DNA of 64,000 bases from Thermoclostridium stercorarium subsp. stercorarium DSM 8532 (GTDB taxonomy: Bacteria > Bacillota > Clostridia > DSM-8532): NCBI RefSeq assembly GCF_000331995.1, contig NC_020134.1:2640627-2704626 (forward strand), written 5' to 3'. How positions within the stretch are numbered: the first letter of the stretch is position 1; each line of letters begins with the position of its first letter. The notes under the pieces were generated by a model, which ran no database searches, was not told the DNA's origin, and saw only the letters and a list, made by a program, of their open reading frames with translations. The position numbers and the translations under genes are program-made. Positions 1-64,000 of the stretch are shown in pieces.

Positions 1-876
1 GACCGACAGGATAAACAGCGCCAGCATACATAAAAGCATCGGAACAATGAATTTTCTGTTTTTCATCCACACATAAAACAGCATGGCGCAGAAACAGAAA
101 ATCCATCCGCTTCTGGACAGCGTGAACAGAAGGGCAAAGCCCATGCAGGCCGTAACAATTCCGTAATATATCTTCCTTGTTCTGTTCCTTTCTGCAAATA
201 ACATCCCCACCGACACGGGTATGAGCAAAGAAAGGTAACCGGCCAGCATATTGGGAGACGTAAATATCGAAAAGGCACGGGTACGAACCTTTCCTTCGGC
301 CTGATCCACCCAGCTTGACGGTATTTCAACCCCTACAATAAACTGATAGATTCCGTACAGAGCAACAAACAAAGCCGTCAACAGTACAATATTTATAATT
401 CTTTTTGCACCCTTCGGGGTTTTCAGAAGTTGGGTTACAACGAAAAACCAAAACATATACTGAATTACAACCCTCAAACCTTCAACACCGATGGCAAAAT
501 CCGGAGCTGCAATAAACAGCAGCGCAACCGATACCAGCATGAAAAGTACAATGGACAAATCCAGCGGCGTTGAGCGGTAAGGCGTCTGGCCTCTGAAAGC
601 GAACCACTTGTAGAACCATATCCCGAAGCATAAAAGCAGAGCAACCTCATCCCATATGCTTGATATCAAAGGATGACCTATCAAAGTTCTGAGTACAAAT
701 TCAAACACTGTAAACAAAGCCACGATTATCGTTGCTTTTTCGTAATCGGCAAAAAACATTATTGCGGCAGTACCGCAAACCAAAACCGCCGTAACGGGCA
801 ACATTCCCAGATATGATGACAGAATTCCCAATACAAATATCACTGAAAAAAGAACGGTCCAATACCATCTTTTCAT
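1..876 (-). CDS. O-antigen ligase/polymerase-like membrane protein (C-terminus cut by window edge)
   Basis: The reading frame starts with an ATG at 876 and stays open for 292 codons to the window edge, so the C-terminus is missing. It begins MKRWYWTVLF and is almost entirely hydrophobic, with many membrane segments. A block with FTSPNMLAGYL followed by FTLSRSGW is typical of the Wzy/O-antigen-ligase (PF04932) family, which joins surface polysaccharide units on the outer face of the membrane. It starts 11 bases after the stop of the 178-residue gene upstream, so it is probably the last or near-last gene of a surface-polysaccharide operon that begins with the glycosyltransferase at 3239. The exact polymer is unknown. 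Confidence 0.75.
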   Translation of the reverse strand, partial: MKRWYWTVLFSVIFVLGILSSYLGMLPVTAVLVCGTAAIMFFADYEKATIIVALFTVFEFVLRTLIGHPLISSIWDEVALLLCFGIWFYKWFAFRGQTPYRSTPLDLSIVLFMLVSVALLFIAAPDFAIGVEGLRVVIQYMFWFFVVTQLLKTPKGAKRIINIVLLTALFVALYGIYQFIVGVEIPSSWVDQAEGKVRTRAFSIFTSPNMLAGYLSLLIPVSVGMLFAERNRTRKIYYGIVTACMGFALLFTLSRSGWIFCFCAMLFYVWMKNRKFIVPMLLCMLALFILSV

Positions 877-887
877 TTAACTACACC

Positions 888-1424
888 TTATTCCAATACA
901 AGTAGATATAATTTGTAAAACCAGCTCTCCCTGAAATATTTCTTTAATTTTTCCCGGTCAGCAAATAAAACCGCTGCAGCGAAAAACATAAGGGACAAAA
1001 ATACCACATCCCGTATCCGCAGCCTGTTAAAAAGCAGTCTCCCCACAAAATATCCCATGCCGAATACGGGTGCTGCAAGCGGAAAAATCCTTTCCTTTGA
1101 AGCTCTCGCAACAAACCTGAACAAACCGCACAGCAGACTTCCGTCCGACCATTTACACAACAGCCCGGACATTCCCAAAACCAACCGGTCAAGCCAACTG
1201 TACAGCCTGTTAAAGCCTTTCCTGATAAAAGCAGCAGAACGGGCAATAAACGAATACCGGTAAAAATACCTGCATCTTCCGACAGCACGGAAAAATCCGG
1301 CAGTGCGGCTGTTTCTGCAGCACATTGCAAAGGCTGCGAAGAACTTTCTTGTCCCGCTGTGCCCGTAGTATGAAAACAGTTTTTTAAGTATACCGTATAT
1401 AACGCTTCCTTCCAAAACCCACAT
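888..1424 (-). CDS. Hypothetical protein of the polysaccharide cluster, 178 residues
   Basis: I do not recognise a family. The ATG at 1424 has an AGGAG eight bases upstream and lies two bases after the stop of the DUF4330 gene, so the two are probably translationally coupled. The protein is basic and rich in Arg, Lys and aromatic residues. It has one or two hydrophobic stretches near the C-terminus (roughly residues 120-155, including VVFLSLMFFAAAVLF). Its position between DUF4330 and the O-antigen-ligase-like gene suggests a helper in surface polysaccharide assembly. It could also be a detached N-terminal region of the ligase, since some related proteins may carry a similar leading part. Confidence 0.55.
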   Translation of the reverse strand: MWVLEGSVIYGILKKLFSYYGHSGTRKFFAAFAMCCRNSRTAGFFRAVGRCRYFYRYSFIARSAAFIRKGFNRLYSWLDRLVLGMSGLLCKWSDGSLLCGLFRFVARASKERIFPLAAPVFGMGYFVGRLLFNRLRIRDVVFLSLMFFAAAVLFADREKLKKYFRESWFYKLYLLVLE

Positions 1425-1426
1425 TG

Positions 1427-1918
1427 TTACTGCTCCTGTTTAACAACGCTGGTAATAACGCCCGGAATTTCCACGTACTGAGTTTTCAACACCAGTTCCT
1501 TGCCCACAGTTGCATGTAACTGACCAATCCATAACATCGGATCGTCAGGTTTGCTGTTTACCTTGACGGTAACATAAATGTCCTTTTTCTCAGGATGAGT
1601 GGAAACCGTTATGGTTCCGTCATCAAGCATAACATCTATTTTCGCAGGTTCAACGCTGACATCGGTGATAACCACATCGGTAAAACCGTTGGCATAGTAA
1701 AGCCTGTCACCGACATGCAGGTAATCGGCAATGCTTCCGTCAAGTTCAGGACACTTTATCGTAACATAATATGATTCAACGGGACCCGTATCCGTTTCAC
1801 TCTGCCTTGAGACAAGCCAAATTCCCCCTGCGACAATAACTACCAGCACAACCAGCACAAACAGGTCAATAATATTGATAATGCCAAATAACCTTCCTTT
1901 TTCGTCCAAAACCTTCAT
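1427..1918 (-). CDS. DUF4330 family membrane-anchored protein
   Basis: This 163-residue protein starts MKVLDEKGRLFGIINIIDLF, the typical opening of DUF4330 proteins. It has one membrane helix at about residues 16-37 and then an extracytoplasmic domain of mostly beta character. DUF4330 proteins have no established biochemical role and often sit in exopolysaccharide clusters, as here between a glycosyltransferase and an O-antigen-ligase-like gene. The stop codon lies two bases before the next start, which indicates one transcript. Function inferred only: possibly a polymer export or assembly accessory. Confidence 0.75.
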   Translation of the reverse strand: MKVLDEKGRLFGIINIIDLFVLVVLVVIVAGGIWLVSRQSETDTGPVESYYVTIKCPELDGSIADYLHVGDRLYYANGFTDVVITDVSVEPAKIDVMLDDGTITVSTHPEKKDIYVTVKVNSKPDDPMLWIGQLHATVGKELVLKTQYVEIPGVITSVVKQEQ

Positions 1919-1994
1919 TTTTAAGTTCCCGCTCCTTTAAAATATAGTTGTAATTCCGGATAATAAAGTGAAAAAAATGTATTTTATTTAAATT

Positions 1995-3239
1995 TTAACA
2001 TAAACCGTCAAATATGTCTGCAAGTTTTTTTGTCAGTTTCCTTCTCTCATACTGGGCTATCTTCTCCCTGTCGGGGTTGAAAAACTCAACCCCATTTTTC
2101 CAGTAGTCATATAACATTTTAAAATTTCCGGCGGTGGTTTCAATATCATCACAGTCGGCCACAAAACCCGTTCTTGTTTCATTAATCAGCTGCGCTGCCG
2201 CCCCGTTGACAGGCACCGTTGCAAGGATTGGCTTTCCGGTGTTTATATATTCCATAAGTTTTCCTGTGTATATCGCCTCTGTTCCCTTCCCAAGCAGTAA
2301 CAGCACGGCATCAGACTGCATAAGGCTGGCCACGCTTTCCTTATGCGGCTTATACGGAAGTATCTCAACCGCCTCGTGTATATTGTGCGCTTTTGCCAGC
2401 CTGTACAGCTCATCGGTTTTCAGGCGCCCGATAAAACGCAGCCTGATTTCGGAAAGATCCACAAGCTTCTCGCGGACAAGTTTTTCCACGGCCGCGAAAA
2501 CCGTTTTCGGGCTGGTGTTTCCGTAAATAAGCCCGGTATACGTCAAAGTGAACCTATCATTCCCCGTTCCAGGCTCAATTCCTTCGAAATCCTCACGGTC
2601 AAATCCGTTGGGTATCACATGGAATTTATGTTCAAGATCGGGATTGTCCCTTACCGAGTTATTCCTCATGACAGGAGTATTCATTATAATTGCGTCTGAA
2701 AGCTCAAACACCTTTCTCTCAAGCCGCTTTTCCATCTTTATTCTGTATGGCCGGTAATTGTACGCTTTAATAAAGGCATTATTCGTCCATTCATCCCTGA
2801 AATCCGAAACCCACGGAATATCAGGGCAGGTCTGTTTCAGTTTCATTGCCAGCAAATGTGTGCTGAAAGGCTGAGAAGTGGAGTAAATAAGATCAACTTT
2901 TTCTTCTTTAATTATTTCCATAGCCTTTTTGTATGAGAATACCTCCCACAGCCTTTCTCCGTCGGGTATCAGAATCCTCCGCCTAATATATTTGCCTGCA
3001 AGGTTTAACGGAAAGGGCCATTCCGAAAAATCCCATGCCGCAGTACGGTATATTTTTGTATTTGCAGGAATATCGTTCAATAAAGTATTATCCTTAAGCT
3101 GTGCCCGTTTTGCGTCACGGGTCAGCACAATCCCTTCCCAACCATACATGGGCAGGTATTTAACAAATTTTACGGTACGCTGAACGCCCGACCCGCCAAT
3201 GGGCGGAAACTGGTGAGCTATCATTAAAACTTTTTTCAT
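1995..3239 (-). CDS. Glycosyltransferase, GT4-like
   Basis: The N-terminus MKKVLMIAHQFPPIGGSGVQ is the classic opening of GT-B fold, GT4-type glycosyltransferases. The C-terminal half has the nucleotide-sugar-binding pattern, with YTGKLMEYINTGKPILATVP where the family has its conserved Glu-containing motif. The protein is 414 residues, a usual length. A TTG nine bases further upstream (3248) is in frame, but AGGG spaced nine bases before the ATG at 3239 favours the ATG. It would transfer a sugar from a nucleotide-sugar donor to a growing surface glycan in the cytoplasm. It heads the polysaccharide operon, with a plausible promoter at 3284-3312. Donor and acceptor cannot be told from sequence. 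Confidence 0.85.
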   Translation of the reverse strand: MKKVLMIAHQFPPIGGSGVQRTVKFVKYLPMYGWEGIVLTRDAKRAQLKDNTLLNDIPANTKIYRTAAWDFSEWPFPLNLAGKYIRRRILIPDGERLWEVFSYKKAMEIIKEEKVDLIYSTSQPFSTHLLAMKLKQTCPDIPWVSDFRDEWTNNAFIKAYNYRPYRIKMEKRLERKVFELSDAIIMNTPVMRNNSVRDNPDLEHKFHVIPNGFDREDFEGIEPGTGNDRFTLTYTGLIYGNTSPKTVFAAVEKLVREKLVDLSEIRLRFIGRLKTDELYRLAKAHNIHEAVEILPYKPHKESVASLMQSDAVLLLLGKGTEAIYTGKLMEYINTGKPILATVPVNGAAAQLINETRTGFVADCDDIETTAGNFKMLYDYWKNGVEFFNPDREKIAQYERRKLTKKLADIFDGLC

Positions 3240-3283
3240 ACGTTTCAACCCTAATTTTATAATAAACGGTTAATTTCTGCTTT

Positions 3284-3312
3284 ATATTATCATTTTTATG
3301 GCCTAAAATCAA
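3284..3312 (-). promoter_or_regulatory. Putative sigma-A promoter of the polysaccharide cluster
   Basis: On the minus strand TTGATT (3312-3307) is separated by 17 bases from TAATAT (3289-3284), about 45 bases upstream of the glycosyltransferase start. This is a motif match only. Confidence 0.4.
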
Positions 3313-3433
3313 ATCTTTTAGTCAATTAACGGTTTGCTTGTCCTTTTCTCTGTCCCTGCCGCGTATTCCCCGGTATTCTGCTAAAATTTTACACATTTTA
3401 TTATATTTTTGCCCGCCCTTTTCTTAATGCAAT

Positions 3434-3470
3434 AAAAAAACCCGCGGAAACAATTCAACCCGTCCGCGGG
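3434..3470 (-). terminator. Rho-independent terminator
   Basis: CCCGCGGA (3441-3448) pairs with TCCGCGGG (3463-3470), an 8-bp GC-rich stem. On the minus strand it is followed by seven T. It lies just after the stop of the membrane protein gene at 3489-3953. Confidence 0.85.
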
Positions 3471-3488
3471 CAACTTTTTTATGTACCT

Positions 3489-3953
3489 CTACTGAATATT
3501 CACAGGCTCTGTTTTCGCCAGTTTCATAAACAGGAAAGGCACAGGGACAACAAATATGCTCAATATCGTATATACAACGGCATTTTCGGGCACATACTGC
3601 CTGTAAAGGTTGTAAAGGCTTAAAAGAATTAAGGCGAAATATGCCAGCGTAATAATCAGTCCCAGAACAGGAATGCCGTTAAACAACAGATATGCCAGCA
3701 TGGCGACGGGCAAAACGATTTCAAGAGCCGGAATTTCAAAATTGCTTATTCTAACTGACTTTACCATTTTTCCGATGACGTACATCTGCGCAATCGGAAT
3801 CCATGCGAGCCACGGCATTTCCATATTCCTTTTCTGGGCCAGGCGGTACAGCGTAAATGCAAAAAATACGTAAAAGGCGACTGCAACAATTGCCATGAAA
3901 ACTGCACCCACTATTGCCAAAGTTACAAAATATCCAAACCCGCCTACGGTCAC
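3489..3953 (-). CDS. Small polytopic membrane protein, unknown function
   Basis: A GTG at 3953 is the likely start, because AGGAGG (3961-3966) sits seven bases upstream. An in-frame TTG at 3977 would place that site inside the gene. The product has about 154 residues and four or five hydrophobic segments. The central loop LAQKRNMEMPWLAWIPIAQM resembles small clostridial membrane proteins of unknown role. It is a single-gene transcript, ending in the terminator at 3434-3470. No enzymatic motif is visible. Confidence 0.65.
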   Translation of the reverse strand: MTVGGFGYFVTLAIVGAVFMAIVAVAFYVFFAFTLYRLAQKRNMEMPWLAWIPIAQMYVIGKMVKSVRISNFEIPALEIVLPVAMLAYLLFNGIPVLGLIITLAYFALILLSLYNLYRQYVPENAVVYTILSIFVVPVPFLFMKLAKTEPVNIQ

Positions 3954-4286
3954 AACAACACCTCCTAAAAAATACAATAATTTCCTTTAAGTATATACTA
4001 TTTATATTTTATTATCAATACCATTAAGTATGTTCTTCAAATATATCTCATTTTTTTCATCAAACTTTTCAATTCATAACAAATGATGAAACGACAGAAG
4101 ACGTAATTAGAGCATCAAAAAAAGATTTGACGACTCTCCGGTATTAAATAAATCAATCCCTCTTTGAACAGCTTTTTGATTCTCAAAACATGTTTTAACT
4201 TTTACTGTAAAACATTATTTTTGTCAATATATAGTTTCCATTTTTAATTAAATAATAACTATTAAAAAGGCAAACTGCTCACAAAT

Positions 4287-4306
4287 CACTGATAAATTTA
4301 TCAGTG
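4287..4306. repeat. Perfect 20-bp palindrome in a long intergenic region
   Basis: CACTGATAAATTTATCAGTG is identical to its own reverse complement. It lies in the roughly 530-bp AT-rich gap between divergent genes (3953 and 4486), about 65 bases upstream of the -35 of the dehydrogenase promoter. It could be a regulator operator. Apart from this palindrome and the promoter at 4370-4399 I see nothing else in the gap. Confidence 0.5.
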
Positions 4307-4369
4307 TAAATAATCAATACAAATGTTTTAATATATGTTGACCATATTCTCCAAACCCAGGACTTAAGG

Positions 4370-4399
4370 TTGCGATTTTTAATACTGCTGTGTTATAAT
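4370..4399 (+). promoter_or_regulatory. Putative sigma-A promoter of the FAD-dependent dehydrogenase gene
   Basis: TTGCGA (4370-4375) is followed after 18 bases by a perfect TATAAT (4394-4399). This leaves a leader of about 80 bases before the start codon at 4486. Confidence 0.6.
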
Positions 4400-4485
4400 G
4401 AATTGCTATGGGCAAAAAGGACTTTCTTTTGCTGACTTTTGGCACGGAACTAATTTAACATTTCTCACAGGAGAGGATGAAGTCA

Positions 4486-5880
4486 ATGAAGAAAACTTCG
4501 TACGATATCGTCGTGATAGGCTGCGGTACTGCCGGTATTTTTGCAGGATATGAGCTTAATAAGCTCCTGCCTGATGTAGATATCCTCATGCTTGAACAGG
4601 GTAATGACATATATCACAGGAATTGTCCGATAGTAAATAAAAGGGTACCTTCATGCATCCATTGCAAAAGCTGCGATATAATGAACGGATTCGGCGGAGC
4701 CGGGGCATTTTCGGACGGTAAATACAACTTTACCACCAAGTTCGGCGGATGGCTTACCGATTACCTTGATGAAGACTATATAATGGAACTTATTGAATAC
4801 GTGGATGACATTAATGTCAGCTTTGGTGCAACCACTGTAAGATATTCCACCGAAAGTGAAGAAGCGAAAAAAATATCAAAACTTGCTCTTGGTTATGATC
4901 TCCATCTTCTTTCCGCTTCGGTGAAGCACCTCGGTACAGAGAACAATCGCCAGATCTTGCAGAGGATATACGATTACCTGACCGGACGGGTTGAAATTGT
5001 CTGCAATACGCCCGTGGAATCCATAAAAGATACCGACGGCGGTTATTTACTGAATTTAAAGAACGGACAGACTGTCACATGCAAATACCTGATTGTGGCC
5101 CCGGGACGTTCAGGAGCCGAATGGTTTGCATCCCAGTGCCGAAAACTGGGGCTGAAGCTTATAAACAACCAGGTGGACATAGGCGTCAGAGTAGAGCTTC
5201 CGGCAAAGGTGTTTGAACATATTACCGACGTTGTTTATGAAGCCAAGTTCCTTTACAGAACAAAGCAGTACGGAGACGTCGTAAGAACTTTCTGCATGAA
5301 TCCGTACGGCTATGTTGTAAGCGAAAACGTGGACGGGATTATAACCGTTAACGGCCACAGCTACACCGACAAATCTTTAAGAAGTCAGAATACCAATTTC
5401 GCGCTGCTTGTAAGCAACCGTTTTACACAGCCGTTTAACGAACCGTACCAGTACGGAAAGGCCATTGCCTCACTGTCAAACATGCTGGGCGGAGGCGTGC
5501 TGGTTCAGCGTTTCGGCGATCTGATCCAGGGTAAGAGAACAAATGAGCACAGGCTCGGGCAAAGCTTTACAAGGCCGACGTTAAAGGCAACCCCGGGCGA
5601 TTTGAGTCTGGTTCTCACAAAAAGGCACCTGGATAACATAATTGAAATGATTCACGTACTTGACAACATTGCTCCGGGAACCGCAAATTACGACACCCTC
5701 CTTTATGGCGTGGAAGTTAAGTTCTACAGCGCCCGCCTTGAATTGACCAATGAATTTGAAACCAAACTGGAAGGTTTCTTCGCCATCGGTGACGGGGCGG
5801 GAATTACCCGCGGGCTGTCACAGGCCGCAGCCAGTGGTGTTCATGTGGCACGGGCCATTGCGAAACGCCTGAGTAAATAA
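4486..5880 (+). CDS. FAD-dependent dehydrogenase/oxidoreductase (COG2509-like)
   Basis: The N-terminal dinucleotide-binding motif is VIGCGTAGIFAG, followed by a cysteine-containing stretch (CIHCKSCDIMNGFGGAGAFS) characteristic of the uncharacterised FAD-dependent dehydrogenase group COG2509. A C-terminal FAD motif includes FFAIGDGAGITRGLSQAAAS. The product is 464 residues from the ATG at 4486. An upstream in-frame ATG at 4477 is too close to AGGAGAGG (4469-4476), which is ideally spaced for 4486. It is cytosolic and probably redox-active; the substrate is unknown. It has its own promoter and stands alone. Confidence 0.8.
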   Translation: MKKTSYDIVVIGCGTAGIFAGYELNKLLPDVDILMLEQGNDIYHRNCPIVNKRVPSCIHCKSCDIMNGFGGAGAFSDGKYNFTTKFGGWLTDYLDEDYIMELIEYVDDINVSFGATTVRYSTESEEAKKISKLALGYDLHLLSASVKHLGTENNRQILQRIYDYLTGRVEIVCNTPVESIKDTDGGYLLNLKNGQTVTCKYLIVAPGRSGAEWFASQCRKLGLKLINNQVDIGVRVELPAKVFEHITDVVYEAKFLYRTKQYGDVVRTFCMNPYGYVVSENVDGIITVNGHSYTDKSLRSQNTNFALLVSNRFTQPFNEPYQYGKAIASLSNMLGGGVLVQRFGDLIQGKRTNEHRLGQSFTRPTLKATPGDLSLVLTKRHLDNIIEMIHVLDNIAPGTANYDTLLYGVEVKFYSARLELTNEFETKLEGFFAIGDGAGITRGLSQAAASGVHVARAIAKRLSK

Positions 5881-6026
5881 CCTGTAATTTTGTTGTAATA
5901 ATAATGTCATTTTTATGTAATATTTACAATTGCGGGTTATGTTATATTTTTAGTAAATGTTCATATAGATATAAAGAGATATAAATTTTAATTTATGGAA
6001 ATCGTTAATAACAGGAGAGATGCAAT

Positions 6027-6176
6027 GTGAAGCCGGGAGAGAAAATAAAGCTTCTCGATCGTGAGGCCATATTTCTGCTGGAAAGAAATCATGAAGTTCT
6101 TGTTCAGACCGAACGCAATATAGTGAAATGGGTGGATAAAAAATTAATCGATAAAATTGACGAAAATCAGAATTAA
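6027..6176 (+). CDS. Small 49-residue protein, unknown function
   Basis: A GTG at 6027 is preceded by AGGAGAG (6013-6019) at seven bases and opens a 49-codon frame ending in TAA at 6174-6176. The product starts MKPGEKIKLLDREAIFLLER and is highly charged, without membrane segments or cysteines; the middle looks helical. An overlapping ATG at 6025 is out of frame and stops at once. It is followed by a hairpin (6184-6207). A good ribosome site, a sensible length and a 3' hairpin argue for a real gene, but I recognise no family. Confidence 0.5.
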   Translation: MKPGEKIKLLDREAIFLLERNHEVLVQTERNIVKWVDKKLIDKIDENQN

Positions 6177-6183
6177 AATATAC

Positions 6184-6207
6184 AAGGCAGGGTTTTAACC
6201 CTGCCTT
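6184..6207. terminator. Possible shared terminator hairpin between convergent genes
   Basis: AAGGCAGGGTT (6184-6194) and AACCCTGCCTT (6197-6207) form an 11-bp stem with a very short loop, between the stops of the small gene (6176) and the ATPase D gene (6214). There is no long T run on either side, so efficiency is uncertain. Confidence 0.5.
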
Positions 6208-6213
6208 AAATGT

Positions 6214-6831
6214 TCAGTTCCGGGTAATTCGTTTTATCACTTTTAGTCTGGTGAATTCCTCCCTGTCTTTCTCTTCCAAAGCGTCCTGTATGTCTTTTGA
6301 AATTTTTTCGTACCTTGGAATGAGTATATTTTTCAGTGCGTTGGCTCTTTTTTTTGTGCGCTTTATATTAACCGCAAGCCTGTAGATAGCGTTTTCCACC
6401 TCTGCATACTCGACGGTTAAATGCTTCACTTCTTCAAAACGCCTTCTTGCTATATCAAGCGCGGTATTTGTCTTTAAAAAACCATAGGCTGGCTTTAATT
6501 CATACGGCGCAATGTCCACTGTGGGTATTTCCACGCCCATTACGCTTCTGAGCTTGATTTTTACCGTTTGTTCCTCCGGAACGGAATACCCCAGTTGCTC
6601 AACCTCGGATATCCCCAGAGTAATATTGGCTATTCGGAGGGCTTCATAAGCCTCCCGGTAAGTATCCTGGATCTTTTTCTGGATCGTCCCCGCCCGTTCT
6701 ATAAGTCCCATCATTTCCCTGACCAGTATGTTTTGTTTTCTGTCAAGGAGCTCATACCCCTGCTTTGAAAGGGCCAGAACGGACTTTGCCCTGATCAGGT
6801 TTCCTTTTGTGGGGAAAAAGGTCATGTCCAC
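6214..6831 (-). CDS. atpD: V/A-type ATPase subunit D (central stalk)
   Basis: This is subunit D, the rotor shaft that turns inside the A3B3 head of the V/A-ATPase. The N-terminus carries the signature [19 protein letters not shown] and [14 protein letters not shown]. The rest is long helices forming the antiparallel coiled coil, ending in a basic tail. 205 residues is the normal size. The GTG at 6831 overlaps the stop of subunit B by ten bases and is preceded by a GGGGG stretch ten bases upstream. It is the last gene of the ATPase operon. Assignment is firm. Confidence 0.95.
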
Positions 6832-8228
6832 GGTCTTACAACCCCCTTGTCACTTTTAGCGGGGACATAATATTTTTTCAGAATTTCATCGGATACCCTG
6901 TCGAGTTCCTCTTTGGGCAGCAGTCCTAAAAGAACCCAGCCCAAATCCAGTGTTTCAGTAATATCCCTGTCATCCTCGAAATCCTGGGAAATAAACTCGT
7001 TCTCAAAGGCGCGTCCAAACTCCATGTACTTTTTGTCAATATCCGACAATTCATCCTCACCGATTACCGAAGCCAGCGCCCTTACCTCCTGTACCTTTGC
7101 ATATGCCGAAAACAACTGGTTGGCAAGTTCGGGATGGTCTTCACGGGTAAATCCCTTACCTATTCCGTCCTTCATCAGTCTGGAAAGCGACGGCAAAACC
7201 GATATAGGTGGGTAAATGCCTTTCTGGCTCAGGCCTCTGTCCAGAACGATCTGGCCTTCCGTAATGTATCCGGTAAGGTCAGGAATGGGATGTGTTATGT
7301 CATCATTGGGCATCGTAAGTATTGGTATCTGCGTAATGGAACCTTCCCTGTCCTTAAGCATCCCTGCCCGTTCATAAATGGAGGCAAGGTCACTGTACAA
7401 ATAACCGGGATAACCCTTTCGGGACGGAATTTCACCCTTTGACGACGATATTTCACGAAGTGCTTCGGCATAAGACGTCATGTCGGTAAGTATAACAAGG
7501 ACATGCATATTGTGCTCAAATGCCAGATACTCCGCAGCTGTCAGCCCTGCCCTCGGAGCAATTATTCTCTCCACGACCGGATCGTTTGCCAAGTTCAGAA
7601 ACATAACCACCCGGTTCATAACGCCGCTTTTTTCAAAGCTTCGCCTGAAATATTCGGCCACATCATGCTTAACACCCATTGCCACAAATACTATTGCAAA
7701 ATTATCGCTGTTTCCGTCCGTGATTTTGGCCTGTTTCACTATCTGCACTGCCAGCTGGTTATGAGGTATTCCCTCTGCGGAAAAAATAGGCAGTTTCTGA
7801 CCGCGTATAAGCGTAGCCAGTCCGTCAATCGCCGAAATCCCGGTCTGGATGAAATTTCGCGGGTATTTTCTTGACACGGGGTTGATGGGAGCGCCGTTTA
7901 CATCCCTTTTCTGTTCGGGATATATCTCCCCGAACCCGTCTATCGGCTGACCGATACCGTTCAGGGTCCGTCCCAGGATTTCCTTTGAAAGAGGTATTTT
8001 CAATGGTTCGCCGGTAAGCTTTGTAACCGTGTTTGTAAGCGACAGACCGTCGGTACCTTCAAAAACCTGGACCACGCATATGTTGCCATACATCTCAATA
8101 ATTCTTCCAAGCCTTCTGTTATTGCCAACCTTTATTTCCACCACTTCTTCATAGGAAGCACCCTTAACCCCCTGCAGAACCACAAGGGGTCCGTTAATTT
8201 CCTTAAGTCCCACATATTCCACACTCAT
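6822..8228 (-). CDS. atpB: V/A-type ATPase subunit B (regulatory head subunit)
   Basis: Subunit B is the non-catalytic nucleotide-site partner of subunit A in the A3B3 head. Family motifs are visible: [20 protein letters not shown] is represented here as [20 protein letters not shown], followed by [17 protein letters not shown]. It lacks a Walker A P-loop, as expected for B, and has [18 protein letters not shown] and [20 protein letters not shown] further on. It is 468 residues, full length. Its start overlaps the A stop by four bases (8225-8228), and its own stop overlaps the D start, so A-B-D are translated as a coupled unit. Confidence 0.96.
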
Positions 8229-10018
8229 AACAGGCTCTTCCTTTCCTGGGTCCCATAATCATCGCTGATTTTATTCAGCACCTCATATATTTTCCCGACC
8301 AGCTTTTCAAAACCTTCCGAATCATCATTGCCAATCGCATATTTCATCCTTATGACCTCATCAAAAATGCCCGTTTTCCGTATGACCGAAACGGGAATAT
8401 TCCTTTCCACAAGCTTTTTGCACTCGTTGTAAAGTATCAGTATTGTGTCCATCATGTAATACTGTTTTTTGACGGGCACATAGGTGTCAACCTCATGGTA
8501 CGCGTTCTGCTGCAGAAAGCCCTGGCGTATAACTTTCGATACTTCCAAAATCAGCTTCTGCTCATCAGGGAGAATATCACTGCCGATTAATTTTACAATT
8601 TCAAGCAGTTTGTTTTCCTCCTGCAGCAGCCTCAAAAGCTCGGCACGCTTTATGTCGAAAGTGCTGTCGGCGTTTTCCCGGTACCATTTTTTCATATCTT
8701 CATAGTATTCACTGTAGCTGTTAACCCAGTTAATCGCTGGATAATGCCTTGCATATGCAAGCTGTTTGTCCAGCGCCCAGAAGCATCTGATAAACCTTTT
8801 CGTATTCTGCGTAACCGGCTCGGAAAAATCATTCCCCTGGGGCGATACAGCACCTATTATCGTAATTGAACCCACCGTACCGTTCATATTCTCCACTCTG
8901 CCGGCCCGTTCATAAAACTGTGACAATCTTGATGGCAGATATGCCGGGAATCCTTCTTCGGCAGGCATTTCCTCAAGTCTTCCTGAAATCTCCCTCAAAG
9001 CCTCGGCCCATCTTGACGTGGAATCCGCCATAACCGCAACGTCATAACCCATGTCACGGTAATATTCTGCCAGAGTAATTCCGGTGTAAATTGACGCCTC
9101 ACGTGCCGCAACCGGCATATTGGACGTATTCGCAATCAACACTGTGCGGTTCATCAGTGGCTTTCCTGTACGCGGGTCCACAAGTTTCGGGAAATCCTCC
9201 AGAACTTCGGTTATTTCGTTACCCCTTTCACCGCAGCCGATGTAAACAATAATATCCGCATCGGACCATTTTGCCAGCTGGTGCTGGGTCATCGTTTTTC
9301 CCGTTCCGAATCCTCCAGGAATCGCCGCAGCACCGCCCTTTGCCACGGGGAACAATGTGTCAATGACCCGTTGCCCCGTTATCAGCGGCTCATTAAGCTC
9401 CTTTCTTTTCTTATACGGCCTTGGGACACGCACCGGCCATTCCTGCAACATTGTAAGCTCTTTTTCGGTACCGTCCTCGGTTTTTATTTTCATAATTGTA
9501 TCGGTAATCGTATACTCACCGTCAGGTGCGACATAAACAACTTCCCCCCGTATGTCGGGAGGAACCATGACAAAATGCACCACTGCATCGGTTTCCTGAA
9601 CCTTCGCCACTTTTGTGCCCGCTTCCGCGAAATCGCCTTTTTTAACAAGAAATTCGGCTTTCCATTTTCTTGTCAGGTCAAGCTGTGAAACCGACATTCC
9701 TCTCTGAATGAAAGGCCCCGATGCTTTTTCAGCTTCCACCAAAGGTCTTTGTATTCCGTCAAAAATATTCCCGATTATCCCCGGCCCTAACATAACACTT
9801 AGGGGTCTGCCCGTGGATATTACGGGTTCGCCGGTTTTAAGCCCGGTTGTATTTTCATATACTTGAACAATGGTTTCATTCTCATTAATGCCGATCACTT
9901 CACCGATAAGTTTCTCAAATCCCACAAGGACGGTCTCATGCATTTTGAAACCATTGTTTCCCATGACCCGGATTACCGGGCCGTTGATACCGTAAATTGT
10001 TCCCTGTACTGTGACCAT
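8225..10018 (-). CDS. atpA: V/A-type ATPase subunit A (catalytic)
   Basis: This is the catalytic head subunit that hydrolyses or makes ATP. The Walker A P-loop reads GGFGTGKT, within [19 protein letters not shown]. The bulge domain typical of V/A-type A subunits lies between the N-terminal barrel and the P-loop region. [18 protein letters not shown] and [13 protein letters not shown] are conserved. 597 residues is usual. The ATG at 10018 has AGGTGAT upstream. It is separated from the E gene by 125 bases that contain a terminator-like hairpin (10075-10118). Confidence 0.96.
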
Positions 10019-10074
10019 TTAATATCACCTGTTAACTCTAACTTATCAATTAGAAAAAATCCCGCTTCATCATG

Positions 10075-10118
10075 AAAAAAATCAGGCAGCCGGAATAAAA
10101 ATTCCGGCTTCCGGCCTG
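10075..10118 (-). terminator. Terminator-like hairpin inside the ATPase operon, between E and A
   Basis: AGCCGGAAT (10088-10096) pairs with ATTCCGGCT (10101-10109) over a four-base loop. An outer CAGGC/GCCTG pairing (10083-10087 with 10114-10118) has a four-base bulge. On the minus strand it is followed by AT and six T. By form it is an intrinsic terminator, placed in the middle of an operon. No clear new promoter is visible before subunit A, so partial read-through is implied. Confidence 0.7.
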
Positions 10119-10143
10119 TTTATACAGCTGATTTATACTGCGT

Positions 10144-10749
10144 TCACAACTCGACATTCAACCCTGAAAACTCCAAAAAGGCTTTCCGTTGTTCTTCCAG
10201 GCGGCTTTTGAAGGAATAATCGGCCAAAAGGCCGCTGCTTTCATTAATGGCAATACATCCGCCCAAAAGCTTTTTATCGCTTTTTGTTATTTCAATTTCC
10301 CGTTTAAATTGTGCCGCTATTTCCGACGCCGTTGTGAAATCCTCGTCATCGACGATAAGGCGTACCTTTCCTTCTCCTATCTCAGCCAATGCCTTTTCCA
10401 TGAACCGCCTCAGCGTATCGGAGTAATCCTGCGTTTTACGGTAAATTTCCAGCTTTTTCATCACCCGTTCAAAAACCCTGTCTGTGATTTCATTCCTTTT
10501 GCCGTACAATGTTTTCTTAGCCTCAAGAAGTTTTCCGGAATATACGCTGTTGCTTTCATTTTCTATTTTGGCAAGAGCCTCATGGATTCTCCGGTAAGCC
10601 TCTTTAAGAAACTCTATTTCCTGCTCCTGCAGTTTTTCTTTCTTTTCCCTCTCGGCGTCTTTCAGAACGGCATCGGATTTGCTTGAAGCTTCCTTAAGCA
10701 CCATTTCGGTAAAACCGTTCAGTTTTTCATTTATTTTTTCCATATCCAT
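10144..10749 (-). CDS. atpE: V/A-type ATPase subunit E (peripheral stalk)
   Basis: Subunit E forms, with G/H, the peripheral stalks that hold the A3B3 head still. The N-terminal half is a charged coiled coil (repeated EK-rich heptads, residues 1-100), and the C-terminal part is a compact head with LLGGCIAINESSGLLADYSF, a typical E motif. The likely start is ATG 10749, with GAGGT (10761-10757) seven bases upstream; an in-frame ATG at 10785 would lie inside subunit F. This gives 201 residues, the family norm. The order F-E here differs from many clostridial operons, where E precedes C and F. Confidence 0.92.
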   Translation of the reverse strand: MDMEKINEKLNGFTEMVLKEASSKSDAVLKDAEREKKEKLQEQEIEFLKEAYRRIHEALAKIENESNSVYSGKLLEAKKTLYGKRNEITDRVFERVMKKLEIYRKTQDYSDTLRRFMEKALAEIGEGKVRLIVDDEDFTTASEIAAQFKREIEITKSDKKLLGGCIAINESSGLLADYSFKSRLEEQRKAFLEFSGLNVEL

Positions 10750-10759
10750 ACTTATTACC

Positions 10760-11068
10760 TCAAATCTTAAGGCCAATGGCTTCACGGATATATTTTGTTA
10801 TTTTGTCCGTGTCCCTCATTGTTCCATGCCTGTCTGGAATTTCAACAATAAGCGGATAATCCCGGCGGAGTTTTATGTTCATAACCTCTTCATAAACCAA
10901 ATCCATTAATTTTTCAGTCAACAGTATAATGCCGATATCCCTGTCATTGAGCGCATTTGTCAATGCGCTCATCACTTCCTCCCGTTTATGGGCAACCACA
11001 CCTTCAATTCCCGCCAGTCTCAGGCCGGTTTTGGTATCATTATTGTCGCTTATAAGAAACATTTTCAT
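10760..11068 (-). CDS. atpF: V/A-type ATPase subunit F (central stalk)
   Basis: This 102-residue subunit binds the D rotor shaft. It begins MKMFLISDNNDTKTGLRLAG and continues with a Rossmann-like pattern. DIGIILLTEKLMDLVYEEV and YPLIVEIPDRHGTMRD correspond to conserved F motifs. It lies between K and E in the operon; its stop is ten bases upstream of the E start. Confidence 0.93.
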   Translation of the reverse strand: MKMFLISDNNDTKTGLRLAGIEGVVAHKREEVMSALTNALNDRDIGIILLTEKLMDLVYEEVMNIKLRRDYPLIVEIPDRHGTMRDTDKITKYIREAIGLKI

Positions 11069-11101
11069 GGTGTTTCTACCTTCCTGCTGAATAAATCGGC
11101 A

Positions 11102-11521
11102 TTAACTGTTCAAAATCAGTATTGTAACAATCAGTCCGTAAATAGCAATACCTTCGGCAAGACCTACAAATATCAGCGTCTTACCCAAAAGACCGGAATC
11201 TTCGCTTATTGCACCCAAAGCTGCCGATCCGGTTGAAGCAACCGCAATTCCTGCACCTATACATGCAAGGCCGGTGGAAAGAGCGGCAGCAATATAGCGA
11301 AGTCCTTCTCCGTTGCCGCCCGCCGCGTCTTCAGGTGCAGCATTGGCGGAAATTGGCATTAAAAGGATTGTTGCAACAATCAGAAGGCCAAAGAGAGCGG
11401 TAATGTTTATACCCATAAGTCTTCTCGCATTCTTCCCCTTCAGCCCTCTTTTAATACACACAATTCCCAGTATTATCATTCCAAGAACAAGCAAGATTGA
11501 AACAGCCAATATATAAATCAT
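11102..11521 (-). CDS. atpK: V/A-type ATPase subunit K (proteolipid rotor ring)
   Basis: This is the membrane rotor (c-type) subunit. It has 139 residues and four predicted membrane segments at about 3-24, 40-60, 74-98 and 111-136. The last two make the usual c hairpin, with the ion-binding glutamate in LAEGIAIYGL of the final helix and a glycine-rich partner helix ending in STGSAALGAI. The first two segments, followed by an Ala-rich loop (SANAAPEDAAGG), form an N-terminal extension compared with ~80-residue single-hairpin subunits. Gly follows the key Glu instead of the Ser/Thr often seen in sodium-type rings, so proton use is slightly favoured, but this is weak evidence. Confidence 0.9.
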   Translation of the reverse strand: MIYILAVSILLVLGMIILGIVCIKRGLKGKNARRLMGINITALFGLLIVATILLMPISANAAPEDAAGGNGEGLRYIAAALSTGLACIGAGIAVASTGSAALGAISEDSGLLGKTLIFVGLAEGIAIYGLIVTILILNS

Positions 11522-11574
11522 ACAAGCTCCTCCAAACCTTTCCAGAATATATGACTCAAAATATCAGAACCGGA

Positions 11575-13518
11575 TTAACCGGCAATTTGCTTATTATACA
11601 GTTTTAATCTTTCACAGACACGTATGGTCTTGAATTCTCGGCCCGTTCCCGAGAAAAATCTGCTGAAAAGCTCGTAGTATTCAAGCCTCAGTCCCTGTAT
11701 TGCAACTATCAAGCCTTCAAGGCCGATAATCAGTATATTTCCAATAATCAAAACCACAATGCCGCCAATTCTGCCGACCATACCATACAACGTCCATATC
11801 GCCAGCGCAAGCCCGGCATGGCTAAGGGCAAACGCTCCAACTCTCACAAAGGATACGGTATTGCTTAAAAATCCAAGCACCGCCTCAAACACTTCAAAAA
11901 AGCTCTCAACCAGGCTTCCGCCTTCCCTATTGCCGCTTTCATGCCTGAAAAGCAGCCTTTCCAGCTTTTCCTTAAACAGCATCAGAAGCAACGGCACAAT
12001 CACAATTAAGGCAATGACGGGAAAAGACAGTGAAAGATTCCCTTTTAACAAAGCCGACAGTACAATCCCCAATACCCCGCCATAGAAAACAAGCCCGGCA
12101 ACTCCGTTCTTGTCAAAAAGCAAACGTCCGTAATCTTTCGCCTTAATACTGTTTATGATGTTAATCATAATAGCGGTAATCACCATGACAATGCCAAAGC
12201 CTATCGCCACAACAAGAAGCTGGCTTATATTCTCCATCGGCGGTTTCCATAACGGACTGATTAAATGCTCATATCCGAAAACACTGCCATACAGGAACCC
12301 GAAAACCACCGATGATACACCCACGCATCCAAGGATCCAGCCCAACGGCGACTTTTTCTTTCTGTACATGAATATTCCCGCCAGTGCAAGTATGGCTCCC
12401 TGCCCGACATCTCCAAACATTGCGCCGAACATGAGAATATATGTTAACGCAACAAAGGGAGTGGGATCTATCTCGTTGTGGGCGGGTATTCCGTACATTT
12501 TCACAAGAGCTTCAAACGGCTTGAAAAATTTATTGTTTTTCAGAATCGTAGGCGGTTTTATCCCTTTTACTTCTTCAGGCTCTTCAACGGTTATTACAAT
12601 ATCCTTCTGCCCTTTCAGATCTTCTGTCAGTTCCCGGTAAGAATTTTCGGTAATCCATCCGGTGAGGAGAAAGGTTTCCTTCACATATGCCGCGTATTTT
12701 TTAACGTTCGCAGCCTGGTTCAGGTAGAAAAACCTGCTGTAGAGCTTCCGGAATTCCTCCCCGTTCTCACTGACCAATTTCTGAAAATCACTCTCCAGCC
12801 TGCCAATTTCTTCCTCAAGCCTCTTTATATCCTGTTCAATCTTAACAATTGCGTCACGGGGATGTCCTTTTACTTTTCCCGAAATTCTGATCCGCTCGAA
12901 AAATAGGGATGACATTACGTTATCTATACGCTCCGCAACCGCAGCAGGCATGAGATAACAAATCCACACATCGTTTTCATCGCTTGAAAAGGGTATAACG
13001 ATAACATCAAGGCTTTCAACAATCAGATCCAGTTTTTTGAAACTTTCCTTGGGAAGTTTTCCAAAACGTATCTTGATATATTCAAGATTAAACAACTGCT
13101 CCAGCTCAACCTCAAGATCCTTAATCGGCAGCAACTGTCTCAGAATTTGCCGGTTTTCAGCAATCTCAGCTTTGTTTCTTTCAATCTTTTCCCTGATTTC
13201 AGCAAGACGTGCCTCAATCTCTTTTGCGTAGGATATGGTTTTTTCAACATCCGCCGGCGCTTTTACCATATCCATAATTTCACTTTCACAGCATTCATAT
13301 GGCTGCACCTTCATGAACCTGTTAATGCTTTCAAGGGCTTTAAAAGCCGACTCATAACTGTTGTCCTCGACAAAAGGTTTCAGCCCTTTCACCGATTCGG
13401 TAAAACTCAAAGCATGAACCGGCTGCATATCCTTATTCATGATGTGTTTGACTATAAACTCATCAAACCCCTGAATGGGGCCGACAATACTGACAAATTT
13501 CATGCGTTCTGTGGCCAT
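11575..13518 (-). CDS. atpI: V/A-type ATPase subunit I (membrane stator)
   Basis: Subunit I (the a-type stator) has a soluble N-terminal half with coiled coil, about residues 1-330, and a membrane half with seven or eight helices. FMFGDVGQG is represented by LMFGAMFGDVGQGAILALAG, and SFVRVGAFALSHAGLALA carries the arginine expected in the ion channel. The preferred start is ATG 13518 (MATERMKFVSIVG), giving 647 residues. An in-frame ATG at 13548 has no better ribosome site and adds an unusual leader. The gene sits between C and K. Confidence 0.93.
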   Translation of the reverse strand: MATERMKFVSIVGPIQGFDEFIVKHIMNKDMQPVHALSFTESVKGLKPFVEDNSYESAFKALESINRFMKVQPYECCESEIMDMVKAPADVEKTISYAKEIEARLAEIREKIERNKAEIAENRQILRQLLPIKDLEVELEQLFNLEYIKIRFGKLPKESFKKLDLIVESLDVIVIPFSSDENDVWICYLMPAAVAERIDNVMSSLFFERIRISGKVKGHPRDAIVKIEQDIKRLEEEIGRLESDFQKLVSENGEEFRKLYSRFFYLNQAANVKKYAAYVKETFLLTGWITENSYRELTEDLKGQKDIVITVEEPEEVKGIKPPTILKNNKFFKPFEALVKMYGIPAHNEIDPTPFVALTYILMFGAMFGDVGQGAILALAGIFMYRKKKSPLGWILGCVGVSSVVFGFLYGSVFGYEHLISPLWKPPMENISQLLVVAIGFGIVMVITAIMINIINSIKAKDYGRLLFDKNGVAGLVFYGGVLGIVLSALLKGNLSLSFPVIALIVIVPLLLMLFKEKLERLLFRHESGNREGGSLVESFFEVFEAVLGFLSNTVSFVRVGAFALSHAGLALAIWTLYGMVGRIGGIVVLIIGNILIIGLEGLIVAIQGLRLEYYELFSRFFSGTGREFKTIRVCERLKLYNKQIAG

Positions 13519-13644
13519 AAACTCACTTCCCCACCATATTGTGAACAATTTGGCAATACCCCTTATAGGTATAGCATGTTTTCACTGTCCGTGGCAAATA
13601 CAATGTCCGGTTTACACCATTCTTTTATGTTTAATAAATAAAAA

Positions 13645-14682
13645 TTACATTCCCACAATAAATGATCGTATGGTTTCCACCGGCATTCCATATCTTATGC
13701 CCTCAATTATTGATACTATGTTTGAAATTTCATATTCCTTCAGATAAAGGTACGAAATTGCGCTTGCTATGGAAAAACCGTAATTTCTCAGCATTCTCCG
13801 GTGAAAATCATACATATACTCCGAAAATTTAAGGTCATAAAAGCGGCTGTCCTCAGACAGAAACAATTCTGAATATCTTGATTGGGCTGTTATCTGCATA
13901 AACGCGTCCTTATCCGTTGCATCCACAAGCTCATAGATTAAATCCATGGGCAATCTGTACCTGTGGGGAATAAGGTAACTCAGTACAATGCTTCTGTCCA
14001 TGTTATATATAATTCTTCCCCTGTATATCCAGAGAAGGTTCAATATATCAATTTCTGTTCCAAGGGAGCGTGTGACCGTTTCTGCGTCCAGTCCGGATAG
14101 AAGGGTTTTCTTTTTTGAAAAAACCATATTGACGTAATACAGATCCAGTGACATTTCAATCATGAAAAGGTTATCTCCGTCTTTCTCATTCAGGAACGGG
14201 CGCAAAACGTCGTAATAAGGGGTACCCTTAAGTTCATTTATCAGTTCCCTGATATTCTGTACCGTAGCCAGTTTGGCTATATGCAACGGATCATAGTTTT
14301 TCAGAAAAATCAACGATTCTTCCGCCGTGCTGGTTGTTCCTTTCGTTTCGAGAACCCTCAACAGCCGCTTCAAGCTGTCTATTTCGTGCCGGAGATATAT
14401 TACCTTTAAAAAATCCCGTATTTTTCCATGAGTAAAACAAAACAGCTTATCGTAATCATTCATCAGGCTCTTTCTCAGAATTTTTTCAAACTGGCCTCTG
14501 TGGATTTCGCCTTCATTAACATCGGTAAGAATATTCCCGTAATAGGTGTTGTGTTTTAAATAATAAACCACATCACCCACACTTTTTTGCTTCAGAAGCT
14601 CATTATAATCTTCCCGCTTCAGAAGCTTCCCATACATTGCTCTTGTTTTTGCCATAAGAGCATCATAGTCGCCCATTGCCAC
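13645..14682 (-). CDS. atpC: V/A-type ATPase subunit C (rotor-ring coupling)
   Basis: Subunit C joins the central stalk to the membrane ring. It has 345 residues and is mainly helical. It begins with DYDALMAKTRAMYGKLLKRED, in line with the family N-terminus (variable Ala/Arg-rich helix followed by a Leu-rich segment). LKVIYLRHEIDSLKRLLRV matches the conserved central block. It starts six bases after the G/H gene. A 126-base gap separates it from subunit I, without a convincing promoter or terminator. Confidence 0.9.
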   Translation of the reverse strand: MAMGDYDALMAKTRAMYGKLLKREDYNELLKQKSVGDVVYYLKHNTYYGNILTDVNEGEIHRGQFEKILRKSLMNDYDKLFCFTHGKIRDFLKVIYLRHEIDSLKRLLRVLETKGTTSTAEESLIFLKNYDPLHIAKLATVQNIRELINELKGTPYYDVLRPFLNEKDGDNLFMIEMSLDLYYVNMVFSKKKTLLSGLDAETVTRSLGTEIDILNLLWIYRGRIIYNMDRSIVLSYLIPHRYRLPMDLIYELVDATDKDAFMQITAQSRYSELFLSEDSRFYDLKFSEYMYDFHRRMLRNYGFSIASAISYLYLKEYEISNIVSIIEGIRYGMPVETIRSFIVGM

Positions 14683-14688
14683 TTTGAA

Positions 14689-15000
14689 TCATTCCCTTAC
14701 CACGCTCAGAAAAATTCTTTCCACCCATTCATCAGCATTCTGAATATATTTTTCCTCCATTGCAGTCAGTTTTTCAGCCACCGCTGAATTGATATCCTTT
14801 ACTTTTTCATCCACGTCTTTTCTGTTTTGGGAAACAAGCTGCTCTATCTTTTCATCTGCCATTTGTCTTATCTGATTTCTCATGGACTCAATTTCCCGAA
14901 CGGTATCCTGCCGTAATCTTTCCCTTTCCTTCGCGGCTTCACTGAACAGTTCCTTTGCTCTGTTATCAATCTCGATAATCCGTCTGAAAATTTCATTCAC
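14689..15000 (-). CDS. atpH: V/A-type ATPase subunit G/H (peripheral stalk coiled coil)
   Basis: This is the first gene of the ATPase operon. The product has 103 residues, is strongly charged and is almost wholly coiled coil (KELFSEAAKERERLRQD and onward), as in G/H subunits that pair with E in the peripheral stalk. The start is GTG at 15000, with AGAGGTGA seven bases upstream. Sequence identity in this family is low, so the call rests on size, coiled-coil character and position. Confidence 0.8.
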   Translation of the reverse strand: MNEIFRRIIEIDNRAKELFSEAAKERERLRQDTVREIESMRNQIRQMADEKIEQLVSQNRKDVDEKVKDINSAVAEKLTAMEEKYIQNADEWVERIFLSVVRE

Positions 15001-15029
15001 GATAACTCACCTCTCCATTGTAAAATGAT

Positions 15030-15058
15030 ATTTTAGCACTTCATTTTTAGCAGTGCAA
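15030..15058 (-). promoter_or_regulatory. Putative promoter of the V/A-ATPase operon
   Basis: On the minus strand TTGCAC (15058-15053) and TAAAAT (15035-15030) are 17 bases apart, about 30 bases before the G/H start codon. It is divergent from the argD promoter. Confidence 0.55.
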
Positions 15059-15141
15059 GGCGGTCAATTGTTACCAATTTAACTTTTATTAACCTTTATG
15101 GATTGTGCGTATTGCCAAAAGATAAAATTTTAAAACAGGCG

Positions 15142-15179
15142 CTTGTATTTTTATGCAATATTGTGTATAATTATACTCA
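15142..15179 (+). promoter_or_regulatory. argD promoter overlapped by two tandem ArgR boxes
   Basis: The promoter is TTGTAT (15143-15148), 17 bases, then TATAAT (15166-15171). Two 18-bp ARG-box-like sites cover it. Box 1 at 15142-15159 (CTTGTATTTTTATGCAAT) fits the TG-N-AT-WWWW-AT-N-CA core exactly. Box 2 at 15162-15179 (TGTGTATAATTATACTCA) has one core mismatch. They are two bases apart, close to the three-base spacing of paired ARG boxes in E. coli. The ArgR hexamer would block RNA polymerase when arginine is plentiful. The regulator itself is not in the window. Confidence 0.75.
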
Positions 15180-15220
15180 GTACTAATGATATTATGACAA
15201 ATTCCTTTTAGAGGTGCGCC

Positions 15221-16420
15221 ATGGAACTTGATGAAATCATACAAAAGGATAAAAAATATTACATGAATACTTTTGGAAACAGAATTCCGGTATGTTTCAC
15301 CCATGGAAAAGGCATCTATCTTTATGATAACGACGGCAATGAATACCGTGACTTTTTTGCAGGAATTGCCGTATGTGCGTTAGGGCATTCACATCCCGCA
15401 CTGGTTAATGCAATATGCGATCAGGCTAAAAAACTTATACACTGTTCAAATTTGTATTACATAGAGCAACAGGCCAGGCTTGCAGAACTGATTGTTGAAA
15501 ATTCATGCGCGGATCGGGTTTTCTTTGCCAACAGCGGTGCCGAAGCCAATGAAGGCGCCATTAAGCTTGCCCGTCTGTATTTCAGGAAAAAGGGCATGCC
15601 TGACAAATATGAAATTGTTACGTTGTATAATTCATTTCACGGCAGGACTCTTGCAACACTTGCCGCAACAGGTCAGGAAAAATATCAGAAGCCCTTTGCT
15701 CCGCTTACCCCGAAATTTTCCCATGTGCCCATAAACGATGTGCAGGCTTTGGAAAAGGCCATAAATGAAAACACATGCGCGGTAATGCTCGAACCAGTTC
15801 AGGGTGAAGGCGGCGTTCATCCCGCCACTGCCGAATACATGAATGCCGTACGTAAAATTTGCGACGAAAAGGGAATTCTGTTAATATTCGACGAGGTTCA
15901 ATGCGGTTTGGGGAGGACGGGAAAACTTTTTGCATATCAGCATTATGGTGTCGAACCCGATATATTTACACTTGCAAAAGCTCTTGCAGGAGGTTTTCCG
16001 ATAGGCGCACTGTGTGCAAAAGAACATGTCGCTTCAGCTTTTGAGCCCGGTGAGCACGGTTCCACTTTCGGCGGGAATCCTCTTGCCTGCAGTGCCGGTC
16101 TTGCGGTTCTTTCCACAATCATAAATGAAAAGTTGAGCGACAACGCCGCTGAAGTTGGAAATTACTTTTTTGAAAAAATGGACAGTCTAAAAAATAAATT
16201 CCCCATTATCAGCGAAGTACGCGGTAAAGGCCTGATGATAGGCATAGAATTTGCGAAACCCGTTGCAAAACAGGTAAACATGAAACTGTTTGAACGGAGA
16301 TACCTTTTAGGCACAAGCGGTGAAAATGTCCTGAGAATTCTGCCGCCTCTGATTGTTACAAAAGAAGACATGGATGGACTAATAAACGTTCTGGCGGAGG
16401 TTCTTCAGGATATTAATTAA
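15221..16420 (+). CDS. argD: Acetylornithine aminotransferase
   Basis: This PLP enzyme converts N-acetylglutamate semialdehyde to N-acetylornithine in arginine synthesis (and may serve in lysine synthesis). It is 399 residues, the typical ArgD size. Motifs are FFANSGAEANEGAIKLAR, then LIFDEVQCGLGRTGKLFAYQ, then the PLP lysine in LAKALAGGFPIGA. The ATG at 15221 follows AGAGGTG at six bases. It is a single-gene unit ending in a terminator (16421-16459). The ARG boxes at its promoter support arginine over other class-III aminotransferase roles. Confidence 0.92.
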   Translation: MELDEIIQKDKKYYMNTFGNRIPVCFTHGKGIYLYDNDGNEYRDFFAGIAVCALGHSHPALVNAICDQAKKLIHCSNLYYIEQQARLAELIVENSCADRVFFANSGAEANEGAIKLARLYFRKKGMPDKYEIVTLYNSFHGRTLATLAATGQEKYQKPFAPLTPKFSHVPINDVQALEKAINENTCAVMLEPVQGEGGVHPATAEYMNAVRKICDEKGILLIFDEVQCGLGRTGKLFAYQHYGVEPDIFTLAKALAGGFPIGALCAKEHVASAFEPGEHGSTFGGNPLACSAGLAVLSTIINEKLSDNAAEVGNYFFEKMDSLKNKFPIISEVRGKGLMIGIEFAKPVAKQVNMKLFERRYLLGTSGENVLRILPPLIVTKEDMDGLINVLAEVLQDIN

Positions 16421-16459
16421 GGGTGACAGGCGCTCCTTCCCTCCTGTCCCCCTCTTTAT
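16421..16459 (+). terminator. Terminator after argD
   Basis: GGGTGACAGG (16421-16430) pairs with CCTGTCCCCC (16444-16453) with one mismatch, followed by CTTTATTTTTTT. It begins immediately after the argD stop. Confidence 0.75.
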
Positions 16460-16474
16460 TTTTTTACGGCTATT

Positions 16475-16762
16475 TTATCCGCCCAACAGCCTGTTGACCA
16501 TTGAAACCAGCATGAAGTACAGGGCGACCAGTATAAGTATCACTATCGCATAAATAAAAATTGCTGCAATGGCCCAGTTCTTTTTGTTTTTATTCACTTT
16601 GCCGCTGAAGGCCCAGATGAACAGAAGAATCAAATTTACGCCCGGAATAAGCATCAAGAGCATTGTACCGAACCACTGCTTGACGCCGTATACCTTGTCC
16701 TGCTGCACGTCCCGGATTTCTGCCTCCACTGGTAAATTATTGCCGCAGTAGGGACAACGCAT
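16475..16762 (-). CDS. Zinc-ribbon membrane protein, unknown function
   Basis: This 95-residue protein starts MRCPYCGNNLPVEAEIRD, a half zinc ribbon with a single CPYCG pair. Two membrane helices follow at about 30-50 and 62-88, with a KNKKNW loop between. Because there is only one CXXC pair, metal binding would need dimerisation or a partner. The start has AAGGAGGGG upstream. It follows hisE by 32 bases on the same strand and may share its transcript. No function can be assigned. Confidence 0.65.
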   Translation of the reverse strand: MRCPYCGNNLPVEAEIRDVQQDKVYGVKQWFGTMLLMLIPGVNLILLFIWAFSGKVNKNKKNWAIAAIFIYAIVILILVALYFMLVSMVNRLLGG

Positions 16763-16794
16763 GCCAAACCCCTCCTTTTTATATACGGTACAAT

Positions 16795-17082
16795 TTATCT
16801 CCTGCTTTTAAGTTCATTGCATATGTCTTCCCACGTTAAACCCTGATGTACCATTAACACCGTCAGGTGATATATTAAATCGGCTATTTCATATCTTATT
16901 TCATCCTTATTCTGGTTTTTCGCCCCTATTATGACTTCTGAGGCTTCCTCTCCGACCTTTTTGAGAATCTTGTCCAGCCCCTTGTCAAAAAGATAATTTG
17001 TATATGAACCTTCCTTAGGATTATGCTTCCTATCCAAAACCACATCATAAAGTTCCTGTAATATATCAAATTTACCGTCCAT
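16795..17082 (-). CDS. hisE: Phosphoribosyl-ATP pyrophosphatase
   Basis: HisE removes pyrophosphate from phosphoribosyl-ATP, the second step of histidine synthesis. The 95-residue protein shows [19 protein letters not shown] and the metal-binding [13 protein letters not shown], both family signatures. It overlaps the end of hisI by 11 bases. In many bacteria hisI and hisE are fused; here they are separate but coupled. The main his operon lies 14 kb away at 31647-38396. Confidence 0.95.
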
Positions 17083-17413
17083 TATTTAATCCCTCCATAT
17101 CCAGTTCCCTGAAAAAACAGGATTTGGCACCCGTATGACATGCCGCTCCTTGCTGTCTAACCAGCAAGAGCAGTGTATCGGCATCACAGTCATAATAAAT
17201 TTTTTCAACCAACTGAAAATTTCCCGAAGTTTCACCCTTAACCCATATTTTCTTTCTGCTTCTGCTCCAGTATGTAGCTTTCCGGGTCTTTAACGTCATC
17301 GCAAGGGCTTCTTCGTTCATGTATGCCATCATTAATACTTCTTTTGTTTCCACGTCCTGCACAATTGCAGGAATTAGGCCATTTTCACCGAATTTCAGGC
17401 TAACCTGCTCCAT
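17072..17413 (-). CDS. hisI: Phosphoribosyl-AMP cyclohydrolase
   Basis: HisI opens the adenine ring of phosphoribosyl-AMP, the third step of histidine synthesis, and is a zinc enzyme. The 113-residue protein has the motifs [31 protein letters not shown] and [15 protein letters not shown], whose cysteines bind zinc. GGAAGGA precedes the ATG at 17413. It has its own promoter (17471-17499), so the hisI-hisE pair forms a transcript separate from hisZ-A. Confidence 0.95.
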
Positions 17414-17470
17414 TTTTTCCTTCCCCGCTCATTAACAGCGCTCAAATTTTTCCTGAAAAACTTTTTTATC

Positions 17471-17499
17471 ATTATATAGCATATTTCAGCATTCTACAA
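17471..17499 (-). promoter_or_regulatory. Promoter of hisI-hisE
   Basis: On the minus strand TTGTAG (17499-17494) and a perfect TATAAT (17476-17471) are 17 bases apart, about 58 bases upstream of hisI. Confidence 0.65.
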
Positions 17500-17909
17500 G
17501 GCAAGTCCAAAGCAAACGGATCAAAAAAGAGGATTTATTTAAAGAATGCATCCTGTATCCACTGAATGCCATTCTTAGTGCTGTACTTGCCTCTGGGTAC
17601 TCTTTGCTGTTATATAGAATTATTTCTATTTTTTAAATATATTGTTATAATATATACAGTTTTTTTGAAAAAGGCATGCCAAATCCATATTGTCCATATC
17701 TATCAGAAAATTACATACAAAAATGAAAAATAATGAAATGTAATGCAGATAAAGCAGTACAAGTGCGTGAAAAATATTTATGTGCATGGATTTGAAGTAT
17801 AAAGCATAGCTAAACAAAATTGATTAGGAAGGGAATTATTATGGCAAAAAATACAGCAAAAAATTGGAAGATGTTACAAAACAATATACTATTATAGAAA
17901 AACGGGAAG
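17500..17909. other. AT-rich intergenic stretch with a possible small disrupted gene
   Basis: No confident gene is present. An ATG at 17841 with AGGAAGGG upstream opens a frame of only 18 codons. If one A were added to the A run after ATGGC, the frame would read MAKKYSKKLEDVTKQY and continue to the IS insertion point (17909) and then beyond the element (from 19313) for about 25 more codons. This may be a remnant of a small gene cut by the IS, but support is weak. Confidence 0.25.
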
Positions 17910-19303
17910 TTATAGTCTCAAGTAGTGGTGTAAATTTCGTGGAGGCTAATTGACAAAAGTAACCACGATATGATTTCTACTTTATTAGGGAAACAAAACA
18001 AAACAAATAAAGTAGAGGAGGTCATACCGTGGCTACTAATAATAGAATGGCACTTTTAGAACAACTTAGCAAGTATGTTGTTGAAAAAGATAAAGATTTT
18101 TTAAAAGAAGCATTAACATTACTCATTAATGCCCTAATGGATGCGGAAGTTACATCAATAATAGGTGCTGAAAAGTATGAAAGAAATAATAATAGAAACA
18201 ACTATCGCAATGGATATCGTCTAAGAGAATGGGATACTCGAGTAGGAACATTACAGTTAAGCATTCCCAAGTTACGTCACGGAAGTTATTTTCCAAGTCT
18301 TTTAGAACCGAGGAAAATGTCAGAGAAAGCATTATTGAATGTAGTTCAGGAAGCCTATGTTCATGGAGTAAGTACCAGGAAGGTGGATGAACTTGTAGAA
18401 GCTCTTGGAATGAAAGGGATTGATAAAAGCGAAGTATCAAGAATCAGTAAGCAACTGGATGAATTTGTAGAAGAATTTAAAAACCGTAGACTGGAAGGAG
18501 AATATCCTTACCTTTGGCTTGATGCCACTTTCCCCAAGGTTCGGGAAGGAGGCAGGGTATGCAGTATGGCACTGGTTATAGCAGTAGGAGTTAATCAACA
18601 AGGTGAACGGGAAATATTAGGTTTTGATGTAGGGATGAGTGAAGACGGGGCTTTTTGGGAGGAGTTTTTAAGAAGGCTGGTAGCAAGGGGTCTAAAAGGT
18701 GTAAGGCTTGTAATCAGTGATGCACATGAAGGGCTGAAGGCTGCAATAAAGAAGATTTTAACGGGAAGTGCATGGCAAAGATGCCGTGTACATTTTATGA
18801 GAAACGTATTAAGCCAGGTACCAAAGCATTATCAGGGAATGGTATCATCGATAATACGGACAATATTTGCCCAGAATGATCAGGAATCTGCGAGGGAACA
18901 GTTAAGGCATGTAGTAGATGAGCTTAAAAATCGTTTTCCAAAAGCAATGAAAATTCTTGAAGAAGCAGAAGAAGAAATCCTGGCATATATGGCTTTTCCC
19001 CGTGAGCATTGGGCACAGATACACTCCACCAATCCTCTTGAGAGACTTAACCGGGAAATTCGCCGTCGAACGGATGTTGTTTGCATATTTCCAAATCGTG
19101 AGGCGGTAATCCGATTGGTAGGAGCAATGCTCATGGAACAAAATGATGAATGGAAAGTAGGGCGGCGCTATTTCAGTCTGGAATCAATGTCAAAGATTAC
19201 ATCGATAAATGAATTTACATTGACACCAGTAGCTTTATTACATAAATGAGGTGAAAAAATGATAAAGTAGAAATCATTTTACACCACTTGACAAGACACT
19301 ATC
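17910..19303 (+). mobile_element. IS256-family insertion sequence, apparently intact, with 9-bp target duplication
   Basis: The 1394-bp element carries one transposase gene. Its ends (17910-17934 and 19278-19303) are imperfect inverted repeats sharing AGTGGTGTAAA and GTCT. A perfect 16-bp inverted repeat (ATGATTTCTACTTTAT at 17970-17985, its complement at 19262-19277) lies further in. AACGGGAAG flanks both sides (17901-17909 and 19304-19312), a target duplication of 8-9 bp as usual for IS256. The identical flanks suggest the insertion is not very old. The left end has about 35 extra bases between its outer and inner repeats compared with the right end. Confidence 0.9.
18029..19249 (+). CDS. 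IS256-family transposase
   Basis: This is a mutator/IS256-type DDE transposase of 406 residues. The catalytic triad is visible: D in LWLDATFPK, D in VISDAHEGLKAA with CRVHFMRN after it, and E in HSTNPLERLNREIRRRT. The C-terminus contains the family block VVCIFPNREAVIRLVGAML. The GTG at 18029 has GAGGAGG at seven bases. The frame is uninterrupted and all key residues are present, so the enzyme may be active. Confidence 0.95.
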   Translation: MATNNRMALLEQLSKYVVEKDKDFLKEALTLLINALMDAEVTSIIGAEKYERNNNRNNYRNGYRLREWDTRVGTLQLSIPKLRHGSYFPSLLEPRKMSEKALLNVVQEAYVHGVSTRKVDELVEALGMKGIDKSEVSRISKQLDEFVEEFKNRRLEGEYPYLWLDATFPKVREGGRVCSMALVIAVGVNQQGEREILGFDVGMSEDGAFWEEFLRRLVARGLKGVRLVISDAHEGLKAAIKKILTGSAWQRCRVHFMRNVLSQVPKHYQGMVSSIIRTIFAQNDQESAREQLRHVVDELKNRFPKAMKILEEAEEEILAYMAFPREHWAQIHSTNPLERLNREIRRRTDVVCIFPNREAVIRLVGAMLMEQNDEWKVGRRYFSLESMSKITSINEFTLTPVALLHK

Positions 19304-19325
19304 AACGGGAAGGACTAAAGGGCTA

Positions 19326-19373
19326 TAAAAAACTCCTTCTATGCTTGGATTCTGACATAGAAGGAGTTTTTTA
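19326..19373. terminator. Strong bidirectional terminator
   Basis: AAAAAACTCCTTCTATG pairs perfectly with CATAGAAGGAGTTTTTT around a 12-base loop, giving T runs on both strands. It lies between the IS element and the ypeB stop, and serves ypeB on the minus strand and whatever plus-strand gene existed before the IS insertion. Confidence 0.88.
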
Positions 19374-19394
19374 GTCTCCAGAAATATATAACTT

Positions 19395-20789
19395 TTACAA
19401 TGTAAGTATACCCTCAGGTGTGTCAATTATTATCAGCACTTTTTCCTCCCTTCCCGTTTCGGCATTGATGTAGACGAGAAAATCCCGGTCGTTCATCCTT
19501 CCTTTCAGCTCATAACAGAATATCTCGGTGCCGAAATTGGTCGGGATTATTGCAAGACCTACAGATTTCAGCTCTTTTTTAGCCATGAAATTCGCCCTTA
19601 TTTCTGCCTCGCTGACTTTAGGTTCAGGGATATCCCTTTCGGTATGGTTCATTAAATATCCCTTGGCCTCAAATCCCACTATTTCCCCGTTATCCAGAGC
19701 TATTTTCACTTTTATAAGATCGGGGTATACCACCACGCCGTTCTGCTCGTAAGCATAGTTTACCGTTGCGGTACCGTCCTCCTTGATATAATATGTGTCC
19801 TTCATGTTCTTATAGCCACGGCTTTCAAGAAACTCTTTCCCGATCTGCTTTACTTTATCCACGTCAAGGGTTTCCTGCCCCACGTTCCTGCTGTACAGCA
19901 TCCAGATTACATGCCCGCCGGTTTTTGTCACGTCGGCTGTCGCAAACTCATCTTCAGGCCTGTCTTTAAAGGTTATTTTGAAATTATACGCAGGCAGCGT
20001 ATCTGCATTGATGTCCCCTACGTGTTCAATTGACGCAACCTTATCCTCCCCGAAAAATTTTTTCAGTTTTTCCTTCGCTTCCTCAACACTGACTTCGTTA
20101 CCCGTCACACCTTTCGGTTTCAGGCTTGTCATATGATCAGAAAAAGGGCCGTCATAAATCAAGGTGGGAAATTCCTGAAAGGTTTTGTCCACGTCGGAAA
20201 ATAACTGAGCGGTCATGCTCTGCGACTGTTTTTTAAACAACTCGGTTCCTTTGTTGGCCAGCTCATTCCATTGTATTCTTCCTCCTGAAATGGAAGCCTG
20301 AAGGTTATTCAGCGCCTCATTCAGTGATACCGAATACTGGTAAAGCTGTTCCAGCTGTTTATACTGTTCCTCAGTTATTCCCTTACCGCTCAGATTCTGC
20401 CTGTCAAGGGCGTACGCAAAATCCCCCACCTGCGATAAAAATTTAGATGTATTGGCAAGTACTTCCTGTGTTACAGGAAGCTGGCCCAGATTGGTCTGGG
20501 CAAGGTTGGCCTGATGCCATGCTTCCTTCAGCGTTTCAGACACCATTTGCGGTGTCGCGGATATCATGCTTTTCATAAGCAGCACTTCAATATTTTGGAC
20601 ATATCCGACCATTTCATAAAATGCCCTGTTATACTGATTATCCAGCTCCTGCCTTAAATCGGCCGCTCTTTTATACTGGTATATTCCCCATAAGGCGACA
20701 ACTGCAACCACTACAACGAAGATACTATACATGTGCCTGTCTGAGAGTCTTCTTTTCCAGTCCAGCAGTTTTTCTCGAACCTTCGCCAC
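19395..20789 (-). CDS. ypeB: Germination protein YpeB
   Basis: YpeB is a spore protein needed for correct placement and stability of the cortex-lytic enzyme SleB. The 464-residue product has an N-terminal membrane anchor (about residues 22-37), a helical domain, and C-terminal PepSY-like repeats (for example EEAKEKLKKFFGEDKVASIE and DVDKVKQIGKEFLESRGY). The GTG at 20789 has AAAGGAGG nine bases upstream; the TTG at 20798 is directly against that site and is unlikely. It lies 35 bases downstream of sleB, as in other spore formers. Confidence 0.92.
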   Translation of the reverse strand: MAKVREKLLDWKRRLSDRHMYSIFVVVVAVVALWGIYQYKRAADLRQELDNQYNRAFYEMVGYVQNIEVLLMKSMISATPQMVSETLKEAWHQANLAQTNLGQLPVTQEVLANTSKFLSQVGDFAYALDRQNLSGKGITEEQYKQLEQLYQYSVSLNEALNNLQASISGGRIQWNELANKGTELFKKQSQSMTAQLFSDVDKTFQEFPTLIYDGPFSDHMTSLKPKGVTGNEVSVEEAKEKLKKFFGEDKVASIEHVGDINADTLPAYNFKITFKDRPEDEFATADVTKTGGHVIWMLYSRNVGQETLDVDKVKQIGKEFLESRGYKNMKDTYYIKEDGTATVNYAYEQNGVVVYPDLIKVKIALDNGEIVGFEAKGYLMNHTERDIPEPKVSEAEIRANFMAKKELKSVGLAIIPTNFGTEIFCYELKGRMNDRDFLVYINAETGREEKVLIIIDTPEGILTL

Positions 20790-20824
20790 CAGAAACAACC
20801 TCCTTTAAGACATTTGGGTTACGT

Positions 20825-21286
20825 TCATTTTCCGAAATAATGCTTGCCGATTACTTTTATTACTTTTCTGCTCCATATCCATTTGCTCGTTGCCGTCTGA
20901 GGATTCCAGTAATACAATGAGCCACCGGTGGGATCCCAGCCGTTTAACGCGTCCCGCGCGGCTTTTACAACAGTGGAATTGGGATCAATCGGCACATTGA
21001 TTTGCCCGTCGCTTACGGCGGTAAACGCCCCCGGCTGATAAATAACGCCCGCAACGGTATTAGGAAAATTAGGGGAAGCAACTCTGTTTAATATTACCGC
21101 GCCGACAGCCACCTGACCCTCGTAGGGTTCACCCCGCGCTTCGCCGTTTATTGCCCTTGCAATAAGCTGTTCATCAGATATCCTTGAAGCCTGGGCGTAG
21201 GATATCGTGTAATAAAGTTCGGGTACCAACATGCACATTAACACCGACAAAACCGACAGGAACAGCACAATTCTCTTTTTTTTCAT
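20825..21286 (-). CDS. sleB: Spore cortex-lytic enzyme SleB, catalytic domain only
   Basis: SleB is a lytic transglycosylase that breaks spore cortex peptidoglycan during germination. The 153-residue product has a signal peptide (about residues 1-31) and then the Hydrolase_2 domain: LIARAINGEARGEPYEGQVA with the catalytic Glu, VILNRV, and YYWNPQTATSKW. The usual N-terminal peptidoglycan-binding repeat of full-length SleB (about 300 residues in Bacillus) is missing. AGGAGG is 14 bases from the ATG, longer than normal. It is followed by ypeB. Confidence 0.88.
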   Translation of the reverse strand: MKKKRIVLFLSVLSVLMCMLVPELYYTISYAQASRISDEQLIARAINGEARGEPYEGQVAVGAVILNRVASPNFPNTVAGVIYQPGAFTAVSDGQINVPIDPNSTVVKAARDALNGWDPTGGSLYYWNPQTATSKWIWSRKVIKVIGKHYFGK

Positions 21287-21391
21287 TTTTCCCGTATTAT
21301 CCTCCTTTGTTGATAACTGTCCATCGGTCTTATTTTTTCAAGCAGGCAACATATTTATACAAATTTCGTTTTCGTTATAATATTCAGACTG

Positions 21392-21420
21392 AAATAAAAA
21401 AATCCGGAATATAATCCGGA
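21392..21420 (-). terminator. Terminator upstream of sleB on the minus strand
   Basis: TCCGGA (21403-21408) and TCCGGA (21415-21420) form a hairpin followed on the minus strand by TTTTTTTATTT. It lies downstream of the YhaN-like gene stop (21470) and ends the acpS-yhaO-yhaN unit. Confidence 0.75.
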
Positions 21421-21469
21421 CTGATAAAATTAAATTGAATCCATTTTAAAGAAAGGAATTTGGGAAACA

Positions 21470-23983
21470 TTAAAGGTTTACAATGTTAATGCCTTTATCG
21501 CCGAAAACTTCCCTGGCAAGCTCCAGTTCCCGTTTCCTGCACGTGAAAAGAATTATCTGCCTTCTGCCGCTTTCTTCACACAAAAGCTTAAAAGCGTTTT
21601 TTGTCCTCTCCTCATCGTACTGAACAAAGGGATCGTCCAAAAACAGCGGCAAAGTTTCGCCGTCTTTTTCCATAAGTCTCACGGTGGCAAGACGAAGGGC
21701 AAAATACACCTGATCGGCAGTACCCGAAGACAACTGCTCCGGAACCACTTTCTCGGCAACGCCGGGCGGCTGTATATTTAATTTCAGGCTGTCGTCCGCC
21801 ATAACCTCCTTGTACCTTCCGCCGGTGATCTTATCCAATATCTCGCCCATGGACTCATTCAGATAAGGGGAATAGTTTCTCTGTATATCCACACTGGCTT
21901 CGGTAAGCACTTCCATTGCAATTTCCAGCGCTTTTCCGAGAAACAGTTTCCTGTCTCTTTCCCAGGTCAGTAGCCGTACTTTCTCATGGGCCATCTGTAT
22001 CATTTCCCCGTCAGGTATGTTTTCAAGGCGCGTTGAAAGCGTGTTTATCTGCAGCGAAACCTGTGCTAACTCATCGCCCAGCAGCTTTATTTTCAACTCC
22101 AGGTCGTCCCGGGTTAAGTTATCCGGCAGCGGAACCCAATCGCCCAATTCGGCTTTTGCATTTTCAAGCCTTGCGGATATGTTTTTAATTTCCTCTTCCA
22201 GATCGGCAATTACACCAATCCTCGTGCCCGATATAACCTGAACCTCCCTGCAGATGCTTTCTCTTTCCTGATTCAGCGAATTGAGCACCGTTTCCAAATC
22301 TTTAACGGTTTGTGTCAGAGTACCGCATATTTCAAAACCTTCCCGCCATTTCCGTATGTCTTCCTCGGTAAAATTTTCATCTTTCACCAGTCCCGTTTGG
22401 GAAAGCCTTGTCTGTATCCTTGTTTCAAATTCTTCGATCCTGCTTAAAATGTCGTTTTTTCTTTCAGTTATTTTCTGCCTTTTTTCAGATAATTCGTGAA
22501 GTTTTGCGATTTTCGCCTCAATCATGTTTTTAAGCCTGATAAAATCGTGTATGTTTTTTACATTCACCTGTTCCATCCATGAATTTAACAGTTTTGAATT
22601 TTCCATGTATTTTTTCTTACCGATGCTTTCGGGTGAATATTCCCCGTTGCTAACATTTACCTGCTTAGCGGCAATAATCATCAGTGCGCCGGCAGCCGCC
22701 GAAATTAATAAACCTGCAGCGGTGGCGATCGGGCTGTAAGGCTTAATTAAAAATGACAACAGCAGAATAATGATTCCTGCCGTAAGGGCTGCAAACGAAA
22801 CATATTTTTTCAAAGCAGAGGGATGCATTTCATCTTTTTCCGGATTCACGGATTCGCGTTCGAACAGCAACACATTCTGAATCGCCTCATCCATTTTTGG
22901 CAGCGCGTCTTCTGAAAAAATACCGTACCTTTCAATTTCATTCCTTATTTCTTTTATTCTATCCTCGTTTTCCCTCCACTCCGCTTCACAATTTTCCAAA
23001 TCCCTCCGCAGAAGCACGTAATTGGTATAATCAGAAACCATCTCTTCGTAATCTTTCCGTGAATAGTCTTTAAACACCTCGAATTCTTTCAGCCTGACAA
23101 GTGTTTCATCCAATTCCTGTTTTTTTCCCGCAATTTCATTTTCAATAACGTTAATCCGTTCCAGGCATTTTCCAAGAGTTCCATATATATTTTCAAGTTT
23201 TTCGGTTTCAATCTTTTTGTCCAGTTTCTTCCTCAGCAGGCTCAGTTCATCCAATCTGTTTCTCAGTTCGGCTTCCCTTTTACGCAGACGCTCCAGTTCA
23301 AGAAACATATCCATACAGCTTTCATGAAGCCTTATATATTCCTGCTCTTCTTCAATGGCTTCCTGCAGACGTGAATTGATAATATTAAGAGGTCTGGTAG
23401 TTGTCCTTTCGCTTCCCACGTACGTCATCTGTGCCTCTTTCAGCGTCTCAATCGCCTTTCTGAACGATACTTCTTCATCACCTGTATGCTTTATATTTGT
23501 AAGCCTTTCCGCGATAATCTTTTTGCCTTCACTGTTTATTGTGCTTTGCATTTGCCCGATAAACACTGTACGCTCAAAACAGCTTTCAGACAATCCCATG
23601 TGCTGTTCGGCAAATTTCACACCTTCCTCCCTGCCCGCGGGGAAATTGCCGGTTATATTGTTTGAGTATTTATCATAAACAGTAACCGTATTTTTATCGA
23701 AATTCCTGACTATTGTATAGCTGCTTCCGTCATCCAGTTCATACTCAAGACTTCCTCCGTAAGCTTTTGCAGTCCATGGCTTGTACTGCTTTACCGGGGG
23801 AAGGATTCCATCTTTCGTTCTCTTGCCTCCCTTAAGCCCGTAAAACATTCCTTTGATAAAAGACTGAAGCGTGGACTTGCCCGATTCGTTACAGCCGTAA
23901 AATATGTTCATGCCCGGGTTTAACGTAAATATCCTGTTTTCAAACTTGCCAAATCCACTGATATTAATTTTTCTTATTTTCAT
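21470..23983 (-). CDS. yhaN: YhaN-like AAA ATPase (SbcC/Rad50-related)
   Basis: This 837-residue SMC/Rad50-type ATPase probably works with the neighbouring nuclease in DNA end processing. The N-terminal Walker A is YGCNESGKSTLQSF, after GFGKFENR. Long coiled coils fill the centre, interrupted by two hydrophobic segments (about residues 390-440) seen in YhaN proteins. The C-terminus has the signature LSSGTADQVYFALRLA and Walker B LPLFLDDPFVQYD. It starts 17 bases after the YhaO-like gene, so the two are one unit. Confidence 0.88.
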   Translation of the reverse strand: MKIRKINISGFGKFENRIFTLNPGMNIFYGCNESGKSTLQSFIKGMFYGLKGGKRTKDGILPPVKQYKPWTAKAYGGSLEYELDDGSSYTIVRNFDKNTVTVYDKYSNNITGNFPAGREEGVKFAEQHMGLSESCFERTVFIGQMQSTINSEGKKIIAERLTNIKHTGDEEVSFRKAIETLKEAQMTYVGSERTTTRPLNIINSRLQEAIEEEQEYIRLHESCMDMFLELERLRKREAELRNRLDELSLLRKKLDKKIETEKLENIYGTLGKCLERINVIENEIAGKKQELDETLVRLKEFEVFKDYSRKDYEEMVSDYTNYVLLRRDLENCEAEWRENEDRIKEIRNEIERYGIFSEDALPKMDEAIQNVLLFERESVNPEKDEMHPSALKKYVSFAALTAGIIILLLSFLIKPYSPIATAAGLLISAAAGALMIIAAKQVNVSNGEYSPESIGKKKYMENSKLLNSWMEQVNVKNIHDFIRLKNMIEAKIAKLHELSEKRQKITERKNDILSRIEEFETRIQTRLSQTGLVKDENFTEEDIRKWREGFEICGTLTQTVKDLETVLNSLNQERESICREVQVISGTRIGVIADLEEEIKNISARLENAKAELGDWVPLPDNLTRDDLELKIKLLGDELAQVSLQINTLSTRLENIPDGEMIQMAHEKVRLLTWERDRKLFLGKALEIAMEVLTEASVDIQRNYSPYLNESMGEILDKITGGRYKEVMADDSLKLNIQPPGVAEKVVPEQLSSGTADQVYFALRLATVRLMEKDGETLPLFLDDPFVQYDEERTKNAFKLLCEESGRRQIILFTCRKRELELAREVFGDKGINIVNL

Positions 23984-23999
23984 AAACCCGTACCGCCTT

Positions 24000-25139
24000 T
24001 TATTCAGAGATGTTCAGACTTCCCTCAAACAGTGCCTCAAGTCCAAAATAAAGCGCCTTTTCAAGTACCGGTTTTTCCTTCTCATCGGCATTGTCTATGC
24101 GTTCTTTCATTTTTTTTACAAAAACACCGGCAAGGGTTTTTTCTTTGCTCAGTGCCTCAAGATCATATCCCGGCTTTGTATTGTCTGTAAACCATACTGA
24201 AAAACAGTCGGTTTCAAACCTGCGTTCCAAAAATCCGACATCAACGTGGAAATCCTGGTTAAGTCTTCCCGTAAGGTTAATTCTGAGAATATTTTTCCGG
24301 CTGTCATACCGGCACAATGTGTTACTGATTTTCTCGGTGAGCATGTCCGTGCTTTCAACATCGCCAATATCAATGTCAAGTTCGTAATAGGCCCTTTGCT
24401 GCGTCCTGATAAACGTGCATTGGCGTTTTAAGGTGTCACCCTTTGTAAGTTCCACCAGATACACTCCATGCTCTCCTTTTTCGTCAAATCCCAATGGCTC
24501 AGGACTTCCGGGATTTATTATGCCTTTTCCGAAAAGCCCTTCGTCTTTTGTGTGGAAATGCCCGACGGCATAGTAGTCAAACCCCAGACCTGTAAGATAA
24601 TCCAGCTCTGCCGGATTATAGGGATCTTCTGTAAACTGCATTTTCAAAGTCCCGTGGAAGAGGCATATGTTTATTCTTTCCGGCAATACCTCCGGCGGTT
24701 TTTGCACAGGCAGTGTTTCCTGGTGAAATGCATCAAAGCCGATTCCGTAAAAATATACATTCAAATTTTCGTCAAAATAGTCCGGGTTTTCACTTGTAAG
24801 TATATGTACATTGTCATTCCACCGGTAGCTTCTGTACCATGAATTCCTTACATACGGATCATGGTTCCCCGGAATTATTATCACAGGCTTCCGCCCCAGT
24901 TTTTTAAACTGTTCGTTAACCCATGTTATTGTGCTTCTTGTAACGTACCTGTGTTCGTACAGATCGCCGGCTACAAGAAGGAAATCGGCATTTTTTTCAA
25001 GCACCAGTTCAATGATTTTTTCAAATGTCCTTTTCAAATCCTTCCGGCGTTCGGCTGACAAATTTTCCTTTCCAAGAACCGAAAACGGAGCGTCAAGATG
25101 AATATCCGCACAATGTATAAAGGAGACACGTTTTTCCAT
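24000..25139 (-). CDS. yhaO: YhaO-like DNA repair exonuclease (metallophosphoesterase)
   Basis: This calcineurin-type phosphoesterase is related to SbcD/Mre11. The metal-binding motifs are in order: FIHCADIHLD, LVAGDLYEHR, IIPGNHDPY, and AVGHFHTKDEG near residue 200. 379 residues fits YhaO. It lies three bases downstream of acpS and upstream of the YhaN-like ATPase. The pair resembles Mre11-Rad50, acting on DNA breaks; the actual substrate is inferred. Confidence 0.9.
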   Translation of the reverse strand: MEKRVSFIHCADIHLDAPFSVLGKENLSAERRKDLKRTFEKIIELVLEKNADFLLVAGDLYEHRYVTRSTITWVNEQFKKLGRKPVIIIPGNHDPYVRNSWYRSYRWNDNVHILTSENPDYFDENLNVYFYGIGFDAFHQETLPVQKPPEVLPERINICLFHGTLKMQFTEDPYNPAELDYLTGLGFDYYAVGHFHTKDEGLFGKGIINPGSPEPLGFDEKGEHGVYLVELTKGDTLKRQCTFIRTQQRAYYELDIDIGDVESTDMLTEKISNTLCRYDSRKNILRINLTGRLNQDFHVDVGFLERRFETDCFSVWFTDNTKPGYDLEALSKEKTLAGVFVKKMKERIDNADEKEKPVLEKALYFGLEALFEGSLNISE

Positions 25140-25142
25140 AAC

Positions 25143-25535
25143 TTATGCCCCTTCCCTGCACAGCAGCACCGCAAAAGCCGTTGCGTATTCCTTTGTATGA
25201 GTAAGGCTGATATCCGCCGAAATTCCTCCCATTTCTTCAAACAGTTCTTTTGCTTTGCCGTATAGCACCAATTTCGGGTTACCCGTTTCGGCAATCCTTA
25301 CTTCAATATCCTTCAGCGAAACTCCTTTTGAAAAGCCCGTCCCTAATGCTTTCGAAACCGCCTCTTTGGCAGAAAATCTTACGGCGTAGCTCTGAAATTT
25401 CTGACTTTGCCTTTTTTCACAGTAGCTTATCTCCTCAGGGGTAAATACCTTCTCAACAAAAGACATTCCATGCCTTTCTATGGCATTCCTAATGCGTTTT
25501 ATTTCTATCATATCCACACCGCAAAAAATTTGCAC
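25143..25535 (-). CDS. acpS: Holo-[acyl-carrier-protein] synthase
   Basis: AcpS transfers the phosphopantetheine arm from CoA to acyl carrier protein, activating fatty acid synthesis. The 130-residue product has the motifs FCGVDMIEIKRIRNAI (metal Asp), YAVRFSAKEAVSKALGTG, and ISLTHTKEYATAFAV. The start is GTG at 25535, with GGAG nine bases upstream. It opens the acpS-yhaO-yhaN unit, immediately after the tRNA-Arg gene. Confidence 0.94.
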   Translation of the reverse strand: MQIFCGVDMIEIKRIRNAIERHGMSFVEKVFTPEEISYCEKRQSQKFQSYAVRFSAKEAVSKALGTGFSKGVSLKDIEVRIAETGNPKLVLYGKAKELFEEMGGISADISLTHTKEYATAFAVLLCREGA

Positions 25536-25562
25536 TGAAATCAGCTCCGGAATAAACTGGAT

Positions 25563-25597
25563 AAATTAAAACACAGGCGGGATAACCCAGCCTGTGT
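25563..25597 (-). terminator. Terminator after tRNA-Arg
   Basis: ACACAGGC (25571-25578) pairs with GCCTGTGT (25590-25597). On the minus strand the hairpin is followed by TTTAATTTAT. It begins eight bases after the tRNA CCA end. Confidence 0.75.
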
Positions 25598-25604
25598 CTC
25601 AACA

Positions 25605-25679
25605 TGGTGTCCCGAGTAGGAATCGAACCCACACCAGTAGAACCGGAATCTACTATCCTATCCATTGGACCATCGGGAC
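25605..25679 (-). tRNA. tRNA-Arg (anticodon CCG)
   Basis: Read on the minus strand, a 7-bp acceptor stem GTCCCGA pairs with TCGGGAC. The anticodon stem-loop is GTAGA-TTCCGGT-TCTAC, with anticodon CCG for the arginine codon CGG. The T loop reads GGTTCGATTCC. The 3' CCA is encoded (25607-25605). It has a strong promoter and its own terminator. Confidence 0.95.
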
Positions 25680-25698
25680 ACATCGGTCTTCGCTTAAT

Positions 25699-25727
25699 AT
25701 TATACCCCGAATCAAAAGTTTTTTCAA
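25699..25727 (-). promoter_or_regulatory. Promoter of tRNA-Arg
   Basis: On the minus strand TTGAAA (25727-25722), 17 bases, then TATAAT (25704-25699), ending about 20 bases before the mature tRNA. Confidence 0.75.
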
Positions 25728-25872
25728 ACCTTTTTTAAAACATCATGTGTTTTATAAATTGCAATATTAAATGCCGTGCGAAATCTGGTAATCCACTGTT
25801 TACCGCAAAATTCCCTTATCCGCTTTATGAACTTAATGGAATCAAAGAATTCGAAGTAACATTTTCAGTCTT

Positions 25873-26532
25873 TTAAGGCATTCCATACAGTGAAGCAAAC
25901 AATTTATATGCCAGCTCAATTATAAACATAATTGCCTGTCCTTCAAGGTTTAACCAGATAAACATTACAACGGCAACAAGAAGTTTTTCTGAAAAATCCA
26001 GTTTGCTTTTTATGCCGACGGTCCGGAGCAGAATAGCCGGCTGTACCGCAATCTGCAGTAAAGACCATACATACAGTACAATTATAATAATCCGGGTTGC
26101 CGGATTTATATTCCGATCCAATAATTTTTCCATCTGAAGCCCGGTGGGATTGTATATAAGCAGAACGGGATAAAACAATAAATGTGAATAGGCATAGGAC
26201 TTCATCAAAATAATGTTGAAGCCCGGTATTATAAATTTATTGTTTTTTCTGGCAATAAATCTGCATAAGTCCGCAATCGGCCATGCTGCGCATAAAACGT
26301 CAAGGAACCCCACCGCTGCCACCGTAAGTATAAATAACAGCGCCTTTCCCGCTTTAGCCGCAGGGCTGCCTATTATGAAATCCAAAAATATGGATCTTGT
26401 GCGGTATACCAATACATCAAAAAAACCCACCAACAAAATCCCGGGCAAAAGAGACACCAGCGAATCATTCAGCCGCTTATGCCATGTTCTTGGCAAAAGA
26501 AACAAATCCCATCCGCTTTTTAACTGTTCCAT
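25873..26532 (-). CDS. Polytopic membrane protein, unknown (Yip1-like appearance)
   Basis: This 219-residue protein has five or six membrane segments (about 28-45, 62-82, 108-125, 140-165, 185-210). It has a charged N-terminus followed by LFLLPRTWHKRLNDS. The layout resembles YIP1/DUF-type bacterial membrane proteins, but no diagnostic motif is present. GGAG lies six bases before the ATG. It has its own promoter with a palindrome in the leader (26553-26611). Confidence 0.55.
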   Translation of the reverse strand: MEQLKSGWDLFLLPRTWHKRLNDSLVSLLPGILLVGFFDVLVYRTRSIFLDFIIGSPAAKAGKALLFILTVAAVGFLDVLCAAWPIADLCRFIARKNNKFIIPGFNIILMKSYAYSHLLFYPVLLIYNPTGLQMEKLLDRNINPATRIIIIVLYVWSLLQIAVQPAILLRTVGIKSKLDFSEKLLVAVVMFIWLNLEGQAIMFIIELAYKLFASLYGMP

Positions 26533-26552
26533 TTTATTCTCCGGCTTAATAC

Positions 26553-26611
26553 TTAAGTTAAACTTAACAGGATTGACTCCTATTATAGCACATTAAGTCG
26601 TTTCCCCGCAA
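26553..26611 (-). promoter_or_regulatory. Promoter with downstream palindrome, possible operator
   Basis: On the minus strand TTGCGG (26611-26606) is 18 bases from TATAAT (26587-26582). Downstream, TTAAGTT-A-AACTTAA (26553-26567) forms a 15-bp palindrome near positions +8 to +23, where a repressor could bind. It lies before the membrane protein gene starting at 26532. Confidence 0.5.
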
Positions 26612-26623
26612 CAAACAAAACTT

Positions 26624-28408
26624 TTACTGAGCCGCTGATAATTCAACTTTTCCCGTCTCAGCGAGAGAAGCAAAATTACTTTTCCATTCTTCATAATGGC
26701 TGGTTTTTTTCAAATTCCGGTCATATACTGCCCATACGCTGTCATTTGCAAAATTATGGCTCCATGTGGCGGTTCCTGCGAGATTGTATTTATGGACCAG
26801 TGAAGATTTCAGGTTCACCGAATATTCATTTTCCAGCCACATTTTATATGTCTTGTTGTCCTTTTCAAATGTAACGACATACTGGCCACTTTCCGAATCC
26901 CACACCGGCACCGCATTGTTTTCCCGGATTAACAGTTCTGCGGCGTTTATTGACAAAGCCTTTCCCGTTTTCGCGGTAATCTTGCCGTTCTCATCGGCGG
27001 TTTCCTCCCACAGCCGCGTATACAGCGGAATACCAAGCAATAGCTTTTCAGCCGGGACCTCTTTCAATGTTTTTTTCACATTTTCCTCAACCCAGCCTAT
27101 CTGGGCCGTAGACCCCGCAACCCTGCTTCCGGCCCATGTCTGATCATAGGTCATAAGGCACACATAATCCACCGTTTCGGCCAGCGCTTTTCTGTCGTAA
27201 CACAGTGACCATGTATCGCTTCCTCCGGGAACTGTAACGTCAACAGACACAACCAGCCCCTGTTCCCTCAAAAGGGGGGTAAGCTCACGGACAAACTGCG
27301 TAAAGGCGTCTTTGTCACTTTTATAGATATTCTCAAAATCGATATTTATTCCGTCCAATTCATATAAAGCCGCAAACGCAAGGATTTGTTTTATGACATA
27401 TTCCCTTTTTAATCCGTTGTTCAGTATTTCACTGGTATCATCAATATTGGAAAAGTCGTTGGCCACCAGCGCCCAGACCTGGTATCCGTTACGGTGTGCC
27501 CATTCCACGTACTGGGGATCGGCCCTGTTAATAAGTTCCCCGTCCCTGTTTGCAACCTGGAACCAGGTTGGAGACATGACATCTATTCCTTCTTCCCTTT
27601 TCCTTTCAAGATATGCCTTAGTGGGGCTGTACATCTGATCCCATACAAGACTTATCTTACCTTCCGGAAGTTTCGGCCTTTCTCGGATCTTCTCCGGCAT
27701 TATGCCTATTTCATAAGACTTTATAACAATATCCTCTTTTCTGATATAACCTATATACCCTTCCGCAGTCCTGACCTTATACCACTTGTCATATTCCTCG
27801 AAAATATATATTTTTGAATCTTCCGAATTCAAATTCATGCCTTCAAATTTCTTTATAATGGGATACCTTACATTTCTCCCCTTTCTAACAACGGCGCCGG
27901 TACTTACGGGATAACCTATCCTGTGTATAACGTCCTGCCGATCGATTATTACCACGTTTGAACTGCTGCTATACCTTACATTTATTTTGTAAAAGGATGC
28001 TAAAAACTCAATGGGGAGATACACGACGCCGTCAATCTGCGTTGCGGGAAATTTCAGTTCTATAGGTTCATTGTTGATATAAGCGTCAAGTTTATCGGTC
28101 TCCATTTTTATAACTTTGTCACTGGTGGTTACGGTAACTTTCTGAAGCGCCTCATCCCACCAGATATATGGATCTATATATTTTTTTATTGTGTCAAAAG
28201 GAAGAAGTATCTGCCCGTCCCTTACCACAGGAGGGTTATTCTCGGAAATTACATCCCCTTCAATCACAAGTACGGTATCAGCAGTGTCATAACAACTTAC
28301 AAAAACTTCGTTAGGTTTGAAATATTTGTTATAAAACGTCGCCGCGCCGGCTGCTAAACCAGTTACGACAATAAGTATCACTATAAATATGAAAATATCC
28401 TTCTTCAT
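26624..28408 (-). CDS. GH18-family glycosyl hydrolase with copper-amine-oxidase-like and SH3-like N-terminal domains
   Basis: The 594-residue protein has an N-terminal membrane anchor (residues 4-24). A copper-amine-oxidase N-domain-like stretch follows (about 60-165, VVYLPIEFLASFYKINVRY), then an SH3-like piece (WYKVRTAEGYIGYI), and a GH18 barrel. The catalytic motif is DGINIDFE, with the acid Glu intact, so the enzyme should be active on N-acetylglucosamine polymers such as peptidoglycan or spore cortex. The start at 28408 has a run of G five bases upstream; an ATG at 28444 is less likely. A role in the cell wall or spore is inferred from the domain mix. Confidence 0.88.
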   Translation of the reverse strand: MKKDIFIFIVILIVVTGLAAGAATFYNKYFKPNEVFVSCYDTADTVLVIEGDVISENNPPVVRDGQILLPFDTIKKYIDPYIWWDEALQKVTVTTSDKVIKMETDKLDAYINNEPIELKFPATQIDGVVYLPIEFLASFYKINVRYSSSSNVVIIDRQDVIHRIGYPVSTGAVVRKGRNVRYPIIKKFEGMNLNSEDSKIYIFEEYDKWYKVRTAEGYIGYIRKEDIVIKSYEIGIMPEKIRERPKLPEGKISLVWDQMYSPTKAYLERKREEGIDVMSPTWFQVANRDGELINRADPQYVEWAHRNGYQVWALVANDFSNIDDTSEILNNGLKREYVIKQILAFAALYELDGINIDFENIYKSDKDAFTQFVRELTPLLREQGLVVSVDVTVPGGSDTWSLCYDRKALAETVDYVCLMTYDQTWAGSRVAGSTAQIGWVEENVKKTLKEVPAEKLLLGIPLYTRLWEETADENGKITAKTGKALSINAAELLIRENNAVPVWDSESGQYVVTFEKDNKTYKMWLENEYSVNLKSSLVHKYNLAGTATWSHNFANDSVWAVYDRNLKKTSHYEEWKSNFASLAETGKVELSAAQ

Positions 28409-28464
28409 TACGACCCCCCGGATATAAGCCCCAAAAAGAGACATGCCGCCGCCAAAGGGCAGAT

Positions 28465-28965
28465 TCAGTCAATGAAAACTTTTCGAGGTATATATGTTTT
28501 AAAATTGTTCAGCATTTTTTCATTTGGTTCAAAATACACAACGGTCTGTTCGTTATTGTAATTCAGCGCTATGAAATATACATTCTCGTTATCGATTGAA
28601 CTGGTACAATCCAGCTGATTTTTGTAATTTTTATAATGATTGGAGAAGTGAGGGCTTTTTACCTTTGCAACTATCTCAAAATCCTTGCAGTTGGCACTGA
28701 ATATCCTTTTTCTCTTTCTTTGGGCGATTATTTTGTCAATATCCAGATCACCGTTTGTAACCGCATATTCGTATTCAATATTCCTTGTCGTAATAATAAG
28801 GTATGCGATATAACCGAGAGCTGCCAGAAAAAACAGGCTCATTCCGGGTATAAAGGCCATTACCAGCAGCATAAGTATAATCGTCGCAATGATTACCCCT
28901 ATGATAATCAGATAATCCTTTGCACCCTTACGCTTTTGCACTATTTTTTCTATAAAAACATCCAT
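28465..28965 (-). CDS. Membrane protein, possibly DUF6106 family
   Basis: This 166-residue protein has a KRKGAKDYLIIIGVII start and two close membrane helices (about 18-36 and 40-60). A soluble beta-rich C-terminus follows (YFIALNYNNEQTVVYFEPNEKM). It resembles clostridial DUF6106 proteins; I give this from memory and with caution. It lies upstream of the GH18 gene on the same strand, with a 56-base gap, and may be co-transcribed with it. Confidence 0.6.
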   Translation of the reverse strand: MDVFIEKIVQKRKGAKDYLIIIGVIIATIILMLLVMAFIPGMSLFFLAALGYIAYLIITTRNIEYEYAVTNGDLDIDKIIAQRKRKRIFSANCKDFEIVAKVKSPHFSNHYKNYKNQLDCTSSIDNENVYFIALNYNNEQTVVYFEPNEKMLNNFKTYIPRKVFID

Positions 28966-29105
28966 CTTTTAACCTCCTGTCCGTCTTAAATGAATTCTAT
29001 CATAATTATTAGGCCTTTTGCAATAAATACACCTTTTACAAATTTATGCAACTGTATAATTACCAATATGTAATTTAAAAGAATTTAAATTCAAAATAAC
29101 TGAAC

Positions 29106-29134
29106 TTGACTGAATTTAATTCATATTGTATTAT
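29106..29134 (+). promoter_or_regulatory. Promoter of metF
   Basis: TTGACT (29106-29111), 17 bases, then TATTAT (29129-29134). This leaves a leader of about 75 bases before the metF ATG. No riboswitch is evident. Confidence 0.6.
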
Positions 29135-29215
29135 ATCAGATAAAATATCCGTATAAAAATAAAAAAGGTATAAGCCAGAAGCTTGTTTGAAAAACAATTC
29201 AAAGGGGCCGTTACA

Positions 29216-30084
29216 ATGAAGATTACAGAATTTTTTGAAAGAAAGAAGCAGACCGTTTCATTTGAAATCTTTCCCCCGAAACTTGATACGCCGATTGAAA
29301 CCATTCTGAACAAACTTGGCGATTTTGCACAGCTTAAGCCTGATTTTATCAGTGTAACCTATGGAGCGGGAGGTTCTAAAAAAGCCGTACCGTTGAAATA
29401 GCATCAAAAATAAAAAACGAATACGGTATAGAAAGCCTTGCCCATTTTACATGCGTCGGTCATTCCATTGAAGAAATAGACGACATGATTAATAAACTGA
29501 AAAATGAAAAAATAGATAACATTCTGGCATTACGCGGCGATCCTCCAAAAGACATGCCCGATTTTGATTTTTCGAAAAATGTCTTTTCATATGCATCTGA
29601 GCTGATAAGACATATAAGAAAACGGGCAAATTTCTGCATAGGCGCCGCCTGTTATCCCGAAGGGCATGTGGATTCACCAAGAATCAGGCAGGATATATAT
29701 TATCTTAAACAGAAGGTGAATGAAGGCGTTGACTTTCTAATAACCCAGCTTTTCTTTGATAACAGAATTTTTTACGATTTTATGGATAAATTGCTTGCAG
29801 CCGGCATAACATGTCCCGTATTGCCGGGTATCATGCCGATATTTCGGGCCGACCAGATAAAAAGAATAGCATCCATGTGCGGGGCGTCAATGCCTGCAAA
29901 ACTTGTGCTGCTGCTTGACAAATACGGTAATACTCCCGATATGCAGAAGGCGGGTATAGAATATGCGACAAACCAGCTTAAGGATCTTCTTGACAACGGT
30001 GTGCACGGAATACATATAAATACAATGAATAATGTGGAAGCAACACGCACAATACTTCAGAACCTGGGGCTGTTTCCCGGCTGA
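29216..30084 (+). pseudogene. metF: 5,10-methylenetetrahydrofolate reductase with a one-base frameshift
   Basis: MetF makes 5-methyltetrahydrofolate for methionine synthesis or one-carbon metabolism. The ATG at 29216 has AAAGGGG eight bases upstream. The frame reads MKITEFFERKKQTVSFEIFP up to GAGGSKK and then meets TAG at 29399. In the -1 frame the family sequence continues without a break (TVEIASKIKNEYG, SLAHFTCVGH, LALRGDPPKD, FLITQLFFD) to 30084. One extra A in the six-A run at 29378-29383 would restore GGSKKSRTVEIAS. Everything else looks intact, so a sequencing error, a recent mutation or slippage are all possible. Confidence 0.85.
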
Positions 30085-30848
30085 TTTCCCGCTATAAAAA
30101 CTTCTTCAAGAGTCTTGCCCGCATTATGCGCCAGGATTGCGTCCATGAGCTGCTGCTCGGTAACCTCGCACAGGATTTTCAGGTTTTCATCCGCTATATG
30201 TATAACATGGTATTTATCATAATCCAGGAGCAGCAGCGCCTCTCCAAGGCTTACATTTTTGAGCACAAGAATATCCCGCATCTGATAGGCTCTTTTTTTG
30301 AGAATTCTCTCTTTCCTGCGTATAAGTGAACTTAAATTCAAACGCTTCACCGACCTTTTTACCGTTCCAAGTCCCGGCAAAAATATGATTGTTAAAAGCA
30401 TGCTGGGATTTTTACCTGAAATCAGTATGTAAATCCCCGCAGCCAGAAGCAAACCCCTGATTCCTCGCCCGACCATTTTCATAATCTCATAAGTCCTGTC
30501 GGTACCTACCCTGCCGTATAGGAGAACCAACAATATATTTCCCCCGTCCAGAGGATACAGGGGTATTAAATTGAAAACTCCTATCAGTAAATTCGCAGTA
30601 ACAAAATCGGCATCCGACGATTTGAAAAGGGCTTTTGATACAACGGCAGCAAAAATGTTTCCCAACGGTCCGAAAGCGTAAACAATGCACTGAACACGGC
30701 GTTCAGGCTGAAAACTCCTCCATTCTGCAGAAAACCCCGAAGGCAGAAAAGTAACGCTGAGTTTTTCCCTGAACAAAACTCCTGCCGCAAAAACGTGAAA
30801 CAGTTCATGAATTATAATTGCCGAAAGGTAAATCAGCAAATGTCTCAT
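30057..30848 (-). CDS. spoIVFB: SpoIVFB-like site-2 protease (M50)
   Basis: This is an intramembrane zinc metalloprotease. The motif HELFH (HExxH) is in the first membrane segment, and NLIPLYPLDGGNILLVLL carries the second metal ligand. The 263-residue product has a C-terminal CBS-like part (VLKNVSLGEALLLLDYDKY), as in SpoIVFB, which cleaves pro-sigma-K in the mother cell. The ATG shares a base with the stop of the upstream gene (TAATG). The 3' end overlaps the end of convergent metF by 28 bases. Confidence 0.8.
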   Translation of the reverse strand: MRHLLIYLSAIIIHELFHVFAAGVLFREKLSVTFLPSGFSAEWRSFQPERRVQCIVYAFGPLGNIFAAVVSKALFKSSDADFVTANLLIGVFNLIPLYPLDGGNILLVLLYGRVGTDRTYEIMKMVGRGIRGLLLAAGIYILISGKNPSMLLTIIFLPGLGTVKRSVKRLNLSSLIRRKERILKKRAYQMRDILVLKNVSLGEALLLLDYDKYHVIHIADENLKILCEVTEQQLMDAILAHNAGKTLEEVFIAGNQPGNSPRF

Positions 30849-31165
30849 TAATTATATCCTTTTATGTAGTCAACACATTCCCTGTATGCGTCAGCCAAAG
30901 TCTGATATAAATCTTCTGTGGACACATGTTTTTCTATCAGCAGAGTCCGTACGGCGGAGACTATGTCCCTTGGCAGTTTTTCAGTGCTGTTTTGAAGGTA
31001 GGCCAAAGAAAAAACAATGAGTATGCATATTAAGGACTGAATAATTATTTTTCTCGCGAGCACCGAACTTCCGTTATTATTCCTCTTAACCCTTGTATAT
31101 GAATAATAATACGGAATACTCCTGCCATATCTTCCTGTTCTCAGTACATCAGCCAATTTAATCAT
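30848..31165 (-). CDS. Short SpoIVFA-like membrane protein lacking the peptidase domain
   Basis: This 105-residue protein begins MIKLADVLRTGRYGRSIPYY. It has one membrane helix (about 40-57) and a short charged tail. The paired position before spoIVFB, with coupled translation, and the basic N-terminus plus single helix suggest a SpoIVFA counterpart. Full SpoIVFA would continue into an LytM/M23 domain, which is absent here. The open frame extends upstream to 31336, but that part overlaps the 6S-like RNA and is unlikely to be translated. The ribosome site is weak. The spore role is inferred. Confidence 0.5.
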   Translation of the reverse strand: MIKLADVLRTGRYGRSIPYYYSYTRVKRNNNGSSVLARKIIIQSLICILIVFSLAYLQNSTEKLPRDIVSAVRTLLIEKHVSTEDLYQTLADAYRECVDYIKGYN

Positions 31166-31220
31166 CCCGACGGCATGTTCTAAAATAATTATATGGCCTT
31201 TACCGGACAATATGATAAAA

Positions 31221-31250
31221 AAAGAAAAACCCCGGATTTCAAATCCGGGG
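31221..31250 (-). terminator. Strong terminator of the 6S-like RNA transcript
   Basis: CCCCGGATTT-G-AAATCCGGGG (minus strand, 31250-31230) is a 10-bp stem followed by TTTTTCTTTTTTT. Confidence 0.9.
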
Positions 31251-31522
31251 TCAGCATATCTGACATGAGGTACTACCCTGTAAAGGGTAGTAACCGCATC
31301 CATGCCCCAAAATGCCGTTCCTCTATATTTTGACACCCAGCATTCCGCCAGGTGGGTGCCCTGCTTTATTATTCACACTTCCCCTGCCGGACAGCGGTTA
31401 TTCACCGTTGCCCAAATTAATTGGGGCCTGTGCTCCTAATAAAGACTCCGGGCTCCCTTTTCATATTTGCCGGTTCAAAATTAGAGGTCGGTCGGACATT
31501 TCAGGAACATGAACCGTTTCTG
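31221..31522 (-). ncRNA. ssrS: 6S-like structured RNA transcript
   Basis: A consensus promoter and a strong terminator bracket about 300 bases with no good frame. Long-range pairs form a bulged rod: AAATGTC (31501-31495) with GGCATTT (31316-31310), then CCTCTAATTTTGA with TCAAAATATAGAGG, then CTTTATTA with TAATAAAG, then CACA/TGTG and CCCC/GGGG. Between the second and third helices is an internal bubble whose 3' side holds a small hairpin (CACCCA...TGGGTG). A closing stem, central bubble and 3'-side hairpin are the hallmarks of 6S RNA, which binds sigma-A RNA polymerase. The mature part would be about 200 nt (near 31505-31305). An additional hairpin (31270-31289) precedes the terminator. Confidence 0.65.
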
Positions 31523-31528
31523 ATAGTT

Positions 31529-31557
31529 ATTATAACATTTGTTTGGCCGTTTCACAA
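31529..31557 (-). promoter_or_regulatory. Promoter of the 6S-like RNA
   Basis: On the minus strand TTGTGA (31557-31552), 17 bases, then TATAAT (31534-31529). Start of transcription would be near 31522. Confidence 0.75.
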
Positions 31558-31646
31558 CTGATTTTATGCAAAAAAACGGTGTTTTAAACATGTAATACCT
31601 GGAAGAAGATTAACCGATGAACCGGCGAAAACGGAAAATGCGGCTC

Positions 31647-32366
31647 TCACGCTTCTTTCTGCAGTTCCAAGGCTTCCGAGAGATCTATTGCGCCGGTGTA
31701 AATTGCTTTGCCGACAACCGCCCCTGCTGCACCAATCTCTTTAAGATTTTTAAGGTCCTGTAACGAACTTACTCCGCCCGACGCGATTACATCCATGCTG
31801 ACGCTGCTTATCATTTCCTTCATTGCTTTAAGGTTTGGTCCGGCCAGCGTACCGTCGGTATTAATATCGGTATACACAATAACACGACAGCCAAGGCGTT
31901 CCATTTGTTTTGCAAAATCCACGGCCGTATACTCGCTTAACCGTTCCCATCCTTCTATGGCCACATTCCCGTCTTTTGCGTCAATACCCACCGCAATCCT
32001 GTTAGGATATTTTGCCAGGGCTTCCTTTACAAGCCCGGGATTTTTAACCGCGGCGGTTCCCAGTACGACACGGGCGACGCCGGCATTAATCAGCTGTTCT
32101 ATGTCTTCCATTGTCCGGATTCCGCCCCCTGTCTGGACCGGAATCCCGATTCTCTCAACAATTTTTAGAATTATTTTCCGGTTATTTTCCCCCTCGCCGC
32201 GGGCACCGTCAAGATCCACGACATGCAGCCATTTTGCTCCCAAAGATACCCACTTTGAGGCCATTTGCACCGGATCGTCGCCGTATACCGTAACACTGTC
32301 GAACCTGCCCCGCAACAGGCGTACGCAACGCCCGTTCTTTATGTCTATTGCAGGATAAACAATCAT
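31647..32366 (-). CDS. hisA: Phosphoribosylformimino-AICAR phosphate isomerase
   Basis: HisA performs the Amadori isomerisation of ProFAR in histidine synthesis, in a TIM barrel. The 239-residue product starts MIVYPAIDIKNGRCVRLLRG, and has DLDGARGEGENN, VQTGGGIRTMEDI and DGTLAGPNLKA. It is the last gene of the hisZ-A operon. HisF and HisH, the next enzymes, are not encoded in this window. No clean terminator follows; the 6S-like promoter begins 90 bases downstream. Confidence 0.95.
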   Translation of the reverse strand: MIVYPAIDIKNGRCVRLLRGRFDSVTVYGDDPVQMASKWVSLGAKWLHVVDLDGARGEGENNRKIILKIVERIGIPVQTGGGIRTMEDIEQLINAGVARVVLGTAAVKNPGLVKEALAKYPNRIAVGIDAKDGNVAIEGWERLSEYTAVDFAKQMERLGCRVIVYTDINTDGTLAGPNLKAMKEMISSVSMDVIASGGVSSLQDLKNLKEIGAAGAVVGKAIYTGAIDLSEALELQKEA

Positions 32367-32467
32367 GCCTTTAACCCACCTGATACCGTATTTTGTAACA
32401 ACTATTGCGTCATTTCCTTAAAATATAAGCTTGATTCCGGTTACCTTTCCGTGTATTTTGGCTCATT

Positions 32468-33355
32468 TCAGCAGAATTTGTTTCCTGTGAGACGTTCATA
32501 AGCCTCAATGTATTTTTCCCTTGTTTTTTCTATTATTTCCGCCGGAAGCGGTGGAGCAGGAGGTTCTTTATCCCAGCCTATGCCTTCAAGATATTCCCTT
32601 AAGAACTGCTTGTCAAAACTCTTCTGCGGACGGCCGGGTTCGTAGTCGTCAAGCGGCCAGAACCTTGAAGAATCGGGTGTAAGTATTTCATCGGCTATAA
32701 CCAGTTCTCCGTCAAGGTAACCGAACTCAAATTTTGTGTCGGCAATAATAATTCCCCTGCTTTCAGCGTATTCCGCAGCAGCCGTGTATATTTCCAGCGA
32801 TTTCTCCTTAAGCCTTTTTGCCCTTTCCGAACCTATCATGTCCACCAAGTCTTCAAAAGTTATATTTACATCGTGGCCTTCCTTTGATTTAGTTGACGGA
32901 GTAAATATCGGTTCAGGCAGTCTGTCTGCCTGTTTCAGTCCTTCCGGAAGCTTTATGCCGCAAACAGAACCTATGGCCCTGTACTCTTTCAGGCCGCTTC
33001 CTTCCAGATACCCCCTCACTATGCATTCCACATTTTCCATCCTTACCTTTCTTACCAGCATTGAGCGGCCTTCCAGCTCATCCCTGAACCTGTCAAGGCC
33101 TTTCGGATATTTCGATACGTCGGTTGTAATCACATGATTGCCTATTATGCCTTTTGTAAATTCAAACCAGAACTCCGATATTTTGTTCAGTACCTTTCCC
33201 TTGTCGGGTATCGGTTCGTTAAAAACCACGTCAAAAGCCGAAATCCTGTCGGTGACCACCATTAGCAGTGTTTCATCGTCAACTTCAAAAACATCCCTGA
33301 CCTTTCCCCTCGCAAAAACAGGCAGATCAATGAAATCAGTATTTTTCAGCAGCAT
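32468..33355 (-). CDS. purC: SAICAR synthase (long form), within the his operon
   Basis: PurC joins aspartate to CAIR to form SAICAR in purine synthesis. The 295-residue protein has [51 protein letters not shown] and [20 protein letters not shown]. The length and C-terminal block match the long class, as in yeast ADE1, not the ~235-residue form common in Firmicutes. It sits between hisB and hisA on the same strand, gaps 24 and 101 bases. The link is chemical: HisF/HisH release AICAR, which is also made from SAICAR. Confidence 0.94.
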
Positions 33356-33379
33356 AGTCCCATCCTTTCCCGAAAAATT

Positions 33380-33967
33380 TTACAGAATTCCTTTCGTTGA
33401 AAGAACCCCTTTTATTCTCTGATCTTTTTCACAGGCTTTTCGGAAGGCCTGTCCAAAAGCCTTGAAAATCGCTTCGGCAATATGATGATTGTTTTTACCG
33501 TGTATCAGCTTTATATGAAGCGTAATACCCCCATGTACCGCCAGCGCCCTGAAAAATTCCTCAAACATTTCGGTATCCATGTCCCCCGCTTTTTCGCCGG
33601 AGAATTCCACCTCAAAATGAAGAAAAGGCCTTGATGACAGGTCCAGCGATACCATTGCAAGGGCTTCGTCCATCGGTACAAAAGCCGTACCATAGCGGGA
33701 TATCGATGCCTTATCGCCAAGTGCTTCTGAAATTGCCCTGCCTATTACAATTCCGGTGTCCTCTATAGTATGGTGAGTATCAACGTTAAGATCGCCCCTT
33801 GAAATCACTTCAAGGTCAATTAAAGCATGCCTGGCGAACAAAGTCAGCATATGGTCAAAAAATCCTATCTGCGTGTCAACTTTTGATATTCCGGAACCAT
33901 CTATGTTGAGTTTTACAGACACTTTGGTCTCAGCGGTTTTCCTGGAAACTTCGGCCGTTCTCTGCAC
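33380..33967 (-). CDS. hisB: Imidazoleglycerol-phosphate dehydratase
   Basis: HisB dehydrates imidazoleglycerol phosphate, using manganese. The 195-residue product shows GFFDHMLTLFARHA, DTHHTIEDTGIVIG and NNHHIAEAIFKAFGQA, the metal-binding repeats. It is the monofunctional form without the phosphatase domain. The start is GTG 33967, with AAAGGAGG seven bases upstream. The gap to hisC is 120 bases. Confidence 0.96.
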   Translation of the reverse strand: MQRTAEVSRKTAETKVSVKLNIDGSGISKVDTQIGFFDHMLTLFARHALIDLEVISRGDLNVDTHHTIEDTGIVIGRAISEALGDKASISRYGTAFVPMDEALAMVSLDLSSRPFLHFEVEFSGEKAGDMDTEMFEEFFRALAVHGGITLHIKLIHGKNNHHIAEAIFKAFGQAFRKACEKDQRIKGVLSTKGIL

Positions 33968-34087
33968 CCCGTTTCCTCCTTTCAGGGAACAAGCTTATAT
34001 TTTTACAATAAATCATCTGCCGAACAGACGCAAGTAATTCCGGATAAAAAAATAGCCGGTCACTGAAAATCCCGCGCCGCCTGCATC

Positions 34088-35152
34088 CTAACCCCCATTA
34101 ATGTAACAGGCCAGCCGTTCAACCAGTATATCCATTTCTTCGTCTGTTCCTACTGAAATCCTGATAAAGTTTTCAATGCCTTTGGTATCGAAATGCCTGA
34201 CAAGTATACCGTCGGCTTTAAGTTTTAAAAACAATTCACCGCCGCTTATTTTATCATGGGATACAAACAAAAAATTTGCACTGGACGGAAGAACCTTAAA
34301 CCCGAGTGAAACTAATTTATGCGCTGTGGTCTCCCTGGTGCGGATTATTTTTCCGCAAATTTCATTAAAATAGTCTTTGTCCTTTATTGCGGCGACCGCA
34401 GCCGCTTGCGCTATTCTGTCAACAGTATATGAATTAAAGGAATTTTTAACCCTGTTCAAAGCCTCAATCAGATTGACATTTCCCAATGCGAACCCTATTC
34501 TAAGCCCTGCAAGCGCCCTTGATTTTGAAAAGGTCTGGATTATCAGAAGATTCTCATAATCTTCTATAAGAGGCACGGCCGATTCGGCGCCGAAATCCAC
34601 GTAGGCTTCATCAATAATTATAAGCTTATCCCGGTTTTTTTTAAGAAAATTCTCAATTTCATCGAGCCCGGCCGCTATCCCTGTAGGTGCATTTGGGTTG
34701 GCAATCAGAATTCCCTTTGCGTGCGCCGGAAATTCGTCAAGATTAACGGTGAAATCTTCATTTAAAGGCACCGCCTGATAACAAACCCCAAACAGGTTTG
34801 CAAACACAGGGTAAAAGCTGTAAGTGATTTCTGGGAATGAGATCATGTCCCCGCGATTAAAAAAGGCGGGAAAACACAAGGCTAAAACTTCATCAGAACC
34901 GTTGCCGACAAAAACTTCGTCGGGATGAATACGGTAATAATCCGAGACAGCGTTTTTTACCGAAGAAGCCTCCGGATCGGGATACAGCCTCAGATCGCCG
35001 CAGGTTTCCCGTGTTATTGCCTCCAGTACTTTCGGAGACGGCGGATATGGGTTTTCATTTGTATTAAGTTTTATATATTTTCTGTCCCTTGGCTGTTCCC
35101 CGGGTATGTAGGGTGATATATTCCTTGCGGTATCGCTCCAGAACATGCTCAT
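34088..35152 (-). CDS. hisC: Histidinol-phosphate aminotransferase
   Basis: HisC is a PLP enzyme converting imidazole acetol-phosphate to histidinol phosphate. The 354-residue product has IKLNTNENPYPPSPKV, FVGNGSDEVLALCF, IIIDEAYVDF, and the PLP lysine in TFSKSRALAGLRIG. The start overlaps the hisD stop (ATGA at 35152). Confidence 0.95.
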   Translation of the reverse strand: MSMFWSDTARNISPYIPGEQPRDRKYIKLNTNENPYPPSPKVLEAITRETCGDLRLYPDPEASSVKNAVSDYYRIHPDEVFVGNGSDEVLALCFPAFFNRGDMISFPEITYSFYPVFANLFGVCYQAVPLNEDFTVNLDEFPAHAKGILIANPNAPTGIAAGLDEIENFLKKNRDKLIIIDEAYVDFGAESAVPLIEDYENLLIIQTFSKSRALAGLRIGFALGNVNLIEALNRVKNSFNSYTVDRIAQAAAVAAIKDKDYFNEICGKIIRTRETTAHKLVSLGFKVLPSSANFLFVSHDKISGGELFLKLKADGILVRHFDTKGIENFIRISVGTDEEMDILVERLACYINGG

Positions 35153-36444
35153 TTATTCTCCCCCTCAAACCTTATACGTACCGAATTGGCATGGGCGTCA
35201 AGCCCTTCGGTTTCAGCAAAGCGTATGATGTCTTTGTATATGCTTTTCAGCGCCTTTTCGGAATACGAAATCACACTTGATTTTTTGACAAAATCATTTA
35301 CCGAAAGGGGCGACGAGAACCTTGCCGTACCGTTTGTCGGCAGAATATGATTCGGCCCGGCCATATAATCGCCCAGGGGTTCAGGCGCATATTCGCCAAG
35401 GAAAATCGCCCCTGCATTTTTTATACTCCCCAAAAGCGAAAAGGGATCTTTCACCATCAGCTCAAGGTGTTCGGGGGCGATAAGGTTTGAAAGCTTAACT
35501 GCTTCTTCGATTGATTCAACAAGAACGGCCGCACCGTAATTTTCAGTGGATTTGGTGATGATCTCCTTTCTGGAAAGTTTCCGAAGCTGCCTGTCCATTT
35601 CGGTCATGACATTTCGTATTAGATTCTCGCTGTTTGTAATGAATATTGCCGACGCCAGTACATCATGCTCTGCCTGTGACAGTAAATCTGCCGCGACATA
35701 CGCAGGATTCGCATATTCGTCGGCTATTACAAGTATTTCACTGGGTCCTGCAATCATGTCTATATCACATACACCGTATACCATTTTTTTCGCAGTGGCA
35801 ACGTAAATGTTCCCCGGCCCTGTTATCTTGTCCACCCGTGGTATGGTTTCGGTCCCGTAAGCCATTGCAGCCACCGCTTGGGCGCCGCCGACGCTGAAAA
35901 CCCTGTCGACGCCAGTCAGATACGCACACGCCAGTATTACGGGACTGGGCATTCCGTTCCTCCCGGGAGGAGTACACATTATTACCTCACTTACCCCTGC
36001 CACTTTCGCCGGAATAACGTTCATAAGAACCGATGACGGAAGGGGAGCCGTACCTCCGGGAACGTATACCCCGACCCGTTCAAGGGGCGTTATTTTCTGC
36101 CCGACGAAAATCCCGTTGTCAAAACTTTCAAACCAGGAATTTTCCCTTTGTTTTTGATGAAATGCCGTTATATTTTCACATGCTTTTTCTATTGCGGCGG
36201 CAAGCTCCGGCTCAAGGGATTCGAAAGCTTTTTTTATTTGTTCCCTTCCAACTTCAAGGCTTTTCACGGATACTCCGTCAAATCTTTCGGTGAACTCAAA
36301 AAGGGCTTTATCTCCCTTTTCCCTCACCGTATTTATTATGTCGGCCACCGTCCCGGCCACATCGGGTCGTGCGGTGCCTTCCCGCGTTCTTAATGTTTTT
36401 ACCAACAAATTAATATCACATTCTGCGGAAGAATAAACTTTCAT
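35149..36444 (-). CDS. hisD: Histidinol dehydrogenase
   Basis: HisD oxidises histidinol to histidine in two NAD-dependent steps, using zinc. The 431-residue product has VGVYVPGGTAPLPSSVLM, TGPGNIYVATAKK, IAGPSEILVIADEYANP, LLSQAEHDVLASAI and GPNHILPTNGTARF, covering the zinc and catalytic residues. It lies 15 bases after hisG. Confidence 0.96.
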   Translation of the reverse strand: MKVYSSAECDINLLVKTLRTREGTARPDVAGTVADIINTVREKGDKALFEFTERFDGVSVKSLEVGREQIKKAFESLEPELAAAIEKACENITAFHQKQRENSWFESFDNGIFVGQKITPLERVGVYVPGGTAPLPSSVLMNVIPAKVAGVSEVIMCTPPGRNGMPSPVILACAYLTGVDRVFSVGGAQAVAAMAYGTETIPRVDKITGPGNIYVATAKKMVYGVCDIDMIAGPSEILVIADEYANPAYVAADLLSQAEHDVLASAIFITNSENLIRNVMTEMDRQLRKLSRKEIITKSTENYGAAVLVESIEEAVKLSNLIAPEHLELMVKDPFSLLGSIKNAGAIFLGEYAPEPLGDYMAGPNHILPTNGTARFSSPLSVNDFVKKSSVISYSEKALKSIYKDIIRFAETEGLDAHANSVRIRFEGENK

Positions 36445-36459
36445 CTTTTCTGCTCCTTT

Positions 36460-37104
36460 TTACCCGTTATTTTCAATTATTTTTCTGAGATTACCTATAA
36501 GTTTGTTAATTCTCTCCCTTTCCATTTTCATGCTGACACGGTTCACTATAAGCCGGGCGCTTATATCGGCAATTGTGTCCAAAATCACAAGCCCGTTTTC
36601 TTTTAATGTTTTGCCCGTTTCAACGAGGTCCACAATAACCTCCGAAAGTCCCACCAGCGGAGCCAGCTCCACAGAACCGTTGAGTTTTATGACTTCTACC
36701 GACTCTCTCCGCTTATGCCTAAAATATTCCATTGCAATTTCAGGATATTTCGTTGCAACCCTTGTTATTGTAAGGCTGTCCATTTTTCCTTCCAGTTCTT
36801 TCGGCCCGGCAACACACATTTTGCAGGCCGCAAACTTAAGATCAAGCACCTCATACAAATTTCTGCCCTCTTCAAGTAGCGTGTCCTTTCCCACAATGCC
36901 TATATCGGCGGCGCCGTACTCCACATATGTCGGTACATCAGCCGGTTTTGCGAGAAAAAAACGTATTTTGTTCTTTTCATCGGCAAATATTAATTTTCTG
37001 CTCTCCTGTTTCAGTTCGGAACAGTCAATGCCCGCCTTTTCCAGCAGTTCCACCGACAGTTCGGTCAGACGCCCCTTTGAAAGAGCCATTGTAAGGTATC
37101 TCAT
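36460..37104 (-). CDS. hisG: ATP phosphoribosyltransferase, short form
   Basis: HisG starts histidine synthesis by joining PRPP and ATP. The 214-residue product is the short form without the C-terminal regulatory domain and needs HisZ, encoded just upstream. It starts [20 protein letters not shown] and has [15 protein letters not shown] and the PRPP loop region [23 protein letters not shown] for this step comes from Prs (61258-62217). Confidence 0.95.
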
Positions 37105-37181
37105 TAAACCCCTTCTTTCGGAATATATCTTCTAATCATCACACAATAAAAACAGTCCACTGAATAAACAAAGGTCGGGTC

Positions 37182-38396
37182 CTAACCCACCTCAATAATT
37201 TCCGTATTGCCGTCCCTGTCAATACTGATTATTTTCCTTATTCCCTTGTTTCTGGCGTATATTCTGGCTTTCTCAATATCCATTGACGCAATATCCAGTT
37301 CCGCCGTTTCACCGTTCTGCCTGAGTGCATTCAATACCGAAAAGGCCTTTTTCCTCGCATTCTTATCGTAAATAATGTAATAATCGCAGGAAAACGGACA
37401 GGCTAATTTGTTTTGCCGCTCAAGCGCCGTCATTATCATATTGATTCCCAGCGAAAAGCCTGTAGCCGGGCATTCCTTTCCAAATCTCCTCAAAAGATTG
37501 TCATACCTTCCGCCGCTCAATACCGGATACCCGACACCATATGTAAACCCTCTGAAAACAATTCCGGTATAGTAATTTAGCCTTTGAACCATTCCCAAAT
37601 CTATCGAAACATAATCGCCAAAACCCCAGTCCTCAAGAATTTCCAGCACCTTTTTGAGGTATTCCAGCGCCCTTAGCGCCTTTCCGCTCACCTTTTTCGT
37701 GGCCAGTTTTTCAATCACGTCTGTTGAGCCGAAATACCCCGGCAGATTCAGTATCAGCTCTTTCAGTTCTGGATCAATGTCATGGCTGTTTACCAGCTGT
37801 TCCACGCCCACATAGTCCTTTTTATCTATCAGCTCCCTGATTTCCTCGGCTTCAAATTCCGATAACCCCGATTGTTCCATAAGACCTCTGAAAAAATCAA
37901 CCTGGCCTATGTCAACCTGAAACTTTTCCAGGCCTGCTTTCTGTAATGCCTGAATTGCAAGGGATATAAGCTCTGCATCGGCTTCAGGGCTGCTTATGCC
38001 AAGTATTTCAACCCCCGCCTGCGTGTATTCCTTTTGTTTTCCTCCGCCCACTTCGTTGTATGAAAAGGTATTACCTATATAAAAAATTTTGACAGGCCAT
38101 AAATCATCCTTGATTTTTGTAGCCACAACCCTTGCCACCGGGATTGTCATATCGGGCCGAAGCACCAGAATGCGTCCCTGAGGGTCAGTGAACTTAAACA
38201 TATCTTCCTGTGGTATAAGATTTCCCGAAAAGACATCGTAAAACTCGACCGTCGGAGTTTCTATCTCCATATATCCGCTCTGCATAAAAAGCCGCCTTAT
38301 ATTGCTCTCCAGACTTCTTTTAAAATGACATCTTTCAAAAAGGAGGTCCTGCATTCCTTCGGGAGTGTAAATATTCCATTGTCTCATTTGCTTCAC
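37182..38396 (-). CDS. hisZ: ATP phosphoribosyltransferase regulatory subunit
   Basis: HisZ is a catalytically inactive paralogue of histidyl-tRNA synthetase that completes and regulates the short HisG. The 404-residue product has PEGMQDLLFERCHFK, FKFTDPQGRILVLRPDMT and GGRYDNLLRRFG, and lacks the anticodon-binding domain. It heads the operon, with a strong promoter at 38434-38462. The last 60 residues look distinct from true HisS proteins. Confidence 0.92.
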   Translation of the reverse strand: MKQMRQWNIYTPEGMQDLLFERCHFKRSLESNIRRLFMQSGYMEIETPTVEFYDVFSGNLIPQEDMFKFTDPQGRILVLRPDMTIPVARVVATKIKDDLWPVKIFYIGNTFSYNEVGGGKQKEYTQAGVEILGISSPEADAELISLAIQALQKAGLEKFQVDIGQVDFFRGLMEQSGLSEFEAEEIRELIDKKDYVGVEQLVNSHDIDPELKELILNLPGYFGSTDVIEKLATKKVSGKALRALEYLKKVLEILEDWGFGDYVSIDLGMVQRLNYYTGIVFRGFTYGVGYPVLSGGRYDNLLRRFGKECPATGFSLGINMIMTALERQNKLACPFSCDYYIIYDKNARKKAFSVLNALRQNGETAELDIASMDIEKARIYARNKGIRKIISIDRDGNTEIIEVG

Positions 38397-38433
38397 CTTA
38401 ATATCACATTATCGAACTAAAGTATTGTTGTTA

Positions 38434-38462
38434 ATTATAACTTTTTTCCCACTCCATGTCAA
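38434..38462 (-). promoter_or_regulatory. Consensus promoter of the his operon
   Basis: On the minus strand TTGACA (38462-38457), 17 bases, then TATAAT (38439-38434), a perfect sigma-A consensus. The leader is about 30 bases, too short for a T-box, and I see no T-box or attenuator. Any control would be by a repressor or by feedback. Confidence 0.85.
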
Positions 38463-38588
38463 TAATTTTGATGGAAGAAGCATTTTTTCATAAAAACGGG
38501 CTAATTGTGGCTCATGATACCGTCGGGCGGGTAAATATGAACAAAAACAAAATTGATCAGTAAAGCACATGTATCGCATTTTTATGAT

Positions 38589-38615
38589 TAACTTACGAAT
38601 AACTTTTACCGATCT
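38589..38615 (+). promoter_or_regulatory. Possible sigma-D (motility) promoter
   Basis: TAAC (38589-38592), 15 bases, then ACCGATCT (38608-38615), three mismatches to TAAA-N15-GCCGATAT. It would drive the chemotaxis receptor gene at 38660. Motif match only. Confidence 0.35.
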
Positions 38616-38659
38616 ATTTCTTGCTGATTTTTTATCTTCCAAGCGGGGGGGGGATTTTT

Positions 38660-40141
38660 GTGAACGAAAACTACAATATCAAAAAGGTTAACAAAACAAG
38701 CCTGTCTTTTATACTGATAGTTGCGGTTATGGTCGTGCTGCACGAAATTTTTTACGCTGGTTTTGAAAAAGGAACCGATACCGTCATTCAGGGGCTCATC
38801 GTAATGGTTGTTTGTATTATCAACTATTTCCTGCCCATTAATAAATATCTTAAAGGGCTGATTTTTTCACTCGTGCTTGCCGTAATAGCAATTTTTATGT
38901 GTATTTTTGAGCCCTTCTCACTGTCTCATCATTACATAATAATGGCTGCATCGGCAATGGCGGCGATGTATTTTAACAAAAACATTCTGATATACTTCGG
39001 TATAATAATGAATATTCTGATGACTGTTGCCTATATATTAAGACCCGAAAATTTCTTAGGCCAGGGTTATGGATTAAGTGTTTTCGCCAAAAGCATTATT
39101 ATATATGACGCAGCGGTGGCTATGCTTTATTTTCTGGCCAAATGGGGACGTCAGCTCCTGAACGATTCAAACATGAAAACCGAAAAGGCCGGTGAACTGC
39201 TGGATAATCTGAAAAACACGATGGAAAACATAGAAGAGAGCACAAACATCCTTGATTCCAATATAAATACCTTCACCGACAGCATCAGGGATTTAAGTGA
39301 AGGAAGCAAAACCATTACCGTTTCAATGCAGGAAATGGCGAAAGCAATCCAGCAGGAAGCTTCAAGTATATACCAGATAAACGGTTCAATGCATGAAACC
39401 ATAAAAAACGTGCATGAATCCAATGACACTTTCAAAACCATAGCCGAAAATTCAGGCCTTATGATTGAACGGGTCAATGCAGGCTATCAAATAATTAACG
39501 AACTTCACAAGCAAATGGAAATCATTGCCTATGCAATAGGCGCGGCGGTTGACACGGTTTCTGATTTAAAATCCAATATAGAAAAAATCAATTCATTCCT
39601 GGAATCTATATCCCAAGTCTCAAATCAGACAAATCTTCTTGCGTTAAACGCCGCCATTGAAGCCGCACATGCCGGGGAACACGGCAAAGGATTCGCCGTT
39701 GTTGCCGAGGAAATAAGAAAACTGGCCGAGGAAAGCGCGGCACTGACCAAAAATATTTATCAAATAACGGCTGAAATATTTATTAAATCCGACGAGGCCT
39801 TCGTTAAGGTCAATGAAGGTGATACCGCAACAATGGAAGGCAAAAAACTTGTCGACAGTATCTCTTCGCACTTCGGGGAAATAAAAGACACTGCGGATAA
39901 AACAAATCGGGCGATTGAAGTCGGTTACCAGAAAAACAGCCTGATAACGTCTGAACTTGAAAAGGTACAACAGCAGCTAGAAAACATCGCAAGCATTTCG
40001 GAAGAAAACTCCGCGGCAACCCAGGAAGTTCTTGCAACGATGGAAAACGAGAATAACCGCATACTTGAACTGAATGCGTCAATTGAGGAAATCCAAAAGC
40101 TCAGTAACAAGCTGAAATCTTTGTTGAATTCAGCCGGCTGA
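38660..40141 (+). CDS. Methyl-accepting chemotaxis protein
   Basis: This chemoreceptor has 493 residues. The first third is six membrane segments (about residues 10-180) with no large extracellular sensor and no evident HAMP domain. The long cytoplasmic coiled coil includes the signalling tip [20 protein letters not shown] and [16 protein letters not shown], where CheA and CheW bind. The start is GTG 38660; the only ribosome-site candidate is a run of nine G (38645-38653) seven bases upstream. Ligand unknown; a membrane or redox signal is possible. Ends in the 40172-40206 terminator. Confidence 0.9.
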
Positions 40142-40171
40142 GACAAATCGCCGGCTTTGTGAAAAAAATAT

Positions 40172-40206
40172 ACAGCGGGGAATGGTCTCCCCGCTGTTTT
40201 TATTTT
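40172..40206. terminator. Bidirectional terminator
   Basis: ACAGCGGGGA (40172-40181) pairs with TCCCCGCTGT (40188-40197), followed by TTTTATTTT on the plus strand and TATATTTTTTT on the minus strand. It serves the chemotaxis gene and the convergent nitroreductase gene. Confidence 0.88.
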
Positions 40207-40232
40207 ATCTTTTCATTTCCTTTTTCTTGAAA

Positions 40233-40742
40233 TCACCACTTCTCATAATGAACTTTTGTATTGTCGAAACGGTCCTGGGGTGATTTTTCCTCATTTGGGT
40301 ATCCCACGGCTATAAGCCCCACCGGTATTATATTATCAGGAAGGCTTAAAATCTCTGAAAATACCTTGGTTCTGTCGGCATCGGGATAAATGCCGCACCA
40401 TACCGCACCCAGACCTATCCCGTGCGCTGCAAGAAGAATATTCTGTATTGCGGCCGAACAATCCTCAACCAGGAACCCCTCTCTTGTTTCCCTGTTAATG
40501 TCCCCGCATACTATAATGCCGCATCCTGACTGCGGGAGCATCTTGGCATAAGGATGTTTTTCCGCCATTTTTTCAAGTTTTTCCTTATCCTTAACCACAA
40601 CAAAATGCCATGGCTGGAGATTATGGGCCGAAGGTGCCTGGAATCCGGCCTTCAGCAGTACATTCAACTCATCGTCGGAAATAACCCGTCCGGTGAATTT
40701 TCTTATGCTGCGCCTTGTAAGAATTGCATCAATTACATCCAT
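40233..40742 (-). CDS. Nitroreductase-family flavoprotein
   Basis: This FMN-binding oxidoreductase begins MDVIDAILTRRSIRKFTGR, with the arginine-serine FMN motif, followed by GFQAPSAHNLQPWHFVVVKD and GIGLGAVWCGIYPD. The start is ATG 40742, with AAGGAGGGG nine bases upstream. An in-frame start at 40847 would overlap the parC-like gene and lacks the motif. 169 residues is typical. It follows the parC-like gene by 16 bases and likely shares its transcript. Substrate unknown. Confidence 0.88.
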   Translation of the reverse strand: MDVIDAILTRRSIRKFTGRVISDDELNVLLKAGFQAPSAHNLQPWHFVVVKDKEKLEKMAEKHPYAKMLPQSGCGIIVCGDINRETREGFLVEDCSAAIQNILLAAHGIGLGAVWCGIYPDADRTKVFSEILSLPDNIIPVGLIAVGYPNEEKSPQDRFDNTKVHYEKW

Positions 40743-40758
40743 TATACAATTCCCCTCC

Positions 40759-42930
40759 TTAAAACATTTTAACCTGCTTTTCCTCCCTGTCCTCGTCCTT
40801 AAGATAGCATCCGACGGCAGGGATGTTTTTGGTCCGGTAATAGTCAAAGTCGGTAAAGTTTACTTCGTCAAGTTCCTTAATTTTCACCATAATACTTCCG
40901 TTTTTGGACTTCATCACCTGTACTCCTCCGGAATCTCTTGTGGCCTTTGGATTTATATTGGCGGTATTGAAAATAAGCACCTTGTTAATATCAGAAAAAG
41001 CAACCAGTTCCCTGTCCTCCCTGAGGAAACGGATATCACACAGCGGCGATTCATTCGAGTAGGCATTTATAAGCTTCTTACGGTTTGTTTTGGTGGCATA
41101 ACTGGATAACGGAATTTTGGCGCATTTACCATTCACAAAGGAAAACAGCATATAACCCGAGTAGTCTTCGGTGGCAACCATATAAAGTATTCTCTCACCT
41201 TCGTTCAGTTCCAAGACATTTCCAAGATATTCTCCAAGCATTGATGTCTTGCAGTCATTAATTTCGTGGACCTTGATTTTATAGGCCACATACTGGCTGG
41301 AAAAAAGTATAAGATCGCTTTTGTTTCTTGCTTCAATTTCCTGAATTATTCTGTCATCCTCTTTAAGTTTCTGCTCGCCCGAAGACCTTAACGACGTAAG
41401 CGGAATCTTCTTAAGGTACCCCTGTTCGGTAAGGAACAGCCTGACATTGTAATCTTCAATCATCACTTCCTCTGTAACCACTTCAACCTGCTGTTCGCTA
41501 ATTATCCCTGTTCTGCGCGGCTGTCCGTATTTTTTGGATATCTCTTCCAGTTGTCTGCATATAATATCCAGTATTCTTGATTCTTTTTCATATATATCCT
41601 TAAGCTCGGCAATTTCAGCTTTTAAGGCCTCAATGTTCGCCGTTTGCTTCAATATGTACTCCCTGTTCAGGTTTCTAAGTTTAATCTCGGCAATAAATTC
41701 AGCCTGGGTCTGATCTATGCCGAACCCTTTCATCAGGTTTGGCACAACCTGATCTTCTTTTTCCGTTTCACGGATTATCTTTATTGCTTTGTCTATATCA
41801 AGAAGGATTCTGGACAACCCTTCCAGCAGGTGCAGTCTTTCGGACTTCCTTTTTATGTCGAAAGCCGTCTGCCTCCGGATACAGTTCATCCGGAATTCAA
41901 TCCAGTTGTCCAGTATGCCCTTTATACCCAAAACCTGCGGCCTGCCGTTAATAAGAATATTGAAATTGCACCCGAAACTGTCCTCAAGGGGTGTAAGTTT
42001 AAACAGCTTATTCATCAAGGCGTCAGGATCAGCCGAACGCTTTATGTCAATGGTTATTTTCAAACCGCTAAGATCGGTTTCATCGCGTACGTCCGTTATG
42101 TCTTTTATTTTTCCGTTCTTGACAAGCTCTGTTATGGAATCAATAATGGTTTCCGCCGTAGTGGTGTACGGAATCTCATATATTTCTATACAATTGTTTT
42201 TTTTGTCAAACCTGTATCTTGCCCGGACTCTGAAACTTCCCCTTCCGGTTTCATAAATATTCCTGAGTTCCCGCTCGTTGTAAATCAGTTCCCCTCCGGT
42301 GGGAAAATCCGGAGCCTTCAAATATTGAAGAAGATCCACATTGTCATTTTTTATATATGCAATTGTAGCCTCACATACCTCTTTCAAATTAAAACTGCAG
42401 ATATTGCTGGCCATTCCAACGGCAATACCCTGATTCGGGTTTACAAGAATATTCGGGAAAACGGTGGGCAGCAATACCGGTTCTTTCATCGTTCCATCGT
42501 AGTTATCTGTAAAATCCACCGTGTCCTTGTCAATGTCCCTGAACAATTCCGCACTTATAGGCGCAAGTTTTACCTCGGTATACCTCGGCGCCGCATACTT
42601 CATGTCCCTTGAATAGACCCGGCCGAAGTTACCTTTTGATTCTATTAGGGGATGCAATAAAGCACCGTATCCCGTTGTGAGGCGTACCATTGTTTCGTAA
42701 ATGGCCATGTCTCCGTGGGGATTCAGTTTCATTGTCTGGCCTACCACATTGGCGGATTTGGTTTTGTCGCCGTTAAGAAGCCCCATTTTGTACATGGTGT
42801 ATAAAAGTTTTCTGTGAGAGGGCTTCAACCCGTCTATTTCGGGTATGGCACGGGAAACAATGACGCTCATTGCATATGGCATATAGTTTAATTTCAGTGT
42901 TTCAACTATCTTTTGCTCGGTGAACTTCAT
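40759..42930 (-). CDS. parC: Type IIA topoisomerase subunit A (parC-like, divergent)
   Basis: This subunit cuts and rejoins DNA. The 723-residue product begins FTEQKIVETLKLNYMPYAMS. IPEIDGLKPSHRKLLYTMY and RDMKYAAPRYTEVKLAP carry the catalytic tyrosine in APRYTE. The coiled coil and C-terminal wheel are present, but the gyrase box QRRGGKG is not seen, which points to topoisomerase IV or a second gyrase-like enzyme. Together with the adjacent parE-like gene it forms a divergent pair. The main gyrA/gyrB are probably elsewhere. Confidence 0.85.
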   Translation of the reverse strand: MKFTEQKIVETLKLNYMPYAMSVIVSRAIPEIDGLKPSHRKLLYTMYKMGLLNGDKTKSANVVGQTMKLNPHGDMAIYETMVRLTTGYGALLHPLIESKGNFGRVYSRDMKYAAPRYTEVKLAPISAELFRDIDKDTVDFTDNYDGTMKEPVLLPTVFPNILVNPNQGIAVGMASNICSFNLKEVCEATIAYIKNDNVDLLQYLKAPDFPTGGELIYNERELRNIYETGRGSFRVRARYRFDKKNNCIEIYEIPYTTTAETIIDSITELVKNGKIKDITDVRDETDLSGLKITIDIKRSADPDALMNKLFKLTPLEDSFGCNFNILINGRPQVLGIKGILDNWIEFRMNCIRRQTAFDIKRKSERLHLLEGLSRILLDIDKAIKIIRETEKEDQVVPNLMKGFGIDQTQAEFIAEIKLRNLNREYILKQTANIEALKAEIAELKDIYEKESRILDIICRQLEEISKKYGQPRRTGIISEQQVEVVTEEVMIEDYNVRLFLTEQGYLKKIPLTSLRSSGEQKLKEDDRIIQEIEARNKSDLILFSSQYVAYKIKVHEINDCKTSMLGEYLGNVLELNEGERILYMVATEDYSGYMLFSFVNGKCAKIPLSSYATKTNRKKLINAYSNESPLCDIRFLREDRELVAFSDINKVLIFNTANINPKATRDSGGVQVMKSKNGSIMVKIKELDEVNFTDFDYYRTKNIPAVGCYLKDEDREEKQVKMF

Positions 42931-43020
42931 ACCTTATCCTCGCTTGCAATTTTATCGTTTCTCATATGTCCGAAAAATTCATTGAAAGCATGAATTTTTT
43001 CTTCCGGTGCTGTGGGCAAA

Positions 43021-44997
43021 TCAGCTTACATCCAGCATGTCCAGATATTCATGACCATGTTCGCTTATATAGTCTTTTCTGCCCTGCAGATTGTCGCCGA
43101 GCAGAAGGTCGAAAAACTCCTCGGTAAGCTGCAGGTCATCCGGTACAACTTTTATCAGCCTTCTTGTTTCGGGATTCATTGTGGTATGCCACATCATATC
43201 CGGATCGTTTTCGCCAAGACCCTTTGAACGCATAATTGTGACTTTCTCGCCTTTAAGATTTTTCAGAATATCATTTTTTTCCTTTTCATTATATGCAAAC
43301 CATATTTTATCTCTGCAGCGGATCTCAAACAACGGTGTTTCGGCAATGTAAACCTTTCCCTCACGGATTAACGTAGGCGTAAGCCGGTATATCATTGCCA
43401 GAATTAAAGTACGTATCTGGTACCCGTCCACATCGGCATCGGTGCATATAATAATCTTGTCCCATTTCAAATTCTCCATGTTAAATGTACTTAACTCTCT
43501 GTTATGCCTTGTTTTTATCTCAACGCCGCAACCTAAAACCTTTAGCAGATCCACAATTATTTCGCTTTTGAAAATAACGTCGTAATCGGCTTTAAGGCAG
43601 TTCAGTATTTTGCCGCGAACTGGCATTATTGCCTGAAATTCGGCATCACGGGCCATCTTACACGATCCAAGGGCGGAATCACCCTCAACAATGTAAAGCT
43701 CACGCTTTGAGACATCCTTTGTCCTGCAGTCAACAAACTTTTTCACCCGGTTTGTGAAATCCACCCTGCCGCTTAACTTTTTCCGCACGTCTATTCGTGT
43801 CTTTTCCGCCGTTTCACGGCTTCGTTTGTTCGCCAGTACCTGGTTCGCAATTCTCTCGGCTTCTTCCCTGTTCTCGATAAGATAAACCTCAAGCCGTTCT
43901 TTCAGGAATTCGGTCATTGCTTCCTGGATAAACTTGTTTGTTATGGCCTTCTTCGTCTGGTTCTCGTAACTGGTTATCGTCGAAAAGGAACTGCTGACAA
44001 ATATCAGGCTGTCCTGAATATCCTGAAAGGTTATTTTGGATTCATTTTTGTTATATTTGTTGTTGTTTTTCAGATATTTATCAATTTCATATACAAAAGC
44101 GCTTTTAACGGCTTTGTCCGGTGCACCGCCGTACTCCAGATAACTGGAATTGTGATAATACTCAAGCGCGTTGACTTCATTGTTGAACACAAAAGCAACG
44201 CTTATTTTCACCTTATACTCTGGCTTGTCCTCCCTGTCACGGCCCTTTGCCGTGGTCTCAAAAAACTGAACGGTGGTAAAGCCCGTATCGCCCGATATCT
44301 CCTTTACATAATCCATAATACCGTTTTCATAGCAGAACACCTCGGTGCTTCCCGATTCCTCATCAATCAATATGAATTTAATTCCGGGGTTAACCACCGC
44401 CTGCCGTTTTAACGTTTGCCTGTAATATTCAAGGGGAATCTTTATATCGGTGAAAACTTCAAGATCGGGTTTCCAGTGGGTTATAGTACCGGTATGTTCA
44501 TAGTCGAACTTTTCCTTCTTTAAGCCACCGACATTTTCCCCTTTCCTGAATTCCAGGGAATATTTGTATCCGTCCCTGAAAGACGTAACGAACATATACT
44601 CAGAACTGTACTGGGTCGCACATGCGCCAAGGCCGTTCAGGCCAAGGCTGAACTCGTAGTTTTCGCCGCTGTTGTTGTTGTATTTTCCGCCTGCGTACAG
44701 TTCACAGTATATCAGTTCCCAGTTATAGCGTTTTTCTATAGGATTGTAATCCACAGGAACACCGCGGCCTTTGTCCTCCACCGTAATAGACCAGTCGCGG
44801 TGACGGATAACCTTTATTTCGTCACCAAAGCCTTCACGGGCTTCATCAATGGAGTTTGACAAAATTTCAAAGAAAGCGTGCTCGCAGCCTTCCAGCCCGT
44901 CTGAACCAAAAATGACACTTGGACGAAGTCTGACGCGATCGGCACCTTTAAGAGCCACAATGCTTTCATTTCCGTAAATCTTTTCGTTCTTTTTCAT
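43021..44997 (-). CDS. parE: Type IIA topoisomerase subunit B (parE-like, divergent)
   Basis: This is the ATPase/Toprim subunit of a topoisomerase IV- or gyrase-like enzyme. The GHKL site is FEILSNSIDEAREG with DKGRGVPVDYN and GLNGLGACATQ. The Toprim motifs are YIVEGDSALGSC and ICTDADVDGYQIRTLIL. It is 658 residues. The promoter carries a LexA-type box (45075-45088), so the parE-parC-nitroreductase unit may respond to DNA damage. The 90-base gap to parC shows no terminator. Confidence 0.85.
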   Translation of the reverse strand: MKKNEKIYGNESIVALKGADRVRLRPSVIFGSDGLEGCEHAFFEILSNSIDEAREGFGDEIKVIRHRDWSITVEDKGRGVPVDYNPIEKRYNWELIYCELYAGGKYNNNSGENYEFSLGLNGLGACATQYSSEYMFVTSFRDGYKYSLEFRKGENVGGLKKEKFDYEHTGTITHWKPDLEVFTDIKIPLEYYRQTLKRQAVVNPGIKFILIDEESGSTEVFCYENGIMDYVKEISGDTGFTTVQFFETTAKGRDREDKPEYKVKISVAFVFNNEVNALEYYHNSSYLEYGGAPDKAVKSAFVYEIDKYLKNNNKYNKNESKITFQDIQDSLIFVSSSFSTITSYENQTKKAITNKFIQEAMTEFLKERLEVYLIENREEAERIANQVLANKRSRETAEKTRIDVRKKLSGRVDFTNRVKKFVDCRTKDVSKRELYIVEGDSALGSCKMARDAEFQAIMPVRGKILNCLKADYDVIFKSEIIVDLLKVLGCGVEIKTRHNRELSTFNMENLKWDKIIICTDADVDGYQIRTLILAMIYRLTPTLIREGKVYIAETPLFEIRCRDKIWFAYNEKEKNDILKNLKGEKVTIMRSKGLGENDPDMMWHTTMNPETRRLIKVVPDDLQLTEEFFDLLLGDNLQGRKDYISEHGHEYLDMLDVS

Positions 44998-45074
44998 TTG
45001 TACACCCCACTCTAAGTATTAATTTCCGGTTGCGTCAGAATCAGAAAAGAATCTGATATTTATTTTACGATATT

Positions 45075-45117
45075 CGAACTCATGTTCTATGATACAATAT
45101 TGCACGGCTTTTTTCAA
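45075..45117 (-). promoter_or_regulatory. Promoter of parE-parC with a LexA/DinR-type SOS box
   Basis: On the minus strand TTGAAA (45117-45112), 17 bases, then TATCAT (45094-45089). Directly downstream, CGAACTCATGTTCT (45075-45088) contains the perfect GAAC-N4-GTTC core of the Gram-positive LexA operator. It covers the expected transcription start, a position suited to repression. Confidence 0.65.
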
Positions 45118-45213
45118 TCTTGCCCATTACTGAACCTTGTTTGAGGCGCTTTTCGGCCCTGAACGGACGGAACCTGCAAGTGCTCCTGTCAAGAAAAAAT
45201 AAACCCGCAAAAT

Positions 45214-45241
45214 AAAAAAATCCGGCATTGCCGGATTTTTT
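45214..45241. terminator. Bidirectional terminator after clpX
   Basis: TCCGGCA pairs with TGCCGGA (45221-45235), flanked by A7 and T6. It lies downstream of clpX and upstream of the parE promoter region. Confidence 0.88.
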
Positions 45242-45254
45242 AACCCCTTTACTT

Positions 45255-46556
45255 TTATGACGCAGAGTCAATATTCTCCTTATGTTTCTTTTTTTTTGGG
45301 GGGTTTAACGCCTTCTTGGCCTCATTGTAAATAAGAGTTGGCTCACGCCCTGAAAGAATAACTTCCCTGTCAATTATGCACTTTTCTACATTTTTCTTTG
45401 ACGGGATTTCAAACATAACGTCTATCAGTATTTCCTCCATAATCGCGCGCAACCCTCTTGCTCCGGTCTTCCTTTCAAGGGCCTTGTCGGCAATTGCGTG
45501 AAGGGCATCTTCTTCTATAACAAGCTCAACGCCGTCCAGCTCAAACAGTTTCTTGTATTGCTTAACCAAAGCATTACGCGGCTTTGTAAGAATATCTATC
45601 AGTGCTTCACGGTCCAGCGAATGCAGGGAAGCGATAATAGGAACTCTTCCAACAAATTCCGGTATCATTCCATATTTCAGCAGGTCCTGCGGGGTTACCA
45701 GCTGGAACAGCTCTCCTACTTCCTTCAGGCGCTCGGTACCGCTTTCGTGGGCTGCACCAAATCCAATGGTTCTTTTGCCTATTCTTCTTTCTATAATTTT
45801 TTCAAGTCCGTCAAATGCCCCTCCGCAAATAAACAGAATATTGGTGGTGTCTATCTGTATGAATTCCTGATGCGGGTGTTTCCTTCCTCCCTGTGGCGGA
45901 ACCGAAGCTATTGTTCCCTCGAGTATTTTCAGAAGAGCCTGCTGAACACCTTCGCCGCTTACATCACGGGTAATTGAAGGATTTTCTGACTTCCGGGCAA
46001 TCTTGTCTATTTCATCTATATACACTATTCCTTTTTCGGCACGCTCTATGTCATAGTCTGCAGCCTGAATAAGCTTCAGAAGTATATTCTCCACGTCTTC
46101 TCCGACATAACCTGCTTCGGTTAAAGTCGTGGCATCGGCTATCGCAAACGGCACGTTTAATATTTTTGCGAGCGTCTGTGCAAGCAGCGTCTTACCCGAA
46201 CCCGTCGGGCCTATCATAAGAATATTGCTTTTCTGCAGCTCCACATCACTTGACGACACTTCGGAGTTTATCCTTTTGTAGTGGTTATAAACTGCAACCG
46301 ACAGAATTTTTTTCGCTTTTTCCTGACCGATAACATACTGGTCAAGAATACTTTTTATTTCAGCGGGTTTCGGGATGTCTTCTATCTGTACGTCAACACC
46401 GTTATCCTCAAATTCCTCGCCAATTATCTCTGAACAAAGCTCTATGCATTCATCGCAGATGTACACACCGGGTCCGGCAACCAGCCTTTTTACCTGATCC
46501 TGTGTCTTCCCGCAGAAAGAACATTTAAGCTGTTTTTTTTCCTCATATCGTGACAC
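45255..46556 (-). CDS. clpX: ClpX, ATPase subunit of the ClpXP protease
   Basis: ClpX unfolds proteins and feeds them to ClpP. The N-terminal C4 zinc finger ([11 protein letters not shown]...CDECIELC) is followed by the AAA+ module. Walker A is [15 protein letters not shown], Walker [12 protein letters not shown], pore loop GYVGEDVE, and the ClpP-binding loop IGFG is in [11 protein letters not shown]. The product is 433 residues from GTG 46556; a TTG at 46559 is also possible. It ends with a Lys-rich tail. It follows clpP by 14 bases. Confidence 0.97.
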
Positions 46557-46570
46557 CAAACTTCACCTCG

Positions 46571-47152
46571 TTATTTGCGAACCATAACTTCGTCCACAAT
46601 TCCGTATTCTTTTGCCTCCCATGCAGACATGAAATAGTCTCTTTCTACGTCACGCTGGATCTTTTCCAAAGGCTGCCCCGTTTTTTCTGCCAATATGCGG
46701 TTAAGGTTATCCTTTATTTTCAGTATCCACTCCGCATGAATTTTGATATCTGTAGCCGGACCTTTGGCTCCGCCTGCAGGCTGGTGTATCATAATGGTAC
46801 TGTTAGGCAGCGCAAAACGCTTGCCCTTTGTTCCTGCAGCCAGCAGAAAAGCGCCCATGCTTGCCGCCATACCAACACATATTGTTGACACGTCAGCCTT
46901 CACATGCTGCATCGTGTCGTAAATTGCCAGGCCTGCAGTTACCGAACCACCGGGACTGTTAATGTAAAACTGGATATCCTTGTCCGGATCCTTGGCGTCC
47001 AAAAACAACATCTGCGCTACTATCAGGCTTGCAGTCGCATCATTAACCTCGTCGCTTAAAAATATTATTCTATCTTCCAGCAAACGGGAGTATATATCAT
47101 ATGAACGTTCTCCCCTGTTACTCTGCTCTATTACATAAGGTATAAGTGGCAT
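46571..47152 (-). CDS. clpP: ClpP, protease subunit
   Basis: ClpP is the serine protease barrel of ClpXP. The 193-residue product has the catalytic serine in [16 protein letters not shown], the histidine in [14 protein letters not shown], and the aspartate in [15 protein letters not shown]. It lies upstream of clpX and downstream of tig, the standard order. A promoter at 47241-47269 probably drives clpPX on its own. Confidence 0.97.
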
Positions 47153-47240
47153 ACTACATCCCCCTTTTCTCTATTCACTTTTATGCCCGAACACCGATGT
47201 CTGTTAAACAATACTTCAATATTATTTATCATACAATAGT

Positions 47241-47269
47241 ATAATATAAATTTCCCCTTTTGTTGTCTA
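47241..47269 (-). promoter_or_regulatory. Putative promoter of clpPX
   Basis: On the minus strand TAGACA (47269-47264), 17 bases, then TATTAT (47246-47241), about 90 bases before clpP. No CtsR operator is evident. Confidence 0.5.
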
Positions 47270-47298
47270 AATAAACAAAATTACCCCAATGAACTAAA

Positions 47299-47327
47299 GG
47301 CTGCTGTTTCTCAACTCAGAAGCAGCC
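47299..47327 (-). terminator. Possible terminator between tig and clpP
   Basis: GGCTGC (minus 47327-47322) pairs with GCAGCC (47304-47299), extended by TTCT/AGAA. The following TTTAGTTC is a weak T tail, so this is a partial terminator at best. Confidence 0.4.
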
Positions 47328-47340
47328 CGTTATTGCCTGA

Positions 47341-48612
47341 CTACTGTTTCAGCAGCTCAATGGTTTTTCTCCTGACGATGGTCTCTTTAATATATTCTAT
47401 ATCGTCATTCTGTAAATGTTTCTTAAAATCCTCGGGGTTCTGCTTATACCTTTCGGCCATTTCGGCAATTTCCTTTTCAACTTCCTCGTCAGTTGCCTGT
47501 ATATTTTCAGTCTGGGCAATCTTCTCCAGCACCAGTTCGGTTTTTACCTCTTCCAGGGCTCTTTCCCTGTAATCATCGCGCATTTTCTTCTCGTCAATCC
47601 CCATAATTTCCATATAGGTTTTTAAATTCAGCCCCTGGTAAGCCAAAGCAACGTCCATCCTCTGCAGAATATTGTTAATCTGGCGTTCAACCATGACTTC
47701 CGGTATGTCAACCTCTGCGTTTTCCACAGCTTTTTTTACAAGCTCATTTTCATATTTACGTTCGGCCTCCTGTTGTGCCCTTTCCTCAAGCTTCTTCCTG
47801 AGATCGGCCTTATATTCCTCAAGAGTATTAAACTCACTTATATCCTGAGCAAACTCATCGTCCAGGTTCGGAAGTTCCTTATATTTAATTTCGTTGATGC
47901 GAACCTTGAAAACAGCCTGTTTACCCTTTAAGCTCTCATTGTGATAATCTTCGGGGAATGTAACGTTTACCTCCACTTCCTGATTCAGCGCAGCACCGAC
48001 CAACTGCTCCTCGAAACCGGGGATGAAAGTATTTGAACCAATAACCAGCGTATATCCCTTGGCTGAACCGCCGTCAAAGGGTTTGCCGTCAATGAACCCT
48101 TCAAAGTCAATATTTACAATATCATTTTGCTGAACAGGTCTGTCCTCTACGGTAACAAGCCTTGCATTCCTGTCCCTGATTTTTTCAAGTTCTTTCTGGA
48201 CATCTTCGTCGGTTATATTCACCTGCTCTTTTTCCACATCCAGACCTTTATATTGCCCAAGTTTTACTTCAGGCTTAACAGTGACCTTTGCGGTAAATAT
48301 AAGATTTTTATCCTTTCCTATTTGCTCAATATCCAGTTCGGGCGTGTCCACAGGGATTATCCCGTGTTCCTTGATCGCCGCTTCATAAGCTTCAGGACAG
48401 ATAATATTCAAGGCTTCTTCAAAAAATACATTTTCTCCGTAATATTTTTCAATCAGGCTCATCGGGGCTTTTCCCCTTCTAAAGCCGGGAACTGTAAATC
48501 TGCCCTTGGTTTTCTGGTACGCTTTTTTAAGGCTCTCATTAAAACGTTCTGCGTCTTCTTCAATTGTAAGTTTTACAACATTCTTTTCCACAGTTTCTAC
48601 TTTCGATTTCAT
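47341..48612 (-). CDS. tig: Trigger factor
   Basis: Trigger factor is the ribosome-bound chaperone. The N-terminal domain carries the ribosome-binding signature VPGFRRGKAPMSLIEKYYG. The FKBP-like middle starts at VQQNDIVNIDFEGFIDGKPF, and a long helical C-terminal domain follows. 423 residues is the family norm. The gene precedes clpP and clpX, linking folding and proteolysis. Confidence 0.96.
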   Translation of the reverse strand: MKSKVETVEKNVVKLTIEEDAERFNESLKKAYQKTKGRFTVPGFRRGKAPMSLIEKYYGENVFFEEALNIICPEAYEAAIKEHGIIPVDTPELDIEQIGKDKNLIFTAKVTVKPEVKLGQYKGLDVEKEQVNITDEDVQKELEKIRDRNARLVTVEDRPVQQNDIVNIDFEGFIDGKPFDGGSAKGYTLVIGSNTFIPGFEEQLVGAALNQEVEVNVTFPEDYHNESLKGKQAVFKVRINEIKYKELPNLDDEFAQDISEFNTLEEYKADLRKKLEERAQQEAERKYENELVKKAVENAEVDIPEVMVERQINNILQRMDVALAYQGLNLKTYMEIMGIDEKKMRDDYRERALEEVKTELVLEKIAQTENIQATDEEVEKEIAEMAERYKQNPEDFKKHLQNDDIEYIKETIVRRKTIELLKQ

Positions 48613-48799
48613 TAGGGTAGGCCTCCTAAGTTTTATTTAATATTTTTAACAATCTGCTTAATTTCCGCAACATTGTATGTTTTATTGGAATGTGTTGTGT
48701 CTTTATCCTTGAAAGTATTTTAATACATCTATACCAGAGGAAACAAAGCAGATTCAATAATTTACAAAAAAAATCCTGGGGTCGGAAAAAACCTTTATG

Positions 48800-48828
48800 A
48801 TTATATCACACAAATTTAATATTGCCAA
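48800..48828 (-). promoter_or_regulatory. Promoter of tig
   Basis: On the minus strand TTGGCA (48828-48823), 17 bases, then TATAAT (48805-48800). It leaves an untranslated leader of about 180 bases in which I see no clear riboswitch. Between 48830 and 49030 I find no gene. Confidence 0.65.
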
Positions 48829-49033
48829 TAAAAACAATTGCCTTTCCCTTTAAAAATCCTTATTCATTTCCTTAATTCGTCTGCCTTTGTTCTGCTTTCA
48901 TTCATAAGGGAGCTTTTTCTGAGCAACACCACACCGTTACCGGCATTCACGACCGGAAAACCTTCTTTGAAATGCTTTGAGCCGAAAATAAACCGTTAAA
49001 ACCGACGTGAAAAATTTCCTCATAAAAAAATAA

Positions 49034-49303
49034 ATCGTGCACCTGCCGTCGACATACAACTACAAACGGCACCACGATAAAAAGCTCGGATCAGGCACCC
49101 TTGCGGCACATCCAGTAAACTGCTTACCGCTGCTTCCTTCCGGACCTGACGGGGTTCACAGCCCTGAATTGCGCAAGACCCAATCTTCATTGCTCTTTAA
49201 TCATGGCCCTGTCTTCACAGCTATATGCCTCGGGCAGGAATTCGACCCTGCTATAGCGGGTTGCAGGTACAGGGCACCGCTACCTCCCCGTCTAGCACGA
49301 TAT
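49034..49303 (-). ncRNA. ffs: SRP RNA, long Bacillus type with Alu domain
   Basis: On the minus strand the universally conserved tip GTCAGGTCCGGAAGGAAGCA is present, together with the 5' Alu part GGGGAGGTAGCGGTGCCCTG and the return strand GGTGCCTGATCCGAGC. The ends pair (ATCGTGC with GCACGAT at 49034-49040). About 270 nt equals the Bacillus scRNA. It joins Ffh to target membrane proteins. A TTTATTTTTTT follows the 3' end. Confidence 0.95.
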
Positions 49304-49307
49304 ACTT

Positions 49308-49336
49308 ATTATACAGGAACGGCCTGCAACTTGCAA
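49308..49336 (-). promoter_or_regulatory. Promoter of SRP RNA
   Basis: On the minus strand TTGCAA (49336-49331), 17 bases, then TATAAT (49313-49308). Confidence 0.8.
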
Positions 49337-49503
49337 TAGGATAAACATGGTACAAGACCACCTTCACAGAAAAGGCTGAATGCCGGAGCAAACACATCTT
49401 TCGGAAATCACCCCGTGAATGCGGCATCATTGGCCGTATTAAACCTCTTATTTTAAAAATATTAAAAACGCTGAAAAAAGTCGTTATTTTTTCGTTTAAT
49501 CCA

Positions 49504-49533
49504 TTGACTTTTAGGGATTGACTTTAGTAAAAT
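49504..49533 (+). promoter_or_regulatory. Putative promoter of the SLH surface protein
   Basis: TTGACT (49504-49509), 18 bases, then TAAAAT (49528-49533). A second TTGACT starts at 49518. The leader is about 100 bases. The 170 bases upstream, to the SRP promoter, show no gene. Confidence 0.5.
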
Positions 49534-49547
49534 TTAGCCAACTATAT

Positions 49548-49570
49548 GTTTACATAATACGTTTACATAA
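49548..49570 (+). repeat. Direct repeat in the SLH gene leader
   Basis: GTTTACATAA occurs twice (49548-49557 and 49561-49570), separated by TAC, a 13-base period. It may be a pair of regulator half-sites near the transcription start. Confidence 0.5.
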
Positions 49571-49572
49571 TT

Positions 49573-49607
49573 ATTCCGCTCGCATATAACCACCACTTGA
49601 GCGGAAT
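49573..49607 (+). promoter_or_regulatory. Stem-loop in the SLH gene leader
   Basis: ATTCCGCTC (49573-49581) and GAGCGGAAT (49599-49607) form a perfect 9-bp stem with a 17-base loop, 17 bases upstream of AAGGAGG. It could stabilise the messenger RNA or control translation of an abundant surface protein. Confidence 0.55.
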
Positions 49608-49637
49608 TCAATATTTTTATTTAAGGAGGAATTTAAT

Positions 49638-52600
49638 ATGCGACAACATGTCAACCGGCTAATCTCTCTTGCACTCATTATTGTACTTGTTCTCGGCATG
49701 GGTATTAATGCCCTGGGCGAGGAACTGAATGAGAGCAGTACATATTCAGTTCCGTCCGGAACGGATGGTTCTGCCGGTGCAAACGCCCTGAGCGAGCTGA
49801 ACGGTCACTGGGCAAAGAGCACAATTGAAGAGTGGATTCGTCTGGGATTGCTAAAAGGCGACAGCAACGGGAAATATTACCCAGACCGTGCAGTTACCCG
49901 TGCAGAATTTATGGCTATGGTAAACCGTGTCATGAATTATACCCAGCCGGGCGAATCAATTGAAAACTACACCGATATATCGCCTGACAAGTGGTATTAT
50001 AACGACTGTGCCATTGCGTTGGAGGCAGGGTACATAATAGGCACTTCGGAAACCGAACTTTCACCCGAAGCTCCCATTACGAGGGAACAAGCCATTACCA
50101 TTGTGGCAAGAATAAAAGGAATTGATCAGTCTGCTGATATGTCAGCACTTTCGCTGGCAACGGATTCCGCAGCGGTTTCATCCTGGGCAAAGAGCGCCGT
50201 GGCAGCAGCAATTAACGAAGGCTTCGTAACCGGAAGCAACGGGATGATAAATCCTGCAGGCATGATTACAAGAAGCGAGGCAATAGTACTCCTCGATCGT
50301 ATCCGCACCGACACCAGAGTTTATTATTTCGCCAATGAATACGGTCCCGAAACCGGAACTGACACTGTGAACAATGTCATCATCGCAGGACCCGGGGTTT
50401 CACTGAAAAACACCATCGTTAACGGTAATCTGCAGATTGCCGGGAGTGTGGGCGACGGAGACGCATATCTGAACAATGTTACCGTACACGGCGATCTCAT
50501 TGTCAACGGCGGCGGCAAAAACTCCCTTTATTTTGCGAATATAACCGTCGAAGGTGGAATTGTCGTCCGCAGGGATGACGCAGGCGCAGTAAGAATCGTT
50601 GTATCGGGTAAATCCAATGTAAACGCTGTTGTGCTGCAGTCAGGAGCAATCCTTGTTGCACAGGATTTGGCTGACGGAAATATTAAAGAAGTGATCATTC
50701 CCGCAGATTATCTGGGAGGCAGCCCTGTTGAATTCATCGGAAACTTCAGCTCCATAACCAGTTCATTCCCTGGTTTGGAAATTCTTCTTACGCGCGCTAC
50801 TGTGGAAAATATGAATCTGAACGCCGGCGCCACAATAACAGGCACCGAAGGCAGTGTTGTCAAGAACGCAAATATAAGCAAGGAAGCAGGCAAGCAGACA
50901 ACAATGAACATTTCACCGGTTAATATATCCGGTGAAGGGGCGGCCGATGCAAGTATTTCAGGTAAATCCGCGACTCCCACTCCCGTTCCGTCAAAGCCCT
51001 CCTCCTCAGCGGGCAGCGGAAGCAGTTCATCAAGGGACGATGATTCTTCAAGTGACGATTCCTCCTCATCCGAAACATACCCGTACATTGTATCGGTACC
51101 TACGGTAACCGAAACGGTATACCATAATCAACCCTATACTCTGCCACAAAAGGTAGCCGTAAACCTGTCAAACGGAAACACGGCCCTGCTTGCGGTCACG
51201 TGGGAGGCGTCAACGGTTTCAACTGAAAAATGCGGCACCTTCAGTTTTTCCGGAACATTAACTCTGGTATCGGGAATCAGAAATCCCAACAACCTTAAAG
51301 CACAGCTGCTACTGACGGTTGAGCCCACCGTCGAAAAAATAACCATCTACAGGCAACCAAACAAGGTTGATTATTATCTCGGTGAAGAGCTGGATATCAC
51401 CGGTCTTGCAGTAAAAGTCCATTATTCCGATAATTCAGAAGCAGAAGCTGAAAATATCACCTTGGCCAATATTTCAGGCTATGATCCGAACAGCCCCGGG
51501 GAACAGACAATTACTGTCACGTTAAATGGTAAGACTGCAACTTTTAAAGTCTATGTTTATGAAAAACCCTCCGGAATTCTCAAGGCCGTTTATTCGGATA
51601 ATTTGTCTCCCGTAGTATTACCCAACGGTGCGAGCAGTGACGATATCATGCGCGAACTGCCCCAAACCGTGCAGGTTGCTGTTTACCAGAATCAGCAGGA
51701 GTATCTGCAATCCTTCGTGAAAATTAGCTGGAATCGGGAAAGCTTCATTTATGATCCTGCAAAGAAGACCAGGCAGGAGTTTGTTGCAAAGGGTAAAGCG
51801 GTATTACCTGATACACTGACAAACCCCGACAATATCTCCCTTGACATTGCGCTGGGAGTAACCGTCGATTCTGCAAAATTCAAGGTTTATTTTAACCTGA
51901 ACGGACACGGTGAAAAAGAAATTGAGCCTCAGATTGTTGAATACGGAAGCAAAGCGAATAAACCCAAAGATCCGGTAAGTTCGGGATATGAATTCCTGGG
52001 CTGGTACGAAAATGCGGAAGGAACGGGAGACCCGTTTGATTTTGACAATACAGTAATTGAAAATGATGTAACGCTTTATGCAAAATGGAAAGCCGTTTTT
52101 GATTTGAATGTTGTCAAGGAACAGCTTACCTTTGACAGAATCAGGGGCAATAATGAAAACCATCAGTCCATTGTATCCGATCTGAACCTGATCAGTTCAA
52201 TGGACGAATACCCCGGCATAACAGTCAGCTGGAAATCTTCAAATCCTGCATACTTAACCGACGACGGAAAAGTAACCCGCCCCGGCCCGGATCAGGATGA
52301 CGTGATTGTGATCCTGACAGCAACCATCTCCGACGGAAGCAATTCGGTAACAAAAGATTTCGAGCTGGTTGTAAGGAAGCAGGGAATTGAAAACGTAACA
52401 ATCGGGTTTATTGATCCGTATTTTGTTTCGGGTTACCCTATGGCTACAGTGGAAGACGGACAGATTGTCATCAAGTTCAGGCTTAACAAAAAAGCAGACG
52501 TTTATATTACCGTAGACAATGTGAACGCAAACAACTGGAAGTCTTCGGTAACAGGTGTGCTTCACGGGCACGCAACAGAAACCATAGACAGTACCAGGGA

Positions 52601-53786
52601 AGACACCAGCACAGTATATGTAAGCCTGGCTGATTATGTAAAAGTAGAAGACCCGCAAAAAGAGTATTCAGTTAAAACAAATATCAGACCGAATTCAGGC
52701 AGGGCAGTAAACGTCAACTTTGTCGTCAGGGACGGGGATTACCTGTCAGAGAAGGTAACCACCATCCGTTTTGACATGGAAACGGTAACAGCGCTGGATG
52801 AAACGCCGCCGAGTTTTAGCGTAGCCTTTATCAATGACGCAATGACGAAAATTTACATTTACTGCATCTATGAAAAACTTGATTTGAAGAGCGCACCCGA
52901 CGCAGACGCGTTCAGCCTCACTGACAAGAATGGCAACCCAAACGGAAAGGTAACCGGCGTAGCTCTTTATAATGTTCCCGATGCAGGACATTACTATGTT
53001 GAGTCATGGATCGAACTTACAGTAAGCGAAATAGCAAATCCGGATGATTTAACGGTTTGGTACACCGCTCAAGCCGACCGGCTGAAGGATGCAAGCGGCA
53101 ATGCTGCAAAGGATTTCAAACTTACGGTAACATCGGCCGATATGTCCATAACAAATGTTTACGTGAATGTCGCAGCCGGAATAATGATGGTTGAAATCAG
53201 TCCTCTGATCAATCTTCTTGAAAAGGGCATTCCCACCGAGCATATTGCCGTTACCAACAACGGAGTTCCGGTAGATATAATATCCGCCGGACCAACCTAC
53301 AGCATACACGATATGAGGTTATACTACACCTTTACTCCTGTTGAGACAGAAAATCTGAATTTCGAAGTGGTGTATAACCCCGAAACAGGTACAAAAGACC
53401 TGGCGTTTGACGATGTTTCAGGGCCAATTGCCTTCAAGGGCGAGATTCAGTATATACCTGTAATAGATACATCAAACGTAAAAGCAGTTTATGATTCAGA
53501 AGAACATGAAATTATTCTGACATTTGACGAAGATGTGCAAATTAGCAAACTAAGCTGCAACTGCGCATACGTCCTTAATGTCAACGGAACCGAGTACCGG
53601 CTGCGCGGATGGAATAACTCCATTCAAAACAATAATCAGATACGAATAACAGTAGGAAATCATGTTCCGGAATTGAGCGGAAATGTTACGATTACCTATG
53701 ATCCGCTGCACAATGACGACGGCATTGAGGACATGGCCGGCGCAAAAATCGGCAAATTCGGCCCGATACCTGTAGAAATTAAATAA
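49638..53786 (+). CDS. Large S-layer-homology surface protein with Ig-like domains
   Basis: A 1382-residue secreted protein. It has a signal peptide (about 1-28), then three SLH repeats (about 50-220, for example LNGHWAKSTIEEWIRLGLLK) that hold it on the wall polymer. A beta-helix-like part (about 240-330, NTIVNGNLQIAGSV) and a Ser/Asp-rich linker (about 445-485) follow. Then come Ig-like domains of Big_4 and Big_3 type (490-690), an InlB B-repeat-like domain (GYEFLGWYENAEGTG, about 745-820), an atypical Ig-like domain (about 825-920), and two or more further beta domains. The domain names are from sequence pattern only. It probably presents binding domains outside the cell; the ligand is unknown. 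It has AAGGAGG upstream and its own terminator. Confidence 0.9.
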   Translation: MRQHVNRLISLALIIVLVLGMGINALGEELNESSTYSVPSGTDGSAGANALSELNGHWAKSTIEEWIRLGLLKGDSNGKYYPDRAVTRAEFMAMVNRVMNYTQPGESIENYTDISPDKWYYNDCAIALEAGYIIGTSETELSPEAPITREQAITIVARIKGIDQSADMSALSLATDSAAVSSWAKSAVAAAINEGFVTGSNGMINPAGMITRSEAIVLLDRIRTDTRVYYFANEYGPETGTDTVNNVIIAGPGVSLKNTIVNGNLQIAGSVGDGDAYLNNVTVHGDLIVNGGGKNSLYFANITVEGGIVVRRDDAGAVRIVVSGKSNVNAVVLQSGAILVAQDLADGNIKEVIIPADYLGGSPVEFIGNFSSITSSFPGLEILLTRATVENMNLNAGATITGTEGSVVKNANISKEAGKQTTMNISPVNISGEGAADASISGKSATPTPVPSKPSSSAGSGSSSSRDDDSSSDDSSSSETYPYIVSVPTVTETVYHNQPYTLPQKVAVNLSNGNTALLAVTWEASTVSTEKCGTFSFSGTLTLVSGIRNPNNLKAQLLLTVEPTVEKITIYRQPNKVDYYLGEELDITGLAVKVHYSDNSEAEAENITLANISGYDPNSPGEQTITVTLNGKTATFKVYVYEKPSGILKAVYSDNLSPVVLPNGASSDDIMRELPQTVQVAVYQNQQEYLQSFVKISWNRESFIYDPAKKTRQEFVAKGKAVLPDTLTNPDNISLDIALGVTVDSAKFKVYFNLNGHGEKEIEPQIVEYGSKANKPKDPVSSGYEFLGWYENAEGTGDPFDFDNTVIENDVTLYAKWKAVFDLNVVKEQLTFDRIRGNNENHQSIVSDLNLISSMDEYPGITVSWKSSNPAYLTDDGKVTRPGPDQDDVIVILTATISDGSNSVTKDFELVVRKQGIENVTIGFIDPYFVSGYPMATVEDGQIVIKFRLNKKADVYITVDNVNANNWKSSVTGVLHGHATETIDSTREDTSTVYVSLADYVKVEDPQKEYSVKTNIRPNSGRAVNVNFVVRDGDYLSEKVTTIRFDMETVTALDETPPSFSVAFINDAMTKIYIYCIYEKLDLKSAPDADAFSLTDKNGNPNGKVTGVALYNVPDAGHYYVESWIELTVSEIANPDDLTVWYTAQADRLKDASGNAAKDFKLTVTSADMSITNVYVNVAAGIMMVEISPLINLLEKGIPTEHIAVTNNGVPVDIISAGPTYSIHDMRLYYTFTPVETENLNFEVVYNPETGTKDLAFDDVSGPIAFKGEIQYIPVIDTSNVKAVYDSEEHEIILTFDEDVQISKLSCNCAYVLNVNGTEYRLRGWNNSIQNNNQIRITVGNHVPELSGNVTITYDPLHNDDGIEDMAGAKIGKFGPIPVEIK

Positions 53787-53804
53787 TCCGCCAATAAATC
53801 AAAA

Positions 53805-53840
53805 ACAGAGACGGACGGGGAAACCCGTCCGTTCTGTTTT
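53805..53840 (+). terminator. Terminator after the SLH gene
   Basis: ACGGACGGG (53811-53819) pairs with CCCGTCCGT (53824-53832), with an outer ACAG/CTGT pairing and TTTT after it. Confidence 0.85.
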
Positions 53841-53961
53841 CGCGATTTATCACGATTTCCGGACCGGGCGAAACTTCGCATCAGGAACGTTAGCAGCCAA
53901 AACGGCTTTTCGGGCAATTCGGAAACATGAGTATATGCCGCCGTTTTAACAGCACCGGGCG

Positions 53962-53989
53962 TTGCACAATATATCCATCATGGTACAAT
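53962..53989 (+). promoter_or_regulatory. Putative promoter of the GH88 gene
   Basis: TTGCAC (53962-53967), 16 bases, then TACAAT (53984-53989), about 30 bases before the start codon. Confidence 0.5.
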
Positions 53990-54026
53990 AATTGTTATAA
54001 AAAAAGTTAACCAGGGAGTGAACGGT

Positions 54027-55166
54027 ATGATTGAAATTTCCGCACAGGACAGGGAATGGCTTGAGTCCGTATGGAAAAAAATATGTTCCAAAATGAGCAA
54101 GGTTGTTGACAATGTCGGGGACAAAATACCTTATACCACGATCGGCGGCAGGTTTGATGACAAATTTGAAGAAGACCCCGCATGGTGGACGAACGGTTTC
54201 TGGCCGGGCATAATGTGGCTTATGTACATGGGGACAAAGGACGAAAAATACAGGGAAAAAGCCGAAAAGGCAGAACTGCGTCTCGATAAGGTTCTTTTCG
54301 GTCTTGACGGAAGTTTTGAAGGGCTGCATCATGACGTAGGTTTCATGTGGCATATATCAAGCGTCGCAAACTATAGAATCACAGGTAATCCCCAGTCCAG
54401 GATCAGGGGACTTATCGCCGCAAACCATCTTGCGTCCAGGTTTAACATAAACGGCAGGTTTATAACCGCCTGGAACGGCAAAGATCGGGAAGGATGGTCG
54501 ATAATAGACACAATGATGAACCTTCCCCTCCTGTACTGGGCTTCGGAAGAAACGGGATACAGCCGTTACCGCCGCATAGCGGAAGCCCATGCAGACAAGA
54601 CAGCCGAAAACGTTGTTCGTCCCGACGGTTCTGTAGTCCATATTATCGAATATGACATTGATACGGGGGAAGTTATAAGGACTTACGGGGGACAGGGTTA
54701 TGGTGTAGGTTCGTCATGGTCAAGAGGGCAGAGCTGGGCAATTTATGGATTCGCGCTGTCCTATATACATACCCGAAAAAACCTTTATCTCGATATTGCA
54801 AAACGTGTGGCTCATTATTTCATTTCATGCATTCAGGATAATAATTACATACCGGCAATAGATTTCAGAAGTCCCGAAAGCCCTGTATATATAGATACTA
54901 CCGCAGGAGCCATTGCAGCCAGCGGAATGATTGAAATTTCAAAACACGTTCCGGAATATGAAAAAAAGACATATTTTAGCTCAGCGCTGAAAATTCTGAG
55001 AGCGCTGGAAAAAGAACACTGCAGCTGGTCCGATGCGACCGATTCCATTTTGCAGAACGGCTCGGAGGCATACAGCGGCGGAATACATAAAAGTATCATT
55101 TACGGTGATTTCTTTTTCATAGAGGCAATTATGAAACTGAAAGAATTGGGAATACTTCTGTGGTAA
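54027..55166 (+). CDS. GH88-family unsaturated glucuronyl hydrolase
   Basis: GH88 enzymes remove unsaturated uronic acids left by polysaccharide lyases. The 379-residue product has WWTNGFWPGIMWLMYMGT, the catalytic Asp region LHHDVGFMWHIS, GSSWSRGQSWAIYGFALSYI and DTTAGAIAASGMIEIS. There is no signal peptide, so it acts in the cytoplasm on imported fragments. The start is ATG 54027, with GGGAG nine bases upstream; a GTG at 54018 is too close. No lyase or transporter gene is adjacent, so its sugar is unknown. Confidence 0.92.
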   Translation: MIEISAQDREWLESVWKKICSKMSKVVDNVGDKIPYTTIGGRFDDKFEEDPAWWTNGFWPGIMWLMYMGTKDEKYREKAEKAELRLDKVLFGLDGSFEGLHHDVGFMWHISSVANYRITGNPQSRIRGLIAANHLASRFNINGRFITAWNGKDREGWSIIDTMMNLPLLYWASEETGYSRYRRIAEAHADKTAENVVRPDGSVVHIIEYDIDTGEVIRTYGGQGYGVGSSWSRGQSWAIYGFALSYIHTRKNLYLDIAKRVAHYFISCIQDNNYIPAIDFRSPESPVYIDTTAGAIAASGMIEISKHVPEYEKKTYFSSALKILRALEKEHCSWSDATDSILQNGSEAYSGGIHKSIIYGDFFFIEAIMKLKELGILLW

Positions 55167-55181
55167 AGTTTTCAGAGCGGA

Positions 55182-55208
55182 AAGAGAGCCTTAATGGCTC
55201 TCTTTTCA
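55182..55208. terminator. Terminator hairpin shared by GH88 and spoVT
   Basis: AAAGAGAGCC (55182-55191) pairs with GGCTCTCTTT (55197-55206), loop TTAAT. It overlaps the spoVT stop codon. The T tail is short. Confidence 0.65.
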
Positions 55209-55757
55209 CTGTTCCATATGCTTCCCCAGAAAACTTGCAGCTGACTGTGCAAGTTTGGTTTCCACATCTCCCATTTTCGCATTGGGATCGGTTGATAAAA
55301 TAATTACCGCTCCGATAGGATCACCTTCCGAAATTATAGGGGCAATAACCTGGGATGTATATTTGTCAGACGGGTCATCGCTTAAAATCGGAACCCTGGC
55401 TGAGTCGGCAGAAGGCGCAACAAATATGGTTTTGGATTCTATTATTTTCTCCAGCTCACTGCTTAACTGCTTTTCAAGGAATTCCTTTTTTGGCGCACCT
55501 GATACGGCAATTATTGAATCCCTGTCGGCAACGCAAATTATATGTCCGCTTGTATTATGCAGGGACTCAGCATAATCCGACGCAAAATCACCTAACTCTC
55601 CGATAGGTGAGTATTTCTTCAGGATAACTTCTCCTTCACGATCGGTAAATATTTCCAATGGATCGCCTTCACGTATTCTTAATGTCCGTCTGATTTCCTT
55701 GGGAATTACCACACGTCCTAAATCATCGATTCTTCTCACGATGCCTGTCGCCTTCAA
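55206..55757 (-). CDS. spoVT: Stage V sporulation protein T
   Basis: SpoVT is a transcription factor that adjusts sigma-G-dependent genes in the forespore. The 183-residue product has an AbrB-type DNA-binding domain (MKATGIVRRIDDLGRVVIPK, residues 1-50) and a GAF-like C-terminal domain (55-180). The start is TTG 55757, with AAAGGAGG eight bases upstream. The promoter at 55796-55825 matches sigma-G. It lies between the PpiC-type gene and the GH88 gene, a usual position near mfd in this group. Confidence 0.95.
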   Translation of the reverse strand: MKATGIVRRIDDLGRVVIPKEIRRTLRIREGDPLEIFTDREGEVILKKYSPIGELGDFASDYAESLHNTSGHIICVADRDSIIAVSGAPKKEFLEKQLSSELEKIIESKTIFVAPSADSARVPILSDDPSDKYTSQVIAPIISEGDPIGAVIILSTDPNAKMGDVETKLAQSAASFLGKHMEQ

Positions 55758-55795
55758 GGTCTGTGCCTCCTTTCAATTTAAGAATCTTACACTCA

Positions 55796-55825
55796 TATTA
55801 TGAATAGTTCCTGTAGTTTTTATGC
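55796..55825 (-). promoter_or_regulatory. Sigma-G/F-type promoter of spoVT
   Basis: On the minus strand GCATA (55825-55821), 18 bases, then CATAATA (55802-55796), an exact match to the B. subtilis sigma-G pattern GHATR-N18-CATNHTA. It is 39 bases upstream of the spoVT start codon. Confidence 0.75.
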
Positions 55826-55895
55826 AAACATACCAAATATAAAAGGTTTAATCCAAAAGGAGGCACGAATTGAAAGACATGTTAGAATATACGGT

Positions 55896-56930
55896 TCATT
55901 TTTCAAAAACTTTCCTGGTCACGCTGTTCAGTGTTTTTTCATTTTTAATCAGATTAAAGTAAGGATCATTCAGCCAATCCTTTACCTGGTTCTGATAATA
56001 CTCATTAAGCTTTTTGGCTTTTAGCTCACTTCTGGCAAGTTCCTTTTTATCCTCAAAATCGCTTCTGTTTTCAAGCCTTATGACATAATATCCCGTTTCG
56101 GTCTGAACAATACCCAAATCCCCGATTCTGGCGCCGAACGCCCAGTCTTTTACTTCCTGGGGATGGGATTCGGAAGAATATTTAAAGGTATATGTTCCGT
56201 CACTTTCATTTACGCCGGGATCCTCGGAATATTCCTTAACAAGCGAAGCCATATCGGTTCCCTGTCTGATTTTTTCCAGAATTTCTTCCGCAAGCTTCCG
56301 TTTTTCGGCTTTCTGTCCACTATCCATATTTTCATCAGCAGAGACAAAAATATACGTCACCGTTACATCGTCAAGATTTTTTCTGTTTTCGTTGTAGTAT
56401 TGTTCAGCCTCTTCATCGGTAACGGTTACGGCATCGCTGTGTTTCTGCATGTAATCATAAGCAAACCTGCTCACAAGCTGCGACTTTACCATTACATCCT
56501 TAAACTGGCGAATACTGATTCCCAGCTTATTTTTTACATAATCTCTGTTTTCTTCATTTTTCAGCCAGTTGTTTAAATTTTGATTGATTTCCTTTCGTTC
56601 GGCGTCGGATAATTTAAAGTTTGCTTCTTTTGCCTTTATCAGCTGTACCTTGAATTCCTTTGCAATCTCCAAAGCCTGGTTCATTACGATTGCGACGGGA
56701 TCCTCACCGTCAACGGTGTTCGTCCAAAGCTCCTTTTTCTCCTCTTCATCATTCACACCGGCTTCGGACTCGGTAACCCGCTTTTGCGTGTTGAGAAAAA
56801 AAACATACTCGTAATTCATTATTTTCTGCCCGCCGACTTTGGCTACATAACTTCGTGAATCCAGTATAAAATAAAGAACACCCGCTGCAAAAACAACAAC
56901 AATCAGTATAATAATCAATGCCTTTTTCAT
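55896..56930 (-). CDS. PpiC-type peptidylprolyl isomerase, membrane-anchored foldase
   Basis: This 344-residue protein has an N-terminal membrane anchor (about residues 3-24) without a lipobox, a SurA-like helical part, and a parvulin domain (about 190-290; DVTVTYIFVSADENMDS, EYSEDPGVNESDGTYTF, QTETGYYVIRLENR). It helps fold exported proteins outside the membrane, like PrsA. It lies next to mfd on the same strand (gap 86 bases). It resembles the PrsA/SurA group but lacks the lipid-anchor cysteine of classical PrsA. Confidence 0.88.
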   Translation of the reverse strand: MKKALIIILIVVVFAAGVLYFILDSRSYVAKVGGQKIMNYEYVFFLNTQKRVTESEAGVNDEEEKKELWTNTVDGEDPVAIVMNQALEIAKEFKVQLIKAKEANFKLSDAERKEINQNLNNWLKNEENRDYVKNKLGISIRQFKDVMVKSQLVSRFAYDYMQKHSDAVTVTDEEAEQYYNENRKNLDDVTVTYIFVSADENMDSGQKAEKRKLAEEILEKIRQGTDMASLVKEYSEDPGVNESDGTYTFKYSSESHPQEVKDWAFGARIGDLGIVQTETGYYVIRLENRSDFEDKKELARSELKAKKLNEYYQNQVKDWLNDPYFNLIKNEKTLNSVTRKVFEK

Positions 56931-57016
56931 TATTGATCCCCTTTTTTGTGAGGCGTGAATATAAAATTGACGACAACAAACGCAGCTCCGCCGGACACTT
57001 TAATTATAATCAATTA

Positions 57017-60000
57017 TTACCCTGACTGCAATTTTTGAACCCTCTGTAACAGAATCTTAATATTGTCGAGCATCTCCGAAGGGCTCAGTCCCTTCACTTT
57101 GTACGAAAGATAGGGGTTCTTTCCCGCCGAGAACATAATCCTTCCTTTTTCTTCATGCACAAGCCTTGACAAAAGAGGCAGCGGAAGCGCGTTTTGCTCC
57201 TTAAAATACATCAGTACCGTATCGTCCTTTTGCTTGATAACGTTAAAACCGCATTTTGCAGCGAGTTTTCTTATCAAAACAATCTTAATAAGGTTTGAGG
57301 CCTCTTCGGGAACATCGCCGAACCTGTCAAGGAGTTCGTCATAGACATCTATGGCCTCTTCTTCGTTTTCCACTGCAGATATGGTTTTATACATATCCAG
57401 CCTTGCCTGCTCGTCGGGTATATACTGCGAATCCAGATATGCGCTAATCTTAAGGTCGACGTTTACCTCAATATCCTCTTGAGGAACTGCTTCGCCCTTC
57501 AGTTCCTTTATTGTCTCTTCCAGAAGCCTTACATAAGTGTCATAGCCCACTGCTTCCATATGCCCGTGCTGCTCGGGCCCCAGAAGGTTTCCGGCACCCC
57601 TTATCTGCAAATCCCGCATGGCTATTTTAAATCCCGATCCGAACTCGGTGAATTCGCGGATGGCTTTGAGCCTTTTTTCCGCGGTTTCGTTCAGCACTTT
57701 GTCCCTTTTGTACGTCAAATATGCGTAGGCCAGACGGTTTGAACGCCCCACCCTGCCCCTGAGCTGATAAAGTTGGGCAAGGCCAAGCCTGTCGGCATCT
57801 TCCACTATTATTGTATTAACATTCGGCATATCTATTCCCGATTCAATGATAGTAGTGCAGACCAATACGTCAAACTCCCGGTTTATAAAAGAAGTTATTA
57901 TTTTTTCCAGTTGTCTTTCATTCATCTGCCCGTGGGCATACCCCACGCGTACCTGCCCGCCGAGCATCTCCTGCAGGCTCACAGCCTTTGCCTGAATGCC
58001 CTTCACCCTGTTATAAAGATAAAATACCTGTCCGTCTCTTGCGATTTCCCTTCTTATGGCGTCTGCGATCACATCTTCGTTATATTCAAGAACATAGGTC
58101 TGAACAGGATAACGGTGCTCCGGCGGCTGTTCTATTATGCTTATATCCCTTATTCCGGTAAGCGACATATGCAATGTTCTTGGTATTGGTGTAGCGGACA
58201 GGGTAAGGATATCCACCCTCGGATACATCCTTTTTATTTTCTCTTTCTGTTCAACGCCAAATCTGTGTTCCTCGTCAATCACCAAAAGTCCCAGGTCCTT
58301 AAAGCGCACCTCTTTGTTGAACAGTTTATGGGTGCCTATTATAACGTCTATTTTTCCGGCTTTTAAGTCCCTGATAATCCTTTTCTGCTCGCTTTCGGTC
58401 CGGAAACGACTCAGCATTTCCACCGTTATCGGGAACTGGGCAAACCGTTTTTTGAAATTCTCATAATGCTGGGCAGCCAAAACCGTTGTAGGAACCAGAA
58501 ATGCCGACTGTTTTCCGTCCATTGCCGCTTTAAAGACGGCCCGCAGCGCCACTTCGGTCTTTCCATAACCCACATCCCCGCAAAGCAGGCGATCCATCGG
58601 CTTTTTGGATTCCATATCAGACTTTATTTCTTCGGTGCATCTCAGCTGATCTTCGGTTTCTTCCCACTCAAAAGCCTCTTCAAACTGTTTCTGCCAGACG
58701 GTATCGGGCGAAAAGGCATACCCTTCCATTGACGCCCGCTCGGCCTCCAGGCGTATCAGTTCCTCCGCAAGCTCTTTCAGCGCTTCCTTGACTTTTTTCT
58801 TTTGCCTTGTCCATTCGGCCCCGCCCAGTTTATTTATTTTAGGCGCTTTTCCTTCGGTACCGATGTATTTCTGAATCAGATCCAGCTGGGTTATGGGAAT
58901 GTACAGAAATCCCCCGTCACGGTATTCAATTTTCAGATATTCGCTTTTAACCCCTTCAACGGTAAGGCTTTCTATTCCCTTGTAAACTCCTATTCCGTGA
59001 ACCTGATGTACAACATAATCCCCCACCGTAAGATCGGTGAACACGTCTATTTTTTTCCCGGTTTTGTGCTGATGAGCAGCCCTTTTTTTCTTGCCCGCAA
59101 CAATGTCGCTTTCACACAGCACAGCCCATTTTATTTCAGGATACACAAAACCGTTTTTAAGCTGCCCGGTTTTTATAACGACGCATGGCGTGTCGTCCTT
59201 TGGATATTCCGAATAGACCCTGATGCCGTTTTCTTCAAGGAAATTTTTCAGACCTTCCTTTCTCTGGTCCGACATGGCCTGTATCGTTATCTGGTATCCC
59301 TTTTCAAGCCATGCCTTTATGTCCTTTTTAAGTTCATCTATACGGCCTGCATAGGACACGGTATTGTTTCCGTAAAGCGAATATTGCTTTTTGACTTCTG
59401 TAAGGGTTTCACCTTCATCCAAGCTGTTCAGGTAAACGGTTTGAAACCGGGCAAACCGCCCGGGCAAATCTTCGGGATCGGAATACATTAAAAAGGAACC
59501 GGGCAAAAGCATGCCTTTGTCCAAAAGAACCTCACACTGGTTGTGATATTCTTCAACCACATTCTTTAATCTCTGCCTCAACCTGGCCACATCTTCAACG
59601 AACAATAATGAATCCCTGCCGACATAATCAAGCAGGCTATGATTTTCGTCGTAAAAATAAGGAATGAACTTGTCAATACCGGCGAAATATTCGGCATTTT
59701 CCAGCTTTTCTATATAGTTTTCAAAATTCTTATTAAGAGAATTAACAAGATCCTTGTCATCAGTCCGGGAGACCACCTCTCGAAGTTCACGCCGTATTCT
59801 GCCGGCTGCTTTCAAAGCCTGTTCTTTCGATAAAATGAACTCCTTAGCGGGAAGTATTTCAACCCTGTCAATGCCCTGAACCGATCTCTGACTTTCTGGA
59901 TCGAAAACACGTATGGAATCAATTTCAATATCAAAAAGCTCAATTCTTACCGGTTCCCGCATCTGTATCGGAAATATGTCAATTATACCGCCTCTGACCG

Positions 60001-60511
60001 CGAACTGTCCTGAACCTTCCACTTCGTTTTCCCGTTCATACCCCAGCCTCGCAAGATCGGAAATAAGTTTTTCCAAATCCACCGTATCACCGGTTTTAAA
60101 GGACAATCTGCAAGCCGCAAACTCTTCAGGGGGCATAAAAATGTCGATGAGCGACTCACAGGAAAGCACAGCAATATCAAAGTCCTGCCTCAGAAGGCAA
60201 TCGAGAATTTCAATTCTCTGGTACGCCTGATCATAGCTTTTGGCTTCCACATCATACAGCATTTTTTCCCTGAACGGGAAATACAGCACTTTGCCCGCCG
60301 CCATACCGCTGAAACTCTCCAGGGCATTACGCGCCTGCAAATCATTGGCGGCAATATACAAAGCCTTTCTGCCGGCCTTCGCTATAACCGAATAAATAAA
60401 GTGATGCCGTTGGGTCTCGGTCAGGCCGTTGAGTGAAATACTGTAACCGTTGGAAATATCGGAGATTATGTTCCGAAACTTTTCCCAGTTATCAAACCTG
60501 ATACTGTTCAT
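57017..60511 (-). CDS. mfd: Transcription-repair coupling factor
   Basis: Mfd removes RNA polymerase stalled at DNA damage and recruits UvrA. The 1164-residue product contains the UvrB-like N-terminal module (GGIIDIFPIQMREPVRIELF), the RNA-polymerase-interacting domain (YVVHQVHGIGVYKGIESL), and helicase motifs: Walker A LCGDVGYGKTEVALRA, DEEH in LLVIDEEHRFGVEQ, SATPIPRTL, and QLRGRVGRS. The C-terminal domain follows. It starts 11 bases after pth and likely shares its transcript. Confidence 0.97.
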   Translation of the reverse strand: MNSIRFDNWEKFRNIISDISNGYSISLNGLTETQRHHFIYSVIAKAGRKALYIAANDLQARNALESFSGMAAGKVLYFPFREKMLYDVEAKSYDQAYQRIEILDCLLRQDFDIAVLSCESLIDIFMPPEEFAACRLSFKTGDTVDLEKLISDLARLGYERENEVEGSGQFAVRGGIIDIFPIQMREPVRIELFDIEIDSIRVFDPESQRSVQGIDRVEILPAKEFILSKEQALKAAGRIRRELREVVSRTDDKDLVNSLNKNFENYIEKLENAEYFAGIDKFIPYFYDENHSLLDYVGRDSLLFVEDVARLRQRLKNVVEEYHNQCEVLLDKGMLLPGSFLMYSDPEDLPGRFARFQTVYLNSLDEGETLTEVKKQYSLYGNNTVSYAGRIDELKKDIKAWLEKGYQITIQAMSDQRKEGLKNFLEENGIRVYSEYPKDDTPCVVIKTGQLKNGFVYPEIKWAVLCESDIVAGKKKRAAHQHKTGKKIDVFTDLTVGDYVVHQVHGIGVYKGIESLTVEGVKSEYLKIEYRDGGFLYIPITQLDLIQKYIGTEGKAPKINKLGGAEWTRQKKKVKEALKELAEELIRLEAERASMEGYAFSPDTVWQKQFEEAFEWEETEDQLRCTEEIKSDMESKKPMDRLLCGDVGYGKTEVALRAVFKAAMDGKQSAFLVPTTVLAAQHYENFKKRFAQFPITVEMLSRFRTESEQKRIIRDLKAGKIDVIIGTHKLFNKEVRFKDLGLLVIDEEHRFGVEQKEKIKRMYPRVDILTLSATPIPRTLHMSLTGIRDISIIEQPPEHRYPVQTYVLEYNEDVIADAIRREIARDGQVFYLYNRVKGIQAKAVSLQEMLGGQVRVGYAHGQMNERQLEKIITSFINREFDVLVCTTIIESGIDMPNVNTIIVEDADRLGLAQLYQLRGRVGRSNRLAYAYLTYKRDKVLNETAEKRLKAIREFTEFGSGFKIAMRDLQIRGAGNLLGPEQHGHMEAVGYDTYVRLLEETIKELKGEAVPQEDIEVNVDLKISAYLDSQYIPDEQARLDMYKTISAVENEEEAIDVYDELLDRFGDVPEEASNLIKIVLIRKLAAKCGFNVIKQKDDTVLMYFKEQNALPLPLLSRLVHEEKGRIMFSAGKNPYLSYKVKGLSPSEMLDNIKILLQRVQKLQSG

Positions 60512-60522
60512 CAGTTACAACC

Positions 60523-61098
60523 TCAAACCCTGTTTATTTTTCCGTTGAATTTACTCATGGCCATATCAACTCCGCTGACAATTATTTCCCGGACCGATAA
60601 GGCCACCCTTTTTATAACCTCGGTCATTATTTCCCGCTCATCGTCATTTAATTTACCCAGAACATAAGAAACCAAATCCTGCTGCGGGCCGGGCTTGCCG
60701 ATACCTATCCTTATTCTCGGAAAATCTTCGGATTCCAGATGATACAGAATTGAGCGCATACCGTTATGGGTACCTGCGCTTCCCCTTGAACGGATTCGTA
60801 TCGTGCCCAAATCAAGATCAATATCATCATATATTACAACAAGCCTGTCAAGACTCAGATTAAAGTAATCCACAATTTCCCTCAGCGATTCTCCGCTGTT
60901 GTTCATATAAGTCTGAGGCTTTACAAGCATCACCTTTTCGCCTTCAATAAAACCTTCCCCAACCAGGGCTTTGAATTTCGCCTTTGCAACAGGTATATTA
61001 TAAAGCACTGAAAGGTAATCAATGCATTCAAATCCAACATTATGCCTTGTCCAATCATATTGTTTTCCCGGGTTTCCGAGTCCGGCAAAAACGAACAT
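60523..61098 (-). CDS. pth: Peptidyl-tRNA hydrolase
   Basis: Pth frees tRNA from stalled peptides. The 191-residue product begins MFVFAGLGNPGKQYDWTRHN with the catalytic His, has KPQTYMNNSGESL, IYDDIDLDLG and GSAGTHNGMRSI. The ATG at 61098 has GGAGGATG just upstream. It is upstream of mfd. Confidence 0.96.
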   Translation of the reverse strand: MFVFAGLGNPGKQYDWTRHNVGFECIDYLSVLYNIPVAKAKFKALVGEGFIEGEKVMLVKPQTYMNNSGESLREIVDYFNLSLDRLVVIYDDIDLDLGTIRIRSRGSAGTHNGMRSILYHLESEDFPRIRIGIGKPGPQQDLVSYVLGKLNDDEREIMTEVIKRVALSVREIIVSGVDMAMSKFNGKINRV

Positions 61099-61157
61099 CC
61101 GGCATCCTCCTTTTTACTATTTGAGTATACCATAGCTTTACGATTTTGTAATACGAT

Positions 61158-61190
61158 AAAAAAATCAACGGGACACAATCAACCCGTTGA
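61158..61190 (-). terminator. Terminator of prs
   Basis: TCAACGGG (61165-61172) pairs with CCCGTTGA (61183-61190). On the minus strand seven T follow. Next to it, TTCTGTATGAG is repeated twice (61192-61202, 61204-61214), of no known meaning. Confidence 0.85.
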
Positions 61191-61257
61191 CTTCTGTATG
61201 AGTTTCTGTATGAGAAAAAACTTGCATTCCTGCCTCATTAAATTATTATAGCCCTGC

Positions 61258-62217
61258 TTACTGCTGGGTAAACAGCGATGATATGGAAATATCTCCGTAA
61301 ATCCTTTCTATAGCCTCGGCAAAAACATCTGCCACCGAAAGAACGGTAATTTTGTCTATCCGCTTTTCCTTCGGAATGGGTATCGTATTCAAAGCAACAA
61401 GTTCTTTTATCGGCGAATTCTTGATACGCTCTATCGCAGGTCCCGACAATACCCCATGAGTACAGCAGGCATATATTTCTTTTGCCCCTATATCGGCCAG
61501 AGCATTTGCAGCGCTGACTATCGTACCGGCGGTATCAATTATGTCATCCACCAGTATCGCCCTCTTGCCGCGCACATCCCCTATAATATTCATGATTTCG
61601 CAGACATTTGCCTTCGGACGGCGTTTATCTATAATCGCCAGCGGAGCGTCAAGTTTCTCGGCAAATTTTCTTGAGCGTGAAACACTGCCGACATCGGGAG
61701 AAACAACAACTATATCATCGGCGTTTCCGAACTTTTCCTGCATATACTTGGCAAGTATCGGCGCACCCAAAAGATGATCGACGGGAATGTCGAAAAATCC
61801 CTGAAGCTGACTGGCGTGCAAATCCATTGTCAGAACCCTGTCGGCTCCTGCGGTGGTTATCAGATTTGCCACAAGTTTGGCTGAAATGGGATCTCTTGCC
61901 TTTGCCTTTCTGTCCTGCCGCGCATAACCGAAATAGGGCATAACCGCAGTAATCCTGCCCGCCGAAGCACGCCGCAGAGCGTCTATAAGAATCAACAGTT
62001 CAACCAGATTATCATTTACCGGTGTGCACGTTGACTGGATAATGAAAACATCTGAACCTCTAACCACTTCGTTAATGCTTATCGCTATTTCCCCGTCACT
62101 GAAGCGGCCAACGTTCGAAGCACCAAGAGGCAAACCTATCTTCGCCGCAATTTCCTCGGCAAGTTCCCGGTTTGAATTACCCGCAAAGATTTTTATGTCC
62201 TTACCGTGTATGTTCAT
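61258..62217 (-). CDS. prs: Ribose-phosphate pyrophosphokinase
   Basis: Prs makes PRPP, used by HisG and by purine synthesis, among others. The 319-residue product shows [56 protein letters not shown] and the PRPP loop [12 protein letters not shown]. It lies 21 bases after glmU. Full length with all active-site motifs. Confidence 0.97.
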
Positions 62218-62238
62218 TATATAACAACCTCCGTAAAA

Positions 62239-63642
62239 TTACTTTTCAGCTTTTTCCTCAGGTTTTCTCCCTCTTAACCTTCCTTTTTTTATTACCCAGT
62301 TCTCTTTGACTGTCTGACGGCATCTGGCAATTGCAAGGGCGTATTCGGGGACTTCCTCGGTTATTGTTGATCCTGCGGCTATATATGCATCAGGCTTTAT
62401 TTCCACAGGCGCAACAAGGTTTACGTTACATCCGATGAAACAGTTGTCACCCACGATGGTCTTATTCTTCTTCTCGCCGTCATAATTGACAAAAACAACG
62501 CCACAGCCAATGTTTACGTTCCTGCCTACTTCCGCATCGCCCACATAAGTCAGATGCGAAATCTTTGTATCGTCGCCTATAACAGACTTCTTTATCTCTA
62601 CAAAATCGCCAATTCTTACATTCTTCCCTATCTTGCTTCCGGGCCTGAGATAAGCAAAAGGCCCGACCTTGGTGTTATCCCCGATTGTGCTTTCAACTGT
62701 AACAGAACTCAATACGGTAACATTATTTCCGATAACGGTATCGGTGATTTTCGAATTGGGCCCAATCACACAGTTCTGACCTATTTTCGTGCTGCCTTCA
62801 AGGATTGTTGTGGGATATACAACCGTATCCATGCCTATTTCAACGTCACATCCGATAATACAGCTGTCGGGATCAAGAAAGGTAACACCGTTTCGCATGT
62901 GCTCCTCAATGATTCGCCTGTTCAAAATTTTCTGAGCCCATGCCAGCTGAACACGATCGTTAATCCCCATGACTTCATCGCTGCAGTTTACCGAACTTGT
63001 ACCGACCTTTCCGCCGTTTGCAAGAATGATTGATAATGTATCAGTTAGATAGTATTCGTGCTGATTATTTTGATTTGACAATTTCCCCAGGGATGTTAAA
63101 AGAGACTGAATGTTAAAACAGTATATACCTGTATTAATCTCCCTGATTTTCAGCTGTTCCGGCGTGGCATCGCGGTGCTCAACAATTCCCGCCACCTGCC
63201 CGGACGCGTCTCTAAGTATCCTGCCGTAGCCTTCCGGTTTTTCAGGAAAAGCCGTTAAAACCGTCATGTCATTTCTATTTTCAGTATGCTCATGAATCAG
63301 CTCTTTTATGGTATCCGGCGTAATCAGCGGAGTGTCACCGCACAGGACCAGACATGTGCCTTTCTTACCGTCAAGCAAAGGCTTTGCCTGAAGAACCGCA
63401 TGCCCTGTGCCCAGCTGTTCTTTCTGCGAGACAAATTCCACGTTTCCTCCTATACATGCCCTTACCTGTTCTTCCTGATGCCCTGTAACAACAATGATGT
63501 TTTCTATTCCTGAAGCTTTAACGGCGTCTATTACCCAGTTAACCATTGGTTTCCCGCACAGTTCGTGAATAACTTTGGCTTTTGCGGACTTCATCCGCGT
63601 TCCTGCTCCTGCAGCCAGTATAACAGCATAAACCGATTCCAT
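62239..63642 (-). CDS. glmU: Bifunctional UDP-GlcNAc pyrophosphorylase/GlcN-1-P acetyltransferase
   Basis: GlmU makes UDP-N-acetylglucosamine for peptidoglycan. The uridylyltransferase half starts VYAVILAAGAGTRMKSAKAK and has EQLGTGHAVLQAKPLL. The C-terminal half is a left-handed beta-helix of hexapeptide repeats (YLRPGSKIGKNVRIGDFVEI, GCGVVFVNYDG). The start is ATG 63642, with AAGGAG ten bases upstream; an in-frame start at 63687 adds a non-family leader. 467 residues. Confidence 0.96.
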   Translation of the reverse strand: MESVYAVILAAGAGTRMKSAKAKVIHELCGKPMVNWVIDAVKASGIENIIVVTGHQEEQVRACIGGNVEFVSQKEQLGTGHAVLQAKPLLDGKKGTCLVLCGDTPLITPDTIKELIHEHTENRNDMTVLTAFPEKPEGYGRILRDASGQVAGIVEHRDATPEQLKIREINTGIYCFNIQSLLTSLGKLSNQNNQHEYYLTDTLSIILANGGKVGTSSVNCSDEVMGINDRVQLAWAQKILNRRIIEEHMRNGVTFLDPDSCIIGCDVEIGMDTVVYPTTILEGSTKIGQNCVIGPNSKITDTVIGNNVTVLSSVTVESTIGDNTKVGPFAYLRPGSKIGKNVRIGDFVEIKKSVIGDDTKISHLTYVGDAEVGRNVNIGCGVVFVNYDGEKKNKTIVGDNCFIGCNVNLVAPVEIKPDAYIAAGSTITEEVPEYALAIARCRQTVKENWVIKKGRLRGRKPEEKAEK

Positions 63643-63745
63643 ATGGATTTTACTCCTTCCCCGGTGACCTAAACTTGAAATAACCAATATTTATAACTAT
63701 ATTAATAATAAAACAGCAGAACCCAAAGTACATCAGGCCATATTC

Positions 63746-63774
63746 ATTCTCTCACGTTTATTGTATTTTTTCAA
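63746..63774 (-). promoter_or_regulatory. Putative promoter of glmU-prs
   Basis: On the minus strand TTGAAA (63774-63769), 17 bases, then GAGAAT (63751-63746), about 100 bases upstream of glmU. Confidence 0.5.
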
Positions 63775-63843
63775 CATACAAAATAGACAAAAGTACCGGT
63801 ATTTTTTGCTCCGTCGGGATCAATAATGAAATGATTGCACTAA

Positions 63844-63880
63844 GAAAAGAAAAACGCACCGCCTTCTTCCGGCAGGTGCG
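63844..63880 (-). terminator. Terminator of the gene at the right edge
   Basis: CGCACC (minus 63880-63875) pairs with GGTGCG (63860-63855), with an inner GCC/GGC pairing, followed by TTTTTCTTTTC. Confidence 0.85.
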
Positions 63881-63953
63881 GACGCGTCGAAATTTTTCAC
63901 AACCGAAAATACTGAAACTTATAAAAACAACCGTTCAAATCTTTATGCCTGTT

Positions 63954-64000
63954 TTATTCAGTTTTGTCTTCTGCCTCTGAACTGCTTTTTGCGGCTTTAT
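63954..64000 (-). CDS. C-terminal end of an unidentified gene, possibly spoVG
   Basis: A frame open at the window edge reads KAAKSSSEAEDKTE and stops with TAA at 63954-63956. The terminator follows 75 bases later. Genes just upstream of glmU are often spoVG, whose C-terminus is a charged tail of this kind. Only the tail is visible, so the identity is a guess from gene order. Confidence 0.4.
   Translation of the reverse strand, partial: KAAKSSSEAEDKTE

Follow-up and report, generated by a model that had tools for sequence, protein, structure and literature searches.

A LexA-type operator before a divergent topoisomerase IV-like operon in Thermoclostridium stercorarium and its relatives

We propose that in Thermoclostridium stercorarium, LexA represses a parE-parC operon until the DNA is damaged, and that the product of this operon most likely acts as a topoisomerase IV; given the sequence data, we believe that this is likely to be correct. 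Control of the parE-like operon by LexA, both here and in related bacteria, is very probable. The operon is on the minus strand of the window (the whole 64,000-nucleotide stretch of DNA from T. stercorarium subsp. stercorarium DSM 8532 that we analysed). The first gene encodes a type IIA topoisomerase B subunit that is parE-like (43021-44997; 658 amino acids). It is followed, after a gap of 90 bp, by the gene for a parC-like A subunit (40759-42930; 723 amino acids) and, 16 bp past parC, by the gene for a nitroreductase-family protein (40233-40742; 169 amino acids). The nitroreductase is the third gene of the operon in close relatives only: we found it in two of three relatives from genus g1, in both genomes from the sister genus g5, and in none of four other genomes. 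We rejected it as a conserved member of the operon beyond these two genera (0 of 63 named loci).

A pattern search of the whole window identified just one perfect GAACNNNNGTTC, at positions 45076-45087. It reads GAACATGAGTTC in the sense of the transcribed (minus) strand and GAACTCATGTTC on the plus strand. Upstream of this box is a sigma-70-type promoter (45089-45117, minus strand), with TTGAAA at 45117-45112, a spacer of 17 nt, and TATCAT at 45094-45089; a single base separates the -10 element from GAACATGAGTTC. We predict that transcription of parE begins around 45082, or about 7 nt past the -10 element, which is within the box. Because the box begins one base past the -10 element, it covers the expected start point of parE, and a GAAC-N4-GTTC-type operator overlaps the promoter, as expected for a member of the LexA (SOS) regulon. 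An earlier note on this DNA had placed such a box over the expected start of parE-parC-nitroreductase, and this is where we find it. The adjacent gene, clpX, is closed by an intrinsic terminator that divides it from parE (45215-45241, minus strand; 12 pairs and then a T-rich tail), so parE is probably transcribed from its own promoter.

Taken alone, this site proves nothing: shuffled windows have a mean of 0.77 perfect sites each, and the genome (2.97 Mb in one contig) has 42 perfect sites versus 42 for the reversed pattern. As the real pattern is no more common than its reverse, we rejected any claim of significance from site counts alone. Also, the spacer and flanks of the parE box rank 14th of the 42 sites. 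(The ranking is from a model built from four of the genome's own boxes.) This suggests that LexA's affinity for the parE box is modest, but four sites make a poor model. A chance match that LexA does not bind, with the parE promoter outside of SOS control, would fit with these counts and with the modest score. However, it would not explain why the box keeps a fixed position in the promoter across genera, why there is a large enrichment over shuffled sequences, or why the same type of box is present at lexA, recA, and a dinB-type polymerase gene, so we consider a chance match very improbable. The significance of the parE box comes from its conservation in relatives.

In our search of 32 genomes from the family, a perfect box was present before parE in every genome of genera g1 (four) and g5 (three). 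When we aligned the leaders from these seven genomes, the -10 element and the box formed the best-conserved block, which ends in TAGAACATRRGTTC, while other parts of the leaders drift. More broadly, we counted boxes in the 400 bp before parE, allowing up to one mismatch in an outer position. Within the family, 16 of 29 have a box, as compared to a mean of 0.5 after shuffling and none for the reversed pattern. In neighbouring families, a box is found in 12 of 15 (shuffle mean 0.2, reversed pattern 0). Elsewhere in the class, the count falls to 7 of 53 (shuffle mean 1.0, reversed pattern 2), and among the named genomes it is 11 of 78 (shuffle mean 1.6, reversed pattern 4). These counts imply that the operator is long established in one part of the Clostridia but does not extend to the whole class, and with just 7 of 53 elsewhere, we rejected the idea of class-wide LexA control.

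The form of the box and its setting vary. The boxes in genus g2 are of the GAACARATGTTT type, the box in genus g7 is CAAACAGATGTTTG, and in genus g3, which belongs to the same family, there is no box before parE. In several g2 genomes, an open reading frame lies between the promoter and parE, and the box precedes that reading frame, at -650 to -757. The intervening reading frame (in L054, L059, L064, L071, and L073) has about 200 codons and a signal-peptide-like start. Tepidibacter thalassicus (Peptostreptococcaceae; L167) carries the same kind of topoisomerase, with a CGAACATAAGTTTT box, and it possibly gained the topoisomerase by horizontal transfer.

T. stercorarium does encode lexA, with a clear match to TIGR00498. 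The earlier note had named two things that would count against its proposal, a genome that lacks lexA or a box that is not conserved in related genomes, and neither is the case. Of the 42 perfect sites, the majority are intragenic, but there are two in the promoter region of lexA, one at recA, and one at the dinB-type polymerase gene, so lexA and other SOS genes share this type of box. The earlier note had listed lexA, recA, and the uvr genes as controls for such a scan; the first two have perfect boxes, but we found no LexA box in the stretch that we examined around uvrB. Perfect boxes are also present in the promoter regions of a PDDEXK/DEAD_2 helicase-like gene, yfbR/DUF815, an HD-domain gene, and an 87-codon reading frame. 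(We read the regulon of T. stercorarium from the 42 perfect sites only.) The spacer of the parE box is ATRR in genera g1 and g5, unlike in the genome's own lexA and recA boxes. The palindrome could conceivably be the operator of some other repressor with a similar GAAC/GTTC half-site. But related genomes have GAACARATGTTTG and CGAACATAAGTTTG before parE, which are close to the lexA box of Staphylococcus aureus (CGAACAAATGTTTG), so we think that another repressor is extremely improbable.

The operon encodes a divergent enzyme. The genome has normal gyrase genes elsewhere (1001 bits for gyrB and 1199 bits for gyrA), while both subunits from the window score below every curated cut-off for gyrase or topoisomerase IV. 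The B subunit scores 412 bits against parE_Gpos (cut-off 900) and 473 bits against gyrB (cut-off 882); the A subunit scores 453 bits against parC_Gpos (cut-off 813) and 580 bits against gyrA (cut-off 877). The motifs that are expected of a topoisomerase IV are nevertheless present: the B subunit has the ATPase and toprim motifs, and the A subunit has the catalytic tyrosine (the RY motif, in AAPRYTE). The A subunit also lacks the GyrA box, whereas the genome's own GyrA has it, as QKRGGRG. In a 55-row tree, which has few rows from other phyla, the B subunit and 23 relatives form a single clade (support 100/100), and the branch that sets it apart has a length of 2.65 changes per site. This clade is apart from GyrB, from the ParE of Firmicutes, and from both GyrB and ParE of E. 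coli, so the B subunit does not group with canonical ParE. Since the branches are long, where the clade attaches is unsure, and given such a deep branch, topoisomerase IV activity cannot safely be transferred to this enzyme. The earlier note had described the pair as divergent and without a gyrase box, and it had called for a phylogeny against the main gyrase; the scores, the A subunit, and the B-subunit tree all agree with its description.

The clade is present in 200 of 393 genomes of Clostridia and in 104 of 219 genera, with 65-89% identity among the matches listed. We checked 78 carriers, and in 77 of them gyrB and the gene from this clade are the only B-type genes. Of 68 non-carriers, 24 have more than one B-type gene and the other 44 have just one, and ten further B-type genes that we sampled from non-carriers form one clade beside the ParE_Gpos-type rows. 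The clade enzyme and canonical clostridial ParE almost never occur together, although these are raw counts that include shared ancestry. The window enzyme is conserved, lacks a GyrA box, is rarely found beside canonical ParE, and in a large part of the Clostridia is the one type II topoisomerase besides gyrase. We therefore think that its role is most likely that of topoisomerase IV.

The earlier note had instead suggested a damage-induced accessory topoisomerase, that is, an enzyme that is dispensable in normal growth and is made mainly after DNA damage. The LexA-type box over the promoter, the distance of the sequence from both gyrase and canonical ParE, and the presence of a normal gyrase elsewhere in the genome are all consistent with this. 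However, an accessory enzyme would not be expected to be so widespread and well conserved, or to be usually the only second type II topoisomerase. Furthermore, the box is absent in most carriers outside of the near families, so the link between the enzyme and damage control is not a fixed one. We therefore consider an accessory role to be unlikely, and we prefer to see the enzyme as the putative topoisomerase IV of these Clostridia.

In Bacillus subtilis, parEC is a LexA target. In S. aureus, parE is controlled by LexA while gyrase is not (PMC11442139), and in Streptomyces venezuelae, parE is in the LexA regulon, with the site TCGAACTTACGTCC (PMC9380542). parE from Sinorhizobium meliloti is also LexA-regulated, as cited in PMC3323433. 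Given the reports on S. aureus, S. venezuelae, and S. meliloti, the earlier note's premise that housekeeping topoisomerases are not usually strong SOS genes is too strong, and it fails for topoisomerase IV. The operon in T. stercorarium resembles parE-parC of S. aureus in its gene order and in the single LexA box that the parE promoter carries (CGAACGTACGTTTG in S. aureus), but the S. aureus enzyme is described as a canonical topoisomerase IV, and the clostridial subunits are below every cut-off for topoisomerase IV or gyrase. S. venezuelae and S. meliloti are alike in having a LexA-controlled gene for the B subunit of topoisomerase IV, but they belong to other phyla. A further comparison is to the canonical parE of other Clostridia, which fills the same second-topoisomerase slot and has a perfect GAACN4GTTC box upstream in 6 of 10 sampled genes; still, its proteins group beside the ParE_Gpos-type rows, and the window enzyme is separated from them by the branch of 2.65 changes, with support of 100/100. 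We found no LexA box upstream of any of 11 gyrB genes. We did not find parE in the published clostridial LexA regulons in the literature that we searched, and the main texts for Clostridioides difficile and Clostridium acetobutylicum do not mention topoisomerases.

We infer a mechanism that runs from binding to benefit. LexA would bind the GAAC-N4-GTTC box, which covers the expected start point at the parE-like promoter, and block RNA polymerase. After DNA damage, RecA filaments would lead LexA to cleave itself, and transcription of parE-parC (here with the nitroreductase) would rise. The product would be a two-subunit type IIA topoisomerase that unlinks chromosomes and relaxes supercoils, and with more of it, links that are left by recombination and stalled replication might be resolved more readily.

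LexA control of a topoisomerase IV is of a kind that was already known; what is unusual is that a distant lineage of enzyme carries the box. In both lineages, the second topoisomerase has LexA boxes, while the sampled gyrB genes do not, which might mean that the regulation follows the job and not the ancestry of the gene. More tentatively, and with slightly more doubt than confidence, we suggest that in about half of the sampled Clostridia, a deep-branching type IIA enzyme replaces canonical topoisomerase IV and that regulation tracks the job in this way. If so, then the second topoisomerase, rather than gyrase, has repeatedly been linked to the response to DNA damage among Gram-positive bacteria, including where the enzyme is of another lineage. 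We found no published description of this clade in the literature that we searched, so it seems to be a widespread but apparently unstudied group of type IIA topoisomerases in Clostridia.

At the position equivalent to Ser83 of GyrA, the A subunit from the window (42930-40759) has Met, and 106 relatives have mostly Ala, Met, or Gln. The genome's own GyrA has Ala at this position. Natural sensitivity to quinolones may be low, but we rejected quinolone tolerance as a specific feature of the window enzyme, as the own GyrA likewise has Ala.

The 87-codon reading frame (L040:1501-1839, G000:C1:2792686 onward) is preceded by a perfect AGAACATATGTTCG between TTTACA and TATAAT; it has no match in NCBIfam and is likely to encode a small SOS protein. 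Another perfect box (G000:C1:412213; L007:883-2984) is in the gap between two divergent genes, one for a YfbR-type 5'-deoxynucleotidase and the other for a DUF815 AAA ATPase. A third (G000:C1:1154207; L019:4-1512) is found before a gene whose product combines PDDEXK nuclease and DEAD_2 helicase domains and is loosely similar to DinG/Rad3. The best spacer and flank score belongs to the box (G000:C1:1964656; L028:392-1512) before the gene for an HD-domain phosphohydrolase, which is apparently divided between two minus-strand frames (1251-1469 and 392-1312).
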